Shown here: positions 1-64,000 of the stretch, one piece after another
How positions within the stretch are numbered: the first letter of the stretch is position 1
Layout: every line of letters starts with the position of its first letter
NCBI RefSeq assembly: GCF_040822085.1
Contig: NZ_CP162006.1
Span: 1,240,001 to 1,304,000, forward strand
Length of the DNA: 64,000 nucleotides
Reading direction: 5' to 3'
Source: Rhodoferax sp. WC2427
Lineage (GTDB): Bacteria > Pseudomonadota > Gammaproteobacteria > Burkholderiales > Burkholderiaceae_C
Notes under the pieces: model-generated
The model's input: only the letters and a program-made list of their open reading frames with translations
Told to the model about the DNA's origin: nothing
Databases searched by the model: none
Program-made: the position numbers and the translations under genes

Positions 1-1360
1 GGAACAACCTAAAGAAGCCCTTGGGTGGGGTTTCCTCGTAGTCGCCGCGTTCGATCCACACCTCTTTGCCGATCTGGAAGCTGCGCTTGCCCAGCTCGGG
101 CAGGTGGGGGTGTACCGGGGCGCTGCAGGCATCGAGCACACCAGCGCCCATCACCGCGTCCCAGTTGGTAAGCACCAACTTGACGGGGTCGAGCACGGCC
201 ATGGCGCGGGGGGCGCTGTGGTCCAGCGTTTCGCGCAGGCAGCCTTCCAGGGTGCTGTAGTCGATCCAGCTGTCGCTCTTGGTGACGCCAATGCGTTCGG
301 CAAACAAGTGGATGGCCTCGGGGGTGTAGCCACGGCGGCGCAGGCCCACGATGGTGGGCATGCGGGGGTCGTCCCAGCCGCTGACCTTGTGGTCGTACAC
401 CAGCTGGGCCAGCTTGCGTTTGCTGGTGACCACGTAGGTGAGGTTGAGGCGGGCAAATTCGTACTGGCGGGGGGGCGGGCTGGCCAGCAGGCCGCCTTCG
501 CACAAGCGGGCCAGCAGCCAGTCGTAGAAGGGGCGCTGGTCTTCAAATTCCAGGGTGCAGATGCTGTGGGTGATTTGCTCCAGCGCGTCTTCGATGGGGT
601 GGGCAAAGGTGTACATCGGGTAGATGCACCATTTGTCGCCCGTGCGGTGGTGGGTGGCGCGGCGGATGCGGTAGATGGCGGGGTCGCGCAGGTTGATGTT
701 GGGGCTGGCCATGTCAATCTTGGCGCGTAGCACCATGGAGCCGTCTTCGTGCAGGCCGTCGCGCATTTCGCGCAGGCGGGCCAGGTTTTCGTCGGGGGTG
801 CGGGTGCGGAAGGGGCTGTCGGTGCCGGGCTTGCCGAAGTCGCCGCGGTTGATGCGCATTTGCTCCACGGTTTGCTCGTCTACGTAGGCGTGGCCTGCGG
901 TGACCAAATATTCGGCGGCGCGGTACATGAAGTCGAAGTAGCTGCTGGCTTCAAAGGGGGGCGCATCGGGCGCGCCATTCCAGTCAAAGCCCAGCCATTT
1001 CACGGTGTCGATGATGGCCTTGACGTATTCCTCGTCTTCTTTTTCGGGGTTGGTGTCGTCAAAACGCAGGTGGCACACGCCGCCGTAGTCGCGCGCCAGG
1101 CCGAAGTTGAGGCAGATGCTTTTGGCGTGGCCTACGTGCAGGTAGCCGTTGGGCTCGGGCGGGAAACGGGTGCGGATCTTGGCCGGGTCGGGCTGGCCGG
1201 TGGCCTGGTGCGCGGCATCGCCAGGGCTGCCAGCCCATTTGCGCTGGGCGTAGGTGCCTGCGGCCAGATCGGATTCAATGATCTGGCGCAGAAAATTGCT
1301 GGGTTTGGGGGTGTCGACCGGGGCAGCGGCGGGGGCTTTGGAGGGGGGGAGTGCGCTCAT
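1..1360 (-). CDS. glnS: Glutaminyl-tRNA synthetase, 3' end cut off by the window edge
   Basis: Charges tRNA-Gln with glutamine in the cytoplasm (class I aminoacyl-tRNA synthetase). About 453 codons are present and the reading frame is still open at position 1, so the C-terminal anticodon-binding part is incomplete. The HIGH motif reads HVGH at residues 75-78 after FPPEPNGYL. The KMSKS-equivalent VTSKRKL lies near residue 311. The N-terminus carries a short alanine/proline-rich extension before the catalytic core. The start is the ATG at 1360 (MSALPPSKAP). The gene reads away from the downstream PVY-repeat gene. Identification is firm. Confidence 0.95.
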   Translation of the reverse strand, partial: MSALPPSKAPAAAPVDTPKPSNFLRQIIESDLAAGTYAQRKWAGSPGDAAHQATGQPDPAKIRTRFPPEPNGYLHVGHAKSICLNFGLARDYGGVCHLRFDDTNPEKEDEEYVKAIIDTVKWLGFDWNGAPDAPPFEASSYFDFMYRAAEYLVTAGHAYVDEQTVEQMRINRGDFGKPGTDSPFRTRTPDENLARLREMRDGLHEDGSMVLRAKIDMASPNINLRDPAIYRIRRATHHRTGDKWCIYPMYTFAHPIEDALEQITHSICTLEFEDQRPFYDWLLARLCEGGLLASPPPRQYEFARLNLTYVVTSKRKLAQLVYDHKVSGWDDPRMPTIVGLRRRGYTPEAIHLFAERIGVTKSDSWIDYSTLEGCLRETLDHSAPRAMAVLDPVKLVLTNWDAVMGAGVLDACSAPVHPHLPELGKRSFQIGKEVWIERGDYEETPPKGFFRLF

Positions 1361-1496
1361 ACCCTGATTTTAGGTTGCGCAAGGCCCCGTTACGTTTGGC
1401 AACTCTTCTGTTTACAGGCTTGTCCACCGGATTGGTTGTACGGCGTTAACAGAAGTACGGGGCTATTTGCTCCCCCATTGAAATAAGGAGATCGGT

Positions 1497-1874
1497 ATGC
1501 AGTTCCAACGTTCATTATTTGCCGCTGTGTTGGCCGTCAGCGCCCTGGGTGCTGCCAGCGTGGCGCAAGCGCGCAGCGATGTGTCGTGGTCGATTGGTAT
1601 CGGCGTACCGGGGGTGCAGGTGTATGGTGCGCCCCAGCCGGTGTATGTGCAACCCGCGCCGGTGTACTACCAGCCGCCTCCGCAGGTGGTGTATCGGCCT
1701 GCGCCGGTGTATGTGCGGCCCGAGCCCGTGTACTACCAGCAGCCGCAACCGGTGGTGTACCAGCGCCCGCCCGTCTATGTGCAGCCGCAGGTGGTGTACG
1801 CGCCACCCCGTTGGGGCCACCACAAGCACCACCGCGACTGGGATGAAGGCCGCGGCAACGACTGGCGCCGTTAA
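1497..1874 (+). CDS. Secreted proline/tyrosine/valine-repeat protein
   Basis: A 125-residue protein of unknown function. Residues 1-25 form a signal peptide with a likely cut after AQA. The middle (about 40-102) is made of degenerate PVYVQP / PVYYQQPQP units about every 8-10 residues, and the tail is rich in His, Asp and Arg (HHKHHRDWDEGR). Such proteins are common in betaproteobacteria and are presumed to be periplasmic or envelope-associated; no catalytic motif is visible. The start is supported by an AAGGAG about 6 nt upstream of the ATG. The His-rich tail could bind metal, but that is inference. Confidence 0.8.
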   Translation: MQFQRSLFAAVLAVSALGAASVAQARSDVSWSIGIGVPGVQVYGAPQPVYVQPAPVYYQPPPQVVYRPAPVYVRPEPVYYQQPQPVVYQRPPVYVQPQVVYAPPRWGHHKHHRDWDEGRGNDWRR

Positions 1875-1889
1875 ATTGTAGGTAAAAGT

Positions 1890-1924
1890 GCCTCTGGCGC
1901 TTATGGTATGGGCGTGACTAGCTA
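1890..1924. repeat. Dispersed hairpin repeat, copy 1
   Basis: A degenerate copy of the short dispersed repeat found 13 times in the window (consensus end GCCTCTAGCGC, arms GCGCTTAT/ATAAGCGC or CGCCCAT/ATGGGCG, other end AGCTATAAAA). Here it reads gcctctggcgcttatgg...tgactagcta. It lies between convergent genes and may act as a weak terminator. Confidence 0.6.
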
Positions 1925-1954
1925 CTGAATGTGTAGCAAATCACGCCCCTACTT

Positions 1955-3265
1955 TTAACCCTCTTTGCCCATCACCAGATCGGGCAGGATAGTCACGATC
2001 TGCGGGAAGATGGTGATGATGGCAATGCACACCACCAGGCAGCCAAAGAACGGCAGGGCGGCCCGGGCCACGGTGTTGCTGTCTTTGCCGGTCATGTTTT
2101 GCAGCACAAACAGGTTAAAGCCCACCGGCGGCGTGACCTCGGCAATCTCCACCAGCAAGATGATGAAGATGCCAAACCAGATCAAGTCAAACCCGGCCGC
2201 CTGGATCATCGGCAGCACCACCGCGCTGGTGAGCACGATCATGCTGATGCCGTCCAGTGCCGTGCCCAGCACCAGGTAGACGCCCACCAGCGCCGCGATC
2301 AGCGCGTAGGGCGACAAATGCATGGCCATCACCCACTCGGCCAGCGCACGGGGCACGCCGGTAAAAGCCATGGTTTTGGTCAAAAATGCGGCCCCGGCCA
2401 GGATGAACATGATCATGCAACTGGTGCGCGTCGCGCCCATCAGGCCTTCCCAGAAGTTGCTCCAGGTCAGCGCCCGGCCCGCCGCGGCAATCGCCAGCGA
2501 CCCGGCCACGCCGTAGGCCGCGCACTCGGTGGCCGTGGCGTAGCCGGCTACCAGCACCCACATGATGAAGATGATCAGGCCCGCGCAGGGAATCAGCTTG
2601 CGGCTTTTGCGCAGCTTGTCGGCCCAGCTGCTGGGCGGGTCGGCGGCGGGCACCTGGTCGGAGTGGCGGATGGACCACCAGGCGATGTAGCCCATGAACA
2701 GTGCCATCAGCACGAACGACGGCAAAAACCCGGCCAAAAAGATGCGGATGATGGATGCATCGGCCGCCACCGCGTACACCACCATGGTGATGGACGGCGG
2801 TATCAAAATGCCCAGCGTGCCGCCGGTGGCCAGCGCGCCCAGGGTCAGGTTTTCGTTGTATCCGCGCTTGTTGAGTTCGGGCAGGGCCACCTTGGCAATG
2901 GTGGCGCAGGTGGCCGCCGACGAGCCGCTGACCGAGCCAAAAATGCCGCAGCCCAAAATGGTGGTGTGCACCAGCCGCCCCGGTATGCGGTTCAGCCAGG
3001 GGCGCAGGCCCTCGAACATTTCTTCGCTGAGCTTGGTGCGAAACAGGATTTCGCCCATCCAGATGAACAGCGGCAGCGCCGCCAGCTCCCAGCTCGCGTT
3101 GCTTTCCCAAAACGCCGAAAACAGGTTTTTGCCTGGCGCGGTGTTGGTAAAAAACGCCTGGCCGATCCAGCCGCAGATGGCCAGCGTCATGGCAATCCAC
3201 ACCCCGCCCGCCAGCAGCACCAGCATCACCGCGAGCAGCAGCCCGCCAATCCATAAAATTTCCAT
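1955..3265 (-). CDS. dctM: TRAP transporter large membrane subunit (DctM family)
   Basis: The 436-residue large permease subunit of a tripartite ATP-independent periplasmic transporter, which carries out ion-driven import of an organic acid across the inner membrane. It is almost entirely hydrophobic helices, with the family motifs GSVSGSSAATCATIAKVALPEL-like around residues 105-125 and GTLGILIPPSI around 150. The start chosen is the ATG at 3265 (MEILWIGGLLL), 7 nt after the dctQ stop. The longer open frame would add 47 Cys/Trp-rich residues overlapping dctQ and is not credible. It is the last gene of a dctP-dctQ-dctM operon. The substrate cannot be read from sequence. Confidence 0.9.
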   Translation of the reverse strand: MEILWIGGLLLAVMLVLLAGGVWIAMTLAICGWIGQAFFTNTAPGKNLFSAFWESNASWELAALPLFIWMGEILFRTKLSEEMFEGLRPWLNRIPGRLVHTTILGCGIFGSVSGSSAATCATIAKVALPELNKRGYNENLTLGALATGGTLGILIPPSITMVVYAVAADASIIRIFLAGFLPSFVLMALFMGYIAWWSIRHSDQVPAADPPSSWADKLRKSRKLIPCAGLIIFIMWVLVAGYATATECAAYGVAGSLAIAAAGRALTWSNFWEGLMGATRTSCMIMFILAGAAFLTKTMAFTGVPRALAEWVMAMHLSPYALIAALVGVYLVLGTALDGISMIVLTSAVVLPMIQAAGFDLIWFGIFIILLVEIAEVTPPVGFNLFVLQNMTGKDSNTVARAALPFFGCLVVCIAIITIFPQIVTILPDLVMGKEG

Positions 3266-3272
3266 GGGGGCC

Positions 3273-3806
3273 TTACACGTCAGAAGAAAAGTCGCCGCGG
3301 GCGTGGCGCTCTTGCACCAGCCGCACAAAAGTGGGCACGCCGCCGCGCAGCACGATGATGAATTCGTCCACCACCGCCACCAGCAGCAAGACCGAGCCAA
3401 AGGCAAAGCTCAGCTGCGGAATCCACATCGGCAGGGGCAGCAGGCCCTGGGCCAAATCGTTGAACTCCCAGCTTTCGTAGGTGAACTGCACCGCCGACCA
3501 GGCCAGGTAGGCGGTCGACACGCAGCCTATGGCCAGCGACACCAGCTCCAGCGCCCGCCGGGTGGGGGCATTGACCTTTTCCAGCAGCAGCGTCACGCGC
3601 ACAAAGTCGCCGTGCTTGAAGGCATGGGCCATGGCAAAAAATGCCGCCGCCGCGCAAAACCACGACACCACATCGTTCACCGCGCCGGTGCGCAGGCCCA
3701 GCGTGCGCATCACGCTCTGGCCCAGCATCAGCACCGCGATCAGGGCCACGAACACCGCCCCGACCGCGCCGGAGGCATCAAACAACCTGTCCAGAAAACG
3801 GCGCAT
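3273..3806 (-). CDS. dctQ: TRAP transporter small membrane subunit (DctQ family)
   Basis: A 177-residue protein with four predicted transmembrane helices, the small subunit that pairs with DctM. The first helix begins near residue 12 (GAVGAVFVALIAVLMLG). The helix after it is followed by the conserved amphipathic FKHGDFVRVTLLLE stretch (residues 63-76), typical of DctQ. It sits 3 nt downstream of dctP and 7 nt upstream of dctM, so the three are very probably one transcript. Start ATG at 3806. Confidence 0.88.
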   Translation of the reverse strand: MRRFLDRLFDASGAVGAVFVALIAVLMLGQSVMRTLGLRTGAVNDVVSWFCAAAAFFAMAHAFKHGDFVRVTLLLEKVNAPTRRALELVSLAIGCVSTAYLAWSAVQFTYESWEFNDLAQGLLPLPMWIPQLSFAFGSVLLLVAVVDEFIIVLRGGVPTFVRLVQERHARGDFSSDV

Positions 3807-3809
3807 GGC

Positions 3810-4787
3810 TTAGGGCTTGGCCACGTTGTAGGCCTTCAGGATGGTCTCGCCATCGGCCCCGGCTTTCTTTTGCCAGTCGGCCAACATGATGCCGCCGAGC
3901 TGGCGCATGTCGGCCATCAGCTTGGGGCTGGGCGGCATGATCTTCATGCCCTTGTCGGTCAGGGCTTTTTTGTACCACTCGGTTTTTTCCTGGCTGGTTT
4001 TCCAGCCGCGCAGCTCGGCCGCAGCGGCAGCCTGGGTTACGGCGGCCTGGGTGGCGGGGTCCAGGGCTTCAAAGGACTTTTTGTTCACGAACACCGCATT
4101 TTTGGGCAACCAGGCCTGGGTGTCATAGAAGTACTTGGTGCTCTCGTAGGTCTTGCTATCAAAGCCGGTGGACACCGAGCTGATGTAGCTCTCCACCACC
4201 CCGGTGGCCAGGGCCTGCGACAGCTCTGCGGCCTGGATGGTCACCGGAATGGCGCCCACCAGCTCGGCAATCTTGCCCGTGGCCGGGCTGTAGGCGCGCC
4301 ACTTGATGCCGCGCAAATCGGCCACGGAGTTGATCTCTTTCTTGGTGAAAATGCCCTGCGGTGGCCACGGCACGGCGTACAACAGCTTCATGCCCTGCTT
4401 GCCCAGCACAGCGTCCAGCACCGGCTTTTGCGCGTCGTACAGGCGCTTGGATTCGGCATACGAGCTGGCCAGAAACGGCACGCCGTCCAGGCCGTAGATG
4501 GGGCTTTCGTTCTCGAAGTTGGCCAGGATGATCTCGCCCGCCTGGGCCTGGCCGCCTTGCACCGCGCGCTTGATTTCGTTGGCCTTGAACAGCGAGCCGT
4601 TGGCGTGCACGGTGATCTTCAGCTTGCCCGCCGTGGCCTTGTCCACGTCGTTGGCAAACTGGGTGATGTTTTCGGTGTGGAAGTTGCTGGCCGGGTAGCC
4701 CGAAGGCAGGTCCCATTTGGTTTGGGCGGCAGCGCCTACGCTGGCAAGGGCCAAGGCGGCAAGCGCCAAAACGGGTTTTAAGTGCAT
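3810..4787 (-). CDS. dctP: TRAP transporter periplasmic solute-binding protein (DctP family)
   Basis: A 325-residue solute receptor delivering substrate to the DctQM permease. Residues 1-21 (MHLKPVLALAALALASVGAAA) are a Sec signal peptide. The family's substrate-carboxylate arginine is expected in the segment DLRGIKWRAYSP around residue 157. The start at 4787 has a GGAG six bases upstream. A 72-residue upstream extension of the open frame lacks a signal and is rejected. First gene of the operon. The ligand is unknown; aromatic or dicarboxylic acids are typical. No dedicated regulator is adjacent. Confidence 0.9.
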   Translation of the reverse strand: MHLKPVLALAALALASVGAAAQTKWDLPSGYPASNFHTENITQFANDVDKATAGKLKITVHANGSLFKANEIKRAVQGGQAQAGEIILANFENESPIYGLDGVPFLASSYAESKRLYDAQKPVLDAVLGKQGMKLLYAVPWPPQGIFTKKEINSVADLRGIKWRAYSPATGKIAELVGAIPVTIQAAELSQALATGVVESYISSVSTGFDSKTYESTKYFYDTQAWLPKNAVFVNKKSFEALDPATQAAVTQAAAAAELRGWKTSQEKTEWYKKALTDKGMKIMPPSPKLMADMRQLGGIMLADWQKKAGADGETILKAYNVAKP

Positions 4788-5105
4788 AGAAACTCCATGA
4801 GAACGACAGATTGAAACTACGGTAGACAACGCAAACTGCGTGCCATTCTGGTGGTCCACCCTGTAATCGACAACCTCTTTCATGCAACTTCTAGAAAGCG
4901 CCACTTTGCCTAGCACAGGCACGCAACGCTGGTAGTTCCGGATCGACAGGGGAGGCGCTTTTACCGACGTGGTGGGCCCGCGGCCCGACGGCACGCTGCG
5001 CATCGCCTGCCCAACCCGCCCGCGCCTGTTCTACCGCCGCCGCGGTGTTACGGGGCCAGGACGCTATTCGGAGTGGCCCGGTGGCGGTGGCTATGAAAGT
5101 AAATA
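4788..5105. other. Intergenic region upstream of dctP, no gene seen
   Basis: About 318 bases between dctP and the SRPBCC gene. Short frames here have no start signals or protein-like composition. It must contain the dctP promoter, but I see no convincing -35/-10 pair, operator palindrome or riboswitch fold. Confidence 0.5.
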
Positions 5106-5681
5106 TCAGGGCCGCCGCTGCATCTCGTGCAGCATGGCCGAGAACTGCTCGGCGGTTTCGTGCCGCACCAGCGAGGGCCCGATCAGCGGCGGAAACCAGA
5201 AGCCCGGCAGCACTTCGGCGTGGTAGGTGAGCCGGGTGCCGCTGCCTTCGGGCTCCAGCTGCATCCGGCTTTCCATGCGCAAGATGTTGCCGCCCACGCC
5301 ATGGGCGCGGATTTCTTGTGGCGGGGCCAGGTGGATCTCGCGGACCGACTCAAACTGGGTAGAGAAAATGCCGTACTTGGCCACGCCTTTTTGCGTAACC
5401 TTGACCAGCGTGTCGCTGCGCTCGGTGACCACGCTGCTGGTGAGGTTGGGCACAAAGTCGGCCATGTGCTCAAAGTCGGTCAACACCGCCCAGGCCCGGG
5501 TGGCATCGACTGGCGCGAGGATGCTCAAGTCCACCGTGAAGCTGCCATGGGCGCGTTCGACGCGCACATCGCTGTCGGACACCACGGGGGGCGCATCGGC
5601 GGCCAGGGCGGCTGGTAGCGGGTATAGCCACACCGCCAGTGCCAGGATGGCCAGGGGTCGGGAAATCAAACGGTACGGCAT
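5106..5681 (-). CDS. Secreted SRPBCC/START-fold protein (polyketide cyclase/dehydrase-like)
   Basis: A 191-residue protein with a signal peptide (residues 1-27, cut near ALAADA) followed by a lipid-binding SRPBCC fold: the opening VDLSILAPVDATRAWAVLTD, the DFEHMADFVPNL segment typical of coenzyme-Q-binding/RatA-like members, and a C-terminal helix (PSLVRHETAEQFSAMLHEMQ). Such proteins bind hydrophobic ligands. A periplasmic location is unusual for RatA itself, so a hydrophobic-ligand carrier is more likely than a ribosome toxin. The gene appears monocistronic. Confidence 0.75.
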   Translation of the reverse strand: MPYRLISRPLAILALAVWLYPLPAALAADAPPVVSDSDVRVERAHGSFTVDLSILAPVDATRAWAVLTDFEHMADFVPNLTSSVVTERSDTLVKVTQKGVAKYGIFSTQFESVREIHLAPPQEIRAHGVGGNILRMESRMQLEPEGSGTRLTYHAEVLPGFWFPPLIGPSLVRHETAEQFSAMLHEMQRRP

Positions 5682-5784
5682 TTTGGGCCTCCAAAGTGCT
5701 GCCCGTGCTTATCTGGTAAGCGCAGGCAGCTCTCAATTTTGAAGTGTAGGCGTAGCCGCTGCACCGGCCTGCCGCGGCCCCGGA

Positions 5785-6237
5785 TTACATCTTGGGCGTC
5801 ATCTGCCCACGGATTTCGCCGCCCTTGTTGGCCGCGGTGTGCACATTGGCGTACCACTTGCCTGCCAACAGGTCGGCGGCTTGCGCGGGGGTCAGGGTGG
5901 CCTGGCCTTCCAGCGGGCTGCTGGTGCCGGTAAAGGGCACCACCACACCGGCGTTCGACCCGGCAGTGGCTGGGCCGTGGAAGTGGGCGGCGGTGGCCGG
6001 GCCGGTCAGGCCTGAGAAAGTGACTTTCCAGGTCAGCACATTGGTGTCTTTGTTCAGCCAGGCTTCGGCCGTGCCCGTGCCGCTGGAGGCCGTGGGCGGC
6101 ACCTCTTGGGCGGCGCTCAGTTGCCCGGACAGCGTCACCTTGTTGGACGGCATCATGGAGCTGCAACCTGCCATGCCAATTGCCAGGATGGCGGTGGCAA
6201 AAAGTGATTTCGTGAAAGTGCGGTGGGTGACCATCAT
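5785..6237 (-). CDS. CHRD-domain lipoprotein
   Basis: A 150-residue lipoprotein. The N-terminal signal ends in a lipobox (AIGMAGC), and the rest is a CHRD domain: VTLSGQLSAAQEVPP, AHFHGPA and GGEIRGQM are the family signatures. CHRD domains are found in animal chordin and in bacterial secreted proteins; the bacterial function is unknown. The start is placed at the first ATG of the MMVTHR pair (6237), which has GGAG 6-7 nt upstream, rather than at the longer frame to 6288. It is likely membrane-anchored on the periplasmic side. Confidence 0.82.
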   Translation of the reverse strand: MMVTHRTFTKSLFATAILAIGMAGCSSMMPSNKVTLSGQLSAAQEVPPTASSGTGTAEAWLNKDTNVLTWKVTFSGLTGPATAAHFHGPATAGSNAGVVVPFTGTSSPLEGQATLTPAQAADLLAGKWYANVHTAANKGGEIRGQMTPKM

Positions 6238-6329
6238 GGGTGTCTCCAAGGGGTGGTTTGCCCGGCTTGTTCGGGTGGGCCGGGTCAAAATCAGTCTAGC
6301 ACCGCATCTGCCGTTGCGTACCGGCGGGG

Positions 6330-6587
6330 TTACTTGTAATACGCCTCGACCTTGCCCTTGACCTTCATCAGCAGCGGCTGGCCCTTGCGGTCGCGGGTTT
6401 TGCCTGCGGGCACCTTGACCCAGCCTTCGCTGATGCAGTATTCCTCGACGTCCACGCGCTCGTTGTCATTCAGGCGGATGCCGATGTCGTGTTCGAACAC
6501 GGCGGCCACGTGGTGGGGGCTGCGCGGGTCGGCGGACAGGTGGTCGGGCAGGGCGGGGCGGGTGGAGGCGGTGGTGGTGTCGGTCAT
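6330..6587 (-). CDS. DUF3297 family small protein
   Basis: An 85-residue cytoplasmic protein that matches the conserved proteobacterial DUF3297 family: LPDHLSADPRSPHH near the N-terminus, then a basic C-terminal half (GKTRDRKGQPLLMKVKGKVEAYYK). Function unknown; proteins of this family are short and single-domain, as here. The start is the ATG at 6587. A much longer open frame continuing upstream in the same phase is only the shadow of the plus-strand genes. Confidence 0.8.
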   Translation of the reverse strand: MTDTTTASTRPALPDHLSADPRSPHHVAAVFEHDIGIRLNDNERVDVEEYCISEGWVKVPAGKTRDRKGQPLLMKVKGKVEAYYK

Positions 6588-6704
6588 GTGTGTTTGTGAA
6601 AGAAGAGGAATCACCGCTATTTTCCCGGATTTGGGGGCGGCCCCTGCCGGGTCGGGCCGAACACCGTAGACTTGCGCCCTCTTTTCAACCACTTCCGTCC
6701 CACC

Positions 6705-7214
6705 ATGTCTCTGTCTCTCCACCAAGCCTCTGTGTCCCTGTTCACCCAAATCCTGGGCGGTCTGAGCGGCGTGCTGCACAAAGCCGAAGCCCACGCGACC
6801 GACAAGAAGATCGACCCCAGCGTGTTGCTGCAGTCGCGCCTGTTCCCCGACATGTTTGCGCTGACCCGCCAGGTGCAGATTGCCGCCGACTTTGCCAAGG
6901 GCTGTGCCGCCCGCCTGGCCGGTGTGGACGTGCCTGCGTATGAAGACAACGAAGCCAGCTTCGGCGACCTGCAGGCCCGCATCGCCAAGACCCTGGCCTT
7001 CATCCAGAGCCTGCCCGCCGCCGACATCGAAGCCGGTGCCGACCGCAGCATCGTGCTGCGCCCCGGCACGCCCAAAGAGCAGACCCTGCTGGGCAGCGCC
7101 TACCTGCTGCACTACACCCTCCCGCACTTCTTCTTCCATACCACCACGGCCTACGACATCCTGCGCCACAACGGCGTGGAAGTTGGCAAGAAGGATTTTG
7201 TCGGCAGCTTCTAA
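6705..7214 (+). CDS. DUF1993 domain protein
   Basis: A 169-residue protein resembling the DUF1993 family (four-helix, DinB-like fold). It starts MSLSLHQASVSLFTQILGGL and contains the family segment LFPDMFALTRQVQIAADFAKG around residue 45 and a C-terminal YDILRHNGVEVGKKDFVG. Function unknown. Its stop codon is followed after one base by the GTG start of dusC, so the two are probably translationally coupled. The start was chosen at the ATG at 6705 rather than an upstream ATG lacking a ribosome site. Confidence 0.85.
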   Translation: MSLSLHQASVSLFTQILGGLSGVLHKAEAHATDKKIDPSVLLQSRLFPDMFALTRQVQIAADFAKGCAARLAGVDVPAYEDNEASFGDLQARIAKTLAFIQSLPAADIEAGADRSIVLRPGTPKEQTLLGSAYLLHYTLPHFFFHTTTAYDILRHNGVEVGKKDFVGSF

Positions 7215-7215
7215 G

Positions 7216-8157
7216 GTGCAGTTGCTGCTGGCCCCTATGGAGGGGCTGCTCGACTTTGTTTTGCGGGATATGTTGACGCGCGTCGGCGGTATCGACCGCT
7301 GCGTGTCCGAGTTCATCCGCGTCACCAACACCTTGCTGCCCGAGCGGGCCTTCATCCGCGTGGTGCCCGAGCTGCTCAATGGCAGCCGCACACTGGCCGG
7401 GGTGCCGGTGCGGCCGCAGTTGCTGGGCTCGGACCCGGTGTGCCTGGCCGAAAACGCCGGGCGCCTGGCCAGCCTGGGCCCCATGGGCGTGGACCTGAAC
7501 TTTGGCTGCCCGGCCAAGGTGGTGAACCGCCACGGCGGCGGCGCGGCCCTGCTGGACGAGCCCGAGCTGCTGGTGAAGATTGTCTCGGCGGTGCGGCGTG
7601 CCGTGCCTTTGGAGCAAACCGTGTCGGCCAAGATGCGGCTGGGTTTCAACGACGACAGCCGGGCCGTGGAATGCGCGCTGGCCATTGCCGAGGCCGGGGC
7701 CACCGAGATTGTGGTGCACGCCCGCACCCGGGCCGACGGCTACCGCCCGCCCGCCTACTGGGCGCGCGTGAATGACATCCGCCAGGCGGTGGCCATCCCG
7801 GTGGTGGCGAATGGCGAGATCTGGACGGTGGACGATGCCCGCCGCTGCCGCGCGGCATCCGGCTGCGACACGCTGATGCTGGGGCGCGGCATGGTGACCG
7901 ACCCTGGCCTGGCGCGGGCCGTCCGGGCCGACTCCGACGCGATGCACCTGCCCTGGGCAGATCTGCAACCGCTGGTCAACGCCTTCTGGCAGCTGGTGTG
8001 CAGCCAACTGGAGCCGCGCTCACGGGCGGGGCGGCTCAAGCAGTGGCTGAACTTTCTGCGCCGCCAGTACCCCGAGGCGGAAGTGGCCTTTGTGGCCCTT
8101 CGGGCCGAGACCGACCAGGCCAAGGTGACGGCCTGGCTGGCCAAGAATAACCATTAA
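7216..8157 (+). CDS. dusC: tRNA-dihydrouridine(16) synthase DusC
   Basis: A 313-residue flavoenzyme that reduces a tRNA uridine to dihydrouridine. The GTG start gives (M)QLLLAPMEGLLD, which aligns with the start of E. coli DusC. The catalytic cysteine sits in DLNFGCPAKVVNRHGGGA at residue 98, the same number as in E. coli DusC. FMN-binding features include the VVANGEIW and CDTLMLGRG strands. Length and N-terminus favour DusC over DusA/DusB. It follows the DUF1993 gene by one base. An ATG-initiated longer frame overlapping that gene is rejected. Confidence 0.92.
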   Translation: MQLLLAPMEGLLDFVLRDMLTRVGGIDRCVSEFIRVTNTLLPERAFIRVVPELLNGSRTLAGVPVRPQLLGSDPVCLAENAGRLASLGPMGVDLNFGCPAKVVNRHGGGAALLDEPELLVKIVSAVRRAVPLEQTVSAKMRLGFNDDSRAVECALAIAEAGATEIVVHARTRADGYRPPAYWARVNDIRQAVAIPVVANGEIWTVDDARRCRAASGCDTLMLGRGMVTDPGLARAVRADSDAMHLPWADLQPLVNAFWQLVCSQLEPRSRAGRLKQWLNFLRRQYPEAEVAFVALRAETDQAKVTAWLAKNNH

Positions 8158-8162
8158 AAACA

Positions 8163-8211
8163 GCCTCTAGCGCCCATTCCATGGGCGTAGGCAGCTATAA
8201 ATTAAATAGCT
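8163..8211. repeat. Dispersed hairpin repeat, copy 2
   Basis: Arms CGCCCAT and ATGGGCG around TCC, between agcctctag and agctataaa. It lies between the convergent ends of dusC and the GGDEF-EAL gene, where it could terminate both transcripts. Confidence 0.75.
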
Positions 8212-8212
8212 A

Positions 8213-11038
8213 TCAGCTGTACACCATGAAGTTCTGCGCGGCCCGCCTGCTGGCCTGCTTTTGCGTGGCTTCCTGTAGCAGCGTGGCGAGCTGGGCGGTC
8301 AGTGCGGCGTGCAGTACGTTCAGCCCTTGCATGTCCACTGCCTGGCCGTTGACCGGGCCTTTGGCCAGTACCTGGCTGTGGTCGCGCAGGCGCAAGATGG
8401 CGGTGCCCACGGCGGCAAATGCGGGCAGATGGCCATACAGGGCATTGCCGCGCTGGGCGTACCAGTTGCCAAAGCGGGCCGGGTAGTGGGCTTCGGCATC
8501 GGCGGGCCGGGCGGCAATGTGGGCCACCCATGCATGGTGGTCGTGTTCGGCCAGCAGCAGCGGAAAGTCGGCGGTGTCCCACTGCGTGGCCCCCCAGGCG
8601 CGCCAGGCTTTGCCGGGGATGAAGTCGGTCGCCCAGGCGGCCACGGTGTCGGCGGGCATGGGGCGGGCGATGCCGTAGCCCTGGGCCAGGTCGCAGCCCA
8701 GTTGCAGCAGCAGCAGGCCATGTTCTACGGTTTCCACGCCCTCGGCGATGACCTTGCGGTTGAAGGCCTTGGCCAGGCCGACCACGGCTTCCACCAGGGT
8801 CAGGTCGTCGGGGTCTTCCAGCATGTCGCGCACAAAGGCCTGGTCGATCTTCAGGGTGTTGGCGGGCAGGCGCTTGAGGTAGGCCAGGGACGAGTAGCCG
8901 GTGCCAAAGTCGTCCAGTGCAAACTGCACGCCGAGCTGCTGGCAGGCGGCCATCACGCTGCGCATGTGCTGCACGTCTTCCAGCGCGGCCGATTCCAGAA
9001 TCTCCAGCTCCAGCATGCTGGGCGAGACCTGCGGAAAACAAGCCAGGATGCTGCCCAGCCGGGCCACGAAGTCGGGCCGATGGAAGTGCCGCGCCGCAAT
9101 GTTGACGCTGACCACCCAATGCCGACCCAGCGCCGCCCATTGCTGCATCTGCTGTAGCGCCTGGTGCAACACCCATTCGCCGATGTCGATGATCAGGTCG
9201 GTGTGCTCCACCAGCGGCAGGAAATGGTAGGGGCCGACCACGCCCTGCTCGGGGTGTTGCCAGCGCAGCAGGGCCTCCATGCCGAACACGCTGCCGGTGC
9301 GCATGTTCAGCTTGGGCTGGTAGTACAGGCGCAGTTCGCCGTCCAGCAGGGCCTGGTGGATGCGGGTGCGCTGGTGGTGGTGGGTTTGCACCTCCTGGTC
9401 GCGCTGGGCATCGAACAAGTGGCTGCGGTTGCGGCCGGTCTGCTTGGCCTGGACCATGGCCTGGTCGGCGTGGCGCAGCAGGGTGTCGAGGTTGGTGTCG
9501 CCGCGGGTGTCGTCGCGCGGCGTCACGGCAATGCCGATGCTGGTGGTGAGGTGCACGGTCTGCTCGTCCAGCGGGTAGGGGGCGGACAGCAGGGCCTGCA
9601 CCTGGTCGACGTGGCGCTGCACTTCGGCCAGGTCGTGCTGGTCCTTGAGCAGCAGCACAAACTCATCGCCGCCCAGGCGCGCCAGGCCGTGGTCGTCCCC
9701 GGCAAATTCGGCCAGCCGCTGGGCCACCTGCTGTAGCAGGCGGTCGCCGTTGCTGCTGCCATAGCGGGTGTTGATGGGCTGGAAGTGGTCCAGGTCCAGC
9801 AGGCACACGGCCAGCAGCTTGTGGTGGTGGCGGGCCTGCAGGATGGCCAGGTTGAAGGGCTCCTCCATGGCGGCGCGATTGTGCAGGCCGGTCAGCACGT
9901 CGTGGCCAATCTGCCACGAGATCTCCTGGATCAGCTGGCGCTTTTCGCTGACGTCGCGGAACACCAGCACGCAGCCCACGGCGGTGCCGTCGGCCTGGCG
10001 GATCGGGGCGGCGGTGGTCTCGATGGCGATGCGCTCGCCCGACGGGTGCAGCAGCGTCTGGTGGGTGGCGTGCACCACGGTGGTGGTTTGGTACAGCGGG
10101 GTGTGTTTGGCCGGGCCGGCGGCCCAGCCGGGTTCTTCCTGCAGCTCAAACACTTCGGCCAGTGGGTGTCCCAGCGCCTGCTGCTGGGTCCAGCCGGTGA
10201 GCTGCTGGGCTACGGCGTTCAGGGTGTGGATGCGCCCGGCCAGGTCGGTGGTGATGACGGCATCGCCAATCGACGACAGGGTGACTTCGGCGCGCTCTTT
10301 CTCGATCTGCAGGGCGGTCTGGGTTTGCGTCAGCGATGCCACCAGGCTTTGTACCTCGTCCGCCATGTTGTTGAACGTATGGGCCAGGGTACGCGCCTCC
10401 AGCGGGCCCGCCACCTGCATGCGGGTGGCCAGGTCGCCATGCTGGAATTGCTGGGTGGCCACGGCCAGCCGCTGCAGCATGCGCCGGTTGGTGCGCAGCA
10501 CCCACACCAGCAGGCCCAGGATCGTCAACACGCTGCCCACCGCAATCCACAGCTGGGTCTGTACCCGGCTCCAGGCGCTGTTGAACGCAAATACCGGGCT
10601 GATCTGCACGGTCAGCGTGCCTGCGTGCCCGGCGGCCTCCAGCTCGGCGGTATGCGCGCCGATGCCCAGCCAGGTGCCGAACCAGGCGGGGTAGTGCGCC
10701 ACCGTAGGGGCCGGGTTGCGCGCTTCGGTGCGCTGGCTACCCGCACGCCACTGCAGCACGGCGACATCGGGGTAGGCCCGCAGCTCGTTGCGCAACCAAG
10801 CCTGCATGGGCTGGGGCTGGGGCGCCTCCAGGGTCAGCGCCAGTGCGGGCAACAGATACTTTTGGACCAACTGGACCTGCTGCGCAAAATGGGCCTCGGC
10901 AGTGCGGGTTTCGACCCGGACCAGCAGCTGGTAGCGCACGGTTCCCACCACTGCGATCAGCAGCAGCATAGGCAAAAACAGGCGGGTGGCGGTACTTAAC
11001 GTCAGCCACGCAGGTGCTGTATCTCGGGTCTTGGGCAT
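8213..11038 (-). CDS. Membrane sensor HAMP-PAS-GGDEF-EAL c-di-GMP protein with CZB-like tail
   Basis: 941 residues. Two transmembrane helices (about 17-37 and 163-182) frame a periplasmic sensor region, followed by HAMP (about 183-235), PAS (250-370), GGDEF and EAL domains. The GGDEF motif is intact at 456-460, but the RxxD inhibitory site expected just before it is absent. The EAL motif is intact (MEALLRW, 588-590), with DFGTGYSSL further on, so both cyclase and phosphodiesterase activity are possible. The last ~110 residues carry an H..W then ARFGNWY pattern like a CZB zinc-binding domain, but the usual cysteine is missing. Start ATG at 11038. Monocistronic. Confidence 0.9.
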   Translation of the reverse strand: MPKTRDTAPAWLTLSTATRLFLPMLLLIAVVGTVRYQLLVRVETRTAEAHFAQQVQLVQKYLLPALALTLEAPQPQPMQAWLRNELRAYPDVAVLQWRAGSQRTEARNPAPTVAHYPAWFGTWLGIGAHTAELEAAGHAGTLTVQISPVFAFNSAWSRVQTQLWIAVGSVLTILGLLVWVLRTNRRMLQRLAVATQQFQHGDLATRMQVAGPLEARTLAHTFNNMADEVQSLVASLTQTQTALQIEKERAEVTLSSIGDAVITTDLAGRIHTLNAVAQQLTGWTQQQALGHPLAEVFELQEEPGWAAGPAKHTPLYQTTTVVHATHQTLLHPSGERIAIETTAAPIRQADGTAVGCVLVFRDVSEKRQLIQEISWQIGHDVLTGLHNRAAMEEPFNLAILQARHHHKLLAVCLLDLDHFQPINTRYGSSNGDRLLQQVAQRLAEFAGDDHGLARLGGDEFVLLLKDQHDLAEVQRHVDQVQALLSAPYPLDEQTVHLTTSIGIAVTPRDDTRGDTNLDTLLRHADQAMVQAKQTGRNRSHLFDAQRDQEVQTHHHQRTRIHQALLDGELRLYYQPKLNMRTGSVFGMEALLRWQHPEQGVVGPYHFLPLVEHTDLIIDIGEWVLHQALQQMQQWAALGRHWVVSVNIAARHFHRPDFVARLGSILACFPQVSPSMLELEILESAALEDVQHMRSVMAACQQLGVQFALDDFGTGYSSLAYLKRLPANTLKIDQAFVRDMLEDPDDLTLVEAVVGLAKAFNRKVIAEGVETVEHGLLLLQLGCDLAQGYGIARPMPADTVAAWATDFIPGKAWRAWGATQWDTADFPLLLAEHDHHAWVAHIAARPADAEAHYPARFGNWYAQRGNALYGHLPAFAAVGTAILRLRDHSQVLAKGPVNGQAVDMQGLNVLHAALTAQLATLLQEATQKQASRRAAQNFMVYS

Positions 11039-11090
11039 GGAATCAGCAAGGCGCTTAGATTTGGATTGACTTTGGTTTTATCACACTGCC

Positions 11091-11110
11091 TGTAACTTTG
11101 TGTAACTTTT
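11091..11110. promoter_or_regulatory. Tandem TGTAACTTTg/TGTAACTTTt, CpxR/OmpR-type box
   Basis: Two nearly identical 10-base units in tandem give GTAAC-N5-GTAAC, the spacing of CpxR-type boxes (GTAAA-N5-GTAAA in E. coli). It lies in the divergent region between the GGDEF-EAL gene and the Cpx-like lipoprotein/regulator/kinase genes, so autoregulation by that regulator is a reasonable inference. Confidence 0.5.
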
Positions 11111-11174
11111 AAAACATTTTTATGCCCAATTACACGCGGTGGCGGGTCCATCCTGGGGGCGCGGCGAGCGATTA

Positions 11175-11214
11175 TCCGACATGCGTGTACCGCTATGTAA
11201 AGCATAGTGTCGGA
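11175..11214 (+). other. Inverted repeat followed by a T run
   Basis: Outer arms TCCGACA and TGTCGGA enclose inner arms CTATG and CATAG, with an 11-base bulge on the left side. CGGCTTTTTC follows. It could be a leader hairpin or terminator-like element ahead of the Cpx-like lipoprotein gene. It is imperfect and its role is unknown. Confidence 0.4.
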
Positions 11215-11336
11215 CGGCTTTTTCAGCGTCCCAGACATAAAACGACACAAACCGATACCGCACCGAGAGGACACGCAGCACCCGCCCCGGCACCATGGGA
11301 ACCCTGTTTAACCCCCTCATCCTCCAGGACCCCACC

Positions 11337-11822
11337 ATGCGATTCGTATTTAAAAGAACCTTCAAAAGAGCCTTGGTTGGCATCTTCGGTGCCAGCCTGC
11401 TGGTCGGCACCCTCAGCGCCTGCGCGGGCCGCGGCGGGCACGCCTGGGGCGGCCCGGTCAACGAGCAGCGCGCCGCCGAGTTCCGCGTCAAGATGGTCGA
11501 GAAGGTCGGCAAGAAGCTCGACCTGAACGACGCGCAAAAGCAGTTGCTGGTTGCTTTGAGCGATGCGCTGCAGGCCCAGCGCAAAGCCCTGGTGGGCAGC
11601 AGCACCGATCCACGTGCCGACATCCAGGCGCTGGTGGCGGGCGCCCAGTTCGACCGCGCCAAGGCCCTGGCCCTGGCCGAGGAAAAAACCAAAGCCCTGC
11701 AGAGCCAAAGCCCCCAGGTGATCACCGCCGCCGCCAACTTCTATGACGCGCTGAACCCCGCGCAACAACAACAGGTGCGCGATTTCATGCAACACCGGGG
11801 AGGCTGGTTCCGCCACGGCTGA
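11337..11822 (+). CDS. CpxP/Spy-like periplasmic lipoprotein
   Basis: A 161-residue protein with a basic N-terminus, a hydrophobic segment and a lipobox (GTLSAC, Cys at about 28). The mature part is helical and contains two LTxxQ-like motifs of the CpxP/Spy family: LDLNDAQKQLLVAL and ALNPAQQQQVRDFM. These periplasmic proteins sense misfolding or metals and inhibit the partner kinase. It sits directly upstream of an OmpR-type regulator and a histidine kinase, giving a cpxP-cpxR-cpxA arrangement. Being a lipoprotein differs from E. coli CpxP, which is soluble. Start at ATG 11337. Confidence 0.75.
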   Translation: MRFVFKRTFKRALVGIFGASLLVGTLSACAGRGGHAWGGPVNEQRAAEFRVKMVEKVGKKLDLNDAQKQLLVALSDALQAQRKALVGSSTDPRADIQALVAGAQFDRAKALALAEEKTKALQSQSPQVITAAANFYDALNPAQQQQVRDFMQHRGGWFRHG

Positions 11823-11836
11823 CATGACAATAGCGC

Positions 11837-12520
11837 ATGCCCAAAATCCTGCTGATTGACGACGATGCCGAACTCGGTGGGCCGCTGGGCGTGTATCTGG
11901 CGCGCTTTGGACTGGCGCTGGACTGTGCGCTGAGCCCCAGCGCCGGGCTGGTCAAGCTGCGCCAGGGCGGCTTTGACGCCGTCATCTTGGACGTGATGCT
12001 GCCCGAGATGGACGGCTTTGCCCTGTGCCGCGCCATCCGCAAGGACAGCGACATCCCGGTCGTCATGCTCACCGCCCGCGGCGAGGTGATGGACCGGGTG
12101 GTCGGGCTGGAGCTGGGGGCCGACGACTACCTGCCCAAGCCCTTCGAGCCGCGCGAGCTGGTGGCCCGGCTGCAAACCGTGCTGCGCCGCCAGCGTGTGC
12201 CCATGGAGGCGCACCGGCTGGTATTTGACGGCCTGGAGATGGATCTGGACAAACGCAGCGTGCTGCGCCAGGGCGAGCTGGCCATGGAAGAACTGGACCT
12301 GACCAGCACCGAATTCGAACTGCTTGGCCTGCTGGCCCGCGAGCCCGGCAAGGTGTTCAGCCGCGACGACATCCTGAACCGCCTGCGCGGCCACGAGGTG
12401 GACCTGCAGACCCGCGCCGTGGACCTGCTGGTCAGCCGCCTGCGCAAGAAGCTGGAGCCGCTGGACTGCATCAAGACCTGGCGCAATGCGGGCTATTCAT
12501 TGGCAGTGGGCCGTGTTTAA
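11837..12520 (+). CDS. OmpR/CpxR-family response regulator
   Basis: A 227-residue two-domain regulator. The receiver domain has acidic residues IDDD at 7-10, the phosphoacceptor D52 in VILDVMLPEMDG, and the switch lysine in LPKPFEP. The C-terminal winged helix (about 130-227) has the TSTEFELLGLLAREPGKVFSRDDI motif of the OmpR class. It begins 14 nt after the CpxP-like gene and overlaps the kinase start. By context it is the Cpx-like envelope-stress regulator. Confidence is high for family, moderate for the Cpx role. Confidence 0.9.
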   Translation: MPKILLIDDDAELGGPLGVYLARFGLALDCALSPSAGLVKLRQGGFDAVILDVMLPEMDGFALCRAIRKDSDIPVVMLTARGEVMDRVVGLELGADDYLPKPFEPRELVARLQTVLRRQRVPMEAHRLVFDGLEMDLDKRSVLRQGELAMEELDLTSTEFELLGLLAREPGKVFSRDDILNRLRGHEVDLQTRAVDLLVSRLRKKLEPLDCIKTWRNAGYSLAVGRV

Positions 12521-13814
12521 ACGCATTCGCCGCGCGCGCCACACCATGCGCCACTCGCTGCGCTGGCGGCTGGTGATGCTGTTCATGGGGCTGGCGCTGG
12601 CCATGTCGGTGGTGTTTGTGGGCGGCATGCAAAAGGCCTTTTCCACCGGCTGGCGCGAAATGTTCCGCCCGCTGGTGGCCGACTATGTGGACCGTCTGGT
12701 GGCCGATCTGGGCAGCCCGCCCAGTGTGGAGCGGGCCCAGGCCCTGGTGCAGCGCCTGCCGCTGTCGGTGCGCATCGACGGGCCACAACTGCACTGGGAC
12801 TCCCACCCCGACACGTCGGCAGAGCACCCGGCCCGCGCCTGGATGCGCGACCCCGCCGCCAGCCAGGGCTGGCTCAGCCGCACCACGCCCGACGGCAGCC
12901 GCGTGGTGCTGGGCCTGGGCCTGAACCTGGGCGGCAAAGACTGGGAGCAGCCGCGCCGCAACATCCTGTGGGCCACCCTGGGTATTTTGCTGCTGCTGAC
13001 CGGCGTGGCGTACGCCGTGGTGCGCCGCCTGCTGCGCCCGCTGGAAGACATCCGCCGCGGCACGCAACGCTTTGGCGCGGGCGACTTCAGCCAGCCCATC
13101 CCCCAGAAAAGCCGCGACGAACTGGGCGAACTGGCACGGCACATCAACACCATGGCGCACGACATCCACGCCATGCTGGAGGCCAAGCGCGGCCTGCTGC
13201 TGGCCATCAGCCACGAGCTGCGCTCACCGCTCACCCGCGCGCGGCTCAACACCGAGCTGCTGCCCGACACCGCCGAGCTGCAGCCCCTGCGCGAGCCGCT
13301 GCTGCGCGACCTGCAGCTCATGCGCGACCTGGTCAGCGACCTGCTGGAGAGCGAGCGCCTGGCCAGCCCGCACGCCGCCCTGCAGCTGGAGCCCACCGAT
13401 CTGGCGGCGTTGGTCACCGAGATGGCCACGGCCCCCGGCACCCAACTCCATATCGAGTCCAACCTGCCCGCCTGGCCGCTGGACCAGGTCCGTATGCGCC
13501 TGCTGCTGCGCAACCTGCTGGACAACGCCCGCCAGCACGGCCAGGGCACTATCGAGGTGCACCTGGCCCGCGTCGAAACGGGCCTGCAACTGCGCGTGCG
13601 CGACCACGGCCCGGGCGTGGCCGATGGCCAATGGGCGCAGCTGGCCGAGCCGTTCTACCGCGCCGACGCGGCCCGCCAGCGCGGCACCGGCGGGGTGGGG
13701 CTGGGACTGACCCTGTGCCGCCTGGTGGCGCAGGCCCACGGTGGGCGGCTCACGCTGCGGCCCGCGCAGCCGGGGCTGGAGGCGGTGGTGGATTTGCCGT
13801 TGCCTGCGCGCTAG
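12513..13814 (+). CDS. Sensor histidine kinase, Cpx/RstB-like
   Basis: A 433-residue inner-membrane kinase. It has a first TM helix near residues 22-42, a periplasmic domain of about 100 residues, a second TM near 150-172, then HAMP and a dimerisation box AISHELRSPLTRARLN with the phosphorylated His near residue 233. The ATP-binding part has N-box LLRNLLDNARQHG, DHGPGV and GTGGVGLGLTLCR. The GTG at 12513 is preferred because it overlaps the regulator's stop codon by 8 nt; ATGs at 12486 and 12546 are alternatives. Forms a two-component system with the preceding regulator. Confidence 0.88.
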   Translation: MFKRIRRARHTMRHSLRWRLVMLFMGLALAMSVVFVGGMQKAFSTGWREMFRPLVADYVDRLVADLGSPPSVERAQALVQRLPLSVRIDGPQLHWDSHPDTSAEHPARAWMRDPAASQGWLSRTTPDGSRVVLGLGLNLGGKDWEQPRRNILWATLGILLLLTGVAYAVVRRLLRPLEDIRRGTQRFGAGDFSQPIPQKSRDELGELARHINTMAHDIHAMLEAKRGLLLAISHELRSPLTRARLNTELLPDTAELQPLREPLLRDLQLMRDLVSDLLESERLASPHAALQLEPTDLAALVTEMATAPGTQLHIESNLPAWPLDQVRMRLLLRNLLDNARQHGQGTIEVHLARVETGLQLRVRDHGPGVADGQWAQLAEPFYRADAARQRGTGGVGLGLTLCRLVAQAHGGRLTLRPAQPGLEAVVDLPLPAR

Positions 13815-13933
13815 GAACATGTTCTCAGTGGCTTGCGGGCCAACCCATCAAGGCCTCGTCGGCCCGGGGTAATCTTTGATAATGGGCTAGCAAGACAGTC
13901 TGTTTTTGCGACCTTTCCTCTACCCGGGTGCCC

Positions 13934-16063
13934 ATGGACTCCTCTTTTGTTGCTGTTCGCTACGCCCCCGGGATCGTGGCCTTGTCGTACTTTATTGCCA
14001 GCTTTGCATCCTATGTCGCTCTGGACCTGGCCAAGCGCGTGCGCACCCTGGACCGCGCGGTGGCCTTGGGCTGGTGGGCGGGTGGTTCGGTGGCCATGGG
14101 TACCGGCATCTGGTCGATGCATTTTGTCGGCATGCTGGCCGTCAGCCTGCCGTTTGCGGTGGGCTATGGCTATGCCATCACGGCACTGTCGTGGGTGGCG
14201 GCGGTGGTGGTGTCGGCGATTGCGCTGTATGTGGCCAGCCGCAACCGCCTGACATTGCCCCGGCTGGCCTTGGGGGCGCTGGCCATGGGGGCGGGCATTT
14301 GCGCCATGCACTACACCGGCATGGCGGCGCTGGATATGGCGCCTGGCATCCAATGGGCGTCTGCCTGGGTGCTGGCCTCGGTCGGTATTGCGGTGGCGGC
14401 ATCGGCCGTGGCTTTGCTGATCTTCTTTTGGCTGCGCCGCCACAGTGGCAATGCCGCGCGTTGGTGGCAGTTGCTGGCGGCCATGGTCATGGGTGCGGCG
14501 ATCTGCGGCATGCACTACACCGGTATGGCCGCGGCGCAGTTTGCGGTGGGGTCGGTATGCCTGAGCGCCGACCAGTTGCGGGGCGACAGCCTGGGCGTGC
14601 TGGTGTCGGTGGCCACGATTGTGCTGCTGAGCCTGACCATGTTCACCTCGATGATCGATGCCCGCATGCAAAGCAAGACGGCCGTGCTGGCGGCCTCCCT
14701 GCAAACGGCTAACACCGAGCTGCAAGCCCTGGCTTTCCGCGATGCGTTGACCGGCTTGCCCAACCGCCTGCTGTTTGACGACCGTGTGGGCGTGGCGGTG
14801 CAGCGTTGCACCCGCGATGGGTCTACCCTGGCGGTGCTGTTTGTGGACCTGGATGGTTTCAAGCCGGTCAATGATTCGTTCGGCCATGGCTTTGGGGACA
14901 TGGTGCTGCAGGTGATGGCCCAGCGCCTGGCTGGCCAGGCCCGGGCCACCGACACCGTGGCCCGCGTGGGCGGCGACGAATTTGTGCTGCTGCTGGAGGG
15001 CAACCCCGACACCACGGCCACCGCGCAGATCGCCCAGCGCATCATTGATGCCCTGGGCCTGCCGGTCACCAGCGGCGAGCACGAGGTGCGCCTGTCGTGT
15101 TCGCTGGGTATCGCCATGTTCCCGTCGGACGGCCCGCGCGACCAGCTCATGGGGCATGCCGATGCGGCCATGTATGCGGCCAAGCGAGGCGGCGGCAGTG
15201 CCTATGCGTTTTTTGAACCCCACATGAATGCGGGGGTGCGGGAGCAGATCGAACTCCAGCGCGATTTGCGCCTGGCGATCGAGCGCAACGGGCTGTCCCT
15301 GCACTACCAACCCAAGGTCAGCGCCAGCCGCAGCGTGATCACCGGGGTCGAGGCCCTGGTGCGCTGGCAGCACCCGGAGCGGGGCATGCTGAGCCCGGCC
15401 ATCTTCATACCGGTGGCCGAACGTTTTGGCCTGATCAACGCCTTGGGGGACTGGGTGATCCAGGAAGCTTGCCGACAGATGCAGGTCTGGCGTGAGCGGG
15501 GCTTGCGTATCCGGGTGGCCATCAACCTGTCGGTACACCAGTTGCGCCAGGATGACCTGGGGCCGCGCGTCGAGCGGGCCTTGCAGGCGCACCAGCTGGA
15601 CCCGGCCTTGCTGATTTTCGAGATCACCGAGTCGGTGGCGATGGAAGATGCCGAGGGCACCTTGCAGGCGTTTGAGGCGCTGAGGCGGATTGGCGTGCAG
15701 CTGTCCATCGATGACTTTGGCACCGGCTACTCCAGCCTGTCGTACCTGCGGCGCTTGCAGGTCAGCCAGCTGAAAATCGACCAGTCCTTTGTGCAAGACC
15801 TGGAGCACAGCGCCGATGCCCGCGCCATCGTGGAAGCGGTGGTCAAGCTGGCCCACGCGCTGGGTTTGACCGTGGTGGCCGAGGGGGTGGAAACCGCCGG
15901 TCAGCGCGAGGTACTGACCGGTTTGGGTTGCGATGAGCTGCAAGGCTATTTGTTCGCCAAACCCATGGCCGCAGGGGTGATGGGCGACTGGGCTGACAAC
16001 GTGGGCCGACCGGCGGATCTGGCGTTTGCCGAGTCGGTGTTTCTAAACTTTTCGCACCCGTAA
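13934..16063 (+). CDS. MHYT-GGDEF-EAL c-di-GMP signalling protein
   Basis: 709 residues. The first ~245 form seven transmembrane helices of an MHYT sensor, with repeats SMHFVGM (61-67), AMHYTGM (124-130) and GMHYTGM (192-198). MHYT domains are proposed to bind copper and sense diatomic gases. The cytoplasmic part has an intact GGDEF at 346-350 with an RxxD inhibitory site (RATD, 337-340), and an intact EAL (VEALVRWQH). Both catalytic activities are thus possible. The start is the ATG at 13934; a GTG two codons earlier is in frame. It converges with the cysteine-rich operon, 15 nt from its end. Confidence 0.93.
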   Translation: MDSSFVAVRYAPGIVALSYFIASFASYVALDLAKRVRTLDRAVALGWWAGGSVAMGTGIWSMHFVGMLAVSLPFAVGYGYAITALSWVAAVVVSAIALYVASRNRLTLPRLALGALAMGAGICAMHYTGMAALDMAPGIQWASAWVLASVGIAVAASAVALLIFFWLRRHSGNAARWWQLLAAMVMGAAICGMHYTGMAAAQFAVGSVCLSADQLRGDSLGVLVSVATIVLLSLTMFTSMIDARMQSKTAVLAASLQTANTELQALAFRDALTGLPNRLLFDDRVGVAVQRCTRDGSTLAVLFVDLDGFKPVNDSFGHGFGDMVLQVMAQRLAGQARATDTVARVGGDEFVLLLEGNPDTTATAQIAQRIIDALGLPVTSGEHEVRLSCSLGIAMFPSDGPRDQLMGHADAAMYAAKRGGGSAYAFFEPHMNAGVREQIELQRDLRLAIERNGLSLHYQPKVSASRSVITGVEALVRWQHPERGMLSPAIFIPVAERFGLINALGDWVIQEACRQMQVWRERGLRIRVAINLSVHQLRQDDLGPRVERALQAHQLDPALLIFEITESVAMEDAEGTLQAFEALRRIGVQLSIDDFGTGYSSLSYLRRLQVSQLKIDQSFVQDLEHSADARAIVEAVVKLAHALGLTVVAEGVETAGQREVLTGLGCDELQGYLFAKPMAAGVMGDWADNVGRPADLAFAESVFLNFSHP

Positions 16064-16078
16064 ACGGGACCTGGCGGA

Positions 16079-16426
16079 TCAGGCCTCCAGCCGGAAGTGC
16101 CCGCTGCGCAGCAGCGCCTCGCTGTCGGCCCGGGCCACCCGCTGCACCGGCTGGGCAGCGGAAAACTGGTACACGCGCCCGGTATGGGGCCCACGGACCT
16201 GCACCGCCGAGCGGGCCAGGTAGCGCAGCCCCAGGCTGCCCAGGCCGTCTGGGGCGGCCACCGGCAACGCCGCCGGTGCCGGTGGCTTAGCGAACGAGGT
16301 GAACCGGGCCGGTGCCGGTACTGGTGCCATTACTGGTGCCGTTACTGGGGCCTGGGGGGGGAGCGAGGGGGGGCTCGGCAGGCGGTGGGTCGCCAGCGCC
16401 TCGCGTTTCTGTCCGCAGCAGCTCAT
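16079..16426 (-). CDS. Small MSCCGQ protein, out-of-frame overlap with the upstream gene
   Basis: A 115-residue protein, unrecognised. It starts MSCCGQKREAL, has a Pro/Ala/Val linker (about 18-55), and ends in a compact domain LRYLARSAVQVRGPHTGRVYQF...ADSEALLRSGHF. That end resembles small phage-associated proteins (RG..TGr.Y.F...VdaRDa..LL) as far as I remember. The last 140 bases of the DUF1360-like gene overlap its start in another frame. An ideal AAGGAG lies six bases before the ATG at 16426, inside that gene, which supports real translation. Last gene of a three-gene operon. Confidence 0.65.
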   Translation of the reverse strand: MSCCGQKREALATHRLPSPPSLPPQAPVTAPVMAPVPAPARFTSFAKPPAPAALPVAAPDGLGSLGLRYLARSAVQVRGPHTGRVYQFSAAQPVQRVARADSEALLRSGHFRLEA

Positions 16427-16751
16427 GGGCATCTCCTTCGGGGTCGGTCAGTTCAAGAACCGGCGGCGGGGCAGCGGGCCCCAGCCGCTCCAGCAGGCAG
16501 GCCGCGCCCGACAGGCCCAGCCAGGCCAGCAGCCATTCCACGGGGTTGCGGGCCACCGCCAGGGCGACCGGTGCGGCCACCCACAGGCTCAGGCAGTAGA
16601 AGCAATCGAGCATCTGGCCCCACACGCCCTGGCCTGCCGCGGTGCGCAGGCGCAGCACGGCATCCCAGGGCCCGTCTTCCAGCGCCAACAGGTGCGCCAG
16701 CCGCCAAGTGGCCAGCGCGCCCAGCACGGCGGTGAACCAGGGCGCGTCCAT
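16287..16751 (-). CDS. DUF1360-like membrane protein
   Basis: A 154-residue protein with a DUF1360-like core: LGALATWRLAHLLALEDGPWDAV, the Cys pair DCFYCLSLWVA around residue 52, and about three transmembrane helices up to residue 100. The C-terminal 50 residues are Pro/Thr/Gly-rich, ending SNGTSNGTSTGTG, encoded by a 12-base tandem repeat that is also read as APVTAPVMAPV by the overlapping gene. Function unknown. Its start (16751) is two bases after the stop of the 753-residue gene, so the two are surely co-translated. Confidence 0.75.
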   Translation of the reverse strand: MDAPWFTAVLGALATWRLAHLLALEDGPWDAVLRLRTAAGQGVWGQMLDCFYCLSLWVAAPVALAVARNPVEWLLAWLGLSGAACLLERLGPAAPPPVLELTDPEGDAHELLRTETRGAGDPPPAEPPLAPPPGPSNGTSNGTSTGTGPVHLVR

Positions 16752-16753
16752 GC

Positions 16754-19015
16754 TCAGTTGGGGCCGGGCAGGTCGTTGCAGATCTTCACCGGCCACGAGG
16801 ACTGCGCGTAGTTCACGCCGCAGGGCCGCACGGTGCGGTCGTACACCGTCAGGCTGAAGGTGTAGACGCAGCAGGCGCCGCGCGGCGTGGCAAAGTCGTC
16901 GGGCACAAAGTACGGCAGAAAGGCTTTGCAGGCCGGGTCGATGGCGCGCAGGTCAAACATCGCCAGCAGGCCGATCACCTGGGGCAGCGTCGGCACCCCA
17001 CAGCGGGTGCCGGGGTCGCCGACCCGGCTGGTGCCGTAGTAGCAGGCACCGCCCGGGCCGGGCACCGGGATGCTGATGGACGGGCCACCCTGCTTGGTGA
17101 CCGACACCACGTAGTAGTCGAAGTTGTCGTTCGGCCGGGTCAGCGGCAGGAACTCGTCGATGTACTCGTCGTAGGCAATGCCCGATACCGGCAGGCCCCA
17201 GGCCACGCTGCAGTCTGGCGGCTGGGCGAACTGGCTGATGAACAGGTCGGCGCACTGGGGCACGGCATCGATGCGGATCAGCGCACTCAGCGGCTTGTTG
17301 TCCAGCCACACCCTCTGGGTGTCGCAGTAGGTGCCGCCCAGCGTGTCTTCCACCAGCAGGCGGATGGTGTAGAGGCCGCTGAGCTGACAGCCGCCGATGT
17401 TGCTGGACCAGCCCGAGGGCGACAGCAGCGCCTGCGGGTCGTTCAACAGGCACCAGGGCGGGAAAGGCACCGGCACCAGGCAATCGGCCGTCCAGAAGGC
17501 GGTGAGCACCGAGGTGTCGGTGCGCATGTTGATGGCCCGGTATTGCGCGGGCGTGCTGAACTCCACCGACCAGAAGTTGCTCCATCCCGGGGTGGCGCAG
17601 TCGAGCTCGAACCCGGCCTTGTAGTCCAGCGTGTAGCGCTTGATCCGCAGGCTGTCGTCGCAGCCCCCGATGGTGGCCGCGCCCAGCACGGCCAGGCAGG
17701 TACCGAACGAGGCCTCGAAGGTGCCCGATGGGCGGCTGCACAGGGCGGGCACAAAGTCGATCAGCCGTGCACCGGGGTCGGTCCAGGGGGCGTCCAGTGC
17801 CGTGCTGCCGCCGATGCCAAGAATGCGCACATCCTTTTTGAACACCGAAAACACCGTCTGGCAGGGGATGGTGGACTGGTTGCTGCCAAACACCGTGACC
17901 CGCACAAAGTAGGTGCCCGCATTCAGCAAGGTGGTGTTGAGGTAGCCCAGCAGGCCGCCCACCACCGGGCTGCTGCCCTGCACGGTATTGCCCGGTGGCA
18001 CCGGGGGGTAGACGAAGTTGGCCGCATGCCAGACCACGCCGTTGAGCGACCATTCCAGCACATAGCGCACAAACCCCAGGCCGGCCGCGGTGCCGGTGAT
18101 GGGCACCACCATGGCCGGAATCAAGGCGTTGACCTGTTCGGCCACGCAGCCGTCCGGGCCGGTCAGGGCGCACTGCAGCGGGCGGAAGCATTCGCGCAGG
18201 CAGCGCCAGTACGCACGCAGGCAGCGGGCCACGTCCACCAGGGTGCGGGCGCGCGCCAGGCAGCAGCCAAAGCGGATGGCGCACAGGCACCAGCAGCGGC
18301 AGAACCAGAACCAGGGCTGGGCGCTGTGTTCCTTGAACGCGGCGGCCCCCAGCAGGGCCTGGGCGGTGTCCACGGTCAGCAGCCGCTCGAACACGGCGGC
18401 GGCCTCTTCCTCGCCCTCCTGGCAATCGACCTGGCCGCCGTCAATCGCCTCGGGCAGGCCCGCCGTGAAATCCACCGTGGCCAGCTGGTCCGACAGGTAG
18501 GGCCGGTAGGCCTTGGCCAGTGCGTCGATCAGCGTGTCCAGGTCTTTGCGCTCGGTGGCACTGAGCTTGCCGGGCGTGACCGGCGTACCCAGCACCTCGC
18601 GCACGCACAGCCAGTAGCGGTACAGGTAGTAGGCCGACAGCCGGAAGCTGCGCGGGCGGCGGCACAGCAGCCAGCCAAAGATGATGCAGCAACGGATGTG
18701 CAGCAGGCACCAGCGCCAGTTGTCGGTGGGGCCCAGCAACTCGCGGGCCTGCGCGGGCAGCAGGGCCAGGGTGGTTTTTTCGTCGGCAAAGCGGCTGAAC
18801 AGGCGCTGCGCCATGGCGATCTCGGCCTCGCAGTCGGGCTCCAGCTGGCTGGCCTCTTTGGCCAGGCCCTGCAGGTCGTCGGCGCGTTGCAGGTCCTCTT
18901 GCAGGATGGGCCGGTAGACCGCGACCAGGGCCTCCAGCACCTGCTGGAATTCGGGGTTGTCGGGGCTGGGGTCGTTCGGATCGGCATCGCGCAATGCAGC
19001 ATGGTCAGCGGGCAT
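16754..19015 (-). CDS. Cysteine-rich protein with duplicated N-terminal module and Ig-like repeats
   Basis: 753 residues, unrecognised. Two tandem modules (about 28-142 and 162-278) share YRPxL, an acidic DC stretch, LLG, a W-rich/CC-rich segment (RCCIIFG; CRCWCLCAIRFGCC) and a YLYRYW-CVRE / LRAYWRCLREC helix. After residue 300 come Ig/PKD-like beta repeats: RYVLEWS...GTYFVRVTV, RYTLDYK... and GLYTIRLLVEDT...RVWLDNKP. About 36 cysteines in all. No signal peptide or long hydrophobic N-terminus is visible, so the export route is unclear. AGGAG precedes the ATG at 19015. First gene of an operon with the DUF1360-like and MSCCGQ genes. Confidence 0.8.
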   Translation of the reverse strand: MPADHAALRDADPNDPSPDNPEFQQVLEALVAVYRPILQEDLQRADDLQGLAKEASQLEPDCEAEIAMAQRLFSRFADEKTTLALLPAQARELLGPTDNWRWCLLHIRCCIIFGWLLCRRPRSFRLSAYYLYRYWLCVREVLGTPVTPGKLSATERKDLDTLIDALAKAYRPYLSDQLATVDFTAGLPEAIDGGQVDCQEGEEEAAAVFERLLTVDTAQALLGAAAFKEHSAQPWFWFCRCWCLCAIRFGCCLARARTLVDVARCLRAYWRCLRECFRPLQCALTGPDGCVAEQVNALIPAMVVPITGTAAGLGFVRYVLEWSLNGVVWHAANFVYPPVPPGNTVQGSSPVVGGLLGYLNTTLLNAGTYFVRVTVFGSNQSTIPCQTVFSVFKKDVRILGIGGSTALDAPWTDPGARLIDFVPALCSRPSGTFEASFGTCLAVLGAATIGGCDDSLRIKRYTLDYKAGFELDCATPGWSNFWSVEFSTPAQYRAINMRTDTSVLTAFWTADCLVPVPFPPWCLLNDPQALLSPSGWSSNIGGCQLSGLYTIRLLVEDTLGGTYCDTQRVWLDNKPLSALIRIDAVPQCADLFISQFAQPPDCSVAWGLPVSGIAYDEYIDEFLPLTRPNDNFDYYVVSVTKQGGPSISIPVPGPGGACYYGTSRVGDPGTRCGVPTLPQVIGLLAMFDLRAIDPACKAFLPYFVPDDFATPRGACCVYTFSLTVYDRTVRPCGVNYAQSSWPVKICNDLPGPN

Positions 19016-19120
19016 GGTGGTCTCCTGTATTGGGCCCTTTATGGGTCGGTTTCAATATAGGAGGCGGGCCAAAAACCGTGTCCACCAATTTGGGGATAAA
19101 CGCCGCAATCTGCTGGAGTG

Positions 19121-19169
19121 CTCTATTTTTTATAGCTGCTTGCGCTGATGGAATAAGCGCAATCGGCCT
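19121..19169. repeat. Dispersed hairpin repeat, copy 3
   Basis: Reads ctctattttttatagctg then cttgcgctgatggaataagcgc. It is almost identical over 49 bases to the copy at 24160. It lies between the 617-residue membrane protein gene and the cysteine-rich operon. Confidence 0.8.
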
Positions 19170-19199
19170 GTATGTTCGGTACGAACTCTGGTCTTGGTG

Positions 19200-21053
19200 T
19201 TATGGCAACCCCGCTGGCAATGCAATGGAACATACTGAAAACGAAGCGTTTTCAAAGGCAGTGACGCTACCAGCGGGACAAAAGCCTTTGGTTCGGGGTA
19301 ATACAACTTGGGGTATTCGGTTCTTTGCTGCGTAATTCAAATAATCGTTCGGAGTGACCAGTGAATTAACTTCAGTGAATCTGGGCATCCATTGCCAGTA
19401 AAAAGAAGGATCCCACATTACAGCAGCTCCTTGCTTTAAATCTATCCATACGGGACGTTGTGTTCTAAATTGAAATTCATTGAATGCCAGGCCATGAATG
19501 CCATCCACAGGAAATAGAAACGGCCCTGTCAATTTGCTTTGGCGTATCCATCGCATCATTTCATAGGTGGATTTATCAATTTGTGATTTTTTAGATAAAT
19601 CAAAAGAGCGCCAAGTATTGGCGGTATGCGCAACCTGGATCGAAAGTAAAATACACAAAATAGGAATGACTGCGTTTTCAACGGTTGGCTTGGTTGGATA
19701 TTTAATTAATAAATATATAATTCCAAGCACCAGGAACCATCGCGCAATTGAACTGTAGGAGTAGCCAACCAGTAAGAGATCAAGAAAAATAGCAGAAAAA
19801 ACAAGGAGGCTGGCGATGCAATTTCTGACGCCAAGTGAAATGCTATTTAACCATGTAAATCTAGTGCCCGAATTACAGAGCTGGGCTGCAGCCAGGTAGC
19901 TTAAGCACATGGCTACAAAAATAAGATATATTATATCTGTTCGCATTGACATGAGGGAGCTTATGGCCAATACCGCAACCACCCGGACGTCTATTTTGGA
20001 TTTTATTTCGGTCAGCGCAAGTGTTGTAGCTGAGATAGTCAAAATAATTGCCAAGAACTGAAGTACGCCATCTGAGCGCAATAAATGTAAATTGAACACG
20101 TTACGGGTGTTAAATACATAGGGGGCGACTGATCCAACCAACAACAAAATAATGCATGCGGATAGGGTCGACATCCAAAATTTTCGATTGGTATGCAGGA
20201 ACGCAGCTGCAAAGCCACAATACGTAAGGATCGATAAACTCACCAGATCTCTGAAGGAGGCTGCTTCAATGAGGAAGTGTGCCGGGTAATACTGTCGGAT
20301 ATAGTCGATATAACTAAAGTCTGGGACTGGTTTTTTGTTGCTCAATGCAAAAGTGATCCACACCACGACGGGGCTGCATGTAAACAGAAAGACCAGGCTC
20401 GATTTTGCCAGCAGCCGCCAGTCAGGCCGCTTTTCTGGGTCCATCACCACGCCCATTGCCAATATGGCCGCGAGCCAGATGCCAACGAATGCATTTATTA
20501 AAAAGACTATGCCTGTCAAGAAGGCAGAGAGAGTGAATCGTCCAAGCTGTGCCGCAACCATTGCGGCAACCAACGGGCCCCATGTTGCTTCTGAGTGGGT
20601 GAAGTACCCAATAAACAGGCCGTGCCCTCCCACTACCGAGCTACTGATGAGCCAAGGGGTGACGGCAGCCGCGGCAAGCGATATGGTGATGGCGCTTGGT
20701 CTGGATGTGCCGTTAACTTTTAAAAACCAAAATAGTGCAGAAAACGCAGCTGCTCTGCTCAATATATGGGCGGTGAAAAAAACAGGTTCGATATTCTCTT
20801 CGGTACTGAATGATCGAACGATGGGCCAGATGATGGAAGTGAACTTTTCCATAGACTGGTAAAAAGCGTCTCCCAGGAAGACAGGTAATTCACTTGACCG
20901 TAATACATAGGGGATATGAAAGGCATAGTTGCTGATGCCCAATCGGAATCCTGTGGTGGTTATAGAGACGGTTGTTGCTACCACTACGCAGGCCATGAAA
21001 AATAGGTTCCGATATCGGGGTGAGTCGGTCAGTCGAGACTTAATGAATGTCAT
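19200..21053 (-). CDS. Polytopic membrane protein, GT-C glycosyltransferase-like
   Basis: A 617-residue integral membrane protein with roughly a dozen hydrophobic helices and a C-terminal extramembrane domain (after about 515: GPFLFPVDGIHGLAFNEF..., RPVWIDLKQGAAVMWD, RIPQVVLP). This layout resembles GT-C enzymes that transfer sugars from polyprenyl-phosphate carriers. The gene is visibly AT-richer than its neighbours, suggesting foreign origin or relaxed codon use. The start at ATG 21053 (MTFIKSRLTDSP) lacks a strong ribosome site; a longer frame to 21284 overlaps the next gene. It lies downstream of a small multidrug-resistance-like protein and a HAD-UbiA fusion, consistent with lipid-linked sugar use. 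Confidence 0.7.
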   Translation of the reverse strand: MTFIKSRLTDSPRYRNLFFMACVVVATTVSITTTGFRLGISNYAFHIPYVLRSSELPVFLGDAFYQSMEKFTSIIWPIVRSFSTEENIEPVFFTAHILSRAAAFSALFWFLKVNGTSRPSAITISLAAAAVTPWLISSSVVGGHGLFIGYFTHSEATWGPLVAAMVAAQLGRFTLSAFLTGIVFLINAFVGIWLAAILAMGVVMDPEKRPDWRLLAKSSLVFLFTCSPVVVWITFALSNKKPVPDFSYIDYIRQYYPAHFLIEAASFRDLVSLSILTYCGFAAAFLHTNRKFWMSTLSACIILLLVGSVAPYVFNTRNVFNLHLLRSDGVLQFLAIILTISATTLALTEIKSKIDVRVVAVLAISSLMSMRTDIIYLIFVAMCLSYLAAAQLCNSGTRFTWLNSISLGVRNCIASLLVFSAIFLDLLLVGYSYSSIARWFLVLGIIYLLIKYPTKPTVENAVIPILCILLSIQVAHTANTWRSFDLSKKSQIDKSTYEMMRWIRQSKLTGPFLFPVDGIHGLAFNEFQFRTQRPVWIDLKQGAAVMWDPSFYWQWMPRFTEVNSLVTPNDYLNYAAKNRIPQVVLPRTKGFCPAGSVTAFENASFSVCSIALPAGLP

Positions 21054-21133
21054 AAAAACTTTCAAATAGGTCAGGTTGAGATACCCATCGAACCACGTTG
21101 GAGCATCGTTGCGGATGGGACAGAAAACAGCCG

Positions 21134-21499
21134 TCAGCTGCGGCTTACGATCCAAACCCCGGCGCAAATGAGTGCCACGCCAGTGCCTCGCATTGGCGTT
21201 ACATGCTCTCCAGCCAGTAGACCAATGAGCACCGTGAGTGCAAAACCTAGTCCGACCAGCGGATACGCCTTGCTGACGTCCCACTTGGACAGCACGCCCA
21301 GCCAGATGACGGCGCCAAGGCCATACAGGAAAAAGCCGCTGAGTACCAACTTGTTGCTCAGAACCACGGCAAGGGTCCGCAAGGCCAGGGGTTGGGCCAT
21401 GACTTCACGCACATCGCTGCTGGACATGCCCGCCTTCAACGCAAACTGGGCCAGGACCGATAGAACAATGCTCGACAGCGCTATGGCCAGCGTACTCAT
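21134..21499 (-). CDS. Small EamA/SMR-type membrane protein (ArnE-like flippase subunit)
   Basis: A 121-residue protein with four transmembrane helices and a typical SMR/EamA pattern: VLSVLAQFALKAGMSS near the start, YGLGAVIWLGVLSKWDVSKAYPLVGLGF (58-86) and GVALICAGVWIVSRS at the end. Relatives include ArnE/ArnF, which flip undecaprenyl-phosphate-aminoarabinose. Between a prenyl-phosphate sugar transferase and a GT-C-like protein, a lipid-linked pentose flippase is the natural inference. Its ATG overlaps the TGA of the HAD-UbiA gene by 4 nt (ATGA). Confidence 0.8.
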   Translation of the reverse strand: MSTLAIALSSIVLSVLAQFALKAGMSSSDVREVMAQPLALRTLAVVLSNKLVLSGFFLYGLGAVIWLGVLSKWDVSKAYPLVGLGFALTVLIGLLAGEHVTPMRGTGVALICAGVWIVSRS

Positions 21500-23001
21500 A
21501 GCGGAAACTCCAAGGTGGCGAAGCGTCCTATCAACACGATCATGACCAGTGTGAAGACGGTTGTCCGGCTCCCGAAATCCTTGATGGCATATACGACGGG
21601 GTCGTCGTGCATCTCGCCGCGCGAGGTCTTGATCCACAGGCGTGCCAGCCAGTAAATCAAACCTAGCGCGACCAACCATAGAAGGGCCGGCGTGGCATAC
21701 CGTGCCTGGGTATCTGGTGAATTGATGAACAAACCGAACACCACCACAGACGACAGTGCGGCCCCGAGTCCAAGCGGCCATAGGACGACCAAGTCGGTAC
21801 CGCGGTAATCGCGGCCACGCGTGATTTCCCCTTCGGCTAGCTCGAGCGATACCAGTTCCGAGCAGCGCTTTACCAGGGCCAGGCTCAAGAACATAAAAAT
21901 TGAAAACGCCAGTAGCCAAGAGCTGGTGGTGACCCCAATAGCGACCGATCCTGCGAGGATGCGCAGCGTATAGAGTACCGAGAGCATGATGACATCCACC
22001 AGTACATAGCCCTTCAACATCCAACTATAGGCACTGGTAAGGGCCACATAGAGAACCAGAATGCAGAAGAACCCTGTAGAGATCGCCAAGGCCATCGCCA
22101 AAGCAGCCAACATCAGGAATACCGACATCGCGATACCGTGTTGTATGGGAATTCGGGCGCTGGCAAAAGGGCGCAGGCGTTTGCGTGGGTGGGCGCGGTC
22201 ACTTTCCAGGTCCCAGAGGTCGTTGACCAGGTAGGTGGCCGACGCAGCCAAGGAAAATGCCAAAAAAGCGACCACCATAGTGACCAAAGCGGCGATGTGG
22301 GTGAAGCTGAACGCTGTGAGCAGTGGCACGAACAACAGCAGATTTTTCAGCCACTGGTGTACCCGCAATGCCCGGATCCATAGTGCAAACCCGCCGCTTT
22401 CTCCAGGAAACTCCTTTTCAATCGGGACTTGCTTTCGGATGGAGACGGCCAGGCCCGGCACCGCTCCGACCAGAATCGCCGCCTTTGCCGCCTGCCAGAT
22501 CGGAAGATCGGCCGCGCTGTCCCCGGCATAAACAAAGTCGTCACCTACCTCGTTTTTGATGGCTTCTAATTTGGCGATGCCCTTGAGGTTGTCGTAACCG
22601 TCTGTGGCCAGCACGGTGTCAAACAAACCTAAATGCGTAGCTACGCCTGTGGCGATGGAGTGGTGCGCGGCCGTGGCCAGAACAATTCTGCGACCCTGGC
22701 TCTTTTCTGCCTGTAGGAAAGACAAAAAATCCTGTCGGTAAGGTAGCAATGCAGGCGCGATAGACGATCTGGCTGCCACCTGTTTTTTCAATTCGGCACG
22801 GCCACCTAAAAGCCAAAACGGCATACGCAGGAAGTTGATCGGAGACTGCTTGACGACCTGGATGATGGACTCGACCAGGGTGTCGGTGGGTGTCAGCGTG
22901 CCGTCCAGATCAACCACCAAGGTTGCAAGGCCTCCATCCTCGTGGGGCTGGTTGCTACGGCCTCCGATCGCTTCCAAGTCATGCAACGGAGCGGTTCTCA
23001 C
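21496..23001 (-). CDS. HAD phosphatase-UbiA prenyltransferase fusion
   Basis: 501 residues. The N-terminal HAD phosphatase has VVDLDGTLT (D31 nucleophile, D33) and a later GDSAADLPIW motif. The C-terminal UbiA-type membrane domain begins about residue 205, with the Asp-rich motif YLVNDLWDLESDRAHPRKR. This fusion resembles decaprenyl-phosphate phosphoribosyltransferases, where the HAD part would remove the 5-phosphate from polyprenyl-phosphoribose. The start is GTG at 23001 with GGAG six bases upstream. The DprE1/DprE2-type epimerase genes expected for arabinose formation are not in the neighbourhood. Confidence 0.85.
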   Translation of the reverse strand: MRTAPLHDLEAIGGRSNQPHEDGGLATLVVDLDGTLTPTDTLVESIIQVVKQSPINFLRMPFWLLGGRAELKKQVAARSSIAPALLPYRQDFLSFLQAEKSQGRRIVLATAAHHSIATGVATHLGLFDTVLATDGYDNLKGIAKLEAIKNEVGDDFVYAGDSAADLPIWQAAKAAILVGAVPGLAVSIRKQVPIEKEFPGESGGFALWIRALRVHQWLKNLLLFVPLLTAFSFTHIAALVTMVVAFLAFSLAASATYLVNDLWDLESDRAHPRKRLRPFASARIPIQHGIAMSVFLMLAALAMALAISTGFFCILVLYVALTSAYSWMLKGYVLVDVIMLSVLYTLRILAGSVAIGVTTSSWLLAFSIFMFLSLALVKRCSELVSLELAEGEITRGRDYRGTDLVVLWPLGLGAALSSVVVFGLFINSPDTQARYATPALLWLVALGLIYWLARLWIKTSRGEMHDDPVVYAIKDFGSRTTVFTLVMIVLIGRFATLEFPL

Positions 23002-23734
23002 TGCAAACTCCGGCGGGCTTCAGCCCATAGCCTGCCCTGGAAACCAATGGATGGCACACAGCAATGCCATACGGTGCATGCAGTGGCAGGCGGGCGGGCT
23101 GCGCTGAACTTGCAATGTGGCACCTTGTTCACTCCTTCAATTTCGGGAATGGTTTCTATTGCATTCGTGTACGGCGAAACAGCGCCGCAACGCTGTCTCG
23201 TTCGGGAGTAGAACCCCAGCGCCGATTCCAAAAGACGCACCTACCGCCGTTACCCGCACCGTGAGTTGCATTTCGTAACCTCAGTATGCCAACTGCATAT
23301 CGGCATACATTGATAAATCGCAATCTAGGCACTATTTCCTTGCGCAGACTCGTAGATTGGCGCGCGCGAATTTCGCCCACCGAACGGACGCCGAGAAAGG
23401 TTGTCTGCGCAGGCTGCCACGCCCTCGGGGGCGAGCTGACCTGCGGGCCTGAAGTCCGGGCGGATCGTCCCGCCTGGGCCGTAGCGGCGGGCAGAGGCTG
23501 GGTGTGGGTCGCACAAACGCGGTGCACACAACCACAAGGCGACAAGGCGCTGGCGCTTGAAGCCCAAGCCAAGCAGCACCGTGGTTCTATGTCTGGGCAA
23601 AAGTCGACCTGCTGCTCGCCAATTTTTGCCAGGCGAGCCGGCGATGCTGCCCCGCGCCAGATGCCTCCTGACCGCCCCACAACCTGCGCCCGTGGCGCTA
23701 ATATCGGTCTGTGAAACAACACAGCGGGGGCCAA
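23002..23734. other. Gene-free region, probably a dispersed repeat
   Basis: 733 bases without a supported gene. Frames on both strands have odd composition. The stretch about 23325-23640, read on the minus strand, gives spurious peptides (for example AGRSARTSGPQVSSP) that I remember as recurring annotated hypothetical proteins in Comamonadaceae. This suggests a multi-copy noncoding element. This is recall, not a search. Confidence 0.4.
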
Positions 23735-24136
23735 ATGCAAGACTTTGAACTCACCAGCGACATGCTCACAATGGGTGGCGCGTTCTACCCCACGGGCTAT
23801 GTTTTCTTGATGTTTCCTCGCCTGGAAGATGCGAAGTACGTGGCGGCGGAGCTGCCCGCGGCAAACCCAGGCAAGCCCACACTGCTGCTGACCGCGCAAA
23901 CCGTGCTGGACCAGCTGCTCCACACCATTGCCGGGGCCGATGATCCTTTGCCCTCGGTGGGGGCCGAAGGGGCCAGCGTGCGAGAGTATGTGGAGCTGGC
24001 CCGCCAAGGGCACTGCGCCCTGATGGTCTATGCATCCAAGGCCAAAGACTCTGACGCGGTGATGGCGGTGGCACGCAGCGTGCCGTTTTCCTGTGCCAAG
24101 AAATACCGCACCCTGGTGATTGAAGACCTGCTCTGA
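23735..24136 (+). CDS. Hypothetical protein
   Basis: A 133-residue soluble protein, not recognised. It starts MQDFELTSDMLTMGGAFYPTGYVFLMFPRLEDA and alternates beta-like and helical segments; no signal peptide, membrane segment or metal motif is seen. GYVFLMFP and CALMVYASKAKDSDAVMAVAR could be strands flanking helices of a small alpha/beta fold. The ATG at 23735 follows a G-rich stretch; a GTG at 23711 would add eight residues. It is followed by a dispersed hairpin repeat and converges with pip. Confidence 0.65.
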   Translation: MQDFELTSDMLTMGGAFYPTGYVFLMFPRLEDAKYVAAELPAANPGKPTLLLTAQTVLDQLLHTIAGADDPLPSVGAEGASVREYVELARQGHCALMVYASKAKDSDAVMAVARSVPFSCAKKYRTLVIEDLL

Positions 24137-24159
24137 GCTGCCGGGCAGCGCCCATCCGT

Positions 24160-24213
24160 GCTCTATTTTTTATAGCTTCCTGCGCTGATGGAATAAGCGC
24201 AAGCGGTCGATTT
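24160..24213. repeat. Dispersed hairpin repeat, copy 4
   Basis: Near-identical to the copy at 19121 (differences: agcttcc for agctgct, aagcgg for aatcgg). Lies between convergent genes. Confidence 0.8.
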
Positions 24214-24226
24214 CATGCGCAGGGTG

Positions 24227-25177
24227 CTACAGCGTGCCGTCGCGTTTGAATTGCTCGGTTGCCGCCACCAGCGCGCTGGCAATGCCGGGCTCAAATGCTG
24301 CGTGGCCGGCATCTTCCACCACCTGGAAAGACGCTTCCGGCCAGGCCTGGTGCAGCGCCCACGCCGAGCAGGGCGGGCAGACCACGTCGTAGCGGCCCTG
24401 GATGATGACGGCGGGCAGGTGGCGGATGCGGTCCACGTTGCGGATGAGCTGGTTGTCGGTGAAAAACGCGCCGTTGCGCATGTAGTGCGCCTCCAGCCGC
24501 CCCACGCCCAGGGCCACCGCGTCGGCACCAAACTGCTCGGCCACCTCGGGGCGCGGCAGCAGGTGCAGGCAGCTGCCCTCGTAGCGGCTCCAGGTGCGGG
24601 CGGCGGCCAGGTTCTCGGCGGTGTCGTCGCTGAACAGGCGCTGCACATAGGCGGCCAGCAGGTCGCCGCGCTCGGCTGCCGGAATGTGCCCGGCAAAGGC
24701 TGCGTGTTCCTGGGGAAAAAAGTGCCGGATGCCGTTCAGGAACCAGTCGATCTCTGGCGGCGTGCACAGGAAGATGCCGCGCAGCACAAAGCCGGTGCAG
24801 CGCTCGGGGTGCGTCTCACCGTAGGCGAGCGCCAGGGTCGAACCCCAGGAACCGCCAAACACCAGCCACTGGGCAATGCCCAGCATCTGGCGCAGCTGCT
24901 CGATGTCTTGCACCAGCAGTTGGGTGGTGTTGTTGCGCACCTCGCCCAGCGGCGTCGATTGGCCCGCGCCGCGCTGGTCGAACAGCACGATGCGGTAGTG
25001 GGCGGGGTCAAAAAATTGCCGGTGCCGGGGCGATATGCCCGAGCCCGGCCCGCCGTGCAGAAACAGCACCGGCACGCCCTCGGGGTTGCCGCATTCTTCC
25101 CAGTACAGGGTGTGGATGGCATCCACGGGCAAGGTGCCGGAGCGGTAGGGCTCGATGGGCGGGAAGGGCTGGGGCAT
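24227..25177 (-). CDS. pip: Proline iminopeptidase
   Basis: A 316-residue alpha/beta hydrolase of peptidase family S33 that releases N-terminal proline from peptides in the cytoplasm. Signatures: the oxyanion-loop HGGPGSG at 41-47, DQRGAGQS, the nucleophile Ser110 in GGSWGS, the acid in GRYDVVCP and the catalytic His in DAGHAAFE. Length is typical. The ATG at 25177 has AGGAG eight bases upstream. An in-frame ATG at 25198 lies inside the hairpin repeat and is less likely. Confidence 0.93.
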   Translation of the reverse strand: MPQPFPPIEPYRSGTLPVDAIHTLYWEECGNPEGVPVLFLHGGPGSGISPRHRQFFDPAHYRIVLFDQRGAGQSTPLGEVRNNTTQLLVQDIEQLRQMLGIAQWLVFGGSWGSTLALAYGETHPERCTGFVLRGIFLCTPPEIDWFLNGIRHFFPQEHAAFAGHIPAAERGDLLAAYVQRLFSDDTAENLAAARTWSRYEGSCLHLLPRPEVAEQFGADAVALGVGRLEAHYMRNGAFFTDNQLIRNVDRIRHLPAVIIQGRYDVVCPPCSAWALHQAWPEASFQVVEDAGHAAFEPGIASALVAATEQFKRDGTL

Positions 25178-25191
25178 GGCGTCTACTCCTG

Positions 25192-25238
25192 TTTTCATAG
25201 CTTGTCGTGCTTATGGAATAAGCACGACAAGCCAGTTT
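25192..25238. repeat. Dispersed hairpin repeat, copy 5, perfect 14-bp stem
   Basis: CTTGTCGTGCTTAT, loop GGA, ATAAGCACGACAAG (25201-25231) is the longest perfect stem of the family in the window. It lies between pip and the permease gene, both minus strand, and is probably transcribed as a strong hairpin after the permease stop. Confidence 0.85.
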
Positions 25239-25248
25239 AAACGCCAAA

Positions 25249-26565
25249 TCAGCTGCGGCTTGCGCGGTTCACCAGAATGGCGATACCGGCCAAGATGGCA
25301 GGCACGGCCAAGGCCGAGAAGATGCCTTCAAAGCCCCAGCCCAGGCTCAGCAGCACGCCGCCAATCGACGAGCCCAGAATGCTGCCCAGGCGGCCGATGC
25401 CCAGCATCCAGCTCACGCCGGTGGCCCGGGCGATGGTGGGGTAGCAGCCCGGGGCAAAGCCGTTCAGGCCGGTCTGTGCACCGCTCAGGAAGAAGCCCAC
25501 CATCACCACCATCAGCACGATGGAGGCCGACATCAGCCCGTTCAGGCCCATGGCCACCAGCGCCACGGCACCCAGCAAGTAGGCGCCCGCGATCACCCGG
25601 TTGGGCGAGGTCTTGTCCATCAGCCAGCCCACGCACAGCGCACCCACCGTGCCACCCAGCTGGAACATGGCGGTCACGTTGGCCGCCCGGTCGATCGACA
25701 TGCCCGCGTCCTTCATCATGGTGGGCAACCAACTGGTGGTCAGGTAAATCACCAGCAGGCCCATGAAGTAGGTGGTCCACAGGGTGATGGTTTTCAGTGC
25801 ATAGCCCGGCTGGAACAGCACGGCGATGGGTTGGCGCGTCTTGACCTCGGCTTCGCCCGAGACAAACGCCTTGACGTGGTCCAACGGCGCCCGGCAGACC
25901 CGCGCCAGCACCTTGCGGATCTGCTCGGCGGGGTGGTTGCGGGCCACCATGAAGCGGGCCGATTCGGGCAGAAAGACAAACAGCACCGGCAGCAGCACCA
26001 GCGGCAGCATGCCGCCGACCAGCAGCACCGATTGCCAGCCGTGCGATGGAATCAGGGCCGCCGCCATAAAGCCGACCATGGCCGAGCCCAGGTTGAAGCC
26101 GGTGAACATGGTGGCCACCAGAAAGGCCCGGCGCCGATCCGGCACGTATTCGGACAGCAGGGTGGTGGTGTTGGGCATGGCCGCACCCAGGCCCAGCCCG
26201 GTCAGAAAGCGCAGCAAGGCCATTTCGGTGGTGTTGTGGGCATAGGCCGTGAGCAGGGTGCACACGCCAAAACCCAGCACCGACCCGAGCAGCACCTTGC
26301 GCCGGCCCCACCAGTCGGACGACGAGCCCGCCACCAGCGCGCCCACGGCCAGCCCGATGGGCGCGGCGCCCATTACCAGCCCGAACGCGGGCCGCGAAAT
26401 ATGCCACTCCGCAATGATGGACGGGGCGATGAAGCCCATGATGGCGACGTCCATGCCGTCCACCGCCACGATGAAAAAGCACAGCAGCACCAGCATCCAC
26501 TGCGGGGTGGAGAGTGCGCGTGTGTTGATGAAGTCCCGGATGTCCAGGGTAGAAGCCGATGCCAT
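25249..26565 (-). CDS. Aromatic-acid MFS permease, probably for gallate
   Basis: A 438-residue transporter with 12 transmembrane helices of the aromatic acid:H+ symporter family. The first helix carries FIVAVDGMDVAIMGFIAPSI (the DGxD signature), and the loop between helices 2 and 3 has GSSSDWWGRRKVLLGS. By position, divergent from a LysR gene and next to tannase and gallate dioxygenase genes, it most likely imports gallate (GalT-like), though 4-hydroxybenzoate- or protocatechuate-type substrates cannot be excluded. A putative regulator box lies 124 nt upstream. Confidence 0.85.
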   Translation of the reverse strand: MASASTLDIRDFINTRALSTPQWMLVLLCFFIVAVDGMDVAIMGFIAPSIIAEWHISRPAFGLVMGAAPIGLAVGALVAGSSSDWWGRRKVLLGSVLGFGVCTLLTAYAHNTTEMALLRFLTGLGLGAAMPNTTTLLSEYVPDRRRAFLVATMFTGFNLGSAMVGFMAAALIPSHGWQSVLLVGGMLPLVLLPVLFVFLPESARFMVARNHPAEQIRKVLARVCRAPLDHVKAFVSGEAEVKTRQPIAVLFQPGYALKTITLWTTYFMGLLVIYLTTSWLPTMMKDAGMSIDRAANVTAMFQLGGTVGALCVGWLMDKTSPNRVIAGAYLLGAVALVAMGLNGLMSASIVLMVVMVGFFLSGAQTGLNGFAPGCYPTIARATGVSWMLGIGRLGSILGSSIGGVLLSLGWGFEGIFSALAVPAILAGIAILVNRASRS

Positions 26566-26688
26566 AAAGTCTCCGTTTTGTAGTGGTTTTCAGGGGGGAC
26601 GCGGGGCCGTTGCCAGGCCCATGCCCCCCAGAGCGGCGAATTATGGGGACGGCACGCGATGCCTAAAAGATGCCAGGATTCGACGCGC

Positions 26689-26705
26689 GATAACCCATGG
26701 GTATC
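26689..26705. promoter_or_regulatory. LysR-type operator GATAACC-N4-GGTATC, copy 1
   Basis: GATAACCCATGGGTATC is a near-palindrome of T-N11-A form between the divergent permease and LysR genes, 37 nt before the lysR ATG. The same 17-bp pattern occurs before the first tannase gene and nowhere else that I noticed. Confidence 0.65.
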
Positions 26706-26741
26706 GGTATATTGGCCAGCAGACACAGACCGGAAACGCCC

Positions 26742-27641
26742 ATGAAATTGACCACCCTGAACGTGCTGGTAGCCGCCATCGAAGAGGGCAGCCTGCGCGG
26801 CGCGGCCCGCCGGGTGGCGGCCTCGCAGCCCGCCATCACCAAGATGATCCGCGAGCTGGAGCTGGAGCTGGCCGCGCCCCTGCTGCTGCGCACCTCGCGC
26901 GGCGTGGTGCCCACGCCCCAGGGCAAGGTGCTGTACGAGCGCGCCGTGAAAGTCGAGCGCGAGTTGGCGGCGGCGGTAGACGAGATCAACCAGATCGGTG
27001 GCCGCATGGTGGGCCAGTTGCACATCGGCGCGGTGCCCCTGGCGGTGATGCTGTTGATCCCCGAAACCCTGCGCACCTTCGGCCAGGAGTTCCCCGAAGT
27101 CAAGCTGCGGGTCAGCGAAGAGCTGTACATGGCACAGCTGCAAAAGCTGCGCTCGGGCGAGGTGGACGTGACGGTCGGCGGCATCCCCGACGACCTGTCC
27201 ACCGGCGAGTTTTATGTCGAACCGCTGATGCACACCAGCATGGTGGCCACCGTGTGCAAGGGCAGCCCCTGGCTGAAGGCGCGCAGGCTGGCCGACCTGC
27301 AAACCGCCCGCTGGGTGTACACCGGCCCCAACAGCGATTCGGGCTACGCCAAGCTGTTTTTTGAGCGCCACCAGCTCACGCCGCCGCGGGTGGGGGCGGT
27401 GGTGAATTCGACCCTGGCCCTGCTGGCCCTGGTGAGCTCGGGCGACTACGTGGCGCTGATGCCACGGCAGATTGCGGAGCACCCGCTGGTGGCGCAGTTC
27501 ATCTCCATCATCGACATTGCGGAGCAAGGCTACCCCTTGCAGGTGGGGGCTATTTTGCGCAGCGACTCGGCCGTGTCGCCGGTGCTGCGCCATCTGCTCA
27601 CCCACCTGCACCGGGCCGCGCACCATATCGACAAGCACTAG
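26742..27641 (+). CDS. LysR-family regulator of the gallate/tannin cluster (GalR-like)
   Basis: A 299-residue LysR regulator. The winged helix-turn-helix is at 1-60 (MKLTTLNVLVAAIEEGSLRGAARRVAASQPAITKMIRELE), followed by an effector domain (about 90-295) with VGQLHIGAVPLAVMLLIPETL. The ATG at 26742 is preferred over an upstream in-frame ATG that overlaps the operator box. Divergent from the permease and directly upstream of tannase and gallate dioxygenase, it probably senses gallate. A matching operator pair supports control of both directions. Confidence 0.85.
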   Translation: MKLTTLNVLVAAIEEGSLRGAARRVAASQPAITKMIRELELELAAPLLLRTSRGVVPTPQGKVLYERAVKVERELAAAVDEINQIGGRMVGQLHIGAVPLAVMLLIPETLRTFGQEFPEVKLRVSEELYMAQLQKLRSGEVDVTVGGIPDDLSTGEFYVEPLMHTSMVATVCKGSPWLKARRLADLQTARWVYTGPNSDSGYAKLFFERHQLTPPRVGAVVNSTLALLALVSSGDYVALMPRQIAEHPLVAQFISIIDIAEQGYPLQVGAILRSDSAVSPVLRHLLTHLHRAAHHIDKH

Positions 27642-27649
27642 CCGCTTGC

Positions 27650-27666
27650 GATAACCGCGCGGTATC
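27650..27666. promoter_or_regulatory. LysR-type operator GATAACC-N4-GGTATC, copy 2
   Basis: GATAACCGCGCGGTATC lies about 100 nt before the GTG start of the first tannase. It shares GATAACC and GGTATC at identical spacing with the copy at 26689; both are preceded by GC. Confidence 0.65.
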
Positions 27667-27768
27667 ACGCGCCGGAAACCAACGTCTCCCCAAGTGGCCG
27701 GGCGGTTCGCACAATCCGCCCGCAGCTTGCCGTACCGCGGCCTGCACCCACAACCTGGAGGAGACAAC

Positions 27769-29442
27769 GTGAAAATCAAAACCCTATGGGGCGCTGCCAT
27801 TGCAGCCGTCCTGAGCCTGGCCATCGTGGCCTGCGGCGACGGCGACACCGCGGCGGCCCAGACCCCCGCGCTGGCCATCGTCAAACCCACCGCCGCCTGC
27901 GCCAGCCTGGCCAGCACCGACCTGACCGCCATCGGCGGCGTGGGCAGCACCATCACCTCGGCCACCGAAGGCACCTTGGCCATCAACGGCAGCAACGTCA
28001 AGTTCTGCACCGTCGAGGGCACGCTCGCCCCGGCGGTGGGCTTCCGGGTGCGCCTGCCGGTAGACACCTGGACCCAGCGCTACGCCCACATGGGCTGTGG
28101 CGGCCTGTGCGGCAGCATCGATGCCAGCGCCACCCCTGGCCAGGCCTACGGCTGCCCGATCGCCCAGCAGGGCGGCCTGGTGCTGTCGTCCACCAACATG
28201 GGCCACACCGGGTCGGAGGCCAACTGGTCGCAGGACGCGCAGCGCCGGGTGGACTTTGCCTACCGCGGCGTGCACATCACCACCGAAGCCACCAAGAAGC
28301 TGATCCAGGCCTACTACGGCCAGGCGCAGAAGCAGGCCTATTTTGTGGGCTGCTCCGACGGCGGCCGCGAAGGCCTGATGGCCGCCCAGCGCTACCCCAC
28401 CGACTACAACGGCATTGTGGTGGGCGCACCGGCCTTTTTGTTCAACGTGCAGAACTCGCTGCACCACGGCTGGCTGGCCCGGTCCAACCGCGACACCGGC
28501 CTGAGCACTGGCAACCTGGTGCTGTTTCCGGCCAAGGTCGCACTGCTGCACACCGCCGTGGTGGCCGCCTGCGATGCGCTGGACGGCCAGACCGACGGCA
28601 TCCTGAGCGACCCGCGCCAGTGCCACTTCGACCCGGCCACCATCCAGTGCGCCGCCGGAGCCAGCGACACCAGCAGTTGCCTCACCGCCACCGAAGTTGC
28701 CACGGCCACCCAGTTCTACAACGGCCCGCGCGACCCGGTCAGCAACCGCCGCATCCTGGTGGGTGGCCCGCAGTACGGCTCGGAGCTGGGCTGGACGGGT
28801 GTTTTCGTGCCCGCCAGCGCCACCTCCACCGGGGTGTTCAGCGAGATGATTGTGGGCGGTGCGCGCAATCTGATCTTCACCGACGCTACGCCACCCACGC
28901 TGGACCAGTTGGAATTCACCGAGGCCTTCTACAGCCAACTGCGCCCCCGCCACGCCTTGAACGATGCCACCAACCCCGACCTGTCGGCCTTCAAGGCGGC
29001 GGGCGGCAAGCTGATCCTGTGGCACGGCTGGGCCGACCAGCACATCTCGCCCATCAACACCATTGCCTACTACGAGGCGATGCAAAAGACCATGGGCCAG
29101 ACGGCGATGGACGGCTTCATGCGCATGTACCTGGTGCCCGGCGTGGCCCACTGCGGCGGCGGCGAAGGCAACCCCAATATGGACATGCTGACCGCCATCG
29201 ACGACTGGGTGCTGCAGGGCAAGGCCCCCACCGCCATCACCACCTACCGCACGGACGCGACCACTGCCGCCGTCACCAACAGCCGCCCGGTCTACCCGTA
29301 CCCCGCCGTGGCCAAGTACAACGGCACCGGCGACGCCACCCAGGCCAGCAGCTACCGCAGCAGCGCGGCCCTGGTGAACGCCGTCACGCCGGACTGGGCG
29401 GGCACTGACATGTTCACCCCCTACGCGCCAGCCCCGCTGTAA
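27769..29442 (+). CDS. Tannase/feruloyl-esterase family lipoprotein
   Basis: A 557-residue secreted esterase of the fungal-type tannase family, which hydrolyses galloyl or feruloyl esters. The signal peptide ends in a lipobox (LAIVAC, Cys22), so it is probably anchored in the outer membrane. The nucleophile Ser196 lies in VGCSDGGREG; the neighbouring Cys is of the type that forms the active-site disulphide in this family. The acid is in HGWADQHI and the His in VAHCGGG. The GTG start has a strong GGAGGAG. Upstream of gallate dioxygenase, it would supply gallate from tannins. Confidence 0.88.
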   Translation: MKIKTLWGAAIAAVLSLAIVACGDGDTAAAQTPALAIVKPTAACASLASTDLTAIGGVGSTITSATEGTLAINGSNVKFCTVEGTLAPAVGFRVRLPVDTWTQRYAHMGCGGLCGSIDASATPGQAYGCPIAQQGGLVLSSTNMGHTGSEANWSQDAQRRVDFAYRGVHITTEATKKLIQAYYGQAQKQAYFVGCSDGGREGLMAAQRYPTDYNGIVVGAPAFLFNVQNSLHHGWLARSNRDTGLSTGNLVLFPAKVALLHTAVVAACDALDGQTDGILSDPRQCHFDPATIQCAAGASDTSSCLTATEVATATQFYNGPRDPVSNRRILVGGPQYGSELGWTGVFVPASATSTGVFSEMIVGGARNLIFTDATPPTLDQLEFTEAFYSQLRPRHALNDATNPDLSAFKAAGGKLILWHGWADQHISPINTIAYYEAMQKTMGQTAMDGFMRMYLVPGVAHCGGGEGNPNMDMLTAIDDWVLQGKAPTAITTYRTDATTAAVTNSRPVYPYPAVAKYNGTGDATQASSYRSSAALVNAVTPDWAGTDMFTPYAPAPL

Positions 29443-29457
29443 AGCGTGCTGACCGTC

Positions 29458-29483
29458 CCCTGCCTGCCTACGGGCGGGCAGGG
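29458..29483 (+). terminator. Hairpin with UACG loop between tannase and gallate dioxygenase genes
   Basis: CCCTGCCTGCC, loop TACG, GGCGGGCAGGG, an 11-bp stem with one G-U pair closed by a UNCG-type tetraloop, followed by ATTTTG. The T run is weak, so it may only attenuate transcription into galA or stabilise the tannase mRNA end. Confidence 0.5.
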
Positions 29484-29521
29484 ATTTTGCAGTTTTGAAA
29501 CCCCACTCTTGGAGCATCCCC

Positions 29522-30817
29522 ATGGCACGAATCATCGGCGGCGTCGCCGTCTCGCACACCCCTACCATCGGCTTCGCCTTCGACCGCGACAAGCAGGCCG
29601 ACCCGGTGTGGGCCCCCATCTTCGAGGCGCTGGAGCCGGTCAAGCAATGGCTGGCCGAGGTCAAGCCGGATGTGGCCATCGTTACCTACAACGACCACAT
29701 CACCTCGTTCTTTCTGGACCACTATTCGGCCTTTGCGCTGGGCGTGGGCGAGCGCTTCGAGGTGGCCGACGAGGGTGGCGGCGCGCGCGATCTGCCGGGC
29801 ATCGATGGGCACCCGGCGCTGGCCGCGCACATCGGCCAGTCGCTGATGGCCGAAGAGTTCGACATGTCGTTCTTCCAGGGCAAGCCGCTGGACCACGGCT
29901 GCTTTTCGCCACTGTCGGTGCTGTGGGAGCATGCAAATGGCTGGCCGGTGCGCATCGTGCCGCTGCAGATGGGCATTCTGCAGTTTCCGGTGCCCAGCGC
30001 CCGGCGCTTCTACAAAATGGGCCAGGCCCTGCGCCGCGCCATCGAGAGCTATCCAGACGACCTGCGCGTGGTCATCGTGGCCACCGGCGGCCTGTCGCAC
30101 CAGGTGCACGGCGAGCGCGCAGGCTTCAACAACACACCCTGGGACATGCAGTTCCTGGAGCTGTTCGAGAACGACCCCGAGCGCCTGGCCTCGCTGACCC
30201 ACGCCGAACTGGCCGAGTTGGGCGGCGTGGAGGGTGCAGAGGTGATGATGTGGCTGACCATGCGCGGCGCCTTGTCGTCCCAGGTGCGCAAGCTGCACCA
30301 GGCCTACTACCTGCCGTCCATGACCGGCATCGCCGCGGCGGTGTACGAGAACCTGGCCGGGCCCGTGATTGCGGGCGAGGTGGAGCGGCACCGCCAGGCC
30401 ATGGCGGTGCAACTGGCCGGAGCCGAGCGCCTGCAAGGCAGCTACCCCTTCAACCTGCAGCGCAGCGTGAAAGCCTTCCGGCTCAACACCTTTTTGCACG
30501 GCCTGGTGGTGCCCGCGCAGCGCCAGCGCTTCCTGGCAGACCCCGGTGCCTGCATGGCCGAGGCGGGGCTGACACCCGAGGAGTGCGATCTGCTGCAGCG
30601 GCGCGACTGGCGCGGCCTGATCCACTACGGCGTGGTGTTCTTCTTGCTGGAAAAGCTGGGCGCGGTGGTGGGCGTGTCCAACCTGCACATCTATGCCGCC
30701 ATGCGCGGCGAGGCGCTGGAGGTGTTCCAGCAAACCCGCAACGCCCCCAACGCGCTGTATTCGGTGGCCGGTGGTGACGCCACGTCGCTGGCCTGGGACG
30801 CACCGGCAAACCCCTGA
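29522..30817 (+). CDS. galA: Gallate dioxygenase (GalA/DesB type)
   Basis: A 431-residue class III extradiol dioxygenase that opens gallate to 4-oxalomesaconate in the cytoplasm. A LigB-like catalytic domain (1-280) is fused to a LigA-like domain (about 320-425), the layout of P. putida GalA and Sphingobium DesB. The N-terminus ARIIGGVAVSHTPTIGF and YNDHITSFFLDHYSAFALG supply the iron-ligand histidines. The ATG at 29522 follows GGAG. Genes for the next steps (oxalomesaconate tautomerase, hydratase, aldolase) are not in the window. Confidence 0.9.
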   Translation: MARIIGGVAVSHTPTIGFAFDRDKQADPVWAPIFEALEPVKQWLAEVKPDVAIVTYNDHITSFFLDHYSAFALGVGERFEVADEGGGARDLPGIDGHPALAAHIGQSLMAEEFDMSFFQGKPLDHGCFSPLSVLWEHANGWPVRIVPLQMGILQFPVPSARRFYKMGQALRRAIESYPDDLRVVIVATGGLSHQVHGERAGFNNTPWDMQFLELFENDPERLASLTHAELAELGGVEGAEVMMWLTMRGALSSQVRKLHQAYYLPSMTGIAAAVYENLAGPVIAGEVERHRQAMAVQLAGAERLQGSYPFNLQRSVKAFRLNTFLHGLVVPAQRQRFLADPGACMAEAGLTPEECDLLQRRDWRGLIHYGVVFFLLEKLGAVVGVSNLHIYAAMRGEALEVFQQTRNAPNALYSVAGGDATSLAWDAPANP

Positions 30818-30820
30818 GTG

Positions 30821-30874
30821 CTCATGTTTTTATAGCTGCTTGTGCTTATGGAATAAGCACGGGGGGCTGATTTT
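30821..30874. repeat. Dispersed hairpin repeat, copy 6
   Basis: Stem GTGCTTAT/ATAAGCAC around GGA, with the flanks ttttatagctgctt and gggctgatttttctt. Lies between galA and the second tannase gene. The trailing T-rich stretch could terminate transcription from galA. Confidence 0.8.
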
Positions 30875-30902
30875 TCTTAAAACTGGCCATAATCCTCCCA
30901 CC

Positions 30903-32369
30903 ATGCATTTCCCCTTCTTCGGAACGTTGGCCGCCTGCCTGCTGGTGGCGTGCGGCACGCCCCAGCTATCCACCCCGCCTATGCAATTCGACCCCAGCCA
31001 CTACCAGACCCAGCAACTCACGGTGGCGGGCCAGACCTTCACGGTGCGGGCGTACGAAAACCTCGTCACCGTGGCCCGCCCGGTGGAGGCGGCGTACCAG
31101 GCCGTCAACATCTACGTGCCCGAGGCCTATTTCCACGGCCAGTCGGTGGGCCCATTCACCGCGCAGACGGCACCCATTTTTTTGCCCAACCAGATCGGCG
31201 GCTACATGCCCGCCATGCCAGGTACTCCCACAGCACGCACGGGTTCCCCCGGCGAGGGCGCGCGGGCCAGCACCATCGCCATGGCCCTCTCCCAAGGTTT
31301 CGTCGTCGCCTCGCCCGGCGCGCGGGGCCGCACCACGCCCACCGGCAAAGCCCCGGCGGCCATCGTCGACCTGAAAGCCGCCGTGCGCTACCTGCGTTTC
31401 TTTGACGCACGCATGCCTGGCGATGCCGAGAAAATCATCTCCAACGGCACCAGTGCGGGCGGCGCGCTGTCGGCCCTGCTGGGGGCCAGCGGCAACAGCC
31501 CCGACTACGCCGCCGCGCTGGCAGCCCTGGGCGCAGCCGACGTGCGCGACGACATCTTTGCCGTATCGGCCTACTGCCCCATCACCAACCTGGAGCATGC
31601 CGACAGCGCCTATGAGTGGCTGTTCAACGGGGTGAATGATTACAAGAAGATCGACATCTCCATGCTCGACTTCCAGGTCCAGCGCAAAGAGGTGGCGGGC
31701 AGCCTGGGGGCCGAGCAGATCAGCCTGTCTTTTGCGCTGAAAGCGCAGTTTCCCGCCTACCTCAACAGCCTGGCACTGCGCGACCCGCAGGGCCAGCCGC
31801 TGGCGCTGGACAGTGCGGGCAACGGCAGCTTCCAGGCGTATGTGCAGTCGCTGGTGATCGCCTCTGCGCAGACTGCGCTCAACGCGGGCACCGACCTGTC
31901 CGGCCTGGCCTGGCTCACCGTGCAGGGTGGCGTGGTGCGCGGCATCGACTGGGATGCCTACGTGCGCACTGCTGGGCGCATGAAGCTGCCCCCCGCCTTC
32001 GACGCGCTGGACCTGGGCAGCGGCGAGAACCAGCTGTTCGGCACCCCCAGTGTGGACAAGCAGCACTTCACCGCTTGGGCCACCCAGCGCAACACGGCAC
32101 CAGGGGCGATCCAGGCCGATGCGCAAACGGTGAAGCAGATGAACGCGATGGCCTACATTGGCGTGGCCCGCACGGCGGCCCACTGGCGCATCCGCCACGG
32201 CACCAAAGACCGCGACACGTCGCTGGCCATCCCGGTGATTTTGGCCACTACCTTGCAGAACCAGGGCTACGCGGTGGACTTCGCGCTGCCCTGGGACCGC
32301 CCGCACAGCGGCGACTACGACCTGGCTGAGCTGTTCGCCTGGATGGCGCGGATCAGCACCGCGCCGTAA
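30903..32369 (+). CDS. Subtype B tannase-like alpha/beta hydrolase, lipoprotein
   Basis: A 488-residue secreted esterase similar to the bacterial tannase group typified by Lactobacillus plantarum TanLp1. Lipobox at residues 11-17 (CLLVACG). The nucleophile Ser184 is in NGTSAGGALSALLGASG, and the C-terminal acid/His region reads IRHGTKDRDTSLAIP and DRPHSGDYDL. It is unrelated in sequence to the tannase at 27769, so the cluster encodes two different tannases. The ATG at 30903 starts a convincing signal. It follows galA after a hairpin repeat. Confidence 0.85.
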   Translation: MHFPFFGTLAACLLVACGTPQLSTPPMQFDPSHYQTQQLTVAGQTFTVRAYENLVTVARPVEAAYQAVNIYVPEAYFHGQSVGPFTAQTAPIFLPNQIGGYMPAMPGTPTARTGSPGEGARASTIAMALSQGFVVASPGARGRTTPTGKAPAAIVDLKAAVRYLRFFDARMPGDAEKIISNGTSAGGALSALLGASGNSPDYAAALAALGAADVRDDIFAVSAYCPITNLEHADSAYEWLFNGVNDYKKIDISMLDFQVQRKEVAGSLGAEQISLSFALKAQFPAYLNSLALRDPQGQPLALDSAGNGSFQAYVQSLVIASAQTALNAGTDLSGLAWLTVQGGVVRGIDWDAYVRTAGRMKLPPAFDALDLGSGENQLFGTPSVDKQHFTAWATQRNTAPGAIQADAQTVKQMNAMAYIGVARTAAHWRIRHGTKDRDTSLAIPVILATTLQNQGYAVDFALPWDRPHSGDYDLAELFAWMARISTAP

Positions 32370-32409
32370 CCGGTCTACCCAGCCCGGCCCCCAATGACCA
32401 GTGGATGGG

Positions 32410-32838
32410 TCAGTTGATGGTCAGGCGCTGGACGCTGCTATTGGCCTTCTTGGGCAAGGCCACGGTCAGCACACCGTTTTGGTACTGGCACTGGGCCTGG
32501 CTGGCGTCCACCTCCACCGGGAGCTGGAAGCTGCGGACCACCGCGCCAAAGTAGCGCTCGCTGCGCAGGGTGCGGGCATCTTTGCGCTGGTCTTCCTGCT
32601 TGATTTCGGCGCGCAGGGTTACGGTGCTACCCTCGACCGACACCTGGATGTCCTCTTTTTTAACACCCGGTAACTCGGCCACCACGTTGTAGGCTTCGCC
32701 GTCTTCCTGCACATCGACCTTGATCTGTGCGGGCGAAGGCAGGGGGTCTCCGTGCAGCGGTCGGATGAAAAACCCGGGGGCCATATCGCGGAAGAAATCG
32801 TCAAACAGGTTGTTGCTGCGGCTTGTCAATGCATTCAT
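32410..32838 (-). CDS. Hsp20/alpha-crystallin small heat-shock protein
   Basis: A 142-residue cytoplasmic holdase. Short N-terminal arm (MNALTSRSNNLFDDFFRDM), alpha-crystallin domain from about 38 to 130 with VVAELPGVKKEDIQVSVEG and the family signature GVLTVALPKK, and C-terminal tail VQRLTIN. An AGGAG lies upstream of the ATG at 32838. Monocistronic; no heat-shock promoter or ROSE-like element was recognised upstream. Confidence 0.93.
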   Translation of the reverse strand: MNALTSRSNNLFDDFFRDMAPGFFIRPLHGDPLPSPAQIKVDVQEDGEAYNVVAELPGVKKEDIQVSVEGSTVTLRAEIKQEDQRKDARTLRSERYFGAVVRSFQLPVEVDASQAQCQYQNGVLTVALPKKANSSVQRLTIN

Positions 32839-32925
32839 GGTGCTCTCCTGAATGGAAGGTTGATAAGTCGGTGGTGAACGCTGTAAACCACCGCACGGTT
32901 AATTTGGCATCCGTGCGCACAGATT

Positions 32926-34497
32926 TCAAGAGCCGCCTGCGTGGTGTCCCCGCGTAAATGCTTCCTCAAACACCGAGTACCCCGCCCAGTCGCTGTGCGC
33001 AAAATCCAGTCGCTGCGTTTTTAGTAGCTGCTTGCGCTCAACGGATAAGCGCTGGAGGCCGATTTGGCTTGCAACTGCGGGGGTGGGGATGGCCATGGCA
33101 TGGCCGTAGCGGGTGATGTCCACGCGGGTGGTTTTGCCGGCCAGGTCGGGGTGGGCGGTGGCCAGCTCGGCCAGGATCGCGTCGCGCCAGGCGGACCAGG
33201 TTTTTTCCATCAGTTGTTGGCGGCCATGGGGCACATCGCCCAGCGCGCGGTAGTAGGTGAGCACCGTGGCGGCGGGCACAGGCCGCAGGCTTTGGTGCAT
33301 GGCATCCACGTAGCCCAGGCCGGGCGCGCCGTACAGCACGTTGTCCCAGCTGGGGGCCGGGCCAGGGCGGTCGTGCAGCGGCTTGTCAATGTGGATATTG
33401 GCCACCAGCCAGGGCGCGTAGGTGGTGCGGGCGGCGGCCTGGGCCAGAAAGTCAGGCGGGTTCTGCACCACCCGCGCCGCGATGAACACCGGCAGGGCGA
33501 CGATGGCCTTGCGGGCCTGCCAGCGCACCACCGTCTGGCTGGCGGTGTCGAACGCATCCACCTCCACACCCTGGCGGGTCTCGGCGATGCGCAGCACCAC
33601 CTGCCCGGTGTGTAGGCGATCGCCCAGGGGCGCGGCCAGGCGCCGGGTCAGCCAGGCGTTGCCCTCGGGCCAGGTCAGCACGCCGTCGCGCTCGGCGTTG
33701 TCGGTGCCGGGCGCATGGAAGCCATGGCGGCTGGCGAAGTAGTGGATACCGGCCCAGGCCGACACCGTGGCCGTGCCCGCGCCAAAGTCGTCGCGGCAGC
33801 AGTAGTCCAGGTACCAGCGCAGGTAAGAATCTTGCAGACCGTGCTGGTCCAGATATGCTGCGAAAGTGATAGCTGCCAGCGCTTTTTGAATGGGCGCTAG
33901 AGGCTGATTTTGCAAGGGAATCGTCCAGTGGGCCTGCTGGCGTAACTGCGCCACCAACCCGGCAAACTGCCGGTACTGCGCCAGCGTGCCCGCGTCCACG
34001 CCCTGCAGCGGCAGCAGGCCGTCTTGCCACGCGCCGTGCAGAAACAGGCGCTCCTGTGGGCTGTGGCACAGGTGGCGTTCATCAAAGACCCAGCGCCCTG
34101 CCACACGCTGGCGCAGGCCCAGTTCTTCCAGCAGGTTTTGGACATCTGGCGCATCGTCGCCGGGCACCGGCAGGTAGTGCGCGCCCAGCGGGCAGGCGAT
34201 GCCACCCACACTGCCGCCCCGGCTGTTGCCGCCCGCGCTATCTTCCAGCTCCAGCAGCGCGAAGTCCTCCACGCCCTTCAGACGCAAGGCCCGCGCCGCC
34301 GCCAGCCCCGCCACGCCGCCGCCCGCAATCAGCACGTCGGTGCGGCGGGTGGTGTTGGGCGCGGGCCAGGCGCGCGCCTCTCGCAGCAGGTGGCCGCGTG
34401 CATGGTGGATGCCGGTGAAGCCGCCGGTGATATCTTGGGTGGGCGCGCAGCCCAGCAAGGGCAGGGCGGTGGTGGCAAGGAAGTGGCGGCGGTGCAT
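32926..34497 (-). CDS. FAD-dependent amine-oxidase-like lipoprotein with two repeat insertions
   Basis: A 523-residue flavoprotein. Residues 1-17 (MHRRHFLATTALPLLGC) combine a Tat-like RRHF with a lipobox. The FAD fold starts at VLIAGGGVAGLAAARAL (about 55), and the C-terminal end is FAHSDWAGYSVFEEAF. Substrate unknown. Two copies of the dispersed hairpin repeat lie in frame, giving the segments PLAPIQKALAAITF (about 200) and LQRLSVERKQLLKTQRLDF (about 485) without disrupting the frame. Divergent from a Tat-signal DODA-type dioxygenase 79 bases away. Confidence 0.8.
   Translation of the reverse strand: MHRRHFLATTALPLLGCAPTQDITGGFTGIHHARGHLLREARAWPAPNTTRRTDVLIAGGGVAGLAAARALRLKGVEDFALLELEDSAGGNSRGGSVGGIACPLGAHYLPVPGDDAPDVQNLLEELGLRQRVAGRWVFDERHLCHSPQERLFLHGAWQDGLLPLQGVDAGTLAQYRQFAGLVAQLRQQAHWTIPLQNQPLAPIQKALAAITFAAYLDQHGLQDSYLRWYLDYCCRDDFGAGTATVSAWAGIHYFASRHGFHAPGTDNAERDGVLTWPEGNAWLTRRLAAPLGDRLHTGQVVLRIAETRQGVEVDAFDTASQTVVRWQARKAIVALPVFIAARVVQNPPDFLAQAAARTTYAPWLVANIHIDKPLHDRPGPAPSWDNVLYGAPGLGYVDAMHQSLRPVPAATVLTYYRALGDVPHGRQQLMEKTWSAWRDAILAELATAHPDLAGKTTRVDITRYGHAMAIPTPAVASQIGLQRLSVERKQLLKTQRLDFAHSDWAGYSVFEEAFTRGHHAGGS
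33017..33068. repeat. Dispersed hairpin repeat, copy 7, in frame inside a CDS
   Basis: tttttagtagctgcttgcgctcaacggataagcgctggaggccgatttgg inside the flavoprotein gene, about 40 residues before its C-terminus. The reading frame stays open through it. Confidence 0.75.
33866..33914. repeat. Dispersed hairpin repeat, copy 8, in frame inside the same CDS
   Basis: tgatagctgccagcgctttttgaatgggcgctagaggctgatttt, in the same orientation as copy 7. Codes for part of PLAPIQKALAAITF. Confidence 0.7.
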
Positions 34498-34576
34498 GGA
34501 AGGGGTAGGGCTGCGGCGGCCAGTATAGGCAGCGCCCGCCCGGAACTATCTTCCCCCGCCGCACTCCCACCGCGCC

Positions 34577-35440
34577 ATGACCCGCCGCCACCTCTTCCAA
34601 ACCGCCCTGGCCCTGATCGCCGCCCACCCGCTGGCCAAAGCGGCCGCCGCAGCTGCCCAGCCGCCCGCGCGCGGCAAGATGCCGGTGCTGTTCATCGGCC
34701 ACGGCTCGCCCATGAATGCGCTGCGCGACACGCCTTTCACCCGGCACCTGGCCCAGCTGGGGCGCGAGCTGCCGCGGCCCCGGGCGATTCTGGTGGTGTC
34801 GGCGCACTGGGCGGCCGAGCAGCCGATGCTCAGTGCCACCGCCCAGCCCGAGACGATTTACGACTTTGGCGGCTTTCCCCAGGCGCTCTACCAGGTACGC
34901 TACCCCAGCCCCGGCCAGCCCGCGCTGGCCCGGCAGCTCGCCCGCAGCCTGCCGAATGCCGCGGTAGACGGCCAGCGCGGCCTGGACCACGGCGCCTGGA
35001 CGGTGCTGCACCACCTCTACCCCCAGGCCGATATTCCCGTGCTCCAGCTGGCCATGCCCACCCGCATCCGCATGGACGGGCACGTGGCCCTGGCCACCGG
35101 GCTGCGCGCACTGCGCAACGAGGGCGTGCTGGTGCTGGCCAGCGGCAATATCGTGCACAACCTGCGCCTGGCCACCGACGCACCCGACACCCCGGTGTAC
35201 GACTGGGCGCAAACATTCGACGGCATGGCCGCTGCGGCCTTGCTGCAGCGCGACATGCCCATCCTGCTGGCGCAAGACAAGGCCCAACACCCGCTGTGGC
35301 GCATGGCCCACCCCAGCATCGAACACTATCTGCCCTTGCTCTACGCCCTGGGAGCCAGCACCGAGGCCGACAAGATCAGCTTCCCGTTCCAGGGCTTTGA
35401 AGAGGCCACGCTGTCGATGCGCTCGGTGCGGTTCGGGTAG
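34577..35440 (+). CDS. ygiD: DODA-type extradiol dioxygenase with Tat signal
   Basis: A 287-residue class III LigB-fold enzyme like E. coli YgiD (4,5-DOPA dioxygenase). Motifs: VLFIGHGSPMNALRDT with a metal-ligand His, VVSAHW, GLDHGAWTVLHHLYP, and HPSIEHYLPLLYALGA. Unlike cytoplasmic YgiD, it starts with TRRHLFQTALALIAAHPLAKAAAAAA, a twin-arginine-type export signal, so a periplasmic location is likely. Divergent from the exported flavoprotein, which may share its pathway. The natural substrate, a catechol, is unknown. Confidence 0.82.
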   Translation: MTRRHLFQTALALIAAHPLAKAAAAAAQPPARGKMPVLFIGHGSPMNALRDTPFTRHLAQLGRELPRPRAILVVSAHWAAEQPMLSATAQPETIYDFGGFPQALYQVRYPSPGQPALARQLARSLPNAAVDGQRGLDHGAWTVLHHLYPQADIPVLQLAMPTRIRMDGHVALATGLRALRNEGVLVLASGNIVHNLRLATDAPDTPVYDWAQTFDGMAAAALLQRDMPILLAQDKAQHPLWRMAHPSIEHYLPLLYALGASTEADKISFPFQGFEEATLSMRSVRFG

Positions 35441-35887
35441 CGTTTGGATCGATACAGCGGGTGTCGGTAGTCAACCCCGCACGGCACCCCATGCTGGACG
35501 TTCCTGTGGTGGTGCCCACAACCAAGTGTGCGTCAGGGTACCGGAGTTGGGCGGCTGGGTACGTTGGTGGCACTTGTCTGCTACCGCATACGCGCTGCTA
35601 GTAGCGCGTCTAACGGGTCGCAGAGCTTTTCGACAACATATGAAAACTCTGTAACTCCCGATGCGAATAGGTGAAAAACAGTGGGTTTCTCCATCACAAA
35701 AAGCTGCATTTATCAAAAAATCAACAATATTTTGTATGCAAAATATTGTTGATAATTGTGCTGAAGGTGGTGTTGTTTTTTATTGGCATAAGCTAACATC
35801 AAATTGCATTGAATTCAAAAATTATTTACTTTCTTATTGCATACAATTTTTGAAGACTTTAATTAAGAACACCAATTTGAGAAATCT
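35441..35887. other. Intergenic region, GC-rich half then AT-rich half
   Basis: No supported gene. The first ~200 bases have spurious frames on both strands and may belong to another dispersed element. The second half is strongly AT-rich, includes a perfect inverted repeat at 35720-35753, and presumably carries the promoter of the TbpB-like gene. A 76-residue AT-rich frame at 35661 has no ribosome site or family features. Confidence 0.5.
35720..35753. other. Perfect 15-bp inverted repeat with TATG loop
   Basis: ATCAACAATATTTTG, TATG, CAAAATATTGTTGAT. The minus strand continues into TTTTTT, so it could terminate leftward transcripts. As a DNA palindrome it could be an operator. It lies about 135 bases before the TbpB-like gene. 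Confidence 0.75.
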
Positions 35888-37246
35888 ATGAATCAGCCTG
35901 ATCCCTCTTTGATAAATCTGAATGTGGGCAAAAGTCGGTCAATGTCGATCGCTTTGTGCTCGGTATTTCTGGCCGCTTGTGGAGGTGGGAGTGGAGGGCC
36001 TTCGGAACCAAGCGCTGCTTCCAGTACTACTACCGTCGCAGAAGTGAGTCCCAGCCCAGCAGCAAGTCCTGCTGCAGAACCAGCGCCAAGTCCCGGACCA
36101 AGCACAACCCCTGATGCTGCACCTAGTCCGAGTCCAAGCCCGGCCCCTAGTTCAACACCCAGTCCCGCGCCCGCTCCCAGCCCGGCGTCGAGCCCTGCGC
36201 CTTCTCCCGTTCCTAGCCCGGCACCGGCACCGGTTCCTACCCCGGCACCGGCTCCTACCCCAACTCCCAGCCCAGTACCCAGCCCAGCTCCCAGTCCAGC
36301 ACCATCAGCTTACACACCAGTAAAGGACTTGACGGGAGCGGCTTTGCCTGGCTTGGTGTTGATTGCCAATGGTGCTCCTTACACGTCACGATCAAGTGCG
36401 GGTTACTTAAGACCTGCGGCGGCAAGTTGGTTCAATCCGGTCGTCGCTGTAAATGGATTTGGCGGTACACAAGCGCACCAACAAGGCTTTTCTATCTCCG
36501 GTGCCACCGACCCGGTAAACGGAAACTCTTTCAGCGAGGGTTTGGATTTGATCGACGCGAAAAAATCAACGACGGCGCTAGCGTCCATTCCTGTGACGCG
36601 CCACTACAGTGATCGCGCTGTGATTGAAAATGGCGGCTTGATAAAGTCTTGGTGGGTGGTTGACCATGACCTATCATCTTTTGGTATCGGGTACAGCGCT
36701 TTCGCACTGTGGTCCTATGTAGGTGATGAGCATCAAGGTTATTTTTCTGGAAGACCTACCTACTGGGGCGCATACGTTTATGGGAGTCCAACAGTGCCAA
36801 GCGAACTGCCGAACAGTGGTATCAAGCAATACACAGGCTTGGCTGGAATGCACTACCTGTTCCCTGATTATGATCGCGTCAATACAGACTATGGCAGCGT
36901 AGCGATCAGCTTTGACACAAGCAGCCAAACTGCTGCCGTCAGTGTGAATTTGGCGGGTACTTTCAATCTTGTCCATTTCCAGCCAGTCGGTGGAGTGCCG
37001 TCTTACTCTGAATACAACTTGCAAGCGCAGGCTTCTGGTCCCATCACTACTCTGGCGTGCATCGCCAGCGTGAACATGGCGGCTGGAACTTTCAGTTGTA
37101 TGTTGGGTAATTCCAATACGGAAGTAAGCGGTCGTTTTTATGGTCCAGGTGGTCGGGAAATCAGTGGCGTTGCGCGTAGCTATGTGGGTTCCGGACCCTC
37201 GACCAATTGGGGCATCATCGGCGGCTTTACCGCGAAGGCTAATTAG
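35888..37246 (+). CDS. TbpB-like surface lipoprotein with Pro/Ser/Ala linker
   Basis: A 452-residue lipoprotein. A short signal ends in FLAACGGG (Cys about 31). Residues about 45-145 are a low-complexity PSPAP linker. The C-terminal ~300 residues end with GRFYGPGGREISGVARSY...GGFTAKAN, the barrel-closing pattern of transferrin-binding-protein-B-like or Slam-dependent surface lipoproteins. Function in a non-pathogen is probably binding of an external ligand. No TonB receptor or Slam gene is adjacent. The gene is less GC-rich than its neighbours. Its stop overlaps the stop of the convergent GntR gene by two bases. Confidence 0.75.
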   Translation: MNQPDPSLINLNVGKSRSMSIALCSVFLAACGGGSGGPSEPSAASSTTTVAEVSPSPAASPAAEPAPSPGPSTTPDAAPSPSPSPAPSSTPSPAPAPSPASSPAPSPVPSPAPAPVPTPAPAPTPTPSPVPSPAPSPAPSAYTPVKDLTGAALPGLVLIANGAPYTSRSSAGYLRPAAASWFNPVVAVNGFGGTQAHQQGFSISGATDPVNGNSFSEGLDLIDAKKSTTALASIPVTRHYSDRAVIENGGLIKSWWVVDHDLSSFGIGYSAFALWSYVGDEHQGYFSGRPTYWGAYVYGSPTVPSELPNSGIKQYTGLAGMHYLFPDYDRVNTDYGSVAISFDTSSQTAAVSVNLAGTFNLVHFQPVGGVPSYSEYNLQAQASGPITTLACIASVNMAAGTFSCMLGNSNTEVSGRFYGPGGREISGVARSYVGSGPSTNWGIIGGFTAKAN

Positions 37247-37980
37247 CCCGCCGCCAGCATGTCCTTCTGCACCCGCTCCAGGTGCTGCCGCACGTAAAAC
37301 CCTGCCGCCTCGGCGTTGCCGGTGGCGATGGCTTCGTAGATCAGGCGGTGCTCGTACACGTAGAGCCGGGCACGGGCCGGGTCGTGGATGCCGTGGTCGC
37401 GCAGCTGGCGCCACAGGGGCTCGTCCACCGCTGCGGCGACCACCTGGGCGATGGCCACCATCACCGGGTTGCCGCTCATCTGGGCGATGCGTTGGTGGAA
37501 CTGGCGGTCGGCCTCGTTCCAGGCGCGGCGCTGGGCGGGGTCGGTCAGGTCGCTGGTGTGTTCCATGCGGTCCAGCAGGCGCTCGATGTCCGGGTCGCGG
37601 CCACCCACGGCGGCGGCAAACTGGGCCACCAGGGGCTCGATGGCCAGCCGTGCGGCCAGGGTGGACAAGGGACTGGTATCGGGCGCGGGCGGGGCGCTGG
37701 CCGCGCTGCGCATCACCTCGAGGGCGGCGTCGCGCACAAAAGAGCCCGCGTTGGGCCGGGTCTGCACCACGCCCTGGTTGACCAGCGCGCCCATGGCCTC
37801 GCGCACCGTGGCGCGGCCCACGCCCAGGGTGGTGGCCAGGTCGCGCTCGGCGGGCAGGCGCGCGCCGGGTGGGTAGCTGCCGTCCTGGATGGATTTTTTC
37901 AAACGGTCGGCCACCAGTTCGTACAGTTGCGGCACGCGCAGGGGCGAGGGGGCGGCATCGGCGGGCAGAGGGGATTTCAT
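37243..37980 (-). CDS. GntR/FadR-family regulator of hydroxyproline genes
   Basis: A 245-residue regulator with an N-terminal winged helix (YELVADRLKKSIQDGSYPPGARLPAERDLATTLGVGRATVREAMGAL, about 20-65) and a C-terminal all-helical FCD domain with its metal-site His and Asp residues (EADRQFHQRIAQMSGN). Divergent from trans-3-hydroxyproline dehydratase and reductase genes, so probably their repressor. TGGTT/AACCA half-sites in the shared promoter support this. ATG at 37980. Confidence 0.85.
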   Translation of the reverse strand: MKSPLPADAAPSPLRVPQLYELVADRLKKSIQDGSYPPGARLPAERDLATTLGVGRATVREAMGALVNQGVVQTRPNAGSFVRDAALEVMRSAASAPPAPDTSPLSTLAARLAIEPLVAQFAAAVGGRDPDIERLLDRMEHTSDLTDPAQRRAWNEADRQFHQRIAQMSGNPVMVAIAQVVAAAVDEPLWRQLRDHGIHDPARARLYVYEHRLIYEAIATGNAEAAGFYVRQHLERVQKDMLAAG

Positions 37981-37998
37981 AAAGTGGCACTATTTTAA

Positions 37999-38025
37999 AA
38001 CCAGTTTGGTTAGAATGAAACCACA
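37999..38025. promoter_or_regulatory. Candidate GntR/FadR operator
   Basis: AACCAGTTTGGTT (37999-38011) is an inverted repeat, followed at once by AGAATGAAACCA, so three AACCA/TGGTT half-sites lie between the divergent gntR and hydroxyproline genes. Confidence 0.5.
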
Positions 38026-38048
38026 TTCCTTCTACCCTGGAAACCGCC

Positions 38049-39059
38049 ATGTTGAACCTTGTCCGTACCGTCCAGACCGTGGACGCGCATACCGGCGGCG
38101 AGCCGCTGCGCATCCTGACCTCGGGCCTGCCTGCCGTGCCCGGCACCGGCATTCTGGAAAAGCGTGCCTGGCTCAAAGCCCACCGCGACGACCTGCGCCA
38201 GTTTTTGATGAACGAGCCGCGCGGCCATGCCGACATGTACGGCGCCTACCTGCTGCCGCCCACCACGCCGGGCGCGGACTTTGGCGTGATCTTCATCCAC
38301 AACGAGGGCTACAGCGACATGTGTGGCCACGGCATCATCGCCCTGGGCAAGGTGCTGGTGGAACTGGGCTATGTGCAGCGCACCAGCCCGCTGACGCGCA
38401 TCGGCTTTGACGCACCGGCGGGCTTCATCGAGGCCTTTGTGGAGTGGGACGGCCAGCGTGCGGGCAAGGTGACGTTCAAGAACGTACCGGCCTTCATCTA
38501 CCGGCGCGACCTGGAGGTGGACACGCCCAGCTTTGGCCGGGTGCGTGGCGACATCGTGTTTGGCGGGGCGTTCTACTACTACCTCAACGCCGAGCAGGCG
38601 GGTTTGACGGTGAAGCCGGAACTGGTCCGTCAACTGATCCAGTTGGGCGCAGAAACCAAGGCCGCGGTTATCGCCCAGGTGAAGATCCAGCACCCGCTGG
38701 AGCCGGGGCTGGACCAGCTCTACGGCAGCATCATCGACAGCGCGCCCAACTGTGCCGGGGTGGACCAGTCCAACGTCTGCGTGTTTGCCGACCGCGAGGT
38801 CGACCGCTCGCCCACCGGCACCGGTACCTCGGGCCGGGCGGCGCAACTGTTTCTGCGTGGCCAATTGCCGCTGGGGCACACCTATGTGAACGGCAGCATC
38901 GTGGGCAGCGCATTCGAGGTCAAGGTGACGCAGGCGGTGAAGGTGGGCGAGTTTGACGGCGCGCTTACCGAGGTCACCGGCAGCGCCCACATCATGGGCC
39001 ACCACCAGTGGGTGCTGGAAGAGCTGGACCCGTTTCCCACCGGTTTCTTTTTACGCTGA
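38049..39059 (+). CDS. lhpH: trans-3-hydroxy-L-proline dehydratase (proline racemase family)
   Basis: A 336-residue enzyme. The first active-site Cys is present (DMCGHG, C92), but the second is replaced by Thr (SPTGTGTS, T256). That Cys/Thr pair marks trans-3-hydroxy-L-proline dehydratases rather than racemases or 4-hydroxyproline epimerases. The product, pyrroline-2-carboxylate, is the substrate of the next gene's product. The two genes are eight bases apart, and a GntR regulator is divergent. The reading of specificity rests on this residue and on context. Confidence 0.85.
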   Translation: MLNLVRTVQTVDAHTGGEPLRILTSGLPAVPGTGILEKRAWLKAHRDDLRQFLMNEPRGHADMYGAYLLPPTTPGADFGVIFIHNEGYSDMCGHGIIALGKVLVELGYVQRTSPLTRIGFDAPAGFIEAFVEWDGQRAGKVTFKNVPAFIYRRDLEVDTPSFGRVRGDIVFGGAFYYYLNAEQAGLTVKPELVRQLIQLGAETKAAVIAQVKIQHPLEPGLDQLYGSIIDSAPNCAGVDQSNVCVFADREVDRSPTGTGTSGRAAQLFLRGQLPLGHTYVNGSIVGSAFEVKVTQAVKVGEFDGALTEVTGSAHIMGHHQWVLEELDPFPTGFFLR

Positions 39060-39067
39060 GAGCTGCC

Positions 39068-39979
39068 ATGCAAATTTTGAACGCCGAACAGACCGCCCGG
39101 GCCTTGCCCTATGCCCAGCTGGTGCCCGCCGTGGCCCGGGCTGCACAGGAGCTGGCGCAGCAGCAGATCAACGCCCCCGAGCGCCTGGTGGTACCCATGG
39201 CCGAGGGCGGTGTACTGCTGGCCATGCCCGCCGTGGCGCAGGACCTGAGCGTCACCAAGCTGGTCACCGTGCACCCGGGCAATGCCGCCCACGGCCTGCC
39301 GGTGATCCAGGGCGAGGTGGTGGTGATGGACAGCGCCACCGGCCGCCGCCTGGCCCTGCTGGACGGCCCTACCGTCACCGCCCGCCGCACGGCTGCCGTT
39401 ACGCTGCTGGGCATCCAGACACTGGCCGTGCACAAGCCCGCGACGGCCCTGCTGATCGGCACCGGAGCCCAGGCTGCCGCCCATGCGGATGCGCTGGTGG
39501 AGCACCTGGGAATCGCCCAGTTCTGGGTGGCGGGCCGCAGCCTGGCATCCGCCCAGGCCTTTTGCACAGCGTTACAGAAGCGGCACCCGCAGGTCCAGGC
39601 GGTGGCGGTGGACGATCTGGAACACGCCTTGCCCCCCACCGACCTGGTGCTGGCCCTGACCACCTCGCGCACGCCGGTGATTCCCGCCCACATCGCCGAC
39701 CACACCCTGGCCATCGGCGTGGGGGCTTTCAAACCCGACATGGCGGAATTTCCCCCGGCGCTGCTGCACAGCCGCCAGATCGTGGTGGACGACCTGGGTG
39801 GGGCGCAACACGAAGCGGGTGACCTGCTGCAAGCGGGCGTGGACTGGAGCCAGGTGCGCAGCCTGGCATCGGTGTTGGCCTCTCCCTTGCCTCCCTCCAA
39901 ACTCGCCCCGGTGTTCAAAACCGTGGGCCAGGCGGCGTGGGATTTGGCGGCGGCGCGGGTGGCCATTACCGCCCTCTAA
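39068..39979 (+). CDS. lhpI: Delta1-pyrroline-2-carboxylate reductase (ornithine cyclodeaminase family)
   Basis: A 303-residue NAD(P)H enzyme of the ornithine cyclodeaminase/mu-crystallin family. Rossmann motif LLIGTGAQAAAHADAL near residue 142 and substrate loops APERLVVP and LVTVHPGN. Next to the Cys/Thr dehydratase it most likely reduces pyrroline-2-carboxylate to L-proline, completing trans-3-hydroxyproline breakdown. ATG at 39068. Its end overlaps the convergent spermidine-synthase gene by 4 nt. Confidence 0.85.
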   Translation: MQILNAEQTARALPYAQLVPAVARAAQELAQQQINAPERLVVPMAEGGVLLAMPAVAQDLSVTKLVTVHPGNAAHGLPVIQGEVVVMDSATGRRLALLDGPTVTARRTAAVTLLGIQTLAVHKPATALLIGTGAQAAAHADALVEHLGIAQFWVAGRSLASAQAFCTALQKRHPQVQAVAVDDLEHALPPTDLVLALTTSRTPVIPAHIADHTLAIGVGAFKPDMAEFPPALLHSRQIVVDDLGGAQHEAGDLLQAGVDWSQVRSLASVLASPLPPSKLAPVFKTVGQAAWDLAAARVAITAL

Positions 39980-41520
39980 CGGGCTGCGACGCGCCCCCAT
40001 TCCGCCTCGTACGTCGTCACCAGTACCTGGTTCGACAGGCGGTTCACCTCGGTCGGCACGCGGGCCATGTCCAGCGGGAAGTCGAACAGCGCGGGCAGGC
40101 TGTGCGGGCTCAAGAAGCGCAGACCCTCGGGCAGCGTGGTGGGCATGCGGTAGGAGCGGCGGCTGGCAATGATGTAACCCCATTCGCCAAAGCTGGGTAC
40201 GTGGGCGTGGTAGGGCGTGGCGGTCAGGCCCACGGACTCGATAGTGGTGGCCACGGTCCAGAAGCTGCGGCGGGCCACCAGGGGCGAGGTGGTCTGGATG
40301 ACGGCGTAGCCGCTGGCGGCCAGGCGCTGGTCCAGCAGGCTGTAGAACGAGTTGGTATAGAGCTTGCCGATGGCGAAGTTGGTCGGGTCGGGGAAGTCCA
40401 CGATGACCACGTCGAAGGTCTCGGTGGTGGTTTGCAGCCAGTTGAATGCATCGGTGTTGACGATGTGCACCTTGGGGGACAGCAGCGCGCCGCCGTTGAG
40501 CTGCACCAGCGCAGGCTGGGTTTGGAACAAATGGGTCATGGCCGGGTCCAGCTCGACCAGGGTGATGCTCTCCACGCCGGGGTATTTCAAGATTTCACGC
40601 ACCGCCATGCCGTCGCCGCCGCCCAGTACAGCTACCTTTTTGGGCGCGCCCTGGGCGGACATCACCGGGTGCACCAGGGCCTCGTGGTAGCGGTATTCGT
40701 CGCGCTGGGCAAACTGCAGGTTGCCGTTCAAAAACAGCCGGTAGCCCGCTTTGCCCTCGCCCGCGCCGTGCGTGACCACGATGCGCTGGTAGGGCGTGGT
40801 GGTGGCGATCACCACGCGGTCCTGGTAGAGCTTGTCTTCGGCCCAGGTGGTGATAAAGTCGGCGGCGGCCATGGCGGCTGCCAGGGCGGCCAGTGTCAAG
40901 CCGCAGGCCAGAGCATGGGCTTTGAACTGGCGCAAATCGTGCCGAAACAGCCACAGCGCCCACAGCGCCACGGCAGCGTTCATCAGGCCAAACAGCAACC
41001 CGGTGCGGATCAGGCCCAGGTGCGGCACCAGCAGCAGCGGAAACGCCAGCGACACCGCCAGCGCGCCCAGGTAGTCGAAAGTCAGCACCTGCGACACCAG
41101 ATCCTTCAGGGCCACATTGCGCTGCAGGATGCGCATCACCAGCGGAATCTCCAGCCCCACCAGCGTGCCCACCAGCAACACCAGGCTGTACAGCAGCGGG
41201 CGGAAAGCGCCGGGCAAATAGGCGTTTGCTATAAAAAGAAGAGCTGGCAGCGCCCCTCCGATGAGCGCAACCAGCAGTTCTATGCGCAAAAAATGCGCGG
41301 GCAACTGGCGCTCGAAAAAGCGCGACAAATACGAGCCCACGCCCATGGCAAACAAATACGTGCCGATGACGGTGGAAAACTGCAGCACCGAGTCGCCCAG
41401 CAGGTAGGAGGCCAGCGCGCCCGCCGCCAGCTCGTACACCAGCCCGCAAGCCGAGACGATGAACACCGAGGCCAGCAGCGCCACCTCGACCGGGCGCGGC
41501 CCGGCGTTCTCAGCCCGCAT
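39976..41520 (-). CDS. Membrane-fused spermidine synthase-like protein
   Basis: 514 residues. Seven transmembrane helices occupy about 1-215. A polyamine aminopropyltransferase domain follows, with VAVLGGGDGMAVREILKY and LVELDPAMTHLF (decarboxylated-SAM site) and VVIVDFPDPTN (active site). A dispersed hairpin repeat lies in frame around residue 90 (ALIGGALPALLF). It is the last gene of an SPFH-DUF4178-DUF350 operon, and its ATG overlaps the DUF350 stop by one base (TGATG). No SAM decarboxylase gene is near. It may make a polyamine at the membrane. Confidence 0.88.
   Translation of the reverse strand: MRAENAGPRPVEVALLASVFIVSACGLVYELAAGALASYLLGDSVLQFSTVIGTYLFAMGVGSYLSRFFERQLPAHFLRIELLVALIGGALPALLFIANAYLPGAFRPLLYSLVLLVGTLVGLEIPLVMRILQRNVALKDLVSQVLTFDYLGALAVSLAFPLLLVPHLGLIRTGLLFGLMNAAVALWALWLFRHDLRQFKAHALACGLTLAALAAAMAAADFITTWAEDKLYQDRVVIATTTPYQRIVVTHGAGEGKAGYRLFLNGNLQFAQRDEYRYHEALVHPVMSAQGAPKKVAVLGGGDGMAVREILKYPGVESITLVELDPAMTHLFQTQPALVQLNGGALLSPKVHIVNTDAFNWLQTTTETFDVVIVDFPDPTNFAIGKLYTNSFYSLLDQRLAASGYAVIQTTSPLVARRSFWTVATTIESVGLTATPYHAHVPSFGEWGYIIASRRSYRMPTTLPEGLRFLSPHSLPALFDFPLDMARVPTEVNRLSNQVLVTTYEAEWGRVAAR
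41228..41276. repeat. Dispersed hairpin repeat, copy 9, in frame inside the spermidine synthase gene
   Basis: gctataaaaagaagagctggcagcgcccctccgatgagcgc. A diverged copy that encodes part of a transmembrane hairpin. Confidence 0.55.
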
Positions 41521-41738
41521 CAGTGGATAGCTGCCGCCACGATGATGCAGATGCCCAGCGACATGGCGGCCACCACCAGGGCCAGCGCCAGGTTCTGCTT
41601 TTCAATGATTTCTTCCCACAGCTTGTAGGGCGTGAGCTTGTCCATCACCACAAAGCACAGCCCAAAAATCGCTACGCCCACCAGCGCGTACACGACGGAG
41701 CCCAAAACCACTTCGGGCCGTAGCCATTCGATAACCAT
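41520..41738 (-). CDS. DUF350 small membrane protein
   Basis: A 72-residue protein with two transmembrane helices (about 11-31 and 47-70) of the DUF350/YjfL family: VVYALVGVAIFGLCFVVMDKLTPYKLWEEI and NLALALVVAAMSLGICIIVAAAIH. AAGGAG precedes the ATG at 41738. One-base overlap with the following gene. The family is repeatedly found with polyamine enzymes and SPFH or PspA-like proteins; the function is unknown. Confidence 0.88.
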   Translation of the reverse strand: MVIEWLRPEVVLGSVVYALVGVAIFGLCFVVMDKLTPYKLWEEIIEKQNLALALVVAAMSLGICIIVAAAIH

Positions 41739-41755
41739 GTTGATCTCCTTGAAAG

Positions 41756-43264
41756 TTATTTGTGTCCGCCACCGCTGGAGAACCCGCCGTACGAGCCTCC
41801 CGAGGTGCGGCCGCTGGATGCACCGGAACTGCAGTTTTCGACGTTCGGGTCGCAGTTGCTGCGCGAACTGAACACCACGACCAACAGCACCACGACCATG
41901 AGGATCCACACCACCGTTTTTGGCGACATGCCGGCAAGGCCCAGGCCCAAGGGGCTGGCGTCGCTGCGTTGGAGCAGGTCTTTCTTGCCCTCCAGCTTGA
42001 AAGCCGTGGCTACCAGGCTGCTGTCGACGGTGCTGCCCACCGACCAGGTGACTTCCTGCGCCGACTGCTCCATGGACAGCAGGCTTTTGCCGCTGGCGAA
42101 GTCGCGGTTGCTGGTTTTCTGGCCGCGCTGCACCTGCCAGTAGAACTCGCCCAGCACGTAGCTGGTCTCGGCGTTGTAGGTGTCCTTGAGCTGGTAGCGG
42201 CTGCCCAGGTAGGTGGCGCTTTGGCCGTTACCGGCCATCTGGGGCGCGCCGGTGGCGGGCTTCACCAGGCTCCAGCCCTCGGTGCTGTCCACCAGAAACA
42301 AAAACCCGCGCTTGGCGTTGAAGAGCAAATACTCCTCCCAGCCAAACTGCTCGTCATCGCCCGGCGCGGTGCCCATGCGGTGCTGAAAGCCCACCACCTG
42401 CCAGTCCACGCCCTGCAGCTTGCCCTGGCTGCCCAGCGGGATCAGCGGCTGCACCGGTTCGTCCTGCGCGGCGTGGCGCAGCTCGCCACCGATGCCGCCG
42501 GTCAGGTCGATCAGGCTGTGGCACGACCCGCAGGTGATGCTCTTGCTGCTGGCCAGCTTGACGGACACGGGCGCGCCGCAGCTGGGGCAGTCGAACTGGC
42601 GGCCCTTCTCGTCTTTGACGGATTCGCTACGCAGGCCGACCAGCTGCAGGTCTTCCAGCCGCACCGCCGTGCCGATGGACAGGCTGGGGGGCTGCGTGCC
42701 GTAGTCCACGCTGAGGACCTCGCCTTCGGCGCTGCGCAGCTCGACCATCGCAAAGGGTTCGCCCAGTGCAGGCAGGTGCGGCAGTTCGCCCTGGGCCGCC
42801 ATCAGCGAGACGGTCTGGTTGGAGGCCACGCTGAAGGTTTTGCCGTTGATGGCCGTGGTGGCCCCCACGAGGAACTGCTCGGCGGCCGGGATCTCGCGCT
42901 GGGCCAGCAGCGGCGTGGTGAAGACGTAGGCGCCGTTGTCTTCGCCCAAGAAGGCGCTGGTGCCATCGGCGCGCACGGCGTGCCATTCGGTCCAGGTGCC
43001 CTCGGCGTACTTGTACTGCAGGCGGCCGACCAGGGTGAAGGCCAGGTTGTTCCAGGTGCCGCTGGCCTGCAGCTGCAGGGGGCTGTGGTCGTCGAACAGC
43101 TCGGCCATCTTGCCGATGCGGGCCAGGGTCTCGCCGTTGCGCACCACCGTGCTCTGGCAGTAGGCGCAGACGGCGTGGCTGGACTGCGCGCTCAGGAAGT
43201 CGACCGGCGCGCCACAGCCAGGGCAGGGCGCGCGGTAGGCGCGTTGGGGGGACGGGGTCGCCAC
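41756..43264 (-). CDS. DUF4178 zinc-ribbon protein
   Basis: 502 residues. Two zinc ribbons (CPGCG...CAYC at 14-36; CPSCG...CGSC near 225-250) alternate with two DUF4178 beta domains (each with TLVGRLQYKY or WQVVGFQHRM-type cores). A single transmembrane helix near 455-475 (TVVWILMVVVLLVVVF) and a Ser/Gly-rich tail follow. Probably faces the cytoplasm. It lies 21 bases after the SPFH gene and 17 bases before DUF350. Function unknown. Confidence 0.85.
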   Translation of the reverse strand: MATPSPQRAYRAPCPGCGAPVDFLSAQSSHAVCAYCQSTVVRNGETLARIGKMAELFDDHSPLQLQASGTWNNLAFTLVGRLQYKYAEGTWTEWHAVRADGTSAFLGEDNGAYVFTTPLLAQREIPAAEQFLVGATTAINGKTFSVASNQTVSLMAAQGELPHLPALGEPFAMVELRSAEGEVLSVDYGTQPPSLSIGTAVRLEDLQLVGLRSESVKDEKGRQFDCPSCGAPVSVKLASSKSITCGSCHSLIDLTGGIGGELRHAAQDEPVQPLIPLGSQGKLQGVDWQVVGFQHRMGTAPGDDEQFGWEEYLLFNAKRGFLFLVDSTEGWSLVKPATGAPQMAGNGQSATYLGSRYQLKDTYNAETSYVLGEFYWQVQRGQKTSNRDFASGKSLLSMEQSAQEVTWSVGSTVDSSLVATAFKLEGKKDLLQRSDASPLGLGLAGMSPKTVVWILMVVVLLVVVFSSRSNCDPNVENCSSGASSGRTSGGSYGGFSSGGGHK

Positions 43265-43285
43265 AGAGATCGAAAGGCGAAAGGC

Positions 43286-44320
43286 TTAAACCAGCTTTTT
43301 CAGCAGTTCCGTCTTCTTGGCATCAAACTCTTCCTGCGTCAGGATGCCCTTGGTCTTGAGCTCGCCCAGCTTCTCCAGCGTGGCCATGACTTCGCCGGGT
43401 TGCATGCCCACGGGGGCTGCGGGGGCCGCAGGGGCGGCGCTGCCCTGCAAACCGGCCTGCAGGTTCTGCGCCAGCACCTGGCCCAGGGCCACGCCCGCGC
43501 CCAGGCCCATGGCATCGCCCGCCACGCCGCCACCGCCACCCGCGCCTTCGGCAAATTTGGGGATGGCCTGCGCCGTCTGGTACTGCATGAACTTGCCCAT
43601 GTCGTTGCCCACCATGCCCATGCCGATTTTCTGGTCCAGCACTTTTTGCAGGTCTTCGGGCAGTGACAGGTTTTGCACCGTCATGCCGTCCAGGTGCAGG
43701 CCGATCTTGGCGAATTCGGGCACCAGCTGGATGGTCAGCGCCTGGGCAAACGCGTGCTGGTTGGCCGCCAGGTCCAGAAACGGGACGCCGCTGCTGGCAA
43801 TGGCGGTGCTGATGTTTTGCAGCACCAGACCGCGCAGCTGGCCGTCCAGATCGGCCACGCCGTACGCGTCGCGGGTGCCGGAGATTTCGGTGTGGAACAG
43901 GGCCGGGTCGGCCACGCGGAAGCTGTAGTTGCCAAAGGCGCGCAGGCGCACCGCACCAAAGTCCTTGTCGCGGATGGTGATGGGCTGGGGCGTGCCCCAT
44001 TTCTGGTCGATCTGCTGGCGGGTGCTGAAGAAGTACACGTCGCTTTTAAAAGGCGACTCGAACAGCTTGTCCCAGTTCTTCAGGTAGGTCAGGACCGGCA
44101 GGGTCTGGGTGGTCAGCTTGTAGGTGCCGGGGCCAAACACGTCGGCCACCTGGCCTTCGTTGATGAAAATCGCCACCTGCGAGGCCCGTACCGTGAGGGA
44201 GGCCCCGTTCTGGATTTCCATGTCGGCCATCGGGAAGCGCCAGGCCAAGGTGCCGTCGCTGTCCTCCGTCCACTGGATGATGTCTATGAACTGTTTGCGG
44301 ATGAAGTCCATCAAGGCCAT
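43286..44320 (-). CDS. SPFH-domain protein with SHOCT tail (YdjI/virion-core-like)
   Basis: 344 residues. The SPFH domain covers about 25-245 (SQVAIFINEGQVADVFGPGTYKLTTQTLPVL, DLDGQLRGLVLQNIS). A glycine-rich stretch follows (265-280), and a C-terminal SHOCT motif (LEKLGELKTKGILTQEEFDAKKTELLKKL) ends the protein. Such proteins scaffold membrane microdomains. First gene of the four-gene operon. AGGAG upstream of the ATG at 44320. Confidence 0.88.
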   Translation of the reverse strand: MALMDFIRKQFIDIIQWTEDSDGTLAWRFPMADMEIQNGASLTVRASQVAIFINEGQVADVFGPGTYKLTTQTLPVLTYLKNWDKLFESPFKSDVYFFSTRQQIDQKWGTPQPITIRDKDFGAVRLRAFGNYSFRVADPALFHTEISGTRDAYGVADLDGQLRGLVLQNISTAIASSGVPFLDLAANQHAFAQALTIQLVPEFAKIGLHLDGMTVQNLSLPEDLQKVLDQKIGMGMVGNDMGKFMQYQTAQAIPKFAEGAGGGGGVAGDAMGLGAGVALGQVLAQNLQAGLQGSAAPAAPAAPVGMQPGEVMATLEKLGELKTKGILTQEEFDAKKTELLKKLV

Positions 44321-44410
44321 GGTGCGCTCCTGTTGCTAACTGGGTCAGGCATGGTATCCGACGCGGCAGGCCACCGTGTGTGCAGTTTGGTGTGTTGGAA
44401 AAGACTCCTT

Positions 44411-44461
44411 ATTTCATAGCTGCTTGTGCTTATTCCATCGGCGCGGGGTGCTGATTTGGCT
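44411..44461. repeat. Dispersed hairpin repeat, copy 10
   Basis: ttcatagctgcttgtgcttattccatcggcgcggggtgctgatttggc; right arm diverged. It separates the hydrolase gene from the SPFH operon. Confidence 0.7.
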
Positions 44462-44469
44462 TGGATTTC

Positions 44470-45291
44470 TTATTTGCCCAGAAACGCCAGCAGGTCGTGC
44501 GTCAGCCGCTCTTTGTGGGTGGCAAACAGGCCGTGCGGTGCGTCTTCGTATTCCAGCAGGGTGGAGGTGCCGATTTCTTGCGCCGTGGGCCGGGCCGAGC
44601 TGGCGATGGGCACGGTGCGGTCTTCGGTGCCGTGGATGATCAGCGTGGGCACCTTGAAGGCGGGCAGGTCGGGGCGGAAGTCGGTGCTGCTGAAGGATTC
44701 CAGGCATTCCAGCGTGGCGCGCAGGCTGGCCTGCATGGCGGTGTTGCGGGCCCAGGCCAGCAGCTCGTCGCTGACCGGTTGGCTGAGGATGCCCACGCCA
44801 AAGAAGTCGTTGAAGAAGTCGGTGTAAAAGCCCGCCCGGTCTTCGCGCAGCGCCTCGGCGATGGAGGCAAACCCGGCCTGCGGTGCGCCCTCGGGGTTGT
44901 CGGGCGTTTGCAGGCGAAACGGCAGCACGGACGACACCAGCGCGGTTTGCACCACGCCCTGGCCGCCGTGGCGCGACATGTAGCGCGCCACCTCACCGCC
45001 GCCCATCGAGAAGCCCACCAGCGTGGTGTTGGCCGCGCCCGCGTAGCGGACCACCGCCGCCAGGTCGTCGGCCAGGGTGTCGTAGTCGTAGCCGCTCCAG
45101 GGCTGGCCCGACCGGCCAAAGCCGCGCCGGTCGTAGGTGATGGCGCGGTAGCCCGCCTCGGCGATTTCCATGGCCTGGTCGTCCCAGCTGTCGGCCGACA
45201 GCGGCCAGCCGTGCAGCAGGATGACCGGGCGGCCCGTGCCCCAGTCCTTGACGTACAGCGGGGTGTTGTCCTGGGTGGTGACGGTGGGCAT
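44470..45291 (-). CDS. Alpha/beta hydrolase (non-heme chloroperoxidase/esterase type)
   Basis: A 273-residue hydrolase of the cofactor-free haloperoxidase/arylesterase group. HGWPLSADSWDDQ oxyanion region, YDRRGFGRS, nucleophile Ser in GFSMGGGE (about 95), acid in HGTEDRTVP and His in DAPHGLF. No signal peptide. Monocistronic between two dispersed repeats. Exact substrate unknown. Proximity to catalase suggests, weakly, a peroxide-related role (perhydrolase). Confidence 0.87.
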   Translation of the reverse strand: MPTVTTQDNTPLYVKDWGTGRPVILLHGWPLSADSWDDQAMEIAEAGYRAITYDRRGFGRSGQPWSGYDYDTLADDLAAVVRYAGAANTTLVGFSMGGGEVARYMSRHGGQGVVQTALVSSVLPFRLQTPDNPEGAPQAGFASIAEALREDRAGFYTDFFNDFFGVGILSQPVSDELLAWARNTAMQASLRATLECLESFSSTDFRPDLPAFKVPTLIIHGTEDRTVPIASSARPTAQEIGTSTLLEYEDAPHGLFATHKERLTHDLLAFLGK

Positions 45292-45318
45292 GGTGCACTC
45301 CTGAGGGTTAGGTACAAA

Positions 45319-45366
45319 ATCGGACTCTGGCGCTTATTCCGTAAGCACAAGAAGCTATCAAAACTG
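45319..45366. repeat. Dispersed hairpin repeat, copy 11
   Basis: ggactctggcgcttattccgtaagcacaagaagctatcaaaac between katE and the hydrolase gene. Confidence 0.75.
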
Positions 45367-45371
45367 TAGTT

Positions 45372-47576
<2,205 letters not shown>

Positions 47577-47597
47577 GCGGAATCCTTGGGTGGGGGC

Positions 47598-47840
47598 TTA
47601 CTTCTTCAGCTTTTGGTAGGCTCGATGGGCTTCGGGACCACGGTCGGTGTCCTGCTGGCCCTGGGTCACATCGCGGTAGGCCTGCTGCACCGTTTTGCTG
47701 GGGATGCCGTCGGTCATGCCGACCGACTGGTCCTGCTCGTGCGGCAGCTTGGGCGTGGCCGAGCTGAGGATGTTGGGCCTGCGCCGGGCCGGGACCGCGG
47801 TGTTGACCGAGCGGACGGCGGGAATGGTTCGTTTGGGCAT
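47598..47840 (-). CDS. Small basic hypothetical protein upstream of katE
   Basis: An 80-residue soluble, basic, probably disordered protein, not recognised by name. Similar short proteins (EQDQSVGMTDGIPSKTVQQAYRDVTQGQQDTDRGPEAH-like) seem to occur in other Burkholderiales. Its stop is 21 bases before the katE ATG, so it is likely co-expressed and stress-related. The ATG at 47840 follows a GAGG-containing stretch. Confidence 0.65.
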   Translation of the reverse strand: MPKRTIPAVRSVNTAVPARRRPNILSSATPKLPHEQDQSVGMTDGIPSKTVQQAYRDVTQGQQDTDRGPEAHRAYQKLKK

Positions 47841-47938
47841 GGTGGAGTGCCTCGCGGAGGTTGCAGTGCCATTACCTTAGGCCGCACCGCGCGGCCCGTC
47901 CGTGCGGTAGGGCACATAGGGAAAATGTCAGACAAATT

Positions 47939-47980
47939 GGCATCCAGCGCCCATCTGATAGGCGTGGGTAGCTATTTATT
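47939..47980. repeat. Dispersed hairpin repeat, copy 12
   Basis: ggcatccagcgcccatctgataggcgtgggtagctatttat; arms partly decayed. Confidence 0.65.
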
Positions 47981-48093
47981 CAGGAGCAAATGTTGCGTGG
48001 CATTTTTGCGCGTTTACGTGTGCCAGCGCACAGACTGCGCCCGGTGCGGGCGATTACCTTGGGGCCTCGTTCCCCTGTTTCCATGGAGATGCC

Positions 48094-48573
48094 ATGCAGC
48101 CTGTTTCTATGCCTTCGCCGGTGTCGTTCGCACCGTATTTCACGGTCTTTGGCGGTGCTGCGCCGGTGTCACCGGGGGTAGACCACCAGTTCATCGCCTT
48201 GCTCGACAGCTTCCGGCCCAGCGGCGGGCTGGCACGGACCCATGAGGTACTGGAGCTGTTCATGCGCCGCGGTGGGCCGGACCTGGCCACCGTGGCGCGC
48301 TGGATGGCGCGGCGCGAGGTGCTGTGCCTGGACTGGCATGCGCAGGGCTGGATGCCGGTGTTCCAGTTCGATATGGTGGAGATGGCACCGCTGCCGCAAC
48401 TGGCACCGGTGCTGGCAGAGCTCAATCCGGTCTACACCCCTTGGGAGATGGCCGCGTGGTTTGCCCAGCCCAACCTTTGGCTGGGCGGCGAGCGCCCCGC
48501 CGAGGTGCTGGTGTCCAACCCTGCAGGCGTGCTTGACGCGGCCCGGGCCGACCGGTTCGTGGCACTGGGCTGA
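48094..48573 (+). CDS. Hypothetical protein with DUF2384-like C-terminus
   Basis: 159 residues. The C-terminal stretch WFAQPNLWLGGERPAEVLVSNPAGVLDAARADRF (about 119-153) matches the toxin-binding DUF2384 domain of Xre/MbcA/ParS antitoxins (W..pn..Lgg..P.e.L). The N-terminal part has FRPSGGLARTHEVLELFMRRGGPDLATVARWMARREV, perhaps a helix-turn-helix-like segment. No RES-domain toxin is adjacent, so it may be a solo or repurposed member. GGAG precedes the ATG by five bases. Confidence 0.65.
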   Translation: MQPVSMPSPVSFAPYFTVFGGAAPVSPGVDHQFIALLDSFRPSGGLARTHEVLELFMRRGGPDLATVARWMARREVLCLDWHAQGWMPVFQFDMVEMAPLPQLAPVLAELNPVYTPWEMAAWFAQPNLWLGGERPAEVLVSNPAGVLDAARADRFVALG

Positions 48574-48681
48574 GCCCCGGCGCAGGCTGTAGGAGAGCAC
48601 CCACACGCACTGTCGGCGGCCACTGATGGTGCGCCGAGACGGTCACCGCCAAGATGGGGCATTGTCCATCCAGGAAACCTC

Positions 48682-49179
48682 ATGCACACCGAACCCCAAG
48701 CCAAGCCCGAGCTCAGCCACATCTGCAGCCTGATCGAATCCATCCCCGTGGCCATGTTGACCACCTTTGACAACCATGGCGCGCTGGTCAGCCAGCCCAT
48801 GGTGCCGCTGGAGATGGATGCCCAAGGCGCACTCTGGTTCTTCACCGACCTGCGCTCTGAAAAAATGGAGCATTTGCAGGTGGTCAACCTCAGCTTCAGC
48901 GATACCGAGCGCTCCACCTACGTGTCGATTTCCGGCCGGGGCGAGATCCATGACGACCGCGAAGAGCTCGAACGGCTGTGGACCCCGCTGGCCCGGCCGT
49001 GGTTTCCCGACGGTGTGGAATCCACCCATCTGGGCCTGTTGAAAATTGTGCCGCACGCAGCCGAGTACTGGGACGTGCCGCACGGCCGCATGGTGCGCCT
49101 GGCGGCCATGGCCGCGTCTGCCGTGGTGGGTCGCCCGGTGGCCCTGGGAGAGCACCAGACGCTGACCGACCTGTCTTAG
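48682..49179 (+). CDS. Pyridoxamine-phosphate-oxidase-like general stress protein
   Basis: A 165-residue split-barrel flavin-binding protein like general stress protein 26. AMLTTFDNHGALVSQPMVPLEMDAQGALWFFTD (about 24-56) and VNLSFSDTERSTYVSISGRGEI are the family's first strands; the C-terminus holds WPDV-type residues (YWDVPHGRMVRL). The reaction is unknown; members bind FMN or FAD. ATG at 48682 with AGGAAA upstream. Followed 31 bases later by an AsmA gene. Confidence 0.88.
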   Translation: MHTEPQAKPELSHICSLIESIPVAMLTTFDNHGALVSQPMVPLEMDAQGALWFFTDLRSEKMEHLQVVNLSFSDTERSTYVSISGRGEIHDDREELERLWTPLARPWFPDGVESTHLGLLKIVPHAAEYWDVPHGRMVRLAAMAASAVVGRPVALGEHQTLTDLS

Positions 49180-49210
49180 CACCCCCTCAGCACCCCGTTA
49201 CCATGCCTTT

Positions 49211-51244
49211 ATGAATACAACTGTGATACGAACCGGCTCCCGATGGCGTGTGGGCCTGGTGGCGGTGCTGCTGTGCGGTGCAGGCGGGGTGGCGGTGGGT
49301 GAATGGCTGGGCTGGCCGTTTCTGGCCGCTCCGCTGCAAAATTTTCTGTCGGACAAGCTCGACCGCAAGGTGCGCTTTGCCGACGAGGGTGCCGCCGCCA
49401 CCGGTTTTGCGGTGCGCTTCCTTGGTGGCATCCGCCTGCAAGCCCCGCTGCTGCAGATCGCCGCCCCGGCCTGGAGCACCGCGCCGTACATGCTGCGGGC
49501 CGAAGACGTGGCGCTGGAGCTGGGCTACAGCGACCTGTGGCGCGCCTACCAGGGCGAGCCGGTCCGCATCCACAGCCTGCAGGCCCGCACGCTGGACGGC
49601 AACATCGAGCGCATGGCCGATGGCCGGGCCTCCTGGCAATTCGGCAAGACCCCCCCTGCGGCCCAGCCCGACAGCCCGACACGCCTGCCGCAGTTCGGCA
49701 CGCTGCGCGTCACCAACGGCTTGGTGCACTACACCGACGCGCCCTTGTCGGTCCTGATGGACGCCACGCTGTCGCTGCTGCCTGGCAGCGTAGCCGCCGA
49801 CGGGCAGACCACCAGCCTGGTCAAGGTCGAGGCCAAGGGCCGCTACCGCAAGCAGCCGCTGAAGATCGTGCTGTCCTCGTCGGCGGTGCTGCCGTCGGAA
49901 GGGGGCAACACCTCGGTGCTGCCGGTGGTGGTGAACCTGAACGCCACCGTGGGCCGCGCGCAGCTGGACTTCAATGGCATGGCCCCCGACGCCCTGAAGC
50001 CGCAAGATTTCAGCGGCCGTTTCAGCCTCAATGGGCCGTCGCTGGCGGCGGTGGGCGACCCGCTGGGGGTGACCCTGCCCACCACCGAGGCCTTCAAAAC
50101 CAACGGTACGCTGGTCAAGACCGGCAGCCGCTGGCAGGTGGTGGTGAACGATGCCACCGTGGGTGCCAGCCGCCTGCACGGTGCCTTCCGTTACGAATCG
50201 GCGGGCCGTGTGCCCATGCTGTCGGGCAAGCTGGGCGGTAGCCGCCTGTTGCTGGCCGATCTGGGGCCGGTGGTGGGTACCACGGCCACCGAGATGGCCG
50301 ATACCGCCACCCCGGTGGCCAACAACGCCCGCGCCAAGGGCCGGGTGCTGCCCGACCGCCCGTTTGACCTGCCTTCCCTGCGCGCCATGAACGCCAACGT
50401 GCTCATCGACATTGGCGAGGTGAACCTGAACACCAGCTACCTGGAGCCCTTGCAGCCCTTGGCGGTGCACCTGGAGCTGGACGGTGGCGTGCTGCGCCTG
50501 CACGACCTGGTGGCGCGCACGGCCCAGGGCCAGTTGCGCGGCGATCTGGCGCTGGATGGCCGGGGCGAGAAGGCCCTGTGGACCGCCGATCTGCGCTGGG
50601 ACGGGGTGCGGCTGGAGCGCTGGATCAAGGTTGCCCGTGCCGACGGGGCCCCGCCGTATGTGTCAGGCCAGTTGTATGGCCAGGCCAAGCTGGCAGGGCA
50701 GGGCCGGTCCACCGCGCAGATTCTGGCCAGCCTGCAGGGCACGGCCCGCACCACTTTGCGCAACGGCACGGTGTCGCACCTGGGGGTAGAACTGGCCGGG
50801 CTGGACATCGCCCAGAGCCTGGGCATGCTGGTCAAGGGCGACGATGCCCTGCCGGTACGGTGCGCGGTGGCCGATCTGGTGGCCAAGGACGGCAACTTTC
50901 GCCCCAAGGTAATGGTGGTGGATACGACCGACTCGGCGGTGTGGGTCGACGGTTCGCTGTCGCTGGCCACCGAGGCGTTGGATCTGCGCGCGGTGGTGGT
51001 ACCCAAGGACTTCAGCCCGCTGAGCGTGCGCACGCCGATCCGGGTGCAGGGCACGTTCAGCCAACCGCAGGTGTCGCTGGAAAAAGAGCCCCTGGCCAAA
51101 AAGGCCGCCGCCTCGCTGCTGCTGGCCTTGGTGAACCCGCTCGCCGCCGTGATCCCCTGGGTCGACCTGGGCGATGCCGATGCCGCCAAGCGGGGCGCAT
51201 CCGGCTGTGCGGCCTTGACGCAGCGGTCCACAGGCCAAAAATAA
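49211..51244 (+). CDS. AsmA-family protein
   Basis: A 677-residue envelope protein with one N-terminal transmembrane helix (about 12-32) followed by a long beta-rich periplasmic part. The C-terminal AsmA_2-like region reads GQGRSTAQILASLQGTARTTLRNGTVSHLGVELAGLDIAQSLGMLVKGDDALPVRCAVADLVAKDG-type sequence (about 490-560) and VRTPIRVQGTFSQPQVSLE. AsmA-like proteins are bridge-like lipid-transfer candidates between the two membranes. Followed by a dispersed repeat. Confidence 0.88.
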   Translation: MNTTVIRTGSRWRVGLVAVLLCGAGGVAVGEWLGWPFLAAPLQNFLSDKLDRKVRFADEGAAATGFAVRFLGGIRLQAPLLQIAAPAWSTAPYMLRAEDVALELGYSDLWRAYQGEPVRIHSLQARTLDGNIERMADGRASWQFGKTPPAAQPDSPTRLPQFGTLRVTNGLVHYTDAPLSVLMDATLSLLPGSVAADGQTTSLVKVEAKGRYRKQPLKIVLSSSAVLPSEGGNTSVLPVVVNLNATVGRAQLDFNGMAPDALKPQDFSGRFSLNGPSLAAVGDPLGVTLPTTEAFKTNGTLVKTGSRWQVVVNDATVGASRLHGAFRYESAGRVPMLSGKLGGSRLLLADLGPVVGTTATEMADTATPVANNARAKGRVLPDRPFDLPSLRAMNANVLIDIGEVNLNTSYLEPLQPLAVHLELDGGVLRLHDLVARTAQGQLRGDLALDGRGEKALWTADLRWDGVRLERWIKVARADGAPPYVSGQLYGQAKLAGQGRSTAQILASLQGTARTTLRNGTVSHLGVELAGLDIAQSLGMLVKGDDALPVRCAVADLVAKDGNFRPKVMVVDTTDSAVWVDGSLSLATEALDLRAVVVPKDFSPLSVRTPIRVQGTFSQPQVSLEKEPLAKKAAASLLLALVNPLAAVIPWVDLGDADAAKRGASGCAALTQRSTGQK

Positions 51245-51252
51245 AGTTTAAG

Positions 51253-51310
51253 CCTTTTGGGCCTCTCACGCCCATGCAATGGGCGTGAGCAGCTATTAAA
51301 AAAATAGCTG
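51253..51310. repeat. Dispersed hairpin repeat, copy 13, perfect 9-bp stem
   Basis: CACGCCCAT, loop GCA, ATGGGCGTG, then agcagctattaaaaaaatagct. Lies between convergent asmA-like and crp-like genes and could terminate both. Confidence 0.85.
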
Positions 51311-51311
51311 G

Positions 51312-52049
51312 CTAAATGAGCGGGCGCGGCTGCGGCTTGCCGTCGCCATACACATCGGCCAGCCGGGACAGGGCTTTGGCGTCCCGCAGGTACAGGGTGC
51401 CGTTTTCAATGTGGTGCAGGCCCCGGCGCTCCAGTTTTCGCAGGGTCTTGTTGGTGTGCACCAGGGACAGCCCCAGGCCGTCGGCGATGTGCTGTTGGGT
51501 CAACGGAAACGGTACGCCCGCCTTTCCCCCATGGGGCTGCAGTGCGGCGGCGCGTTTGAACAAGATGATCAGCAGCATGGCGATGCGCTCCTCGGCGCTG
51601 CGCCGCCCCACGGACAGCAGGGTGTCGTCCACCATCGACTCCTCGTGCGCGGTCAGCCAGGTGATGTTGAAGCCCATGGTGGGCGACTGGCGGTGCAGCT
51701 CCCACAGGGCATCGCGCTGGAACACACACAGCTGCGCGTCGGTGAGCATTTGCACGCCGTGGGCCGAGGCATCGCCCATCTTCTGCTGCACGCCGATGAA
51801 GTCGCCCGCCAGCAAAAACGTCAAAATCTGCCGCCGTCCGTCGCTCAGCGTCTTGTAGCGAAAGGCCCAGCCGCTGCGCAAGGTGTACAGCGGGGCGTCG
51901 GCCTGCCCCTCGTAGATCAGGGTTTCGCCCGCCCGCAGATGGACTTCGCGGCGCTTGAGCGACTGCACCAGCGCCAGCTCGTCGCCGTTGTGCTCGATAA
52001 ACAAGGGAAGCGACCGCAGCGGGCACTCGCTGCACCGGACTTCTTCCAT
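51312..52049 (-). CDS. Crp/Fnr-family transcription regulator
   Basis: A 245-residue regulator. The N-terminal CSECPLR has only a Cys pair, too few ligands for an Fnr iron-sulphur cluster. The cyclic-nucleotide-binding-like barrel is at about 30-140 (RAGETLIYEGQADAPLYTLRSGWAFRYKT), and a winged HTH at 160-230 (FPLTQQHIADGLGLSLVHTNKTLRKLERRGL). Effector unknown. Divergent from a small gene and from DUF3309 and sorbosone-dehydrogenase genes, which it may control. AAGA-TATG-TCTT in its upstream region is a weak candidate site. Confidence 0.88.
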   Translation of the reverse strand: MEEVRCSECPLRSLPLFIEHNGDELALVQSLKRREVHLRAGETLIYEGQADAPLYTLRSGWAFRYKTLSDGRRQILTFLLAGDFIGVQQKMGDASAHGVQMLTDAQLCVFQRDALWELHRQSPTMGFNITWLTAHEESMVDDTLLSVGRRSAEERIAMLLIILFKRAAALQPHGGKAGVPFPLTQQHIADGLGLSLVHTNKTLRKLERRGLHHIENGTLYLRDAKALSRLADVYGDGKPQPRPLI

Positions 52050-52160
52050 GGCGATTCCTTTTTTGGGGTGGGCCGTAGAGGTAATAAAGATATGTCTTTT
52101 TACACTTTGTCTAGGTGTTAATGCCCATACAGTCCAGTTTTAGACTTATTTCACGTTTGT

Positions 52161-52370
52161 ATGCACGCATCTTATCCACCGATCTCCCTGCCCGATGCGG
52201 CCGACCGGCTGGCGTTGGAAGACTGGGATGTTTTGTTTGAGGCGGTGTTGACGCGCCTGCGTGACACCGTGGTACGTGACGCCTCGGGCCACCCCGTGTG
52301 CCCCGTGGTGTTGGAGTGTGTAGACACCCTGGAACGATTACGGAGGTCGCACCCCGGCTATGTGCGCTAG
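52161..52370 (+). CDS. Small hypothetical protein
   Basis: A 69-residue acidic soluble protein, not recognised. MHASYPPISLPDAADRLALEDWDVLFEAVLTRLR looks helical, and CPVVLECVDTLERLRRSHPGYVR ends the protein. The frame is protein-like and sits alone between the divergent Crp-like gene and the DUF3309 gene. No strong ribosome site, so the call is tentative. Confidence 0.5.
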   Translation: MHASYPPISLPDAADRLALEDWDVLFEAVLTRLRDTVVRDASGHPVCPVVLECVDTLERLRRSHPGYVR

Positions 52371-52451
52371 CGCACGGTAAACCCGACGGCCAAGCCCTAG
52401 ATTGCGGGTATGCAGCGACCGCTGCTGTCTATCCACTACAAGGGAGTTCCC

Positions 52452-52610
52452 ATGAGTCTAACCACCATAATCTTGGTCGTTTTAGTTTTAATGTTGATCG
52501 GCGTGCTGCCGACCTGGTCGCACAGCAGCAGCTGGGGGTACGGCCCCAGCGGCGGCCTGGGGCTGGTGGTGGTGATTGTGATCGTGCTGCTGTTGATGGG
52601 CAGGATCTAA
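52452..52610 (+). CDS. DUF3309 small membrane protein
   Basis: A 52-residue protein: [20 protein letters not shown], a [14 protein letters not shown] loop, and a second hydrophobic stretch [17 protein letters not shown]. This is the compact DUF3309 pattern, common in bacterial stress clusters. AAGGGAG-like ribosome site upstream of the ATG at 52452. The sorbosone-dehydrogenase-like gene starts one base after its stop, so the two are coupled. Confidence 0.85.
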
Positions 52611-52611
52611 C

Positions 52612-53919
52612 GTGAAAGCCGCTGCCATCTTTACCTGCCTGGGCGTGGCTTTGCTGGGCGCCTGCGGTGAGATGGCGAGGCTGTCGGTGTCCGACGGCAC
52701 GGGCCCGCAGCCGGTGTTGCCCGCGCCCGTGGTGACAATGGTGCCTACGGTGAACATTGCACCGGCGCAGCCTTGGTCGCGCGGTATGCAACCCACCGCC
52801 GCACCGGGCACCCAGGTGGCGGCACTGGCCACCGGCCTGGACCATCCCCGCTGGCTGTATGTGCTGCCCAATGGCGACGTGCTGGTAGCAGAGACCAACG
52901 CCCCGCCCAAGCCGGAGGACGGCAAAGGCATCAAGGGCTGGGTCATGGGCCTGGTGATGGGCCGCGCCGGGGCGGGCGGTGCCAGCGCCGACCGCATCAC
53001 CCTGCTGCGTTCCAGCAAGGGCGACGGCGTGGTGGATGTGCGCACCGTGCTGCTGGAGGGCCTGCATTCGCCCTTTGGCATGGCCCTGGTGGGCAACGAC
53101 TTGTACGTGGCCAATACCGATGCGGTGCTGCGTTTTCCCTACACCCCCGGCGACACGCAGATCCGCACGCCCGGCACGCAGGTGGTCGCCTTGCCCGCAG
53201 GCCCCATCAACCACCATTGGACCAAGAACCTGGTGGCCAGCCCGGATGGCCAGCAGCTGTTTGTGACGGTGGGATCGAACAGCAATGTGGGTGAGCGCGG
53301 CATGGCCGCTGAAACTGAACGGGCGGCCATCTGGCAGGTAGACCCGCGCACCGGTGCCCACCGGATTTTTGCCAGCGGCCTGCGCAACCCCAACGGCATG
53401 GCATTCGCCCCCGGTGGCGCGCTGTGGACGGTGGTGAACGAGCGCGACGAAATCGGCAGCGACCTGGTGCCCGACTACATGACTTCGGTGCGCGACGGTG
53501 CCTTCTACGGCTGGCCCTACAGCTACTATGGCCAGCACGTGGATGCGCGGGTGCAGCCGCCGCAGCCTGCGCTGGTGGCCCAGGCACTGGCACCCGACTA
53601 CGCGCTGGGGCCGCATACTGCGTCGCTGGGTCTGGCATCGTCCGAGGGCACCAGCCTGCCAGCGGCTTTTGCCCACGGCATGTTTGTGGGCCAGCATGGC
53701 TCCTGGAACCGCAAGCCGCACAGCGGATACAAGGTGGTTTTCGTGCCCTTCCAGGGGGCGCAACCGGCGGGTGCACCGGTGGACGTGCTGACCGGATTTT
53801 TAAGTGCCGACGGCAAGGCGCATGGCCGTCCGGTAGGGGTAGCGTTGGACAAACAGGGCGCACTGCTGGTGGCCGATGATGTGGGCAATGTGGTCTGGCG
53901 GGTGACAGCCAAGTATTAA
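52612..53919 (+). CDS. L-sorbosone dehydrogenase-like lipoprotein (beta-propeller)
   Basis: A 435-residue secreted protein with a lipobox (LLGACGE, Cys18). The six-bladed PQQ/soluble glucose dehydrogenase fold shows in [53 protein letters not shown] (the signature loop), [10 protein letters not shown] and [17 protein letters not shown]. Members oxidise sugars with PQQ; the true substrate is unknown and PQQ genes are not in view. GTG start, one base after the DUF3309 stop. Followed 20 bases later by the phospholipase-D-like gene. Confidence 0.88.
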
Positions 53920-53939
53920 TTCAACCGGGAGTACCGAGC

Positions 53940-55316
53940 ATGGGCTTTTTGCGTGGTGTAGTGGCCGCCCTGGTGTTGGTTGTTGCGGGCTGCAGCAGCC
54001 TGCCCACCATTGCCCCCGATATCGCCCAGCCACGCGGCACACCGGTACGCCTGGCGGGCGCGCACGGTGCATTGTCGGCAGAGCAGAGCAAGGTGATTCT
54101 GACGCGCCTGCAGAGCAAGGGTACGCCCACCGACATTTTTGAACGCCACCTGGCGCTGGAAGAGGCGATTGTGGGCAACCCGCTGACGGCGGGCAACCAG
54201 GTACGCCTGCTGCAGGACGGCCCGGCCACCTACCGGGCCATGCTGGCGGCGATTGCGGGGGCGCAAGACCACATCAACATGGAAACCTACATCCTGGAAG
54301 ATGACGCGGTGGGCCAGCAGTTTGCCCAGGCGCTGGTGGCCAAGCAGCGCCAGGGCGTGCAGGTGAACCTGATCCGCGACAGCGTGGGCACGCTGGGCAC
54401 CCCGGCGGCGTTTTTCCAGCAACTGGCCGACAGCGGCATCCAGGTGCTGGAGTTCAACCCCATCAACCCGCTGCTGGCCCGCAAGTCCTGGGAGCTGAAC
54501 CAGCGCGACCACCGCAAGCTGCTGGTGGTGGACGGACGCACCGCGTTTCTGGGCGGTATCAACATCAGCGGCGTGTACTCGGGGGGCTCGCGCAAGCCCA
54601 AAATAGCCGCACCCGCCGAGGACAGCCTGGCCTGGCGCGATACCGACCTGCAGTTGCAGGGGCCGGTGGTGGCCGACTTCCAAAAACTCTTCATCGCCAC
54701 CTGGGAAGCGCAAAAAGGCCCGCCGCTGGCGGCTAAAAATTACTTTCCACCGCCCGAGCGGGTGGGCCAGCAGGTGGTGCGTGCCATTGGCAGCACGCCC
54801 GACGAGCCCTTTAGCCAGATCTATGCCACGCTGCTGTCGGCCATTGGCAGCGCCGAAACCAGCATACGCATCACCAATGCCTACTTTGCCCCCGACCCGC
54901 AGCTGCTGGCCGCGCTGAAGGCGGCTGCAGCGCGCGGGGTGGATGTGGTGCTGATCCTGCCCAGCCAGACCGACTCGTGGCTGGTGTTCCACGCCGGGCG
55001 GCGCTACTACGAGCAGCTGCTGCAGGCGGGGGTGAAGATCTACCAGCGGCGCGGGGTCATCCTGCACTCCAAAACCGCGCTGATCGACGGCGTGTGGGCC
55101 ACGGTGGGCTCGACCAACCTCGACTGGCGCAGCTTTCTGCACAACCATGAGCTCAATGCCGTGGTGCTGGGCACCGACTTTGGCAGCCAGGTGCAAGCCA
55201 TGTTCGACAAGGATCTGGCCGCCTCCGACCCGGTGCTGCTGGCCGACTGGCAGCGCCGTTCCATCGATTTGCGGCTCAAGGAATGGTTTGCCCGCGCCTG
55301 GGAATACTGGTTATAG
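53940..55316 (+). CDS. Cardiolipin synthase-like phospholipase D lipoprotein
   Basis: 458 residues. Lipobox at VVAGCSS (about 18). Two HKD motifs: HRKLLVVDG near 191 and HSKTALIDG near 376, the second followed by GSTNLDWRSF. The layout is that of ClsB/ClsC-type cardiolipin synthases. A lipoprotein signal is unusual for these and implies a periplasmic active site. Separated by 20 bases from the sorbosone-dehydrogenase-like gene. Confidence 0.88.
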   Translation: MGFLRGVVAALVLVVAGCSSLPTIAPDIAQPRGTPVRLAGAHGALSAEQSKVILTRLQSKGTPTDIFERHLALEEAIVGNPLTAGNQVRLLQDGPATYRAMLAAIAGAQDHINMETYILEDDAVGQQFAQALVAKQRQGVQVNLIRDSVGTLGTPAAFFQQLADSGIQVLEFNPINPLLARKSWELNQRDHRKLLVVDGRTAFLGGINISGVYSGGSRKPKIAAPAEDSLAWRDTDLQLQGPVVADFQKLFIATWEAQKGPPLAAKNYFPPPERVGQQVVRAIGSTPDEPFSQIYATLLSAIGSAETSIRITNAYFAPDPQLLAALKAAAARGVDVVLILPSQTDSWLVFHAGRRYYEQLLQAGVKIYQRRGVILHSKTALIDGVWATVGSTNLDWRSFLHNHELNAVVLGTDFGSQVQAMFDKDLAASDPVLLADWQRRSIDLRLKEWFARAWEYWL

Positions 55317-55320
55317 ATAT

Positions 55321-55425
55321 GGGCTCACCCCCAGGCTCCAGTGCTATGCACTGATCCCCAACCCCCTTGCAGGGGGCAACACCAGCAGCCTGGCAAAGCC
55401 AGTTCTGCGGTGTTTCTGGGTTATG
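55321..55425. repeat. Probable dispersed intergenic repeat with two hairpins
   Basis: Hairpins CCCCCT-TGC-AGGGGG (55362-55376) and CTGGC-AAA-GCCAG (55390-55402), then ttctgcggtgtttctgg. I remember this block (cccccgagggggcaacaccagc, ggcaaagccag, gcggtgttt) as recurring in Comamonadaceae intergenic DNA. Only one copy is in this window. Confidence 0.45.
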
Positions 55426-55464
55426 TGCGTTCTGACTGAGATATTGTTGTTAGCCGATACGTTT

Positions 55465-55860
55465 ATGAATAAATACTTTTTAGCAGGTGTGGTGGTGGCG
55501 GTGGTGATGGTGGCGATGGATGTGCTGTGGCTGGGTTTTATCGCCAAGTCGCTCTACCAGAACGGTATCGGCCATCTGATGGCCGAGCGGCCCCAGGCCT
55601 GGGCGGCGCTGGCGTTCTACACGGTATATGCCGTGGGGCTGGTGGTATTTGTGGTGGCACCACGGGCCGGAGCGGCGGGCTGGTACAGCACCGCATTGCT
55701 GGGCGCCTTATTTGGCTTTGTGGCGTACGCGACCTATGATTTATCCAATCTGGCCACGCTTCGGGCGTGGCCGTTGTGGCTGTCGCTGGTGGACATGGCC
55801 TGGGGCAGTGTGGCGAGTGCGGTGGCTGCCACCGCGGGCAAGCTGGCGATGGACATGTGA
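55465..55860 (+). CDS. DUF2177 membrane protein
   Basis: A 131-residue protein with four transmembrane helices: MNKYFLAGVVVAVVMVAMDVLWLGFIAKSLYQNGIGHLM opens it, and GFVAYATYDLSNLATLRAWPLWLSLVDMAWG is the DUF2177 signature. Function unknown. ATG at 55465; an upstream in-frame ATG (about 55423) would add 14 residues. The universal stress protein gene starts 25 bases downstream. Confidence 0.87.
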   Translation: MNKYFLAGVVVAVVMVAMDVLWLGFIAKSLYQNGIGHLMAERPQAWAALAFYTVYAVGLVVFVVAPRAGAAGWYSTALLGALFGFVAYATYDLSNLATLRAWPLWLSLVDMAWGSVASAVAATAGKLAMDM

Positions 55861-55885
55861 GATCGGGTTTTACAAGGAGCGGACC

Positions 55886-56713
55886 ATGGCCTACACAACG
55901 TTGATGGTGCAGCTGGAGGCGGGGCATGCCAACGCAGCGGTTCTGCTGGCCGCCGGGGACCTGGCAGAGCGGTTCCAGGCCCATGTGGTCGGTATTGCCG
56001 TGTGCCGACCGATGCAGATGGTGTATGGCGAGGCCTATCTCTCGGGCGAGCTGATCGCCCAGGAAAAAACGGAGATGCAGGCCGAGGTGGATGCCGCAGA
56101 AGCGGAGTTTCGCGGTGCGCTGGAAGGCCGTGCTGCCAGCATGGAGTGGCGGTCGATGGTGATGTTTGCACCCATGGCCGACTTTGTGGTGCACGAGGCC
56201 CGCTGCGCGGACTTGCTCATCACCGCCCGTGGCATCAAAGACAGCCTGGACCCGTCGCGCGGAGTGCCGGTGGGCGATCTCATCATGCAGCTGGGCCGGC
56301 CGATCTTTGTGGTGCCACCGGTGCTGGAGGACCATTCGCTGGACCGGGTGGTGGTGGGTTGGACCGATTCACGCGAAGCCCGCCGCGCGGTGGTCGATGC
56401 CATGCCGCTGCTGCAAAAAGCCGCGCACGTGGTGGTCGCCGAAATGGCCGCCGATGCCGATTTTGCCGACGCCCACCGGCGTCTGGCCGACGTTGTGCAA
56501 TGGCTGCGGCGGCATGGGGTGGTGGCCCGGTCGCTGGTGGTGCTGTCGTCCGGCGACGACGCTGCCGGGCTCGATGCGATCGCCGAGGAGCAAGGCGCAG
56601 GTGTCATCGTCGCCGGTGCCTATGGCCACAGCCGCTTGCGCGAATGGGCGATGGGTGGTGTTACCCGCAAACTGCTGCAGCACGCCGACCGTTATCTATT
56701 GGTATCGCACTGA
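55886..56713 (+). CDS. Universal stress protein (tandem UspA)
   Basis: 275 residues containing two UspA-like folds. The C-terminal half keeps the ATP-binding pattern G-x2-G-x9-GG (GAYGHSRLREWAMGG, near 251). The N-terminal half (TLMVQLEAGHANAAVLLAAGDLAERFQAHVVGIAVC) lacks it. Cytoplasmic. AAGGAG eight bases before the ATG. Probably co-transcribed with the DUF2177 gene. Confidence 0.9.
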   Translation: MAYTTLMVQLEAGHANAAVLLAAGDLAERFQAHVVGIAVCRPMQMVYGEAYLSGELIAQEKTEMQAEVDAAEAEFRGALEGRAASMEWRSMVMFAPMADFVVHEARCADLLITARGIKDSLDPSRGVPVGDLIMQLGRPIFVVPPVLEDHSLDRVVVGWTDSREARRAVVDAMPLLQKAAHVVVAEMAADADFADAHRRLADVVQWLRRHGVVARSLVVLSSGDDAAGLDAIAEEQGAGVIVAGAYGHSRLREWAMGGVTRKLLQHADRYLLVSH

Positions 56714-56722
56714 ATTGTTTGG

Positions 56723-59593
56723 TTACCTGGACGGAGCCAGGAACCGGGTTTCGAACAGATCCACGGGGATGGGTTGGCTGACCAGGAAGCCTTGCAGTTC
56801 ATCGCAGCGCAGCCCCTGCAGCAGGCGCAACTGTTCTTCGGTTTCCACCCCTTCGGCCACCACCTTGAGGTGCATGGCATGGGCCAGATCGATGATGGTG
56901 GACACCAGCGCCAGCCCTTGCTGCCCGGTAGCCATGCCCACCACGAATGAGCGGTCGATTTTGAGGGTGTCCACCGGCAAGCGGGACAGGTAGCTGAGCG
57001 ACGAAAACCCGGTACCAAAATCGTCGATGGCGATGTGGATGCCTATGGCACGGATGGTTTGCAGGCTGTCGATACTGAGGTTGATGTCTTCCATCAGCAG
57101 GCTTTCGGTGATCTCCAGCTCCAGCCCTGCGGCCGCGTGGATGTCGTGTCCAACCGCCTGGCGGATGTCGGCAATGAAGCCCGGGTGCCGCAACTGCAGT
57201 GGCGACACATTGACGGCGATGCGCACCGCTGGCAAGCCCGCGCTGCGCCAGCGCAGATGGTCGGCAATGGCCTTGGCCAAGGCCCAGCGACCCACCTCGT
57301 AGATCATGCCGGTTTCTTCCAGCAGCGGAATGAACCGTCCGGGCGGCACCAGGCCGGTGCGGGGATCGTTCCATCGGATGAGCGCCTCTACGCCCATGAG
57401 TTTGCCGCTGCCCAGCTGGATTTTGGGCTGGTAGTACAGGACGAACTCTTCCTTCTCCAGGGCTTGGCGCAGCTGGTTTTCCAGCGTGAGCTTACCCAGT
57501 ACCGATTCGGTCATCTTAGGGGTGTAGAACAGGTAGCGGTCGCCGCGGGCCTTGGCTTTTTTCAGCGCGGCTTCCGCATGTTTGAGCAGGGTGTCGGCGC
57601 TGCTGCCGTCACCCGGGAACAGCGCCACACCGGCTTTTGCCGCGATACGGAACTGGGAGTCATTCAGGTAAAAGACATGGTCGAGAAACTCGTTCTTTGC
57701 CTTTTCCAGTGCCCGTGCGACCTCGTCGGCCTGTGCCACCGCGGGCATCACCACCGCAAAGTGGTCGGCCCCGATGTGTGCCACCAGGTTGGTATCGCCC
57801 ACCACATGCGTCAACCAGGCCGCCACCTGTACCAGCAGCGCGTCGCCGACAGCCTGGCCAAAGCTGTCATTGATGTTCTTGAAGCCTTCCAGGTCGATCA
57901 AAAACACGGCCAGCATCTGGTGGTTGGCGCCAGCGCTGCGCATGTACTGGGTGACGCGTTCCAGAAACAGATGCCGGTTCGCCAGCCCTGTCAGCGCGTC
58001 GTAGTAGGCCAAATAGTTAAGTTGGTCCTGTTTGTCGATGTGGTCGATGGCGAAGGCAATGTCTCCCGACAGCTCTTTCAGCAAGGCCATCTCTTCGGGG
58101 CCAAAGAAGTCCAGCTCCCGGGCGTACAGGGTAAACACGCCGACGATTTCGTCGGCAATCGTCAGCGGCAGCATGACGGTCGACCGTATCCCTTGCTGGC
58201 GCAGGAACTGGGGGAAAAGGGCCCTGGGATCGTTTTGCACATCGTTGGACACCACTGCCGACGTAGCACCCAGCACCGCTGCCACCATGGTTCTTTTTTG
58301 GGGCTCGAAAACCTCCAGCGCCAGGCGGTCTTTGAGGATGCCCAGAAACTCGGCATCCAGGCCTTGGGAGGCGACGGGCTCGATCACCATCGTGCCGCGG
58401 TTTACCAGGCCGATCCAGCTGGCGCAGAAGCCACCGTCTTCTACTGCGATCTGGCAGGCATGCCTGAGCAGTGCGCTGCGGTCGCGCACCCGGACCTGCA
58501 GCGCGTTGATGCCGCTGAGCATGGCATACACCCGGTTCAGGTGGATGATCCGGGTATCGGACTTTTTGCGTTCGGTGATGTCGCGGACCAGGGTGACGAT
58601 CGTCCAGCGTTCGCCAGCGTACTGCGCGTGGCGGCGCAGCTCCAGCCAGGCTTTGCCATCGCCATGGCGGTCTTGCAGTATCTCTACCGGCTTGGTGTCC
58701 TCGCCACTGGCAATGATGGCATCGTAGGTATGCTCCAGTTCGGTGCGCGAAGTGCCCAGCAGGTCCCAGGGGGTCTGTGCGAGCAGTACCTCGCGTGTTT
58801 GCTTGCGCATGTAGCAGGCCGCGTCGTTGACGTACACGACGCGCATGCTGGCCCGGTCCACCAGATAAATGGCGTCTTTGATGGCATCCATGGCCGCGCT
58901 CAGGCGCAGCAAAGCCAATTCAATGAGCTTCTTGGCGGTGGTGTCCATGTGCATGACCACCACGCCGCTGCACGCACCATCTGTTAGCGGTGTCGCCGTG
59001 AGCACGAACCAGCGAAGCTCGGTAGGCGAATGGCAGGGGTATTCCACTGAAAAGCTCGGCGCCCGGCCCTCTAGAACAGAGCGAATGCCGTTGGCTACGA
59101 CGGCCCCTTCCGACGAAGCTTCGCCTACCGCCGCGTCGCATACCGCCAGGTAGTTCAGGCCCACCCCAAAATGGGTGTTGGGCAGCATATTGGCATTGGC
59201 GAAGCGTTGCCAGGCGTCGTTGACCGAGATGATGATTCCCTGGGCATCCAGCAGGGCAATGTGGACAGGCAGGGCGTTGAGGATGGCGCTTTGCCTGCTG
59301 GCCTGGTGTTGGCGCAGCTGGTCTTGCGCATGCCGCAACAACGGCGTCTGGCCAAGCGGGTGGGCCACCGCGTCCTGCTCATCTTCCGTCAGCGCTTCCA
59401 GGCGCCGCCCGGCGTCGTGCAGCACCGTGGCGAGTACCTCGACTTGCTGGGACACGGTGCAGGGAGGCTGTTCGAGGACCTTGCCGTTCAGCGCTGCGGC
59501 CCCAAGGGCAGCGGAATGTTGTGGGTCTGGGTGAGGCTGCCAAAAACCGCCCCGTACTGGTGGCGGCACCAGCTTTATTGGGGTGGTTTTCAT
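56723..59593 (-). CDS. PAS-PAS-GAF-GGDEF(degenerate)-EAL phosphodiesterase
   Basis: 956 residues, no transmembrane helix. Two PAS domains (about 100-225 and 230-345), a GAF domain (about 360-510), a GGDEF domain whose motif is changed to GADHF (HIGADHFAVVMP), and an EAL domain with intact GVEALIRW and DFGTGFSSLSYL. The cyclase site is probably dead and may serve as a GTP sensor. The protein should degrade c-di-GMP. Start ATG at 59593 (MKTTPIKLVPPP). It converges with the universal stress gene. Confidence 0.9.
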   Translation of the reverse strand: MKTTPIKLVPPPVRGGFWQPHPDPQHSAALGAAALNGKVLEQPPCTVSQQVEVLATVLHDAGRRLEALTEDEQDAVAHPLGQTPLLRHAQDQLRQHQASRQSAILNALPVHIALLDAQGIIISVNDAWQRFANANMLPNTHFGVGLNYLAVCDAAVGEASSEGAVVANGIRSVLEGRAPSFSVEYPCHSPTELRWFVLTATPLTDGACSGVVVMHMDTTAKKLIELALLRLSAAMDAIKDAIYLVDRASMRVVYVNDAACYMRKQTREVLLAQTPWDLLGTSRTELEHTYDAIIASGEDTKPVEILQDRHGDGKAWLELRRHAQYAGERWTIVTLVRDITERKKSDTRIIHLNRVYAMLSGINALQVRVRDRSALLRHACQIAVEDGGFCASWIGLVNRGTMVIEPVASQGLDAEFLGILKDRLALEVFEPQKRTMVAAVLGATSAVVSNDVQNDPRALFPQFLRQQGIRSTVMLPLTIADEIVGVFTLYARELDFFGPEEMALLKELSGDIAFAIDHIDKQDQLNYLAYYDALTGLANRHLFLERVTQYMRSAGANHQMLAVFLIDLEGFKNINDSFGQAVGDALLVQVAAWLTHVVGDTNLVAHIGADHFAVVMPAVAQADEVARALEKAKNEFLDHVFYLNDSQFRIAAKAGVALFPGDGSSADTLLKHAEAALKKAKARGDRYLFYTPKMTESVLGKLTLENQLRQALEKEEFVLYYQPKIQLGSGKLMGVEALIRWNDPRTGLVPPGRFIPLLEETGMIYEVGRWALAKAIADHLRWRSAGLPAVRIAVNVSPLQLRHPGFIADIRQAVGHDIHAAAGLELEITESLLMEDINLSIDSLQTIRAIGIHIAIDDFGTGFSSLSYLSRLPVDTLKIDRSFVVGMATGQQGLALVSTIIDLAHAMHLKVVAEGVETEEQLRLLQGLRCDELQGFLVSQPIPVDLFETRFLAPSR

Positions 59594-59611
59594 GGGCTTA
59601 GCCTTCAGAAA

Positions 59612-60115
59612 TTACATCGGGGGTGGGGTGGCAGAGGTCTGCGCCGCAGGCCTTTGCCGTGCCACCGAGGCCAAGGCATCCAGCCACGATTCCATGGGGA
59701 GATGGGCAATGCCTTTGGACAGCAACTGCGGCCATAGCCCGGCCAGCATGGCGGGTTTCAGTACCCAGCGCCAAGGGCGTGCCCAGGCCACCACGGCACC
59801 CAAAACCAACGCCCCCGCCACCAATCCCAAGGGATTGCTCCGCGCCAGGGGTTGCACCACGACACGGGCGGTATCTACCGCCACCAGGCTGGCGATGCGC
59901 AGCGGGTGCTGCATCCACCAGCTGCTGACGGCCTCTACCAGCACTGTCACCAAGGGAATGGATTTCAGGCCGGCAAGCCACTCGGGGGCTGGGTCGCTCG
60001 CGCCCGACGCCGGACGGCTTTTGGCCTTGCCCTGGAGCGCCTGGCGCAGCAAGGCACGTGAATTCTCCAAGCGCTCTGTGGCGCTCGTGGTCGCCAACAT
60101 GGCGCCCGCGCTCAT
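59612..60115 (-). CDS. Hypothetical membrane-associated protein
   Basis: 167 residues, unrecognised as a family. The sequence has two hydrophobic stretches (SLVAVDTARVVVQPLA and LGLVAGALVLGAVVAWARPW, about 75-115) and an Ala/Arg-rich N-terminus. Its ATG overlaps the stop of the YqjE-like gene (ATGA), placing it in a YqjD-YqjE-type operon, where a YqjK-like partner is usual. Confidence is good for the gene, low for the role. Confidence 0.75.
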   Translation of the reverse strand: MSAGAMLATTSATERLENSRALLRQALQGKAKSRPASGASDPAPEWLAGLKSIPLVTVLVEAVSSWWMQHPLRIASLVAVDTARVVVQPLARSNPLGLVAGALVLGAVVAWARPWRWVLKPAMLAGLWPQLLSKGIAHLPMESWLDALASVARQRPAAQTSATPPPM

Positions 60116-60489
60116 GGTGCGCTCACTTCGCGCAACATGCCCATATCGGCTTTGACTTGCTCGCGCAGATTGTCAAAGCCCGTACCGGTCTCCTTGCGCG
60201 CTTCGACCAGGCACCAGATGGCCGCGACCACCGGCAGCAGCGGCGCTGCCACCAAAGCCCAGGGCGCATGCATTTCAGAAAATGGCACCACCGCCCACAG
60301 CATCAGCGCCACGCCCGCCAGTACCGTTGCCACCACCACGCTGCACAAGGCCGCTGCGTACAGCAGAGTGCGCAGCTTCCAGGCGCTGGAAACGTGGCCG
60401 ATCTCTTCGGCCAGCAGATCGCCATAGGCCTCGGCGTGGTCCACCAGCAATTGGGGCTGGGTGGCAATCAGGCGCAGCAGGGGATGCAT
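60112..60489 (-). CDS. YqjE/phage-holin-like membrane protein
   Basis: 125 residues with two transmembrane helices (about 44-68 and 78-95) and an N-terminal amphipathic segment (LLVDHAEAYGDLLAEEIGHVS). Resembles the YqjE/Holin-X superfamily. No lysis genes are near, so a stress-membrane role is likelier than lysis. Nineteen bases downstream of the YqjD/ElaB-like gene. Confidence 0.8.
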   Translation of the reverse strand: MHPLLRLIATQPQLLVDHAEAYGDLLAEEIGHVSSAWKLRTLLYAAALCSVVVATVLAGVALMLWAVVPFSEMHAPWALVAAPLLPVVAAIWCLVEARKETGTGFDNLREQVKADMGMLREVSAP

Positions 60490-60508
60490 ATGCGGTGGAC
60501 CTTGGGGA

Positions 60509-60889
60509 CTAGCGGTCGTCGCGTGAGCGGCTGGCGATCTGCACCAGGGCAGTCAACACCGCACCGGCAGCTGCCGCAATCAGGATTGACTTGACGGGCT
60601 CGTCCTTGATGTAGTTGACGGTGCGGGTCGACGCGCTGCGGGCCTGGGCGCGCACCTTGTCGGTACCGCCATGGACGGCATCCAGGCCTTGCTGCAGGTA
60701 AGCATTGGCACTTTCGGTCGCGCGGTTGAGCAGCGGTGCTGCCTGGCGACGCAAGCCTTGCACGGTGCTGTTCAGGCTGTCCAGCGTGCTGTTGGCGGCG
60801 CGCTGCGTGGTCTTGATGGCATCGGTGGCCGTGTCGGCAGCCTGGTCAGCGAGGTTATTGGTAGGTTCTACAGGTTGGGTATTGAACAT
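60509..60889 (-). CDS. YqjD/ElaB-family (DUF883) membrane-anchored protein
   Basis: 126 residues. A long helical N-terminal part (ADQAADTATDAIKTTQRAANSTLDSLNSTVQGL) and the DUF883 ending DEPVKSILIAAAAGAVLTALVQIASRSRDDR with one C-terminal transmembrane helix. E. coli homologues are inner-membrane proteins that bind ribosomes in stationary phase. The ATG is at 60889; the longer frame to 61177 runs through the DUF1328 gene and is rejected. Confidence 0.88.
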   Translation of the reverse strand: MFNTQPVEPTNNLADQAADTATDAIKTTQRAANSTLDSLNSTVQGLRRQAAPLLNRATESANAYLQQGLDAVHGGTDKVRAQARSASTRTVNYIKDEPVKSILIAAAAGAVLTALVQIASRSRDDR

Positions 60890-60924
60890 GGTGATTCCTT
60901 TGAGGTTGAAAAAAATACGAACGG

Positions 60925-61089
60925 TCAGTTCTTTTTGATGAGGCCGAACAAGAAGCTGGCTACAGCCAGTACGGCGAACACGATAAACAGAATTTTGGCA
61001 ATGCCCACGGCGCTGGCGGCAATGCCAGTAAAGCCAAACAGGGCCGCGATCAGTGCGATCACGAAGAAGACAACAGCGTAGTGCAACAT
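60925..61089 (-). CDS. DUF1328 small membrane protein
   Basis: A 54-residue protein [20 protein letters not shown]...FGLIKKN with two transmembrane helices, the DUF1328/YtjA pattern. AGGAA precedes the ATG. It is the first gene of the yqjD-yqjE-like string and is typical of stress-induced envelope clusters. Confidence 0.88.
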
Positions 61090-61260
61090 GGCAGTTCCTT
61101 GCAGATGGGCGGGTTGAATGCCCGGGTTCTTGGTACTCGCAAGCGGTCTTGCTGCGATGCCTTGAGTGTGTGCCCATCTGCTGCTGCGAACGATAGGCAG
61201 CGTTGCCGTAGCCCTGTGGGGAGAATGCGGGAGCCCGTGTAGGACTGCGCTGACAGGGCG

Positions 61261-62628
61261 CTAAACGGCGGCCGAGTCCTTCGACGCCACGGCAGGCAGC
61301 TTGGCGCGGATCAGCGTCCCTTGTCCGGGCGCGGAGGCCAGCGACAGCACGCCGCCCTCGGCCTCTACCCGAAAGCGCATGCCCACCAGCCCGTAGGCAG
61401 ACTGGGGCTTGGCGCTGGTATCAAAGCCCAATCCATCGTCGCGTACCGATACTTCGACCTCGCCATTCTGGGTGGTCCCCAGGCTGAGCCACACCTGCTG
61501 GGCCTTGGCGTATTTGCTGATGTTGGTGATGGCTTCCTGCACCAGCCGGTAGACCATCAGCTCGGCGGCAGGGTTCAGGTTGACCGGCTCCAGCGTGCAG
61601 TGCACCTGCACATCGGTGCTGTCGGCAAACTCCCGCGCCAGAATTTCCAGCGTGGCCACCAGCCCCAGGTTGCTCAGCGCCGACGGGCGCAGGTCTTCAA
61701 TGATGCGCCGCCCCAGGGCAATGCCACTGTTGAGCGTGCTCACCAGATGCGCCAGCAGGTCCAAAGCTTCGGGGGCCGACACCGTCAGGCGCGACTTGAT
61801 GCGGGCCGCATCCAGCTTGGCGGACGTCAGCAACGAGCCCAGGTCGTCGTGCAGGTTGCGTGCCAGGCGGTTGCGTTCGTCTTCCCGGGCAGTTTGCAAA
61901 TGCTGGGCGAGCTGTGTGAGCTGGGCTGTGCGCTCCAGCACTTCGGCTTCCAGCCGGTCCCGTTCGGCCTGCAACATGCGCTGCAGCTCGGTTTGCTGCT
62001 GCGTGTACAGAAAAGTCTGCCGCAGGTACATGAACAGCGCCAGCAGCCCCATACCCGTTAAAGCCGCCACCCCAATGCGGCTGAGCAGCAGCGATGCGTA
62101 AATGCCCTGCCGGTTCTCGGTGATGGTCTGGTTCTGGTGCGCCAACAGTTCGCTGCTGGTTTTGCGGACCACGTCCATCAGCTCTTTGCCAATATCGCTC
62201 AGCATGATCTCTTTGGCGGCTTCCGGCTTGCCGTCGTCGATCATCTGGACCGTCAGGGCCAGTTCGGACAGCTTGGCTTCGGTAGCTTCGTGGAGCTTGC
62301 CAAAAATAGCCGCTGACTCGGGCTTGGAGCTGTAGTACGGCACGAGGTAGTCCAGTGCGGTACGGACCTTTTTGACGGCCTCGTCATAGGGAGCGCGGTA
62401 CTCTTTGCGGCCCGTGACCAGGTAGCCCCGTTCGCTGGTTTCGGCGTTGGCCACGCCGTCGGCCAGGTTCTGGATACCGTCTTTGGCCTGCAACATCGCG
62501 GGCACGGCGTCCAGCCGGGCCACCGAGCGTTGGTAGGAACCTTCGCTGATCATCAGAATCGACAGCGCAAAACCGCCCGCCAACAAGAATGCCGTCCGAT
62601 TGCCACTTACGACCTTGATAAATCTCAT
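61261..62628 (-). CDS. CHASE3 sensor histidine kinase (NarX-like class)
   Basis: 455 residues. TM1 at about 11-28, a CHASE3 periplasmic domain (AETSERGYLVTGRKEYRAPYDEAVKKV), TM2 near 186-204, a coiled coil, and a HisKA_3 box with phosphorylated His260 (ARNLHDDLGSLLTSAKLDAARI). The ATPase has VQEAITNISKYAKA, DDGLGF and GLVGMRFRVEAEGG. It is divergent from a NarL-type regulator 59 bases away, its obvious partner. Signal unknown. Confidence 0.92.
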   Translation of the reverse strand: MRFIKVVSGNRTAFLLAGGFALSILMISEGSYQRSVARLDAVPAMLQAKDGIQNLADGVANAETSERGYLVTGRKEYRAPYDEAVKKVRTALDYLVPYYSSKPESAAIFGKLHEATEAKLSELALTVQMIDDGKPEAAKEIMLSDIGKELMDVVRKTSSELLAHQNQTITENRQGIYASLLLSRIGVAALTGMGLLALFMYLRQTFLYTQQQTELQRMLQAERDRLEAEVLERTAQLTQLAQHLQTAREDERNRLARNLHDDLGSLLTSAKLDAARIKSRLTVSAPEALDLLAHLVSTLNSGIALGRRIIEDLRPSALSNLGLVATLEILAREFADSTDVQVHCTLEPVNLNPAAELMVYRLVQEAITNISKYAKAQQVWLSLGTTQNGEVEVSVRDDGLGFDTSAKPQSAYGLVGMRFRVEAEGGVLSLASAPGQGTLIRAKLPAVASKDSAAV

Positions 62629-62687
62629 CTTATGTGCTCTGTCAAAAATGTGTGATCATGTAGGAGAAAGAAGTACCCTTACACACC

Positions 62688-63320
62688 ATGATCCGAATTG
62701 CAATTGTTGATGACCATGCGATGGTCCGCGCTGGCTTGCGCCAGTTTTTTGCCGACCAAATCGACTTCTCTGTGGTGGCGGAAGCCACCAACGGCCGCGA
62801 GGCGCTGGATATCGTGCGCAAGGGCGAGGTCGATGTGGTGGTGATGGACATCTCCATGCCCGACCACAGCGGTGTCGACGCGCTGGTGGCCATCAAGGCC
62901 CGTGCCCCCGACCTGCCGGTGCTCATCCTCAGCGGCTTTGCCGAAGAGCATTACGCCACCACCTTGCTGCGCCAGGGCGCCAGCGGCTACCTGAACAAAG
63001 ACTGCGACCCCGATGAAATCGTCAAGGCCATCCGCACCGTGTGCCGTGGCCGCAAGTACATCACCGCCGGTGTTGCCGAGCGCCTGGCCGAAGGCCTGAG
63101 CGGCGGGGGCGACAAGCCTTTGCACGAGCAGCTGTCCGAGCGCGAATTGCAGGTATTCTTGCGGCTGGCCAAGGGTGAAACCATTGGCCACATGGCTGTC
63201 AGCATGTCGCTCAGTGTCAAAACCGTCAGCACCTACCGTACGCGGGTGATGGAGAAAATGCTGCTGGAATCCAATAGCGACCTGACCTATTACGCTCTGA
63301 AAAACGGGTTGATCCAGTAG
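62688..63320 (+). CDS. NarL/LuxR-family response regulator
   Basis: 210 residues. The receiver domain has phosphoacceptor D54 (VVMDISMPDHSG) and Lys in YLNKD; the LuxR helix-turn-helix covers about 145-205 (LSERELQVFLRLAKGETIGHMAVSMSLSVKTVSTYRTRVMEKM). Divergent from the CHASE3 kinase. Probably controls nearby stress genes, but targets cannot be told from sequence. Confidence 0.93.
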   Translation: MIRIAIVDDHAMVRAGLRQFFADQIDFSVVAEATNGREALDIVRKGEVDVVVMDISMPDHSGVDALVAIKARAPDLPVLILSGFAEEHYATTLLRQGASGYLNKDCDPDEIVKAIRTVCRGRKYITAGVAERLAEGLSGGGDKPLHEQLSERELQVFLRLAKGETIGHMAVSMSLSVKTVSTYRTRVMEKMLLESNSDLTYYALKNGLIQ

Positions 63321-63340
63321 GCTGCGGCCTGTGCCGTGGG

Positions 63341-63751
63341 TCATGCCAGCGTGGCGGTGTCTGTATCGCCGGTGCGGCCCTCGGCCAGGTGGCCACAGTA
63401 GGTGATCAGGGCGTCAATCTCGTTGGATTTGTCAAACACCCGGTCGGCACCCAGTTCCAGGCATTTGCGCCGCATATCGGCGGTGGCGTAGTTGCTCAGT
63501 ACCACCAGGCTGCGCCGTGAATGGCTGGAGTGTGCCGAGCGCAGCACGCCCAGGCCGGAGCCGGCTTTCAGGAAAATATCCACAATCACCAGGTCGGCGT
63601 GGTTCTGGGGCGCAGTGAGCCACTGCACGGCTGTGCTTTCGTCTTCGGCGGTGCCAATCACTTTCACCGGGACGAGTTCTTCCAGTGTGGCGATCAGACT
63701 TTCGCGGATGACGGGGCTGTCTTCGACGATATACGTCTTGAGTTGGGGCAT
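63341..63751 (-). CDS. Single-domain response regulator
   Basis: 136 residues, receiver domain only: acidic pocket VEDS (9-12), phosphoacceptor D58 in LVIVDIFLKAGSG, Thr/Ser switch in VVLSNYA and Lys in VFDKSNE. No output domain, so it may work by protein contact or in a phosphorelay with the adjacent system. The ATG at 63751 (MPQLKTYIVEDSP) is preferred; the frame to 63835 adds 28 non-conserved residues. Convergent with the NarL-type gene. Confidence 0.87.
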   Translation of the reverse strand: MPQLKTYIVEDSPVIRESLIATLEELVPVKVIGTAEDESTAVQWLTAPQNHADLVIVDIFLKAGSGLGVLRSAHSSHSRRSLVVLSNYATADMRRKCLELGADRVFDKSNEIDALITYCGHLAEGRTGDTDTATLA

Positions 63752-64000
63752 GGAGTCTGACACTACTTCCTGGGTTCCAACACGGCTAAGTGCGGGCCCT
63801 ACGTTACCAAATTCTGCAGTTTGGGTGCAATCCATGCCGCAGGCAAACTACAAATACATTGATTCAGTATGCCCTCGAAACCTGGTCCGGGACATCGGGC
63901 ACATGCGCTACACCGTGTAAGACATTTCTTACAGATTGGGGATGGCGGCGGCGCTGTAGGACAAACACTACCCCGCTGCGCGGCCCCGTCCGCTTCGCAG
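63752..64000. other. Intergenic end of window
   Basis: 249 bases with no supported gene. It holds the promoter side of the receiver gene and an inverted repeat at 63916-63933; a TGTAGGAC-like sequence follows near 63954. Confidence 0.5.
63916..63933. promoter_or_regulatory. Inverted repeat TGTAAGA-CATT-TCTTACA
   Basis: A perfect 7-bp dyad with a 4-base spacer, no T run after it, upstream of the receiver gene. The size fits a dimeric regulator site, but no particular regulator can be named. Confidence 0.4.

Follow-up and report, generated by a model that had tools for sequence, protein, structure and literature searches.

The 64,000-nucleotide stretch of the Rhodoferax sp. WC2427 genome analysed here (the window) carries a cassette of three genes, encoding a large cysteine-rich protein (P1), a DUF1360 membrane protein and a small CCGQ protein, whose order is kept across distant phyla. 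P1 is predicted to be modular, and comparison of its parts places one type of N-terminal head on two different Ig backbones, in both cases without the partner genes among the loci sampled.

Organisation of the cassette

All three open reading frames listed in the first-pass annotation are present and lie on the minus strand, to which the coordinates of the cassette features given below refer. P1 (16754..19015) is 753 residues long and the ATG of the DUF1360 gene (16287..16751; 154 residues) is located 2 bases past its stop codon, as had been reported. The DUF1360 protein contains the motifs WR..H..EDGP and CxxC, and matches PF07098 at 24.5-25 bits against a cut-off of 21, over profile positions 45-99 of 102. 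The small MSCCGQ gene (16079..16426; 115 residues) was correctly recognised, but it had been placed after DUF1360, whereas its start lies inside that gene. The beginning of CCGQ overlaps the end of DUF1360 out of frame by 140 nt (16287..16426), and CCGQ has its own AAGGAG ribosome-binding site within DUF1360 (16433..16438). The encoded protein has an N-terminal MSCCGQKR, a proline-rich linker and a conserved C-terminal domain. Among relatives, GGAG is found within 22 bases 5' of CCGQ in 30 of the 32 loci printed, and the DUF1360 and CCGQ reading frames overlap by 38-197 nt in 23 of the 30 loci measured. The cysteine motifs of both proteins are conserved in their alignments.

Distribution and gene order

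With 510 P1 homologues among 7999 scored candidates and a conserved gene order, the cassette is beyond chance. The 120 homologues listed out of the 510 are 739-787 residues long, with identities of at least 53%. A scan of species genomes gave 40 P1 loci; two are cut within P1 (L034, L041) and were left out of the order count, and the near-duplicates L012/L036 and L025/L026 are counted among the 38 loci with an intact P1 end. These 38 belong to 12 phylum-level groups, and most P1-holding genomes are metagenome-assembled genomes (MAGs). Full-length relatives are 54-58% identical to the window's P1 in some groups and 34-47% in others. The order P1-DUF1360-CCGQ is found in 32 of the 38 loci, from 10 phylum-level groups that do not include Thermodesulfobacteriota and Deferribacterota. 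One locus (L018) has CCGQ and no DUF1360, and five (L023, L025, L026, L029 and L030) have P1 without either partner. Whole-assembly searches found neither partner in any of these five genomes (150 of 189 first-look CCGQ candidates were scored in the case of L023) and found both in the controls L012 and L031; the five are MAGs, so absent here means absent from the assembly. Three further loci comprise two with all three genes (L048, L077) and one with P1 only (L081).

Within taxa the cassette is sparsely distributed. Of 299 genomes sampled from the window's family, its own included, 6 have P1, and samples centred on, and counting, known holders gave 4 of 141, 4 of 95, 2 of 46 and 1 of 61 genomes. 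CCGQ was found only in the window's own genome among 369 genomes of the class, and a different CCG query (P0214) recovered only the window's own CCGQ from 399 genomes of the order. P0214, P0219 and P0224 are CCG proteins of the MGCCGK type, encoded on contigs of 0.3-1.6 Mb.

A scan of neighbouring genes in 26 loci, which left out the near-duplicates L036 and L026 and 11 loci where the gene caller missed P1, revealed no recurrent family. Among the 90 neighbours scanned, out of 138 listed, the commonest of the 25 families shown, out of 115, had at most 3 of the 90 members, and no virion, tail or metal-handling family recurred in that set. Because of this, the conserved unit, as far as seen, is just P1, DUF1360 and CCGQ. 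The suggestion in the first-pass annotation that the three act together gains from the survey: the genes co-occur in a fixed order in distant phyla, and DUF1360 and CCGQ are jointly missing from five P1 assemblies, four of which share one N-domain variant.

Directly upstream of P1 in the window, positions 19200-23001 are of low GC content (0.46-0.56 in 2-kb windows, against about 0.65) and encode what we take to be a multi-pass membrane protein and a HAD-UbiA-like fusion. This stretch may be a separate insertion, since genes other than those in the window adjoin the cassette in a Rhodoferax relative (L005).

Architecture of P1

The first-pass description of P1 was largely confirmed: its roughly 36 cysteines are exactly 36, and the claimed internal duplication is seen in two N-terminal modules that align with 31% identity over 123 positions (BLASTP E 7e-13). 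Module 1 (residues 19-140; 18596..18961), delimited by the BLAST duplication, models and conservation, is predicted to be all-helical, with conserved C62, C103, C109, C110, C118 and C137. Module 2 (residues 155-275; 18191..18553), also all-helical in the model, has the core CRCWCLCAIRFGCC and conserved C198, C239, C241, C243, C245, C251, C252, C265 and C272. In a confident AlphaFold2 model this duplicated cysteine-rich N-domain, or head, is followed over residues 279-748 by tandem beta-sandwich domains of the Ig/FN3 fold. The three sandwiches have approximate boundaries, at about residues 279-393 (17837..18181), 394-573 (17297..17836, with the C473/C564 pair) and 574-750 (16766..17296). P1 is thus, on the computed model, a duplicated helical cysteine-rich head on a rod of three Ig/FN3-like sandwiches.

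The Ig/PKD-like repeats noted earlier correspond to these sandwiches, although the window P1 has no Pfam family at E<=1 and hence no PKD or Ig model. Neither P1 nor CCGQ of the window matched a Pfam or NCBIfam model at E<=1, or a PHROG or PADLOC model; Pfam matches of the relatives L025, L030 and L031 were below cut-off or absent, and the modelled N-domain had no significant PDB match. The modules therefore match no well-characterised family in these searches. The absence of a signal peptide was likewise borne out, as hydropathy and alignment show no signal-peptide-like hydrophobic stretch at the N-terminus of the window P1, and the most hydrophobic 12-mers near the N-terminus in 159 relatives are part of the first helix.

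Paired cysteine losses

Co-variation of cysteines was analysed in an alignment of 159 P1 sequences. Many cysteines are invariant, including C109, C110, C241, C243, C245 and C252, and others are lost together. Positions 118 (codon 18662..18664) and 251 (codon 18263..18265) co-vary with a phi of 1.00, as do 473 and 564; 426, 512 and 658 behave as a trio (phi 0.96-0.98), and position 535 goes with an insert after 674 (phi 0.96; neither is a cysteine in the window P1). C385, C440, C522 and C732 are variable with no clean partner, 440 and 732 sharing 3 of their 8 and 5 changes, and the group L031-L033/L037 has lost a block of six cysteines, partly in gaps. On the full-length tree, for which a branch-weighted simulation was also run, every branch with a change at 473 or 564 has both (5 of 5), and the same holds for 118 and 251 (4 of 4).

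Since P1 shuffles, the N-domain and Ig-part trees were rebuilt separately without the cysteine columns. The Ig-part tree still gives 5 of 5 joint changes for 473/564. In the N-domain of the window P1 six cysteines are variable; they form three pairs, and the rows that lose them are disjoint between pairs. On the N-domain tree, loss of 62/198 is one event, 103/239 accounts for two shared events with 239 lost once more (in P0008), and loss of 118/251 is one event. In the BLAST alignment of the modules 62/198 and 103/239 are equivalent repeat positions, and 118/251 nearly so. These paired losses suggest that 62/198, 103/239, 118/251 and 473/564 are disulfides, and the simplest reading of the N-domain pairs would be bonds across a pseudo-twofold between the two modules.

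The paired losses could instead mark metal sites or packing contacts. P1 might be a cytosolic thiolate protein whose invariant clusters (C109-C110 and CxCxCxC) bind metal or store thiols, with DUF1360 (CxxC) and CCGQ (CC) as membrane and carrier partners in one metal or redox relay. The lack of a signal peptide, the invariance of the six clustered cysteines in all 159 sequences and the conserved cysteine motifs of the partner proteins are consistent with such a role. However, the variable N-domain cysteines go in twos, whereas a four-ligand metal site should lose more. A metal store would also not usually carry three Ig/FN3-like sandwiches, and the recurrent neighbours include no family that handles metals. 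We consider this explanation unlikely.

Phage relatives of the partner proteins

DUF1360 and the CCGQ domain have relatives in tailed phages. The window DUF1360 weakly matches the phage family phrog_781 (E 0.0053), and seven IMG/VR contigs encode DUF1360 relatives, with the gene directly preceding a portal gene in three of them (L052, L053 and L055). In a phage collection, 13 records weakly match the DUF1360 protein of another IMG/VR contig (L049); in three of the four opened (Sixama, A3Wally and Forza) the relative is directly before the portal gene, and in the fourth (ReqiPine5) it is two genes before gp11, whose function the record does not name. On L049, 0.4 kb past DUF1360, there is also a gene for a 67-residue MGCCG protein that shares the C-terminal domain of CCGQ. 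The multi-domain glycosyltransferase of contig L050 (8-2353) carries an MCCG module at its C-terminus, and DUF1360 lies about 3.6 kb further on; the genes after this DUF1360 are putative tail genes, which gave no PHROGs match. A second glycosyltransferase-MCCG fusion is P0245. In the stretches seen, DUF1360 and the CCG module thus appear to have a phage life without P1. Among 14 control genomes DUF1360 was found in Bacillus subtilis only.

The cassette could be read as a domesticated phage morphogenesis or decoration module: DUF1360 and CCGQ would derive from tailed phages, in which they serve to assemble virions, and P1, mounted through them for decoration or adhesion, would leave the cell with particles or on lysis. 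The position before portal genes argues for this, as do the MGCCG protein near DUF1360 on one viral contig and the glycosyltransferase-CCG fusion on another. Searches of 50,697 phage records (and of 72,556 plasmid records), however, gave no match to P1 itself, none of 202 pattern stretches in the IMG/VR scan encodes a P1 relative, and among the scanned neighbours of the cassette no virion family is recurrent. The phage-like structure proposed in the first-pass annotation is supported by the kinship of DUF1360 and the CCGQ domain and not by P1 or its surroundings in the collections and neighbours searched, and we regard domestication of a virion module as doubtful.

Two further viral contigs regions were noted. 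On L049 (9459-10997 and 1624-2946) a phrog_850 RNA-binding protein is encoded near the DUF1360 and MGCCG genes, together with what is presumably an adenylosuccinate-synthetase-like gene. On L051 (2737-5886) a gene for a 1049-residue glycosyltransferase, whose C-terminus has no CCG module, is directly upstream of DUF1360.

Head exchange and its tie to the partner genes

The 118/251 pair is lost in four of the five P1-only loci, where position 251 is Trp, against none of the 33 loci with CCGQ (Fisher 6.8e-5, ignoring kinship). Fourteen of the 15 columns that distinguish these four P1s are in the N-domain; random sets of four had 0.5 such columns on average and at most 13. Nine hand-picked comparison sets had 2-24 distinguishing columns, in most of them spread along P1. 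The two with mostly N-domain columns both contain L025/L026/L030 (8 of 8 columns with L007 added, 3 of 4 with L033).

In the N-domain tree L029, on a long branch that drew a program warning, groups with L025/L026/L030 with support of 100/99, whereas in the Ig-part tree it is placed near L011/L013/L023. The grouping of L029 with L025/L026/L030, which was named post hoc, is rejected for the Ig part (AU p 2.6e-5) and for the full length (p 5.6e-4). From these different trees it follows that, as far as the alignments indicate, one head type is combined with two Ig backbones, and in the sampled loci neither combination is accompanied by partner genes. L081, from another genome of L029's order, shares this head type, and neither partner is found within about 1.5 kb of it. 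L077 keeps the 118/251 pair and has the partners, and L048 has the partners and keeps C118 (residue 251 is outside the pattern read). In the 159-sequence alignment the pair is also missing from P0098, P0119, P0120 and P0123. L023 is an exception, with the partners absent and the pair kept. The tie between 118/251 loss and partner absence thus appears to come from one N-domain type on two Ig backbones. Because the head type without 118/251 occurs only without both partners in the sampled loci, the N-domain, perhaps through a C118/C251 bond, seems to work with DUF1360 and CCGQ. In the Acidobacteriota locus L033 the N-domain and full-length trees place the protein differently, likely a further head swap.

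That the three genes are co-transcribed and have unrelated roles is very improbable: the five P1 loci without partners and the one with CCGQ and no DUF1360 could be taken that way, but the gene order persists through 10 phylum-level groups and one N-domain type goes with partner absence. Least probable is a secreted effector or contact-dependent weapon with an active cysteine-helical head and CCGQ/DUF1360 as accessory or immunity proteins, which patchy spread and head swapping might suggest, since the head has stayed conserved rather than diversified between phyla (mean column identity 58%, 35 rows), the three cassette proteins gave no PADLOC match, and heads persist also without partner genes.

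Proposed function and comparison with known systems

We tentatively propose, from sequences and models, that the cassette serves to make a structural or adhesive multi-Ig protein braced by disulfides, and to put it in place. Because the paired cysteines are taken as disulfides, P1 would reside in an oxidising place, and the mature protein would work in the envelope or outside, despite the missing signal peptide. DUF1360, as a small CxxC membrane protein with phage kin, would receive or pass P1 at the membrane, outside Sec. CCGQ, whose C-terminal domain is of phage type, may present a vicinal dithiol on its flexible, proline-rich arm, and would link the P1 head, at a patch around C118/C251, to the DUF1360 membrane site, perhaps by thiol-disulfide exchange. 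The membrane link foreseen in the first-pass annotation fits DUF1360; its extracellular location gains indirect support from the paired cysteine losses, but P1 does not have the N-terminal signal peptide of a Sec-exported surface protein, which weighs against an extracytoplasmic reading.

A more specific version of this proposal, which we put forward as speculative and rather improbable, is a new, horizontally shuffled assembly or export system independent of Sec, in which the phage-related DUF1360 protein and a CCGQ dithiol shuttle would dock and oxidise swappable helical cysteine heads on an Ig rod and pass them through or onto the membrane. Heads lacking C118 and C251 would then occur without the shuttle because the pair would be its docking or exchange site.

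We found no description of a function for the P1 cassette. A protein of about 750 residues that occurs in about 12 phylum-level groups, mostly with fixed partners, and is unnamed in the libraries searched points to a conserved function. Should P1, in which no signal peptide is seen, prove to be oxidised outside the cytoplasm, a route of export or assembly not yet known would be involved. The tie of one head type to partner absence offers a specific, testable handle on the joint working of the three proteins. The cassette also gives context to DUF1360, a family common to Bacillus subtilis and tailed phages. The second gene of the window resembles this family (PF07098; phrog_781) in passing the Pfam cut-off and in its CxxC and hydrophobic segments; it differs in covering only part of the profile and in its weak phrog_781 match, and the family has no stated function.

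The S-ENA endospore appendages offer an analogy. Their subunits (Ena1A/B/C) have vicinal Cys10/Cys11 on an N-terminal connector (PMC8619143) and are made inside the mother cell (PMC12921279); the likeness lies in a structural protein of beta-sandwich type that disulfides lock, and in a vicinal cysteine pair on a connector. No sequence match was seen, the window P1 and CCGQ having no Pfam match, and P1 is one large multi-domain protein with the CC arm on a separate protein. Unlike S-ENA makers, the P1 hosts are, we assume, mostly not spore formers. The modelled rod of three sandwiches also resembles in fold the Ig/FN3-type bacterial adhesins and scaffold proteins SiiE and RbmA.

A likeness to GEVED-domain proteins (PF20009) comes from L017's genome, where a relative (L079) has two GEVED matches followed by a P1-like Ig part; the window P1 differs in having no GEVED match. 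The 14-kb contig of L079 carries no CCGQ or DUF1360. This GEVED-bearing relative (L079 / L083:8583-11279) is from a Methylomirabilota genome and has no evident signal peptide, and the genes beside it look like those of what we take to be respiratory complex I.
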